Positions 1 to 20,330 of a DNA stretch of 20,330 nucleotides are shown piece after piece. Every line of letters begins with the position of its first letter. Position 1 is the first letter of the stretch. Source of the DNA: a virus; the IMG/VR virus record IMGVR_UViG_3300035698_013908, positions 1-20,330 of that record; one strand, given 5' to 3'. Both the position numbers and the translations under genes were made by a program. The notes beneath the pieces are model-generated. The model was not told the origin of the DNA. It saw only the letters and a program-made list of their open reading frames with translations, and searched no databases.

Positions 1-199
1 AGCCAGAGTCATTATTAACTATTAGCCCTGCTCCTAGAGTACCTCCAGTTAAATTAAGTTTTAAATCTAATTCATCTTGTAAATCAGTTTGATCGCTTAA
101 AGTACCTGTAATTGAACCCCAAACCATACTTTTAATATATCCCGATACATTTTCTGTTAAATCAAACGGAGTGGGATTTAGATTAAATTTTTTACTCAT
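1..199 (-). CDS. Phage tail-fibre or head-fibre-like protein, N-terminal part (cut by window edge)
   Basis: The ATG at 199-197 overlaps the TGA of the upstream gene as ATGA, which suggests translational coupling. The 66 visible residues start MSKKFNLNPTPFDLTENVSG and contain a GTLSDQTDLQDELDLK segment followed by LNLTGGTLGAG. Segments of the kind 'G-x-L-S-D-Q-T-D-L-Q-x-x-L-D-x-K' are common near the N-terminus of phage tail fibres and related surface proteins, where they precede the trimeric shaft. The position after terminase, portal and head genes fits a virion protein. The C-terminus lies outside the window, so the receptor-binding part cannot be judged. Confidence 0.6.
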   Translation of the reverse strand, partial: MSKKFNLNPTPFDLTENVSGYIKSMVWGSITGTLSDQTDLQDELDLKLNLTGGTLGAGLIVNNDSG

Positions 200-837
200 A
201 TAGCTTCCATTTTCCTACTTTTACTTATAGGAGACACATTAGCGCTTCCATCTATATAAATAACTTCATATCTAAAATCTTCTGTAACTTTTATATTCTC
301 ATCATATTTAATAATTTGAGTAGGTACTCTTGAACCTGAGATAGTTGTATAGGTATATTCTTCTCTAATCCAAATTTTTTCTTCAACCTTAGACGAAGCA
401 CCATCCCAATTAACGGGAATATCCATTACTTTAACTGGTAAATTTTCTCCTTTTTTATAAGGAAACTTAGTTTCTTTATTAATAATTACCTCAGTTAAAT
501 CATCAACTGCTTTTTGAAGTTTCTCTAATTTATTAACTTCTACTTTTCCGGTTATTTTTTGGATTGTAGGAAAATTAATTATTTTTTCTATTACTTTAAT
601 TATCGGAGCTTTAGGCTATTTGATTTTTTCAATTAATTTCTTTAATAAATTATTTCCCTCATCTGTTTTATTTTCTAACTTATCAGCTTTAATAATAAAT
701 TCTTGCTTAATTTTTAATTTTTCTAATAAATTATCAAACAAGGGAAAAACAATTTTCCTTATTTGTCCATTAACTTTATATTTGTCTGGAATTTGAATTT
801 TATTATTAAATTTATAAAACTCATTTAAGTTTTTCAT
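196..837 (-). CDS. Unknown protein of the head/neck region, interrupted by an in-frame TAG
   Basis: The start ATG at 837-835 follows the TAA of the gp7-like gene with one base between. The frame runs 73 codons to a TAG at 616-618, then stays open for another 139 codons to the TGA at 198-196. The first ATG after the TAG is at 426, which would leave 63 open codons (beginning PKAPIIKVIEKIINFP) untranslated, and that ATG has no well-placed Shine-Dalgarno site. The text before the TAG (KKLIEKIK) and after it (IKVIEKIINFP) is similar in character, as expected for one lysine-rich, partly helical protein. I see no known domain. The TAG may be read through, reassigned to an amino acid, or a true nonsense mutation or error. 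Under the standard code there would be two fragments, 616..837 and 196..426. Confidence 0.6.
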
Positions 838-838
838 T

Positions 839-1696
839 TTAATGACCAGTCCAAGCGATTTTTTCGTTTCGGACTTCAAATCCTTTTATAACTTCCTCTA
901 AATAACATCTACAATTAATATGTAAAGGTGGTCGCTCTACATTATAAATAGTGGTTTTCATTGTGTTTTCATTTGTAACGCTAGTTATAAATTTATTACT
1001 AATCACCATTTCTTTATTATGTAATGATTCACAATGTTCACAGGTTCTATCATCTAAAGCTGTAACCCATCTAACGCTTTGAACTTCATTTCTTTTAAAA
1101 GTTTCAAATTGTACTGCACTAATTGCATTAGCCAACTCATTACGGGCTATTAGACTGGCTCTGTTTATAGATATATCTGGTATCTTCTCAATTATTAAGC
1201 TCCTTATCTCATTATTAGTTAAAAATTCATTTTGACCTTGTTGCATTATTCTTAATAGTTGTTTTTTAGTTGTGTTATCAACAGTATTTATTAATAAACT
1301 TTCTCTAGTTTTAAAATAATCCAATACTTCTTCATTCTCTAAAACAAATGGCCCAACTCCCATTTCCATTTCATCTAAAGCTGTTTGACCACCAATATTC
1401 CCCGACCATTGATAAAAGGATTGAAATAAATTATCTTTAACGAAGCCCTTAATACTTTTCCAATTATTAGTCAAAAACAATAAAGCATTTTGATTTACTT
1501 CCACTTTTTGTAAAACCAAAAGATTGTCTATTAATTTTTGAGTTACTATTTCTTTTAATTGTTTTTTTATTCCAATTCTTAAATCATTCTCAAACTTAAT
1601 AAATTCTTTTTGTTTCTCAGCATTTTCTAAAACTAAATTTCTTCCATAGGTTTTAGTTTGCTTACGAATTTGAGATTGTAGCTTTGTTAAGTTCAT
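839..1696 (-). CDS. SPP1 gp7 / Mu gpF-like phage head morphogenesis protein
   Basis: This 285-residue protein ends in a typical head-morphogenesis domain (about residues 175-270): a helix with ARNELANAISAVQ, then VRWVTALDDRTCEHCESLH around 208-225, and PPLHINCRCYL at 256-266. The C-x-x-C and H-x-N-C-x-C residues are the hallmark of the SPP1 gp7/Mu F group, minor capsid proteins associated with the portal. The N-terminal half is charged and helical. It overlaps the end of the portal gene by 35 bases, and portal followed by gp7 is the classical order. No clear Shine-Dalgarno site precedes the start, so initiation may depend on coupling. The function is firm at family level; the start is less certain. 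Confidence 0.88.
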   Translation of the reverse strand: MNLTKLQSQIRKQTKTYGRNLVLENAEKQKEFIKFENDLRIGIKKQLKEIVTQKLIDNLLVLQKVEVNQNALLFLTNNWKSIKGFVKDNLFQSFYQWSGNIGGQTALDEMEMGVGPFVLENEEVLDYFKTRESLLINTVDNTTKKQLLRIMQQGQNEFLTNNEIRSLIIEKIPDISINRASLIARNELANAISAVQFETFKRNEVQSVRWVTALDDRTCEHCESLHNKEMVISNKFITSVTNENTMKTTIYNVERPPLHINCRCYLEEVIKGFEVRNEKIAWTGH

Positions 1697-3305
1697 CTGA
1701 AATTAATTCTAATTTTTTATATATCTGAGCGGTGTTATTAATATATGGCTCAAATATTTTATCAATAGTTTCCTTATTTTTAACTTTTTTTAACTGACTA
1801 TATATTTCATCAATTATCCAAATATCTAGGGAAGCACTTGTAAACTTATTAAAAATTAAATCCTTTTTTAGTTGTCGCTTAGCCTTTTTTCTCCATAATA
1901 ATAAATCTTGCTTTTGTAATTTCTCGGTATCTTTATCATTTTCTTTTTTATCTTCTTTTTCTTTTTTCTTTGGCTTAATAATTGGCTCTGGAGGATTTAA
2001 TAAAGTATCCACTAAAGTAATATTCTGACCTCCAATAAAGTGACTTAATCCTATTGGGTTTAAACCTTCTTTAGTTCTAATTTCATCAACGCTTAATAGA
2101 CCATTTCTAATTTTAATTTCTTGCACTTCAGCCTCTGCTTTTTGATCTACAGGATCGACATTTACATAAATAAATTTTAAATCATCAAAACCAAAATCAT
2201 TAACCACAATCTCAGTAAATATATTTTCCAAGAATTGGGCAATCGGCCTCATTCCTCTTTCTTGTCCTTTTTCTGATTGAACTTCTCCAGTAGCTTTATT
2301 GCTCTGATAAGTAAATCCAATATCCTGAGGTGGTACTCCAAAAACAGAGCAAGTTAGTTGTAAAATCCAAAGTTCAAATTTATCATAGCCTACATCGTTT
2401 GGCTTTTTAATAGGTACGAATTCAGTATCGTTTGGAATTGGTTTTATTTTTCTAACTTCGCCTAAATTTCCGGATAACATTGAATTAAAATATCTTTCAA
2501 AACTTTTAATTTGATCTTTAGTCCAACCTTCAGGCATTTTTAAAAATCCCTCTGGCATATTACCTTCGGTAAACCAATTAAGAGAATACAAAGAGCCTTG
2601 TATAGCAGCTTTAGCCTGAATTATAATGCTTTCAATAGGAGATAAACCATAAACTGTATTAGTCCTCCTGCTTCTTACTTTATAAATCATTTCATCTTGG
2701 GTTAGTTTGGCTGATATAATGCCATTTATTACTTGTGCATAAGCCGGTTCTGGTGGTTCAGGAAGTCGTCCTTGTTCATCTATATAACATCGCATAGTTG
2801 CGCTATCAACTAATTTCAACTCACCTATAAACTGTCCACCCCTAGTCATAATTTTTTCTAAAGATAATGCACCAATAACTAAATAATCTTCAATAATAGC
2901 ATCAATAAAATCCCTGTAATTACTTCTTCGTCCTAATGGTTTCTTAAAAAACTGAGTTACTAATTGCACCTTAGGGTCATCTTGTTTAATCTGCACCCCT
3001 TCTTTTTCGGAAACAATAGCCCAATTTAATTTTTCAATTTTAGTTTTTAAATAATCAATACAAGCTCTAGCAATAGGGTAATGGATACTAAAATTCCTCA
3101 AAGTATCATAAGTAACATTTCCCTCAGGTTTCTTTTTAACTCTTCCAGCATCTGGATAATTCCAACCTAAAGGCACTTCCCATTCGGATGTAAGAGGTTT
3201 TATATTTTTAACTGGTAATTGCTGAGAGATTTTTTCATAAACAGATTTAGATATTTGTTCTGTTAATGGGGTTAATAAATTTTGGAGTAGGGATTTTTTC
3301 TTCAT
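1662..3305 (-). CDS. Phage portal protein
   Basis: This 547-residue protein is the size of a tailed-phage portal, the dodecameric ring through which DNA enters the capsid. Visible support includes LGWNYPDAGRVKKKPEG near residue 48, an IARACIDYLKTKIEKLNW segment typical of portal cores, a YGLSPIESIIIQAKAAIQG segment, and FGVPPQDIGFTYQSNKATGE with the GVPP-x-x-x-G and N-KATGE features of HK97-like portals. A basic K/E-rich stretch (PIIKPKKKEKEDKKENDK, around residue 440) precedes a helical tail. AAGGAA lies at normal spacing before the ATG. The gene overlaps terL by 59 bases and the gp7-like gene by 35, giving a tight packaging module. Confidence 0.93.
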   Translation of the reverse strand: MKKKSLLQNLLTPLTEQISKSVYEKISQQLPVKNIKPLTSEWEVPLGWNYPDAGRVKKKPEGNVTYDTLRNFSIHYPIARACIDYLKTKIEKLNWAIVSEKEGVQIKQDDPKVQLVTQFFKKPLGRRSNYRDFIDAIIEDYLVIGALSLEKIMTRGGQFIGELKLVDSATMRCYIDEQGRLPEPPEPAYAQVINGIISAKLTQDEMIYKVRSRRTNTVYGLSPIESIIIQAKAAIQGSLYSLNWFTEGNMPEGFLKMPEGWTKDQIKSFERYFNSMLSGNLGEVRKIKPIPNDTEFVPIKKPNDVGYDKFELWILQLTCSVFGVPPQDIGFTYQSNKATGEVQSEKGQERGMRPIAQFLENIFTEIVVNDFGFDDLKFIYVNVDPVDQKAEAEVQEIKIRNGLLSVDEIRTKEGLNPIGLSHFIGGQNITLVDTLLNPPEPIIKPKKKEKEDKKENDKDTEKLQKQDLLLWRKKAKRQLKKDLIFNKFTSASLDIWIIDEIYSQLKKVKNKETIDKIFEPYINNTAQIYKKLELISDELNKATISNS

Positions 3306-4671
3306 ATTGTTCCTTATAATAATCTAATATACTATTTTTATAACTATAACTGGCAAAATGTGCAATAGCCAAACTATCAGCATAATCAGGCGAACTAATC
3401 CCCAATTTTTTCATCACATCTTTACTGACTATTTTAATCTTACCTTTTGAAGTTATTTCGTACATTATGCTTGGTAATTCTTCTAATAGTTTATCACCTA
3501 AAATTTGAATATTATTTTTTTCAAATTCTTCTCTTAACATCCAAAATATTTCTGCTTTTAAATTCTCAAACCTATCTTTATCGTGCGGTGAACTACCAAA
3601 ATTTACAGGAACTATACTTATATTAGCCTTTTCCAATTGTTCTTGCAAGTTATCTGTAACGCCACCACCTACCCCACTATCATCAACTGCTATAACCTGA
3701 CAAATATATTCTTGAGCTAGTTGTATTGCTCTACCTACTGTGTGAGTTGTTTTTTTACCCACAAATCCCTCTTGGTGAATTATTTTATTACTTTGTAAAA
3801 CAGTAAATACTGTACTATCTGAGCCATATCTAGCTACATCAATCCCTAAAATTCTTTTATCTTCTTCATTTACTTTAATTTCTTTAGTATAAGCTCTTTC
3901 AACCCAAGTAAGAGGGATTAAAGTATCCTCACCTTCAACTGGAAACTCGCCCAAAACTCTTGATTTAAAAACTGGACTTTCCTCGCCCCATTGTTCTTTG
4001 CGTTCCTCGATCCATTCTTTAGTTACTAGTCCTTTATAAACAATTTTTCCCTCAGTTACATTCGGACAGTCATAACAAGATATTGCTATTTTATTATAAA
4101 GTTTATTTTTAAATGCTTCATAAAAACTACCATTCGGAGTAGTAGGATTTCCAATAGCTAAAAACCTAGAATGAGGAGAAGTAAGTAAACCATTACTAGC
4201 TTCCCAAATTTCACTTTTAACCCCCGGTCCTTCATCAAATACTACTAAAACATTAGGGGAATGATGACCAACAAATCTGTCAGGCTCATCTGTGCTTAAT
4301 CCAATAGCAAAATGTTCGTCTCCTAATTTAAGTCTAGCAGTTATTAGTTCCCCACCTAATTCAATCTTTGCATTTCTTTTTAGTTTAGATATTTCTTCCC
4401 ATAAAATCATTTTTACTTGATTCCAAGTTGGAGCAGTTGTAATTATCTTAGATGGATAAAATGAATATAGCCACCAAAGTATGATTTTAGCTGATATATG
4501 GGTTTTTCCTAATCCGTGTCCTGATCTAACAATAGTGAAATGATTATCTCTTACAGATAACATTATTTCTTTTTGCTTTTTCCAAATTTTTCCGCCTAAT
4601 ATTTTTTTAGAAAAATAAATAGGATTATTCTGTATTTTCTTGAGTAGGCTTGATATTTGCGAGTAGGTCAT
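3247..4671 (-). CDS. terL: Terminase large subunit (ATPase and nuclease)
   Basis: TerL is the packaging motor that cuts concatemeric DNA and pumps it into the prohead. Over 474 residues I see a Walker A motif SGHGLGKT (50-57), a Walker B VLVVFDEG (141-148, with D146 and E147), the coupling segment LAIGNPT (171-177), and an RNase H-type nuclease domain with ILGIDVARYGSD (D278), VIAVDDSGVGGG (D330/D331) and SSPDYADSLAIAHFA (D429 or D432). All catalytic acidic positions are present, so it appears intact. It overlaps the terS end by 47 bases. The start MTYSQISSLL lacks a close Shine-Dalgarno site and may be translated by coupling to terS. Confidence 0.96.
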   Translation of the reverse strand: MTYSQISSLLKKIQNNPIYFSKKILGGKIWKKQKEIMLSVRDNHFTIVRSGHGLGKTHISAKIILWWLYSFYPSKIITTAPTWNQVKMILWEEISKLKRNAKIELGGELITARLKLGDEHFAIGLSTDEPDRFVGHHSPNVLVVFDEGPGVKSEIWEASNGLLTSPHSRFLAIGNPTTPNGSFYEAFKNKLYNKIAISCYDCPNVTEGKIVYKGLVTKEWIEERKEQWGEESPVFKSRVLGEFPVEGEDTLIPLTWVERAYTKEIKVNEEDKRILGIDVARYGSDSTVFTVLQSNKIIHQEGFVGKKTTHTVGRAIQLAQEYICQVIAVDDSGVGGGVTDNLQEQLEKANISIVPVNFGSSPHDKDRFENLKAEIFWMLREEFEKNNIQILGDKLLEELPSIMYEITSKGKIKIVSKDVMKKLGISSPDYADSLAIAHFASYSYKNSILDYYKEQYEEKIPTPKFINPINRTNI

Positions 4672-4960
4672 ACAGGTTATTTATTTTTTCGCCTCCGCTA
4701 GTTAAGTCAGTAAATTGTTTGGGTAATCCATCAATATATGCCCAAATCTTACTTAACATTGTTGTGTCTCCATCTTTAATTGCTTTCAATAATATTCTTT
4801 CAATAATTAATCTTTTGTAAGGTTTCTTGGTTTTTGAGTCAACTTCTTCTAAAGCTTCCCTAATCATATCAGTAATTGAAATTCCTTTAGGTCTGCCATT
4901 ATTATTTCTATTTTCAGGATGATCTATAAAACCACCTTTTCCAGTAGGGTTTGAGTTCAT
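4625..4960 (-). CDS. terS: Small terminase subunit-like protein (DUF5681-type N-terminus)
   Basis: This 111-residue protein sits directly upstream of terL and overlaps it, the usual terS position. Its N-terminus carries a FIDHPENRNNNGRPKG segment, resembling the 'G-N-P-K-G-R-P-K' start of DUF5681 proteins found beside phage terminases. It continues with a helical region (ITDMIREALEEVDSKT, IERILLKAIKDGDTTMLSKIW) that suits oligomerisation. The C-terminus YDLLANIKPTQENTE is acidic, as expected for a part contacting TerL. I see no clear Shine-Dalgarno site before the ATG at 4960. The role rests on position and general pattern; the DNA site it recognises is unknown. Confidence 0.75.
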   Translation of the reverse strand: MNSNPTGKGGFIDHPENRNNNGRPKGISITDMIREALEEVDSKTKKPYKRLIIERILLKAIKDGDTTMLSKIWAYIDGLPKQFTDLTSGGEKINNLYDLLANIKPTQENTE

Positions 4961-4999
4961 AACTTGATAATAGCTTGTTTAAACTTGTATTTCAAGAAT
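4961..4999 (-). repeat. Phased CAAG repeats between the glycosyltransferase gene and terS
   Basis: In the short gap before terS the minus strand reads CTTGAAATACAAG (a 4-bp inverted repeat), then further CAAG copies about 10 and 11 bases apart around an 8-bp palindrome GTTTAAAC. Repeats at about one helical turn just upstream of terS could be a small-terminase (pac-like) site. In AT-rich DNA such short motifs also arise by chance, so this is a weak call. Confidence 0.2.
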
Positions 5000-5758
5000 T
5001 TAAATACCTTTAATTGGAATGTGTAAACTAGGATTAATGTCAAAACTTTTAATCTTCCCAAGTCTACTATTGTTTTTTAAATCTTTTCGTACGATTTTAG
5101 TTCCCCATTTTTTTTCCAAATATTTATTTCCTTTTAATTCTTTTTTTACATTTCTGCCAATTGCTAATCCGCCAATGTTATTAGCTTGGTTACATTCAGA
5201 ATGATATTTATTAACTCTTAAAACTCCTCTGAACTCATTACATTGTTGAATTGTCATATCATAATCATCCTTAGAAGGGATATTTTCGTCATATCTCAAA
5301 TTATGTTTTAAATGAGCGGTAAATGGACCACCAATAAATGAAAGTGTAGAAAAGGGGCGAAATTCTCTATAATTTCTCTTGTTTTTTAAAATATTAATTC
5401 CCCATACTTTATACCCCCACTCTTTGCATAAAAGTGAGTATTTTTTAAAAAAAGGTAAAATTTCATCCTTTTTAACTATTTCAGCTTTGGTATTTCTCCA
5501 TCTTTTTAAATATTTAATATCATCATCTAATCTTATAATCACATCTTCTTTAAAAGTATCTAGCATATAATTATTAACTCTAGCTAAATTTCCTTGTATT
5601 CCATCGGGTAATAAGTATAAATTTTTCTTATCGTGATATTTTAAATATTCTTTATAGTCTTTATTATCAACCAAAATTGAGTATTCGGGTAAAAACTCGC
5701 TGGTCTTTACTTTTCCAGCTCGTCTATAAGAAGGAATACAAATTTTAATTTTCATCAT
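5000..5758 (-). CDS. GT-A glycosyltransferase of the TET-associated (TAGT/GREB1-like) type
   Basis: The N-terminus IPSYRRAGKVKT (residues 8-19) followed by LPEYSILVDNKDYKEYLKYH matches the pattern of TET/JBP-associated glycosyltransferases, a phage family proposed by Iyer and Aravind to add sugars to modified bases in DNA. A metal-binding LDDDIKYLKRW (DDD at 78-80), a DDYDMTIQQ segment (164-172), NIGGLAIGRN (194-203) and a KKWGTKI segment near 216-222 complete the family's conserved order. The length of 252 residues is normal. The ParB-like gene upstream overlaps it by 14 bases and terS follows. No hydroxylase (TET/JBP) or base pyrophosphorylase gene is visible here, so the acceptor is unproven: DNA is the family-based expectation, a virion or cell glycan the alternative. 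Confidence 0.7.
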   Translation of the reverse strand: MMKIKICIPSYRRAGKVKTSEFLPEYSILVDNKDYKEYLKYHDKKNLYLLPDGIQGNLARVNNYMLDTFKEDVIIRLDDDIKYLKRWRNTKAEIVKKDEILPFFKKYSLLCKEWGYKVWGINILKNKRNYREFRPFSTLSFIGGPFTAHLKHNLRYDENIPSKDDYDMTIQQCNEFRGVLRVNKYHSECNQANNIGGLAIGRNVKKELKGNKYLEKKWGTKIVRKDLKNNSRLGKIKSFDINPSLHIPIKGI

Positions 5759-6359
5759 TAGTTAATTTGTTTATAAAATCAGTTCCTTTAATAACTCTAC
5801 CAACTCCAATTTTATTAAATCCTTTTTTGCTATCTATAGCTTTAACTGTAGGTAATGGATAAAGACTTTTTAATTGCATCCAGTCAATCTCATTATCAAA
5901 AATTAAAACAATATAATTATGTTCTTCAAATAATTCTTCTGTAAACTCAATTTCTCCTTTTTCTTCCTCTATACTTTTAATAACTAAATCTTTTAATGAG
6001 GTTTGTTCGCCCAAATCAATTTTAAAACCATCTAAATCAAAATAAGGCATTTCATCCAACATTTTTTTTAACTTATCTTCTTTATAATTTCCAACTCTAT
6101 CATTATCAGCCAAAGCATATTCTAATTTTTTTTCGTCAGTAGGTGCTTTAACTATAGAAACAGGAACTTCATTAATTCCAAGCTCTCTACAAACCTTTAA
6201 TCTCATATTCCCACCCAACACAATCCCATCTTCTGTAATTAAGAAAGGTTTAAATATTCCTAATTTCGTAATTAATTTCTTCAATCTTTCTAAACTTTCT
6301 TTCTTAATACTGCGTGGGTTTTTATCCCATCCTTTTAAATCAGTAATCATTCTATTCAT
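5745..6359 (-). CDS. ParB/sulfiredoxin-like domain protein
   Basis: I take the start as MNRMITDLKGW at 6359 because AAAAAGGAT lies at good spacing. An upstream in-frame ATG at 6401 would begin inside a G-run block. The protein is then 204 residues. Its first 75 residues are a ParB/Srx-like domain: LKGWDKNPRSIKKESLERLKKLI, then GIFKPFLITEDGIVLGGNMRLKVCRELG (36-61, the G-G/N-x-R box of the family), then EVPVSIVKA. A second part has ALADNDRVGNYKEDKLKKML. Stand-alone proteins of this type are frequent in phages next to DNA methyltransferases or base-modification genes, where they are thought to bind or nick DNA. Here the partner is the TAGT-type glycosyltransferase, overlapping by 14 bases. Confidence 0.75.
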   Translation of the reverse strand: MNRMITDLKGWDKNPRSIKKESLERLKKLITKLGIFKPFLITEDGIVLGGNMRLKVCRELGINEVPVSIVKAPTDEKKLEYALADNDRVGNYKEDKLKKMLDEMPYFDLDGFKIDLGEQTSLKDLVIKSIEEEKGEIEFTEELFEEHNYIVLIFDNEIDWMQLKSLYPLPTVKAIDSKKGFNKIGVGRVIKGTDFINKLTNDEN

Positions 6360-6382
6360 AATATCCTTTTTATTTAATAACT

Positions 6383-6473
6383 CCCCTCCCCCACTACCCA
6401 TCCCCCCTCTCCCTTAGTCTCTTGTCAAATGTTATTTTGCCCGTCTCCCCCACCATTTTAAACCCGTATCCCC
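6383..6473 (-). promoter_or_regulatory. G-run-rich leader with G-quadruplex potential upstream of the ParB-like gene
   Basis: In otherwise very AT-rich DNA, the minus (transcript) strand carries five G runs at 6411-6413, 6402-6407, 6397-6399, 6388-6392 and 6383-6386, with loops of 1 to 4 bases. This satisfies the classical four-run G-quadruplex pattern. A second, looser cluster of G runs lies at 6440-6473. The block fills the largest gap between the glycan cassette and the ParB-like gene. It may be an RNA element controlling the downstream genes or a DNA element for replication or packaging. A 20-codon micro-ORF overlaps it and is listed separately. Confidence 0.5.
6394..6456 (-). CDS. Possible micro-ORF of 20 residues (uncertain)
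   Basis: From an ATG at 6456 the minus strand encodes MVGETGKITFDKRLRERGDG and then TAG at 6396-6394. If the TAG were read as sense, the frame would continue seven codons (WGRGVIK) to a TAA at 6372-6370, just before the Shine-Dalgarno site of the ParB-like gene. The peptide looks more protein-like than random low-complexity text, but its base composition is dictated by the G runs and no good Shine-Dalgarno site is present. It may simply be an accident of the G-rich element. Confidence 0.2.
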   Translation of the reverse strand: MVGETGKITFDKRLRERGDG

Positions 6474-6501
6474 TACTATATAATTTTAATAATGTTCTTT
6501 A

Positions 6502-7068
6502 TTATTTATAATTAAATTTGTTACTATTTAATATTTTAATAACTTTAAATTTATCAATATCATATAAAGCGTAAATATCTTTTTCATCGCCTCTATCTCG
6601 TCTAGCAACCATTTCCATTATTTTTGTTGGGTCTTCCCATAAGTCTAAGACTGCTATTTTGTCATCGGCTCTTATTAAATAAAAAGTATTTTTTTTATAT
6701 CTTTTTTTTAAAGTGTAAGCTACAGCAAATTTTCTAAACGGCATTTTTTCTAATTTATAATGCCCAAAATTATGATAGCGAATTTTACACTCTAAGTAAT
6801 GATCAAACTTATTATTAATAAACACTTTGTAGTCTACATCGCTAAATCTACACATAGCCCTAAACTGAATATCAATTCCTGCATTTATATCAATATATTT
6901 TAAGTCATCTTTGTCTAATTTAAATTCTTTAGACAATTTGTTATATTCTTTTTCATCTCTAGTTTTAATTTTAAAATTTTTCTTAATTAAATATTCCCGA
7001 TAAAACATTAAAGCATTCTCAGTCAATGGTTCGCTTTTGTTGTATTCTGTGTTTGGATTTTTATACAT
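6502..7068 (-). CDS. Unknown protein, possible PD-(D/E)XK-like nuclease
   Basis: This 188-residue protein starts at a TAA-T-ATG junction with the GT4 gene. Its middle contains DIQFRAMCRFSDVDYKVF (66-83) and, after a short spacer, HYLECKIRYHNFGHYK (90-105), giving D77 or D79 followed by E93-C-K95 on a predicted beta strand. A conserved-looking MPFRKFAVAYTLKKRYKKN helix and TFYLIRADDKIAVLDLW strands come next. A D…E-x-K arrangement on alternating strands with a following helix is the skeleton of PD-(D/E)XK nucleases. I cannot place it in a named family, and a non-enzymatic role is possible. It closes the glycan cassette before the G-rich leader. Confidence 0.45.
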   Translation of the reverse strand: MYKNPNTEYNKSEPLTENALMFYREYLIKKNFKIKTRDEKEYNKLSKEFKLDKDDLKYIDINAGIDIQFRAMCRFSDVDYKVFINNKFDHYLECKIRYHNFGHYKLEKMPFRKFAVAYTLKKRYKKNTFYLIRADDKIAVLDLWEDPTKIMEMVARRDRGDEKDIYALYDIDKFKVIKILNSNKFNYK

Positions 7069-7069
7069 A

Positions 7070-8578
7070 TTATAAAAAGTATTTTCGGTGTTTAAGACAT
7101 TTTTTAATTTTAATATTAATGCCTTCTTCTAAACACAAAGGACACCTGTCATTTCTATTTACTTTTTTAAGTACATCTCCATTTAAAGAATAGATATCTT
7201 TACCTCTTTTGCCAATTCCCTTAGTAGAGCCTCGTTTTCTTAATTCATCATTTATTAAACAAGCTTCATCAAATAATTTAACCCATTTTTTACACTCATT
7301 TTTCCAAGTTAACTTTTTAGCGTATTGATATGCTCGTTCTACTATTTTTTTGACCTTAGACTTCTTCTTATAAATAAAATTAAGCATTTCTACAGCGCTT
7401 TTAACATTAGTCATAGGTCTAATTATTTCATTATCAATTTGACCAAGACAAACTATTTCCGATAAAGTCATACCGGAATTAAAACAAAATCCTCTTGAAG
7501 TATTTTCATTAAAACCATCTTTAGTATTTAAAATCTCTGGAATAGAGGTAATATTCGGGGCAATTATTGGAGTTTTAGTAGCCATAGCTTCGGTAATAGA
7601 TAATCCCCAACCCTCACCAAAAGTAGTAGTTATAACCACATCTGCACAATTATAAATTCTATTTAAAACACCTATAGGGATTCCAATACTAGGATTAAAA
7701 TTTTTAGGAAACGCAAAATCTTTTTCTTCTAGTTCAATTTGTCTTGCCATATCGTATAAATTACCCCCTACATCTCTTGGGGTACAATGTAAATACAAAA
7801 ACGAATTAGAATTCTTTTTTCTAAACTCTTTATAAACAATTAATGTTTTTAATAAATCTTTCCTTGTCTGATTTCTGTTAACATTAATAATTAAAAAAGT
7901 ATCATTATCAATCATTGGGAAGTATTTTTTTCTAAATTCTTTTTTATCCTTATCTGATACTGGATAAAAATCTTTAGTATTAGTTCCGTGTCTAATAACT
8001 TTCAACCTAGTTTTTAATTTATTTTTATCATCAGCAAATTTTAAAATCTGTTCAAAACCAAAATCACAATAAGCCACAGGAAAAGAGGTCTTAGCTATAC
8101 AATCATCAATCCAAATTTTCTTTAAAGTTCCATCACCAGGATAATAACCAATCCAAACAAAATGATTTTTAAAAAATTTACTTCTTAAAGTATTATTTTG
8201 TAGTTTTCTAATTCCTTCGGCAAAACTTTGCTTAAATTGTTGGGATTTAGCCTGTAAAATAAAATGATCTTGAATAGTAAAAAAAATATCATAAGGAGGT
8301 TTTATTTCTTGGAATGCACCGGTCAAAGCCATTAAAGCGTATTCTCTACCAAACATATCAGCCGAGCCAATTCTATGAGAAGGAACTAAAGTATTAAGAT
8401 AATAAAATTCTTTTCCAAATTTTTCCTTATCAAAAGTTCCGTCATAATTAATCCCAATCATATCTATTTCGTATTTGCCCGTATCATAGAGCTCTTTTAA
8501 AACATTTTTTGAAACAGTAGCAAATCCGGTACTAACAGTTGGACTATCGGCTAAAACTAATATTTTTCTTTTAGTCAT
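7070..8578 (-). CDS. GT4-type glycosyltransferase with a C-terminal zinc-finger-like tail
   Basis: This 502-residue protein has the two-Rossmann GT-B layout. The N-terminus MTKRKILVLADSPTVSTGFA fits the acceptor-binding domain. The C-terminal half contains ADVVITTTFGEGWGLSITEA followed by MATKTPIIAPNITSIPEIL (about 315-350), the E-x(7)-E-like donor-binding motif of GT4 (GPGTF) retaining enzymes, which transfer sugars from nucleotide donors. Unusually, the last 30 residues read NRNDRCPLCLEEGINIK…CLKHRKYFL, a C-x-x-C…C-x-x-H set that could bind zinc. The gene overlaps the upstream GT2 gene by 8 bases. The target glycan is unknown. Confidence 0.85.
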   Translation of the reverse strand: MTKRKILVLADSPTVSTGFATVSKNVLKELYDTGKYEIDMIGINYDGTFDKEKFGKEFYYLNTLVPSHRIGSADMFGREYALMALTGAFQEIKPPYDIFFTIQDHFILQAKSQQFKQSFAEGIRKLQNNTLRSKFFKNHFVWIGYYPGDGTLKKIWIDDCIAKTSFPVAYCDFGFEQILKFADDKNKLKTRLKVIRHGTNTKDFYPVSDKDKKEFRKKYFPMIDNDTFLIINVNRNQTRKDLLKTLIVYKEFRKKNSNSFLYLHCTPRDVGGNLYDMARQIELEEKDFAFPKNFNPSIGIPIGVLNRIYNCADVVITTTFGEGWGLSITEAMATKTPIIAPNITSIPEILNTKDGFNENTSRGFCFNSGMTLSEIVCLGQIDNEIIRPMTNVKSAVEMLNFIYKKKSKVKKIVERAYQYAKKLTWKNECKKWVKLFDEACLINDELRKRGSTKGIGKRGKDIYSLNGDVLKKVNRNDRCPLCLEEGINIKIKKCLKHRKYFL

Positions 8579-9362
8579 ATTTTTCTACCCCCCTAAAGTA
8601 TTTATAATTTTTATCAGCTTCATTATATGGTGTTTTATAACCTTCTCCGTCCATTACCTTATCAGGCATAGCTCCCCACTTATCTACATACTTAGCTTGA
8701 GTTAAATTAGAATTAGTGTTGGTATTTCTGGCAGTTAGTGATCCAAAGTGATAATAAGGAGCTTGTGAAGTTCGTTTGGCGTGTTTTCCAGCCTTTAAAA
8801 TTCTAGTATGATAATCATTATCTTCATAAAAACAAGGATAGAAATTATTATCAAACCAACCTATATTGCTTATAGTCTGTCTGTTGATTAAAAATCCACT
8901 AAAATCAGGCCCTTCTTCTCTCCAATTAGTAATTGGATTTAATAAATTTTCATCTTTCTTAACTTCCATTTTTTTAAAATCTTCTAATCCCATTATCGGA
9001 GCTACATTGTTACAAGTAATCATTGAATAATTAGTTTTATCCATAGCTTCTAGTAAATTATCTATAGTATCTTTGTGAAAAATTACATCATTATTAGTAA
9101 TAAAAATATACTCGCACTCAGGGTCGCTCATAGCTTCTTTGATTCCTTTATTCCAAGCTTCACTTAAACTAACTTTAGGTGAAAATCTATGAACCCAAAA
9201 ATCTTTTGAATTTTGTTTACTACTTAACCAATCTTGAGTAAATTGATCGCTACCTTGGTCAATGATGTGTATTGAATGTGTATGTTTAGTCTTAATACTT
9301 TCAACAGCATCTTTAGTTAAATTAACTTCATTAATAATAGAAATAATTATGTGTAATTTCAT
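8571..9362 (-). CDS. GT2-type glycosyltransferase
   Basis: This 263-residue GT-A enzyme begins MKLHIIISIINEVNLTKDAV and has HSIHIIDQGSD (29-39, the first nucleotide-binding turn), YIFITNNDVIF (85-95, with N-N-D in place of the D-x-D metal motif) and CFYEDNDYHTRILKAG (about 177-192), the acceptor/catalytic region of rhamnosyl-type GT2 proteins. The start overlaps the TGA of the 88-residue gene as ATGA. It is one of several glycosyltransferases in a continuous cassette. The donor and acceptor sugars cannot be read from sequence. Confidence 0.85.
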   Translation of the reverse strand: MKLHIIISIINEVNLTKDAVESIKTKHTHSIHIIDQGSDQFTQDWLSSKQNSKDFWVHRFSPKVSLSEAWNKGIKEAMSDPECEYIFITNNDVIFHKDTIDNLLEAMDKTNYSMITCNNVAPIMGLEDFKKMEVKKDENLLNPITNWREEGPDFSGFLINRQTISNIGWFDNNFYPCFYEDNDYHTRILKAGKHAKRTSQAPYYHFGSLTARNTNTNSNLTQAKYVDKWGAMPDKVMDGEGYKTPYNEADKNYKYFRGVEKYD

Positions 9363-9625
9363 TTTTCAAATCTTTTCCAAAAGACTTTATTTCCATTTTT
9401 TAATCTATTTATTTTTTTAATAATATCTTTTTGTATTTGGTTTAGTGTCAATCTTTTTTTTCTTCTATTACCAGGCTCATATAACATAAAACTAAAATTA
9501 TACTTAAAAATCTCTACTGATAAGCTTATATATTCGTATGTATAACAATCAATACTTTTTGACATTATATTTGTATATATTCTTATAAATGGTAATCTTA
9601 TGTCTAAATATAAATAAGGTTTCAT
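9359..9625 (-). CDS. Small unknown protein
   Basis: This 88-residue protein (MKPYLYLDIRLPFIRIYTNI…) is rich in Tyr, Ile and Lys, ends with a basic tail (NRRKKRLTLNQIQKDIIKKI), and has no motif I recognise. It sits between a methyltransferase and a GT2 gene with ATGA coupling to the latter, so it is probably translated. A weak GAAAGA precedes the ATG. Alternating hydrophobic and charged residues suggest a small beta-rich domain followed by a helix. No function is assigned. Confidence 0.55.
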   Translation of the reverse strand: MKPYLYLDIRLPFIRIYTNIMSKSIDCYTYEYISLSVEIFKYNFSFMLYEPGNRRKKRLTLNQIQKDIIKKINRLKNGNKVFWKRFEK

Positions 9626-9642
9626 AAGTTTCTTTCTATATT

Positions 9643-10176
9643 TTATATTTGTTTAGTAAATTCTTGAGCCAAAATCCACCAATCCAGAACACAATCAGAA
9701 CCTTCATAAATAGGCTCATTTAATACTTCTCTAGTAATATCTCTAGTCTGCCAATTAAATAATTTATTATTTCCATCCCATCCACTCATACGATCAATTA
9801 ATTCTTGTCTATCATATCCCCATTTATGTAAGTCATATTCAGAACCTTGATAAGCTCCATAGGTATTAACATTGTGAATGTATGTATCAACTTTCCCATC
9901 AAGCCAAGCTCTATCTATTTCTTTTAAGTTAGGAACAAACACAGCTAATTTCCCACCATTTTTAAGCAATCTAAACCATTCCCCTACATAAGTTTGTAAA
10001 TCGTGAATAGCAATATGTTCAACTAAATGATGTGCCACAATAATGTCTGCGCATTTATCATCTAAAGGAATTTTTTTAGCATCAGCAATTATCTCAACTT
10101 GATAACCTTGTTCTTGAACATCAATATTTGTCCAAGTTTCAAAAGGTCTTTGACCACTAGCAAGATTTATTTTCAT
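9643..10176 (-). CDS. SAM-dependent methyltransferase (class I, Methyltransf_11-like)
   Basis: This 177-residue protein has a minimal class I fold: MKINLASGQRPFETWTNIDV (motif I region, with a short 'L-A-S-G' instead of the usual D/E-x-G-x-G), IIADAKKIPLDDKCADIIVA (motif II/III with the acidic residue before the strand), HHLVEHI (motif IV) and LLKNGGKLAVFVPN (motif V/VI). This pattern is typical of predicted SAM methyltransferases in polysaccharide and phage glycan clusters. It is coupled by ATGA to the preceding GT2 gene, which suggests a sugar or glycan-linked acceptor. The substrate is unknown. Confidence 0.8.
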   Translation of the reverse strand: MKINLASGQRPFETWTNIDVQEQGYQVEIIADAKKIPLDDKCADIIVAHHLVEHIAIHDLQTYVGEWFRLLKNGGKLAVFVPNLKEIDRAWLDGKVDTYIHNVNTYGAYQGSEYDLHKWGYDRQELIDRMSGWDGNNKLFNWQTRDITREVLNEPIYEGSDCVLDWWILAQEFTKQI

Positions 10177-10913
10177 ATTATTTTTACTCCATCTATATTT
10201 TTAAAAGTTTCTTGACCAATAGCCTGATCTCCATAAGTATCAGTTTTTCCAGTTGAAATAATTAATTCAGGTTCAATGCTTCCTACTAAAAAGCCTGCTT
10301 TAATAAGTTTCTGACAAAAAGCCCAATCATCACTACGACCAGTTTTTTTATCTAATCCATCTTGGTGATCGAAATATTTAAACCTATTCCAAATTTCCCA
10401 AGTAATTAAATGAGAATATCCTGATACAGCGTCCTTAATTCCAATTCTAAATAAACCTTGAGATTCTTTATCAAATAAGGTACTTAAAATTTCTTCATTA
10501 TTTTTTAAATAAGGATGACAGCCACCGCCTAATAAAGCTACTTTTTGTTTACTAACTACTTTATAAATATTAATTAGTTGGCTTAACCAACCTTTCTTAA
10601 AATAAACATCATTATCAGTAAAATATAAATATTTTCTAGTTTTATAATTGTTTTGGATAAAATCACAAGCCTTATTTCTTGATCTACCCGGTCCAAGATT
10701 TTCCTCATTCCTAAACATCATAAATCTATATTCTTGTTGTAAATCTAATAAAACTTTTTTAGTTTCAAAACCAGAATAGTCATCAATGACAAGTAATGAA
10801 AATAATTCTAATGGGGTATTTTGAAATAATGAGGTAATTGTTTGAATAGTATGCTCTGAACGATTAAATACAGGCAATATAATATTGCAAACGGCTTTGT
10901 TTATGGGTTTCAT
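10173..10913 (-). CDS. GT2-type glycosyltransferase
   Basis: This 246-residue GT-A enzyme carries VCNIILPVFNRSEHTIQTI at the N-terminus, LLVIDDYSG (40-48), NLGPGRSRNKAC (72-83) and YLYFTDNDVYF (95-105, D-N-D metal site), then a SDDWAFCQKLIKAG segment near residue 193. All core features of inverting family 2 enzymes are present. It follows the PLOD-like glycosyltransferase with a 12-base gap and overlaps the methyltransferase as ATGA. Acceptor unknown. Confidence 0.88.
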   Translation of the reverse strand: MKPINKAVCNIILPVFNRSEHTIQTITSLFQNTPLELFSLLVIDDYSGFETKKVLLDLQQEYRFMMFRNEENLGPGRSRNKACDFIQNNYKTRKYLYFTDNDVYFKKGWLSQLINIYKVVSKQKVALLGGGCHPYLKNNEEILSTLFDKESQGLFRIGIKDAVSGYSHLITWEIWNRFKYFDHQDGLDKKTGRSDDWAFCQKLIKAGFLVGSIEPELIISTGKTDTYGDQAIGQETFKNIDGVKII

Positions 10914-10925
10914 TTTAAATTAAAA

Positions 10926-11579
10926 TTAAGCAATATAATAATTATAACACTCATTCATAAAAATTTCATTGGGACTTTTGCCCTTGCCACCACCAAAATG
11001 TAAAACGCAAGTATCCTCAATTTTTTCCTTATTACCATTTAAAACAGTTTGAAAAAGCCTACGATTATAATCAATTCCTATATCATAAATTTGTTTAGTA
11101 AAAGCCTGTTGCCATAATCTTTGATCGCTACTCATAATTTCTGAGCTAGTATGAATTTTGATTCTTTTTAATACTTTAATTATATCTTTGGTTTTTCCCA
11201 TATATTGTCCAGCACAAAGAAAATTATATCCATCTTTATTGATAATTGGAAATTTATTTTTTAAACTAACATCAGGATAACAATCGTGACTTCCGGCAAT
11301 TATAATTTTATGATATTGCTCTACAAATCTTTTCAAAATTTCATAATAACCTTTAATTAAAAAGCTATCAAAGCCATCAGTATGTAAAGTATATTCTTGT
11401 TTAACGGTCGGGAGAAAATCTAAGAAGTAATCAATTTTAGCCTGAACATAATTTTTAAAATTAACTCCAACACCAAAAGTTCTAAAAGGAATATTTTGCT
11501 TATTACAAGATAATTCCAATCTACGCACTAAGGTTGTGTTTTCGTGCAAACAAGCAGTAGCAACTAAAATCTTTTTCAT
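10926..11579 (-). CDS. PLOD/GT25-like glycosyltransferase
   Basis: This 217-residue protein resembles the glycosyltransferase domain of procollagen lysyl hydroxylases (PLOD) and similar viral enzymes. It has YTLHTDGFDSFLI (63-75, the acidic metal site), IIIAGSHDCYPD (92-103, like the A-E-x-x-C-W-P segment of PLOD), FLCAGQYMGKTKDI (120-133, matching L-N-S-G-x-x-I-G) and SSDQRLWQQAF (150-160, the D-D-Q segment), and it ends with VLHFGGG. Such enzymes transfer glucose or galactose from UDP-sugars, in animals to hydroxylysine. The phage acceptor is unknown. It is ATGA-coupled to the preceding gene. Confidence 0.72.
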   Translation of the reverse strand: MKKILVATACLHENTTLVRRLELSCNKQNIPFRTFGVGVNFKNYVQAKIDYFLDFLPTVKQEYTLHTDGFDSFLIKGYYEILKRFVEQYHKIIIAGSHDCYPDVSLKNKFPIINKDGYNFLCAGQYMGKTKDIIKVLKRIKIHTSSEIMSSDQRLWQQAFTKQIYDIGIDYNRRLFQTVLNGNKEKIEDTCVLHFGGGKGKSPNEIFMNECYNYYIA

Positions 11580-12211
11580 AAAAGATAATCATTATTAAAT
11601 TTACAGTTATAATTATCTATTTCTCGTAAGACTGTCAACTGTTCTTTTGTTTTTACTCTGTACTCTGTTCTATTAAAATTTAATTTTTTAATTAATGGAT
11701 AAAATTTTTGTTTATATTTTTTAAAATCATCAATAATACTGTCATATAATTTATAATCTTCAAATCCAAAACTTTTAAATCCAACCCTTTTACCGCCCGC
11801 ACTATTCCAAACCCCGCCCCTTTCCTCTTTTAATAAAACTTTAGCGCCATAAATCTCAGCTACATCAACACACTTTTGCCAAACATTCTCATTTTTTCCC
11901 TCACCTTCTCCGGTATAATCTTGTAATTGATAAACAGCTAATTTATTTTCCCATTCAATAATATTAACAGCATAAACCCTGGGAGCTAAACCATACCAAC
12001 TACAAATATTTTGTATTCTAGTGCTATCTAATAAAAAAAAAGGAGAAGATGACCACTTAAATTTGGCTAAACTTTCTCCTTCTGTAAAAAAATATCTATA
12101 TCCAATTTTTAAACAAAGTCCATCAGGATTTCTATTAGCTACAAGACAAGCTTGTTTTAATAATTCTCCTCTATCAATAAATGTATGATTTCCACAAGGT
12201 GTTGGTATCAT
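11576..12211 (-). CDS. Unknown protein with a possible kinase/phosphotransferase-like N-terminal lobe
   Basis: This 211-residue protein contains LCLKIGYRYFFTEGESLAKFKWSS, then a segment running SWYGLAPRVYAVNIIEW and KLAVYQLQDYTGEGEGK. The order 'K-x-G…helix…G-L-A-P-R-V-Y…Q-x-x-D-Y' resembles the N-lobe to hinge part of small-molecule or sugar kinases and aminoglycoside-phosphotransferase-like folds. A later GGVWNSAGGKRVGFKSFGFED might hold a substitute for the metal-binding loop, but I do not see a clear HxD or DFG. The gene is coupled by ATGA on both sides within the glycan cassette, so a role in activating or decorating a sugar is plausible but unproven. Confidence 0.4.
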   Translation of the reverse strand: MIPTPCGNHTFIDRGELLKQACLVANRNPDGLCLKIGYRYFFTEGESLAKFKWSSSPFFLLDSTRIQNICSWYGLAPRVYAVNIIEWENKLAVYQLQDYTGEGEGKNENVWQKCVDVAEIYGAKVLLKEERGGVWNSAGGKRVGFKSFGFEDYKLYDSIIDDFKKYKQKFYPLIKKLNFNRTEYRVKTKEQLTVLREIDNYNCKFNNDYLL

Positions 12212-12753
12212 TTTTTAAATATTCTCATTGACCAAATGTCAGTTAAAATTTTACAATCTTTCATTAACTCATCAACAGCTTTTAATACTCCAGAGTGAGA
12301 TGAAGCATAATCGTGAAAAACTATTAGTCCGCCCTTTTTAACCTTAGGTAAATAATTTTCAATATCTCTTTTAACTCCTTCGTAAGCGTGATCGCCATCA
12401 ATAAACAATAAATCAATAGGTTTTCTAATCCATTTTTTAGCTACCTCTGATTTAGCATTATATAATTTTATATTACTATATGGTTTTATATTTTTTTCAA
12501 TCTCAGTCTGCATATAAACTCTATCATCCCCAAACCCATCAAAATGATCTTTAAAGCAATCAATACAAATAATTTGTTTTCCAGTCTGAGCCATCATACA
12601 AGCACTAGAGCCTAAGTAACTCCCAATTTCTACTATCAAACCCCCTTCAGGAACTTCATAGGCTAAATTATAAAGTTTTTCAAGTTCACAAGTATGACAA
12701 CCTGCCCTTATGTGTTTAATTTTGTCATAAACTTCATTAAAGGGTATAATCAT
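12208..12753 (-). CDS. SAM-dependent methyltransferase (Methyltransf_24-like)
   Basis: This 181-residue class I methyltransferase shows LIVEIGSYLGSSACMMAQ (39-56, motif I, E-x-G-x-x-x-G-S), IICIDCFKDH (acidic end of strand 2), LLFIDGDHAYEGVKRDI (about 114-130, the I-D-G-D-H-x-Y signature of Methyltransf_24) and LIVFHDYASSHSGV. This group includes catechol-O-methyltransferase-like and sugar or glycan methyltransferases in phages and bacterial surface clusters. It starts at an ATGA overlap with the 40-residue membrane peptide. The exact acceptor is unknown. Confidence 0.85.
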   Translation of the reverse strand: MIIPFNEVYDKIKHIRAGCHTCELEKLYNLAYEVPEGGLIVEIGSYLGSSACMMAQTGKQIICIDCFKDHFDGFGDDRVYMQTEIEKNIKPYSNIKLYNAKSEVAKKWIRKPIDLLFIDGDHAYEGVKRDIENYLPKVKKGGLIVFHDYASSHSGVLKAVDELMKDCKILTDIWSMRIFKK

Positions 12754-12872
12754 AAATCCTCGCTTTCTATAATAGCTTTTTTAATAACAACTTTTATAAC
12801 CCAAACTAAACCAAAAGTGGCAATCACATATACATAATATGCTAATTTTTCTGCAAATGGTAAATCTCTCAT
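12750..12872 (-). CDS. 40-residue single-helix membrane peptide
   Basis: The protein reads MRDLPFAEKLAYYVYVIATF followed by GLVWVIKVVI and KKAIIESEDL. Residues 11-30 form one hydrophobic membrane-spanning helix with a charged C-terminal tail. The start is well supported: AAAGGAGGTGATAATTATG gives a near-perfect Shine-Dalgarno site at good spacing. The gene ends by overlapping the methyltransferase start as ATGA. It lies directly after a secreted or membrane-anchored protein gene, and its upstream 25 bases nearly copy that gene's leader. A holin is conceivable, but the position before a glycan cassette and single short helix give no support for it. Function unknown. Confidence 0.7.
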   Translation of the reverse strand: MRDLPFAEKLAYYVYVIATFGLVWVIKVVIKKAIIESEDL

Positions 12873-12877
12873 AATTA

Positions 12878-12902
12878 TCACCTCCTTTTATAAATTTAAA
12901 AT
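12878..12902 (-). repeat. Duplicated ribosome-binding leader, copy 2
   Basis: This 25-base segment matches 13293-13317 at all but one position. It contains AAATTTATAAAAGG running into GGTGA, which is a strong Shine-Dalgarno region. The two copies precede two consecutive small genes (12872 and 13285). A duplicated initiation module giving matched, high expression is the simplest reading. Confidence 0.6.
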
Positions 12903-13285
12903 TATTCTAAATAAATTAAACATTCTCCAGCAGCTTCCTTAAGTGCGTATGGAAGTTCCCCAGTTTCTTCATATCTAACTGCATAATTAATCGTATCTTG
13001 TCTGCCGTAATTGTCTTCCATATAATCAATGACACAACTAGCATATTTATAACAATTTGGGTCTTCTGATAATGCACCTTTAATAAATTGTTCTCTATAA
13101 ACTTTCCAATCAGCATTAGAAACAATATTATTTTCAGTTTCTTTAATTTCAGCTTCTTTAACTGTAGTATTAACAATCTCAGGATTAACTGTAGTTTGTT
13201 CAACTTTTTTATTACTAAAAACGGAATTAATTAACATTCCAAATAAAATCAAGACTAAAATTCCTATTATTTTTTTAATATTCAT
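12902..13285 (-). CDS. Secreted or membrane-anchored small protein
   Basis: The 127-residue product starts MNIKKIIGILVLILFGMLIN, a basic N-terminus plus hydrophobic helix typical of a signal peptide or N-terminal anchor. A polar Thr/Glu-rich linker follows (residues 25-60). The C-terminal domain (about 60-127) is helical with three cysteines: DPNCYKYASCVIDYMEDNYG and a GECLIYLE end. It probably lies outside the cytoplasmic membrane. It is the first gene after promoter A and has a strong Shine-Dalgarno site (GGGGGTGAG). Superinfection exclusion and moron-type envelope proteins have this architecture; I do not recognise a specific family. Confidence 0.75.
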   Translation of the reverse strand: MNIKKIIGILVLILFGMLINSVFSNKKVEQTTVNPEIVNTTVKEAEIKETENNIVSNADWKVYREQFIKGALSEDPNCYKYASCVIDYMEDNYGRQDTINYAVRYEETGELPYALKEAAGECLIYLE

Positions 13286-13292
13286 TTTTTAC

Positions 13293-13317
13293 TCACCCCC
13301 TTTTATAAATTTAAAAT
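13293..13317 (-). repeat. Duplicated ribosome-binding leader, copy 1
   Basis: This is the partner of 12878-12902 with a single difference in the purine run (GGGGGTGA instead of GGAGGTGA). It lies at the end of the leader that starts at promoter A, immediately before the gene at 13285. Confidence 0.6.
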
Positions 13318-13378
13318 ATAAATAATTCTCAATATCTTCAAGTGTAAATATTCATATTTTTCCTTAATTTTTATTAAC

Positions 13379-13414
13379 TGAACATAGTATATATTAAATA
13401 TAACAATTTGTAAA
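13379..13414 (-). promoter_or_regulatory. Promoter A, sigma70-like, for the secreted protein and glycan cassette
   Basis: On the minus strand TTTACA at 13414-13409 and TATACT at 13391-13386 are separated by 17 bases. The expected start is the A near 13379, giving a leader of about 94 bases. From the spacer through the early transcribed region, 35 bases are identical to promoter B. Confidence 0.75.
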
Positions 13415-13423
13415 CAATCAATT

Positions 13424-14209
13424 TTAAATATTGTAGGGAATTAAATTTCTCCATTTTTCATAAAAAGGGAAGTGGCTTTCTGAGTGTATTTCTGCTTTTG
13501 TTTTTCCAAATTTACTTGCCCAATCTTCACTAACATCTGTCTGTCCTCCAATGTGATCTATGTCCATATTTATAACAATATTTTTATAACCTTTATTAAT
13601 TGATTCAAGACAAATATCATTATCATACATATGATGGACACTCTTATTCCAAAATTTTAAATCTCTTTTGCAAATTAAACCAAAACCATCTAATACAGCA
13701 CATTGTTTATAAATATCGGGAAATAAAGACTGATGATGAACCGAAGAATTTAATTTACATCTATTACCACTAATCGTAAATCGTCTGACTAATTGTTGTA
13801 TTTGATAAGAAGTTTTATATAAATCATAAGTTCCAATTCCTAAAGCTCCAAAAAATCCAGCAACTCCAATTTCTCCAATTTCTGATTTAGCTTTTTCAAT
13901 AGCTTCTATAATTTTTAAATCCCAATCCTGCTCGAACATTATAATATCTGAATGAGTGTTAAATAAGTAATCAGCCTTTGAGATACTTCTGGCTTGATTT
14001 AAAGCTTTGGGGAGTCCGACATTTTCAGAATTTCTAATAACCATATCATTACCACTTAATCCAAGTAGCCAGTCTCTAACTTTAGGATTGCTTCCGTTAT
14101 CAATAATTATGTAACGATTATCATTTTTTTGTAGTCGTTTAAGACTTGATAGGGATTCTTGACTTCTAATTTGTTGATTTAATATGGGAATTATTATATC
14201 TAATTGCAT
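13424..14209 (-). CDS. GT2-type glycosyltransferase
   Basis: I take the start as MQLDIIIPIL at 14209, four bases after the TAA of the zinc-ribbon gene, rather than the longer frame from 14299 that would overlap it by 86 bases. The 261-residue protein has DIIIPILNQQIRSQESL, YIIIDNGSN (the nucleotide-binding turn), RNSENVGLPKALNQA, YLFNTHSDIIMF (a S-D-I form of the D-x-D strand) and MYDNDICLESINKGY, all in the order of family 2 enzymes. It is separated from the main glycan cassette by promoter A and belongs to the upstream transcription unit, though read-through is likely. Confidence 0.82.
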   Translation of the reverse strand: MQLDIIIPILNQQIRSQESLSSLKRLQKNDNRYIIIDNGSNPKVRDWLLGLSGNDMVIRNSENVGLPKALNQARSISKADYLFNTHSDIIMFEQDWDLKIIEAIEKAKSEIGEIGVAGFFGALGIGTYDLYKTSYQIQQLVRRFTISGNRCKLNSSVHHQSLFPDIYKQCAVLDGFGLICKRDLKFWNKSVHHMYDNDICLESINKGYKNIVINMDIDHIGGQTDVSEDWASKFGKTKAEIHSESHFPFYEKWRNLIPYNI

Positions 14210-14213
14210 AATT

Positions 14214-14573
14214 TTATCTATTATTAATTTTTCCGTGTTGATCTGTTCTTCTAATGGCTTTTTTACCCTTTCGTTTCCAACCCCTAGGATCGTTATCATA
14301 TTTTGTACTGGAAGATGAGATTACCTTTCCTTTATTATTTACTTCAAATTGTTTACCGTTTTTATCTTCCATTATTGCAACTGGAGTAAAGCATTTTCCT
14401 GTAACTATACCTAATCTAGCTAAAATCTTAATATTTTCTGCCTGTAATTTATGACAAAAAATACAGCTAATCCCTTTTTTACCCCTAACAACTTCAAGAG
14501 TTTTTAATTCTTTATCTTGAATATTTTTTTCAAATTGTTTACCACAATTATGACAATAAAATAAATGATTCAT
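14214..14573 (-). CDS. Zinc-ribbon-like protein
   Basis: This 119-residue protein starts at a TAA-T-ATG junction. It carries two cysteine pairs, YCHNCGK (C7, C10) and SCIFCHK (C37, C40), spaced like a zinc ribbon. A middle beta-rich part (FTPVAIMEDKNGKQFEV) and a very basic C-terminus (RGWKRKGKKAIRRTDQHG) follow. The zinc ribbon and basic tail suggest nucleic-acid binding, for example in transcription or recombination. I do not recognise the family. Confidence 0.6.
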   Translation of the reverse strand: MNHLFYCHNCGKQFEKNIQDKELKTLEVVRGKKGISCIFCHKLQAENIKILARLGIVTGKCFTPVAIMEDKNGKQFEVNNKGKVISSSSTKYDNDPRGWKRKGKKAIRRTDQHGKINNR

Positions 14574-14595
14574 ATTATTTTTGTAAAATACTTTC

Positions 14596-15003
14596 CTATT
14601 TTTCTTGTTTTAAAACTCCTAATCTAGTTTGTAAAGCGCTAACTAATTTTCCGGAGCTATCATAAAGCATTTTTAAATCATCAGCTATTATTTTAAGTTC
14701 AATTTCTTTTTCATAAAATTCTTTAATTTCTATTAAGGTTTTAGAGTCTAAATCTTTTTGAGTTAATTTTTCAGTTACTTCATTTTTAAGTTTAGTAAAC
14801 TGTACAGCATATTGTATTTTTCTACTAATATATGCTAAATCGTAATTAGAGCCACTTTTAGCAAATTCTTGTCCTAAGTTAACACGCAATATAGCAAGGC
14901 GGGTTACAGCTCGCGACAATTCATCTGCTGTTAAAATTTCAATACTTTTACCTTTCAACCAAACTGTAATTTTTAGTATTTCATTTTTTATTTCATTAAT
15001 CAT
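14596..15003 (-). CDS. Helical unknown protein of the recombination region, ending at TAG
   Basis: I place the start at MINEIKNEILKI (15003), overlapping the nuclease gene by 8 bases. A longer frame from 15066 would overlap it by 71. The 135-residue product is almost entirely helical and charged (ADELSRAVTRLAILRVNLG, QYAVQFTKLKNEVTEKL, EIKEFYEKEIELKIIADD), with coiled-coil character. It ends at TAG (14598-14596). If that TAG were read as sense, the frame would add six codons (ESILQK) and stop at TAA 14577-14575, which forms the TAA-T-ATG junction seen at many other gene boundaries here. Position suggests a partner of the nuclease or annealing protein. Confidence 0.65.
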   Translation of the reverse strand: MINEIKNEILKITVWLKGKSIEILTADELSRAVTRLAILRVNLGQEFAKSGSNYDLAYISRKIQYAVQFTKLKNEVTEKLTQKDLDSKTLIEIKEFYEKEIELKIIADDLKMLYDSSGKLVSALQTRLGVLKQEK

Positions 15004-15616
15004 TTTTAAAAATACAATTATCGTGATGGGTAAACCACCAGCGACAATCAGTATCCCAACTATCAAATTTTGATCTTTTAATTTCCCTTATTATGTGATT
15101 AATATATTCAATCCCTTCAATCATTTCTTTTTTAGTTACCTTAAATTTTATATTTTTAACTGTTTTATTTACATTTTTTTTCGGATACCAATTAAAAGTA
15201 AAATCTGGTTCAAAACCATAAACCTGATAGAACCAAGCTCCATAAATATCACTTTGTAAACTTGGCTTGGGTTTTTTAGATGAGGTTTTTAAATCACAAA
15301 TCCCACCTTCAATTATGCCATCAATAATCAAAGTAACTGGTAAAATTGTTTGATAATTACCAACTTGGATTTTCTCTGAGTATCTTCCTTCACTTTCCAA
15401 TCTATAACTTTGCGGAATAACACTTACATAATCAACAATTAAATCTAAATTAGAATTTTTACCTTTGTGATAATTATCAACTTCTCTATGATATAAACCT
15501 CCAAAATTCATAGCTTTATTGCTTGGAAGCTCTAAGCCATCTAGGTAATGAAGTTTCCAACAATGCTGACATTGAGTAAATAAACTTATAGAACTAATAG
15601 AAATATGATCTATCAT
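14996..15616 (-). CDS. RecB/Cas4-like PD-(D/E)XK nuclease
   Basis: This 206-residue protein has the RecB-family nuclease core: ISISSISLFTQCQHCWKLHY at the N-terminus, NFGGLYHREV (37-46, His43 of motif I), LIIDGIIEGGICDLKTSS (97-113, motif II D99 and motif III D108-x-K110) and QSDIYGAWFYQVYG (121-134, the Q-x-x-x-Y motif). Four cysteines, two near the N-terminus (C16, C19) and two near the C-terminus (C191, C201), could hold an iron-sulfur or zinc site as in Cas4 or AddB, but the spacing is not canonical. Next to a candidate annealing protein it probably makes single-stranded ends for phage recombination. The start is ATGA-coupled. Confidence 0.82.
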   Translation of the reverse strand: MIDHISISSISLFTQCQHCWKLHYLDGLELPSNKAMNFGGLYHREVDNYHKGKNSNLDLIVDYVSVIPQSYRLESEGRYSEKIQVGNYQTILPVTLIIDGIIEGGICDLKTSSKKPKPSLQSDIYGAWFYQVYGFEPDFTFNWYPKKNVNKTVKNIKFKVTKKEMIEGIEYINHIIREIKRSKFDSWDTDCRWWFTHHDNCIFKND

Positions 15617-15993
15617 TTTATTGGTTTTTGATAATGAGTAGTTTTATTAATTTCATCTACGCTTGCGATGCTATCAATTACGCCTATCCCCATCATAGCC
15701 AAAGCTCTACCAACTGCCGAGGTTTCGGCATTTTCCAAAGCTGAGGTTTTATTAATATATCCCTCGCCCCATTTAGCTTGACTATATCCTGTGAAAAATC
15801 TATCTTGTTGAGAAATATCTGGAGTAATTTTAGCTTTAACAATAACTAAAGAACTATCATTTTCACTTTTTAACTGAGTTTGGATATAACCTTTAGGATA
15901 TGTTTCATTAAAATAAACAATTCTATTTGCGACTAAGACATAAGCCTTTCCTTTAATTAAGATGGCTTTATCTTTTAAAGATTTATTTTTCAT
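15613..15993 (-). CDS. Candidate single-strand annealing (Erf/Rad52-like) or ssDNA-related phage protein
   Basis: I place the start at MKNKSLKDKAIL (15993), which has AAAGAAAGG at good spacing, not at the longer upstream frame. The 126-residue protein contains YVLVANRIVYFNETYPKGYI, VIVKAKITPD and a strongly conserved-looking NKTSALENAETSAVGRALAM segment followed by MGIGVID. The 'T-x-A-x-x-x-A-E-T-S-A-V-G-R-A-L-A' box is common to a group of small phage proteins near RecB-like nucleases and is reminiscent of Erf-type annealing proteins. The family link is tentative. ATGA coupling with the nuclease gene supports a recombination role. Confidence 0.5.
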   Translation of the reverse strand: MKNKSLKDKAILIKGKAYVLVANRIVYFNETYPKGYIQTQLKSENDSSLVIVKAKITPDISQQDRFFTGYSQAKWGEGYINKTSALENAETSAVGRALAMMGIGVIDSIASVDEINKTTHYQKPIK

Positions 15994-16006
15994 AAATTTC
16001 CTTTCT

Positions 16007-16210
16007 TTATAATTTAATAATTTCTTTGTAATAACATTTATCTGGTTTTTCGCTATATTGAAAAGCCCATTTCTGACCAAAAATTTCAAACATTCTTTCT
16101 CTTGCTTTTTTTCTAGTTTTAGTTTCCATTTCTATAACGGAACTTTTATCAATAGTTTTATTGTTAACTGAGTGGGTATGGATTTGTCCGAATGTAAAAT
16201 AGGTTTTCAT
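16007..16210 (-). CDS. Small conserved-looking phage protein (YFTFGQxH type)
   Basis: This 67-residue protein starts MKTYFTFGQIHTHSVNN and continues with KTRKKARERMFEIFGQKWAF and then QYSE. Small phage proteins with a Y-F-T-F-G-Q-x-H start and an A-R-x-x-M-F-x-x-F-G-x-x-W-x-F-Q-Y-S-E end recur in early regions of unrelated phages; their function is not known to me. It begins at TAA-T-ATG, and AAAGGAG lies 11 bases upstream. It sits between a 129-residue unknown and the candidate annealing protein. Confidence 0.7.
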   Translation of the reverse strand: MKTYFTFGQIHTHSVNNKTIDKSSVIEMETKTRKKARERMFEIFGQKWAFQYSEKPDKCYYKEIIKL

Positions 16211-16211
16211 A

Positions 16212-16601
16212 TTATTTTTTCTCCTTTAAATTAATATTTTCCCAATCGGTAAATATTTCATAATCTGTTGTTCTTAGATCATCAATCCATTTATTAATAT
16301 CTCCTTGATTAGTTAAAAACGAATAAACTAAAACTTTAGTAGAATTTATACTTCCACATCTAGGATTATCTGCGCTCATAACATTCATAGCCAACCAATT
16401 AAAAACTCTATATCTGGCTACTCTTAAATCAAATAGCGATTGTGTAATATTGCCTCTAAAATATTCTACTGTTCCAATTATTGTATCTAATTCATCAGAG
16501 GTTAAATTATTAGTAATCCCCTTGTGTCTTGTATCATTTTTTTTATGAGCCATTACTTGTTGCCAAGTGTCGATATTTGAATTTGTTGAAAAGTTTTTCA
16601 T
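16212..16601 (-). CDS. Unknown protein, first gene after promoter B
   Basis: This 129-residue protein (MKNFSTNSNIDTWQQVMAHK…) has a helical middle (TSDELDTIIGTVEYFRGN, SLFDLRVARYRVFNWLAMNV) and no motif I can name. A strong AAGGAGAATT precedes the ATG, and promoter B lies close upstream with a predicted leader of about 36 bases. It is likely an early protein of the recombination operon. No function is assigned. Confidence 0.65.
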   Translation of the reverse strand: MKNFSTNSNIDTWQQVMAHKKNDTRHKGITNNLTSDELDTIIGTVEYFRGNITQSLFDLRVARYRVFNWLAMNVMSADNPRCGSINSTKVLVYSFLTNQGDINKWIDDLRTTDYEIFTDWENINLKEKK

Positions 16602-16636
16602 AATTCTCCTTTTTTTTGTCCTTTTGTTTTATTAAC

Positions 16637-16672
16637 TGAACATAGTATATATTAAATATAATAGTTTGTCTA
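16637..16672 (-). promoter_or_regulatory. Promoter B, sigma70-like, for the recombination operon
   Basis: The minus strand has TAGACA at 16672-16667 and TATACT at 16649-16644 with a 17-base spacer. The expected start is the A near 16637. A 35-base stretch covering most of the spacer, the -10 box and the first transcribed bases (ATGTTCAGTTAATAAAA at its end) is identical to promoter A. Confidence 0.75.
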
Positions 16673-16688
16673 GTCCAATTTCTATAAT

Positions 16689-16721
16689 CAGCCTATTATT
16701 CCTGCCTAAAATAATAGACTG
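16689..16721 (-). terminator. Hairpin after the HTH gene (possible attenuator or weak terminator)
   Basis: An inverted repeat pairs CTATTATT (16693-16700) with AATAATAG (16710-16717). Three more pairs (CAG/CTG) follow beyond a single mismatch, and the loop is 9 bases. It begins right after the TAA of the HTH gene. No U-run follows on the minus strand, so a classical intrinsic terminator is not supported. It could separate the two transcription units or serve as an operator near promoter B. Confidence 0.4.
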
Positions 16722-16722
16722 G

Positions 16723-16917
16723 TTAAAAAAATTGTTTTGTTAAACTTTCTTTTACCCATTTATCAAAGTGATATCTAACGGTTATGTAAGGTCTATTAGC
16801 ATTTTTAGCAGCTTGTTTAATAGCTATACCTCTATTAATTCCATCATACATAAGTTTGCAAATATCTCTTAATATTCGGTTTTTTTCTTCGTCTGTAACT
16901 TTTTTTCTTGTAATCAT
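16723..16917 (-). CDS. Small helix-turn-helix protein
   Basis: This 64-residue basic protein has a likely helix-turn-helix at IAIKQAAKNANRPYITVRYH (residues 32-51): 'A-I-K-Q-A-A-K-x-A-x-x-P-Y-I-T-V-R-Y-H-F-x-K-W' is the pattern of a small homeodomain-like or MerR/resolvase-like HTH. It starts at an ATG whose A is the predicted transcription start of promoter D, so the message may have no leader. It lies between the replication and recombination genes, next to promoter B. A regulatory role on the phage promoters is a reasonable inference, not shown. Confidence 0.7.
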   Translation of the reverse strand: MITRKKVTDEEKNRILRDICKLMYDGINRGIAIKQAAKNANRPYITVRYHFDKWVKESLTKQFF

Positions 16918-16952
16918 AAGGGTATTATATATTAATTATACTTAAATGTAAA
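16917..16952 (-). promoter_or_regulatory. Promoter D, sigma70-like, predicted leaderless
   Basis: TTTACA at 16952-16947 and a perfect TATAAT at 16929-16924 are separated by 17 bases. The base seven positions downstream of the -10 box is 16917, the A of the ATG of the HTH gene. No Shine-Dalgarno site lies between. The promoter starts just after the stop of the 40-residue gene. Confidence 0.7.
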
Positions 16953-16954
16953 AT

Positions 16955-17077
16955 TCATCTGTAAATATAATTTTTAAACTCTTTTATTTGTTCAGTTTTA
17001 GATTTTTTCTTCTCTAATTCCCATTGTTTTTTCTTCCAAATAATATAGCTAGGTAATAATTTTATTATTTTTGTCAT
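16955..17077 (-). CDS. 40-residue basic helical protein
   Basis: The ATG at 17077 overlaps the TGA of the helicase gene as ATGA. The product reads MTKIIKLLPSYIIWKKKQWE followed by LEKKKSKTEQIKEFKNYIYR and stops at TGA 16957-16955. It is lysine-rich and likely helical, with no known domain. Coupling to the helicase suggests a replication accessory role, but no function can be assigned. Confidence 0.55.
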   Translation of the reverse strand: MTKIIKLLPSYIIWKKKQWELEKKKSKTEQIKEFKNYIYR

Positions 17078-17970
17078 ACAAATATTTTTTTAATTTTATT
17101 TTTATAATCGTTATCAAATATAAATTTTCCATTATTTAATAATTCAAATTTTCTACAACCAGTTTTTCCTTGTATTCTGTTTTTTGCTATAAACAATATT
17201 CCTTCGGTTTCTAAATAATTCTCTGAGCTATCAGAATTTTTTTTACGATATAAAAGCATAACTACAGATGGCACTTGAGATAGGCTCGAACTATCCCTTA
17301 AATCATCTAATTCAGGCGGTCTATCTCCATTTAATTTGCGAAGATGAACAATTACAATTACTGGAATTTCTAATCTTTTAGCCATATTTTGTAATTCAAT
17401 TATCATATTATCCACATCTTCAGTAACCCCTTTCCCGTTTTTTTTCATAAAATGTAAATGATCTATACAAACTAATTCTGGTTTTTTATCTTCAATCGCA
17501 ACGCTTAAATCATTGACACTTAAAAGTTGAGAGCTTTCTAATATTTCTAGTTTGTCTGGTATAGGTTGACCAGTAATTGTTTTTATTCTAGGAGCAACAA
17601 ATATTCCTTGCTCTAACGAGCAAAATAAAACTTTATGATCTTCTGCCACCCTAGCACACATATTCAAAGCAAATGTAGTTTTTCCAAAGTGGGTAGGTGC
17701 TGAAATTAAATAAAGCTGTTGAGGTAAAAACTTAAAATACCAATCTAAAGTTTTAAATCCTGTAGGAATACCATCACGCCATCTAGCTTGCATTTTAAGA
17801 TATTCTTTATAACTTTCTTCCCCATTAAATGTTTTAAATTTTTCCTTTCTTTCTGATAATTCATTCAAAACTTTATCTACAACCCTGTCAGTCATTTCGG
17901 GGTCTAAAATTATTTGTTTAATTTTCTCGTAAGTTAAACTTTTAATAATTAAGTCAAGTGATTTATTCAT
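17074..17970 (-). CDS. DnaB-type replicative helicase, C-terminal domain only
   Basis: This 298-residue protein has a RecA-like SF4 helicase core: Walker A SAPTHFGKTT (90-99), VLFCSLEQG (114-122, with the catalytic Glu at 120), Walker B ELVCIDHLHF (165-174), the VIVIVHLRKL strand with the polar sensor (205-213), and DLRDSSSLSQVPSVVMLLYR (223-242), the conserved D-L-R-D/G-S-x-x-x-x-Q segment of DnaB. Instead of the usual DnaB N-terminal helical domain it has only about 60 helical residues. It follows the DUF4373-type gene as ATGA, the common phage pairing of initiator or loader with helicase. It probably unwinds DNA at the phage fork. Confidence 0.87.
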   Translation of the reverse strand: MNKSLDLIIKSLTYEKIKQIILDPEMTDRVVDKVLNELSERKEKFKTFNGEESYKEYLKMQARWRDGIPTGFKTLDWYFKFLPQQLYLISAPTHFGKTTFALNMCARVAEDHKVLFCSLEQGIFVAPRIKTITGQPIPDKLEILESSQLLSVNDLSVAIEDKKPELVCIDHLHFMKKNGKGVTEDVDNMIIELQNMAKRLEIPVIVIVHLRKLNGDRPPELDDLRDSSSLSQVPSVVMLLYRKKNSDSSENYLETEGILFIAKNRIQGKTGCRKFELLNNGKFIFDNDYKNKIKKIFV

Positions 17971-18791
17971 TTATTTTTTTCTCTGTCCATTTTATCAACA
18001 TATTGAGCAAATATGCCCTTTGGTTGAGTTGATTTTATATTATTTTCTTTACCTTTATCAGATTTAATAAAATTCTTTAAAGCATATAAATAATTCTTAT
18101 AAGGCTCGTTATACTCTCCGGACTTTCCATTTCTACCTAACCAATTTTCCATATTATCAATACAGGAATAAATAAAATCTTTAGTAACTTGGTATTTCTT
18201 AATAAGTTTATTTATTTCTTCTTCGTTTAAATTTTTTATTAATTTAAAATTATTAAATTTTTTCTTTGTATTTTTATCTAATTTATTTTTATAATTAATG
18301 GTTGTATTAGTATTCTCTTTCCTTTCCTTTCCTTTCCTTTGCATTGGGTCTGCCATAGGTGACCCAATGGCTGACCTATTAGCTGACCTATTTTTCCATC
18401 TAATACTTGCACCTTTCTTTCCAGCGGTTTTTTTAGCCTTTCTAAAATTCTTGTGTTCCATCATTCTTTTACTATAAATGCCCTTTTCATCTTGAATAAA
18501 TAAACCAATTTTTATAGCAAAATCCATAACTGCTTTTAGCAAATCCATAGGTATGCTATAGCTCAGCGATAGCTGAGGCATACAATCATTTTCTAAAATT
18601 CCATTATCTTCCTGAGCCATAGCTTCAATTATCATAAAAAATATTCCATAACCTTCATAATTGTTAAATTTAGCTCTTAATTTAAGAACTTTTTGATCGT
18701 TTGCCGAATTATAATCGTGAGGAAAATAATAAGTATCTTTTATAAATATCCTTTCTTTTATAAGGTCGGGGGGCAACCAACCAATATGCAA
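17967..18791 (-). CDS. DUF4373 / Lin1244-type phage replication initiation protein
   Basis: The product (274 residues from a TTG at 18791) carries IKDTYYFPHDYNSANDQKVL at residues 17-36 and LRAKFNNYEGYGIFFMIIEA just after, the DUF4373 winged-helix N-terminus found in phage and Listeria replication proteins. A linker with the repeats NRSANRSAIGSPMADP and QRKGKERKE follows, then a helical C-terminal part (about 175-274) ending GIFAQYVDKMDREKNK, suited to loading the adjacent helicase. The start is uncertain: TTG 18791 has no good Shine-Dalgarno site and sits in an inverted-repeat arm, while GAAAGGA is well placed before an ATA codon at 18743, exactly where the domain begins. Origin-like repeats lie inside the gene. 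Confidence 0.78.
   Translation of the reverse strand: MHIGWLPPDLIKERIFIKDTYYFPHDYNSANDQKVLKLRAKFNNYEGYGIFFMIIEAMAQEDNGILENDCMPQLSLSYSIPMDLLKAVMDFAIKIGLFIQDEKGIYSKRMMEHKNFRKAKKTAGKKGASIRWKNRSANRSAIGSPMADPMQRKGKERKENTNTTINYKNKLDKNTKKKFNNFKLIKNLNEEEINKLIKKYQVTKDFIYSCIDNMENWLGRNGKSGEYNEPYKNYLYALKNFIKSDKGKENNIKSTQPKGIFAQYVDKMDREKNK
18190..18310. other. Very AT-rich candidate DNA-unwinding stretch
   Basis: This stretch of the replication gene is almost all A and T even against the AT-rich background (notably 18235-18300) and encodes a Lys/Asn/Ile-rich linker. It lies beside the 12-bp repeats and the purine-rich pentamer tract. Iterons followed by an AT-rich region inside the initiator gene is the layout of the lambda origin in gene O, so a DNA-unwinding element is a sensible reading. 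Confidence 0.4.
18318..18340 (-). repeat. Pentanucleotide tandem repeat (AAAGG, four units plus three bases)
   Basis: On the plus strand TTTCC is repeated four times plus TTT. On the coding strand it gives a purine tract translated as RKGKERK. Gain or loss of a 5-base unit by slippage would shift the reading frame of the replication gene. Confidence 0.75.
18346..18393 (-). repeat. Four tandem 12-bp iteron-like repeats inside the replication gene
   Basis: Read on the minus strand from 18393, the units are AATAGGTCAGCT, AATAGGTCAGCC, ATTGGGTCACCT and ATGGCAGACCCA, encoding NRSA, NRSA, IGSP and MADP. The first two differ at one base and the others drift. A 9-bp inverted repeat (CATTGGGTC at 18342-18350, GACCCAATG at 18361-18369) overlaps the block. 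Tandem repeats with one unit near a helical turn inside an initiator gene are typical binding sites for that initiator. Confidence 0.55.
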
Positions 18792-18822
18792 TGGAGTTTA
18801 AAGTTAACCCCCCACCTTATAA
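18758..18822 (-). promoter_or_regulatory. Inverted repeat B: 15-bp stem over the start of the replication gene
   Basis: TTATAAGGTGGGGGG (minus strand, 18822-18808) pairs with CCCCCCGACCTTATAA (18773-18758), leaving one bulged G. The stem includes six consecutive G-C pairs, which stand out in this AT-rich DNA. The 34-base loop contains the TTG start codon. No U-run follows, so it is not a standard terminator. The Shine-Dalgarno-like GAAAGGA begins immediately after the 3' arm. Confidence 0.7.
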
Positions 18823-18856
18823 GACTAATTTTTAGAAAGAAATTTGCATATTGGTT
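18779..18856 (-). promoter_or_regulatory. Inverted repeat A: 13-bp perfect arms interleaved with repeat B
   Basis: AACCAATATGCAA (minus strand, 18856-18844) is the exact reverse complement of TTGCATATTGGTT (18791-18779). The second arm starts with the TTG start codon. The 5' arm begins about eight bases after the predicted start of promoter C. The order of arms is A1, B1, A2, B2, the topology of a pseudoknot or of two mutually exclusive hairpins. Confidence 0.7.
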
Positions 18857-18863
18857 TTTTCAT

Positions 18864-18899
18864 TAACTAAACTATAAATTAAATATCATAATTTGTAAA
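18864..18899 (-). promoter_or_regulatory. Promoter C, sigma70-like, for the replication operon
   Basis: TTTACA at 18899-18894 and TATAGT at 18876-18871 have a 17-base spacer, with a predicted start near 18864. It shares TTTACAAATT, ATATTTAAT and the AGTTAAT segment after the -10 box with promoter A, so it is a diverged member of the same promoter family. Confidence 0.7.
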
Positions 18900-18906
18900 C
18901 ATCCAA

Positions 18907-18963
18907 TTACAGCATAAAACCAGAAACGCCACCTTTTCGTTCTTCTTTAGTCAAGTGTTTCAT
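18907..18963 (-). CDS. Possible 18-residue peptide gene
   Basis: The minus strand from ATG 18963 encodes MKHLTKEERKGGVSGFML and stops at TAA 18909-18907. An AAGGA lies just before the ATG, with spacing that is short for a ribosome-binding site. Its VSGFML ending resembles VSGFLL at the end of the preceding virion gene, with matching DNA (GTTTCTGG, then a similar tail), so the region may be a partial duplication of that 3' end. It could equally be non-coding. Confidence 0.3.
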   Translation of the reverse strand: MKHLTKEERKGGVSGFML

Positions 18964-18992
18964 TTCCTTATTATATTTTAATTATATAAATT

Positions 18993-19661
18993 CTACAATA
19001 AGAACCCAGAAACATTACTTACTATTTCATCAGTAATAACAGTTAAATAAGGAGAGTTTGCACTTTTAGAAGACGCAACTACAAATCCTTGCGATAACTC
19101 TGTAGATGTAGAGTGAGTAGGTGTTGCTCCCCCTGCGTCATAAGTTACCTCTCTAATTCCAAATTTACTAATTCCTGTTTTTGTTATTGCTCCACGTCCC
19201 GTTGCATTTAAAATAAAATCATTCCATCCAGAATCATCAAAATTCGCATAGGTTATATCAGAAGAATAAGGAGTCGTCCCAAAATTTCCATAATCAGAAA
19301 CTGTAAGGCTTGTGTTAGAAGCTGGAGCAACACTATAAATATTTATCTTAGGATTATTACTATAATCGTCACTTTTCCAAGTTCCATAAAGAGATAAAGT
19401 TGCGCTTAAAATATTAGCCGTATCTCTAATTGAAGAAGTGTCATACAAATTAATTCCTCTAGTTAATCGTAACCACTTATCAGGAGGGTCACGTCTTATA
19501 AAATTAATATAAGTAGTAGTTTCATCATCAAATCTTCCAGTTCCTGCTCCTGCTCTAATTACTGACCAAATTTCCCCTCCAACCTCTTGCCTTAATACAA
19601 AACCATCACAGCTCGTAGTTTCAGGGTGTTTGTCTGGATAAAATATATAAGTTCTTGCCAT
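18993..19661 (-). CDS. Beta-rich virion or surface protein (DNRLRE-like), ending at TAG
   Basis: I place the start at MARTYIFYPDKHPETTSCDG (19661), one base after the TAA of the upstream gene (TAA-T-ATG). The 222-residue product is Ser/Thr/Asn/Gly-rich with a beta-sandwich pattern: RGINLYDTSSIRDTANILSA and TLSLYGTWKSDDYSNNPKIN resemble 'F-D-T-S-x-L-x-x-x-A-x-I-x-x-A-x-L-x-L' of DNRLRE-type domains, followed by YSVAPASNTSLTVSDYGNFG and SGWNDFILNATGRGAI. Such domains occur in phage surface proteins and bacterial exoproteins. It ends SNVSGFLL then TAG; a TAA follows four codons later. A tail or capsid decoration role is likely; the ligand is unknown. Confidence 0.6.
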   Translation of the reverse strand: MARTYIFYPDKHPETTSCDGFVLRQEVGGEIWSVIRAGAGTGRFDDETTTYINFIRRDPPDKWLRLTRGINLYDTSSIRDTANILSATLSLYGTWKSDDYSNNPKINIYSVAPASNTSLTVSDYGNFGTTPYSSDITYANFDDSGWNDFILNATGRGAITKTGISKFGIREVTYDAGGATPTHSTSTELSQGFVVASSKSANSPYLTVITDEIVSNVSGFLL

Positions 19662-19662
19662 A

Positions 19663-20106
19663 TTATAATTTGAAAGATAGGGCAATACTAACATCAGCAC
19701 TTGCAGTCCCACTTCCAACTTGGTCTATATCTATAGTAATAATATCACCTGCCGTAACAGTAGTTATAGAAAACACCGCACTTGAACCTCCAGAAGTTTC
19801 ACCATCGGCAATTTCGGGTCTAGTAGAAAATATGGTGCTTCCATTCTTATTTATATCAATTATTAAATCAGCACCGACTGGACCAGTTTTAGCTTGTAAA
19901 TCTATTGCACTCATAGTTAAAGTTTGAGCAGATTTAATTTCAAATTCTTGTGTTACATTTGTATCAACAGCTAAATTATCTGATATATAAACATATAAAG
20001 TAGGTCTTAAATTGTTTAAAGCATTTACTAAAGTAGTAAAGTTTGTGTTCACATCTCCGCTTAAAATTTTAGTAGAGGGTGAAAATGAGGTTGCTGTTAC
20101 AGGCAT
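19663..20106 (-). CDS. Phage structural protein, fibre or decoration type
   Basis: I place the start at MPVTATSFSPSTKILSGDVN (20106), four bases after the HNH stop. The 147-residue product has an N-terminal GDVNTNFTTLVNALNNLRPT segment typical of phage fibre-associated proteins. A beta-sandwich follows with LQAKTGPVGADLIIDINKNG and STIFSTRPEIADGETSGGSS, then GDIITIDIDQVGSGTASADV. The 'P-x-G-x-x-L-x-x-D-I-x-K-N-G' and 'G-D-x-x-x-I-D-I-D-Q-V-G' motifs are common in tail or head fibre proteins of many phages. It is coupled to the next virion-like gene. Confidence 0.65.
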   Translation of the reverse strand: MPVTATSFSPSTKILSGDVNTNFTTLVNALNNLRPTLYVYISDNLAVDTNVTQEFEIKSAQTLTMSAIDLQAKTGPVGADLIIDINKNGSTIFSTRPEIADGETSGGSSAVFSITTVTAGDIITIDIDQVGSGTASADVSIALSFKL

Positions 20107-20110
20107 AATT

Positions 20111-20330
20111 TTATTCCGAATATTCAGTTGGTGCATCAGGGTTGTCTACCACCTGAGTATCGGCTAATATTCGGTCTTTTTTTGATATTAATTTATGTAT
20201 GCTTCTATGACAATTTAAGCACAAAGTTATACCATTATCTAGAGCATATCTTAATTCTGGATACTTAGCAAATTCCTTGATGTGATGAGCATTTAGTCTC
20301 CCCCCTCTTACTCCACATTTTTGACAAGTC
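20111..20330 (-). CDS. HNH endonuclease (5' end outside the window)
   Basis: Only the last 72 residues are visible. They contain [20 protein letters not shown] (C-x-x-C and the H-H of the HNH motif), then [20 protein letters not shown] (the central N, a second C-x-x-C and the final H). This is a complete zinc-stabilised beta-beta-alpha metal nuclease motif. The tail ([16 protein letters not shown]) is acidic. Phage HNH proteins act in DNA packaging or as free-standing homing endonucleases. Here it lies next to virion genes, and the terminase is at the other side of the window. The start cannot be seen. Confidence 0.85.

Follow-up and report, generated by a model that had tools for sequence, protein, structure and literature searches.

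The window, by which we mean the whole of the 20,330-base IMG/VR record analysed, carries a replication operon on its minus strand; portal, terminase and glycosyltransferase-like genes are also present. The operon contains a gene for a Lin1244_N (PF14297) replication initiation protein at 17967-18743 (minus strand; profile score of 38.8 bits against a cut-off of 25; phrog_2562), and the next gene, at 17074-17970 on the same strand, was identified by profile searches as a DnaB-like replicative helicase. Viral contigs and phage records yielded no close relative of either the replication protein or the helicase, and the sister contig L003, whose terminase is 79% identical, ends before the replication region. 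A run of glycosyltransferase- and methyltransferase-like genes, assigned from translations only, occupies window positions 7070-12753 (minus strand). A 25-nt repeat containing TTTATAAA and a Shine-Dalgarno-like stretch occurs with 96% identity at 12878-12902 and 13293-13317, the latter copy just before the start of an open reading frame at 13285 and the former at the end of that frame.

Upstream of the replication gene is a sigma-70-type promoter, TTTACA-17-TATAGT (18871-18899, minus strand), where an earlier sequence-only reading had placed one. Three copies of this phage promoter occur on the strand (13357-13423, 16615-16672 and 18842-18908), and their conserved part extends downstream; TATATTTAATATATACTATGTTCAGTTAATAAAA is this downstream part in two of the three. 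Interleaved arms follow only the third copy (18842-18908). A search with a pattern derived from the phage promoter yielded nothing.

Four arms follow the promoter in the order A1-B1-A2-B2, and both the order and the positions agree with the earlier reading. Arm A1 (AACCAATATGCAA, 18844-18856, minus strand) is a perfect 13-nt complement of A2 (TTGCATATTGGTT, 18779-18791, minus strand). Arms B1 (TTATAAGGTGGGGGGTTAAC, 18803-18822, minus strand) and B2 (GTTGCCCCCCGACCTTATAA, 18758-18777, minus strand) contain the cores TTATAAGGTGGGGGG (18808-18822) and CCCCCCGACCTTATAA (18758-18773), which form 15 bp with one bulged G; we counted eight G-C pairs in this stem, where six had been claimed. Stem B can also be drawn without a bulge, from 20-nt arms (18822-18803 with 18777-18758) that are 85% complementary, in which case the spacer between A2 and B2 is 1 nt. 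The linkers in the window are 21 nt (L1) and 11-16 nt (L2), with an A2-B2 spacer of 1-5 nt.

Apart from the A repeat, the window contains no inverted repeat of at least 12 bp whose loop is 90 nt or shorter. Inverted repeats of at least 13 bp occur at a mean of 0.12 per shuffled window, and local shuffling of 300 nt yields one in 0.13% of cases. Among 1,226 scanned stretches, the A/B combination is the top interleaved stem pair, with z-scores of -8.0 for the mRNA strand and -4.5 for the opposite one, in agreement with the earlier judgement that chance was an unlikely cause. An origin of the arms by chance, or as ordinary hairpins, would fit an AT-rich window in which weak inverted repeats abound; this explanation is contradicted by the shuffle statistics, by the rank of first among 1,226 and by the enrichment among homologous leaders described below, and we regard it as extremely improbable. 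The two interleaved stems exceed chance and have an H-type-like order. Because the arms are stronger on the mRNA strand as well as beyond chance, they were counted in favor of an RNA-level reading. No Rfam 15 family matched the window or any sampled locus at its gathering score.

The TTG that forms the first three bases of A2 had been proposed as the start codon of the replication gene. Its homologues have an ATG directly, or one or two codons, before a conserved K-x-T-Y-Y-F motif, and in the window the codon that appears to align with this ATG is ATA (18741-18743, minus strand). It stands 5 nt behind the Shine-Dalgarno sequence GAAAGGA (18749-18755, minus strand), a spacing that suits ATA; GAAAGGA itself lies two bases after B2, as claimed. 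We rejected the TTG at 18791, which lacks a Shine-Dalgarno sequence and would give an unconserved N-terminal extension. Judging from the homologues, the gene probably starts at ATA 18743-18741, which may be a rare start codon or a sequencing or assembly error. Given the preference for the ATA start, 18866-18744 was treated as an untranslated leader.

To compare leaders of homologous genes, we gathered Lin1244_N loci from viral contigs and genomes and assigned starts by rule. In the 130 nt upstream of each start, the strongest interleaved stem pair was then given a score relative to 300 dinucleotide shuffles. By this score, which ignores loop entropy, p<0.01 was reached by 19 of 121 dereplicated Lin1244_N leaders and, for other genes of these loci, by 6 of 240. 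Contig ends cost the set a few leaders, and since dereplication was via shared 7-mers, related but diverged leaders may be counted separately. The enrichment is found only where the Lin1244_N gene has its own upstream gap: 17 of 51 leaders with a gap of at least 90 nt reached p<0.01, and 2 of 70 without one. Other genes with a gap of at least 90 nt reached it in 8 of 72 cases (Fisher p 0.003 and rank test p 0.0002 against 17 of 51). This contrast is conservative, as several of the strongest controls (L120, L062) are leaders upstream of Lin1244_N that have the same architecture and apparently belong to the same operon.

The earlier reading had suggested a search for the leader in related phages. 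The A1-B1-A2-B2 order recurs before homologous genes in many phages, with unrelated letters. Arm lengths match or exceed those of the window in L014 (A 14 bp, B 17 bp), L012 (A 13 bp) and L096 (A 29 bp, B 10 bp), and the same interleaved architecture is found before homologous genes in L105, L109, L018 and L066. In L005 and L007, the A arms differ by one double compensatory change. None of the loci found was near enough to the window to reveal compensatory change in its own stems. The most extreme case is L096, a contig labelled as a Helicobacter cetorum MAG, in which the 29-bp A arms include six G-U pairs and the 10-bp B stem ends 4 nt before the ATG. Homologues embedded in operons, such as those of Enterococcus EF62phi and Lactobacillus LBR48, have the protein but no such leader, and it was also absent from the cultured Firmicutes and Vibrio phages whose genes lie inside operons.

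A class of leaders from Bacteroidota-type phages has the same order and ends in a terminator. The host type was judged from an upstream TATnTTTG promoter and from genome matches, e.g., to Chitinophagaceae. Members have a first hairpin with a 7-nt loop (A1), stem B, a second hairpin with a complementary 7-nt loop (A2), a U-run and the ATG; A is here a kissing-loop pairing that spans the terminator stem B, and many share a recurring core, GGAUGAAC / GGAUUCC. In an alignment of 34 of these leaders (A3), 96% of cells pair, a percentage biased upward by derivation of the structure from the same sequences; the changes on both sides in 21 of the 23 pairs are stronger evidence. The covariation score was 0.735, compared with 0.182 +/- 0.015 for shuffled alignments and 0.07-0.20 when the structure was slid. 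A covariance model built from the class (R1) matched L162 (E 1.4e-6) and, weakly, L036, L041, L089 and L196, all of them from outside its building set and in every case at the gene start.

A scan with the core pattern, GGATGAAC..GGATTCC..TTTTT, recovered this arrangement ahead of other genes that come first in phage operons, L226 and L246 among them. A GC-rich terminator-type RNA with CTACCAC/GTGGTAG arms and the GGATGAAC and GGATTCC core occurs in L226 (2520-2640) and L246, where the gene behind it does not encode Lin1244_N; its product resembles a replication protein. In L120 (991-1113), L227, L230, L245 and L250, a terminator-type leader precedes a small first operon gene (e.g., MIVELKKVKITK) and is not directly before Lin1244_N. 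Matches to the core pattern in unrelated coding sequence lacked the complementary arms and were set aside. The terminator-type RNA is unlikely to be a host riboswitch, since it was found in one of 246 genomes of one host family, twice, before the phage gene.

The window shares with this class the gene family, the order A1-B1-A2-B2-start and the onset at the transcript start. It has neither the hairpin around A1 nor the recurring core nor the U-run, all of which characterize the class, and R1 did not match the window up to an E value of 1. In the window, B2 is followed by AAGAAAGGA, with no U-run directly after the arm, and no intrinsic terminator was found before the start codon. The window leader is an analogue of the terminator-type leaders and not a member of their class.

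The beginning of a replication initiator gene, the position of this element, is a common site for phage origins, and the arms could act at the DNA level, as initiator-binding repeats or single-strand structure at a replication origin. The sequence-only reading had named this alternative. Against it, G-U pairs occur in most of the longer stems of relatives (six of 29 pairs in L096 and three of 17 in the B stems of L014 and L018), a C-G/U-G exchange is seen in A3, and U-run terminators end B in many relatives. The architecture is also absent where the gene lacks its own gap, and the arms begin at the transcript start, right after the promoter. We consider a DNA-level role improbable.

The RNA could also be a static structure, a pseudoknot or stable hairpin that shields the 5' end or forms a platform beside the Shine-Dalgarno sequence and does not switch. 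On its own, stem B has a very high predicted stability (-26 to -29 kcal/mol), and it stops two bases short of that sequence, which would suit such a role. A simple protective hairpin, however, needs no conserved interleaved order, and the terminator at the end of the structure in many relatives implies regulation, so that we think a static role rather unlikely. The combination of arms that exceed chance, recurrence before homologous genes and covariation within the terminator-type class supports a regulatory RNA.

The earlier reading had proposed a switch between mutually exclusive A and B hairpins. Its regulatory RNA part is upheld by the recurrence of the order and by the covariation of the pairs in the Bacteroidota-type set; its argument that A and B exclude each other is weakened by the geometry. 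The strand through A2 and B2 is continuous and the linkers are long, so helix A could stack on B with the linkers spanning both. Judging from these linker lengths, A and B could form together in the window. A2 is also flush with B2 (0-1 nt) in L018, L066, L062 and L174, and in L012 it is flush with the inner part of the B stem. For L096, whose A arms measure 29 bp and whose spacer is 7 nt, simultaneous formation of the complete A and B stems seems unlikely, and exclusive states are possible in some members.

In the minimum-energy fold of the window leader, stem B is retained, and an anti-Shine-Dalgarno sequence in linker L1 (UUCUUUCU, 18834-18841, minus strand) pairs over 8 bp with the Shine-Dalgarno region (AGAAAGGA, 18756-18749), in a helix that the earlier reading had missed. 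The duplex is worth -7.9 kcal/mol, within the top 0.8% of 21-nt windows on the same strand. With the A arms free, the leader has a predicted energy of -26.8 kcal/mol for B alone and -30.7 kcal/mol for B with the added helix; the A duplex amounts to -16.4 kcal/mol before pseudoknot costs, the pseudoknot energy excluding loop costs. Helix A lies at the tip of B and the anti-Shine-Dalgarno helix at its base, and since the anti-Shine-Dalgarno begins only two bases after A1, the two cannot coexist. The exclusive pair in the window is therefore more likely to be helix A and the anti-Shine-Dalgarno helix than A and B. A match as good was found in 10% of dinucleotide shuffles of the linker (p 0.10), a marginal value, which makes the role that folding predicts for the anti-Shine-Dalgarno tentative.

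A 12-codon open reading frame, MKKPICKFLSKN (ATG 18863 to TAG 18825, minus strand), spans A1 and the anti-Shine-Dalgarno. It lacks a Shine-Dalgarno sequence of its own, begins at about the predicted transcript start and shares the reading frame of the replication gene. The idea of a conserved leader peptide was dropped, since in several terminator-type relatives a stop codon immediately follows the ATG at the matching place.

Pairing between molecules is another way in which the A arms could be used: A1 or A2 of one transcript, or an antisense RNA, would pair with another transcript and limit copy number or bar related phages, as in plasmid incompatibility, with the A arms as a specificity code. 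The A arms diverge widely in an otherwise conserved scaffold while always remaining complementary, and the terminator-type class has fully complementary 7-nt loops like those of ColE1 and IncI. In the I-complex plasmids, loop sequence is used for incompatibility (PMC10724649). Intramolecular pairing accounts for the covariation equally well, however. We found no second locus with the arms in the window, and promoter-like sites on the opposite strand of the window were no commoner than in shuffles, so that no antisense promoter stands out. We judge regulation in trans to be unlikely.

The best reading, which we think somewhat more probable than its rivals taken together, is that the leader is a cis-acting pseudoknotted RNA that gates the replication operon; that an RNA acting in cis is involved appears likely. 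The leader of about 110 nt would fold in cis and set the amount of replication initiator. Stem B (15-20 bp) would form a hairpin whose loop carries A2, and A2 would pair with A1, at the transcript's 5' end. Once both helices had formed, the A1-B1 linker would be stretched along them and its anti-Shine-Dalgarno could not reach the Shine-Dalgarno sequence, which would remain free and allow translation. If an antisense RNA, a protein or slow folding opened helix A or kept it from forming, the anti-Shine-Dalgarno helix would extend stem B and hide the Shine-Dalgarno sequence. This particular switch, in which A and B together oppose the anti-Shine-Dalgarno helix, is put forward tentatively, as the ON and OFF assignment, the part played by the anti-Shine-Dalgarno and the trigger are all inferred. 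In many related phages, the same design is followed by a U-run after B2, and the output there would probably be transcription termination.

That leader RNA governs the synthesis of replication initiators is textbook knowledge for plasmids. In the ColIb-P9 repZ leader, a short pseudoknot helix between an upstream loop and a segment beside the Shine-Dalgarno sequence acts as a translation switch. Translation of this initiator is pseudoknot-dependent according to Asano and Mizobuchi (1998), as cited in PMC10724649. In ColIb-P9 a pseudoknot arm adjoins the Shine-Dalgarno sequence of the initiator gene, and in the window B2 ends 2 nt before it. The likeness is one of architecture, with no sequence relation claimed: ColIb-P9 is a plasmid and the window is from a phage, with arms (13 and 15-20 bp) far longer than the ColIb-P9 helix. 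Control in ColIb-P9 involves a leader peptide and an antisense RNA; in the window, the 12-codon frame over A1 and the anti-Shine-Dalgarno lacks a Shine-Dalgarno sequence, and opposite-strand promoter-like sites are at shuffle level.

The repC and repR leaders of pT181 and pIP501 are terminator attenuators driven by a countertranscript (PMC5703833). They have alternative pairings and a terminator-like stem before the initiator start codon, which the terminator-type relatives resemble; the window differs in having no U-run after B2, and the A1-B1-A2-B2 order is not in the description of those plasmids. In the pSK41 rep leader, a stem sequesters the rep ribosome binding site, with induction by the antisense RNA RNAI (PMC5703833). 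Such a stem is close to the proposed state of the window in which B is joined by the anti-Shine-Dalgarno helix, whereas the trigger in the window, unlike RNAI, is hypothetical. By analogy, the window would work most like ColIb-P9 and pSK41, and the terminator-type relatives like the pT181 and pIP501 attenuators.

In the set of papers searched, nothing relevant was found on DUF4373 together with RNA motifs or on structured RNAs ahead of replication genes in phages, nor are we aware of any RNA element that serves phage replication operons in general. The leader is probably an RNA control element absent from the catalogues. We would go further only as speculation, doubtful as it stands, in suggesting that the window exemplifies a widespread class of pseudoknotted RNA switches, as yet undescribed, at the transcript starts of phage replication operons in several bacterial groups. 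The output of such switches would be termination or exposure of the Shine-Dalgarno sequence, the core of the terminator branch might sense a ligand or phage protein, and the diverging A arms might be a self-recognition code. The terminator-type class supplies constructs for probing, termination assays and ligand searches. A covarying, recurrent leader that is absent from Rfam 15 is a candidate for how many phages time or limit the replication of their genomes.
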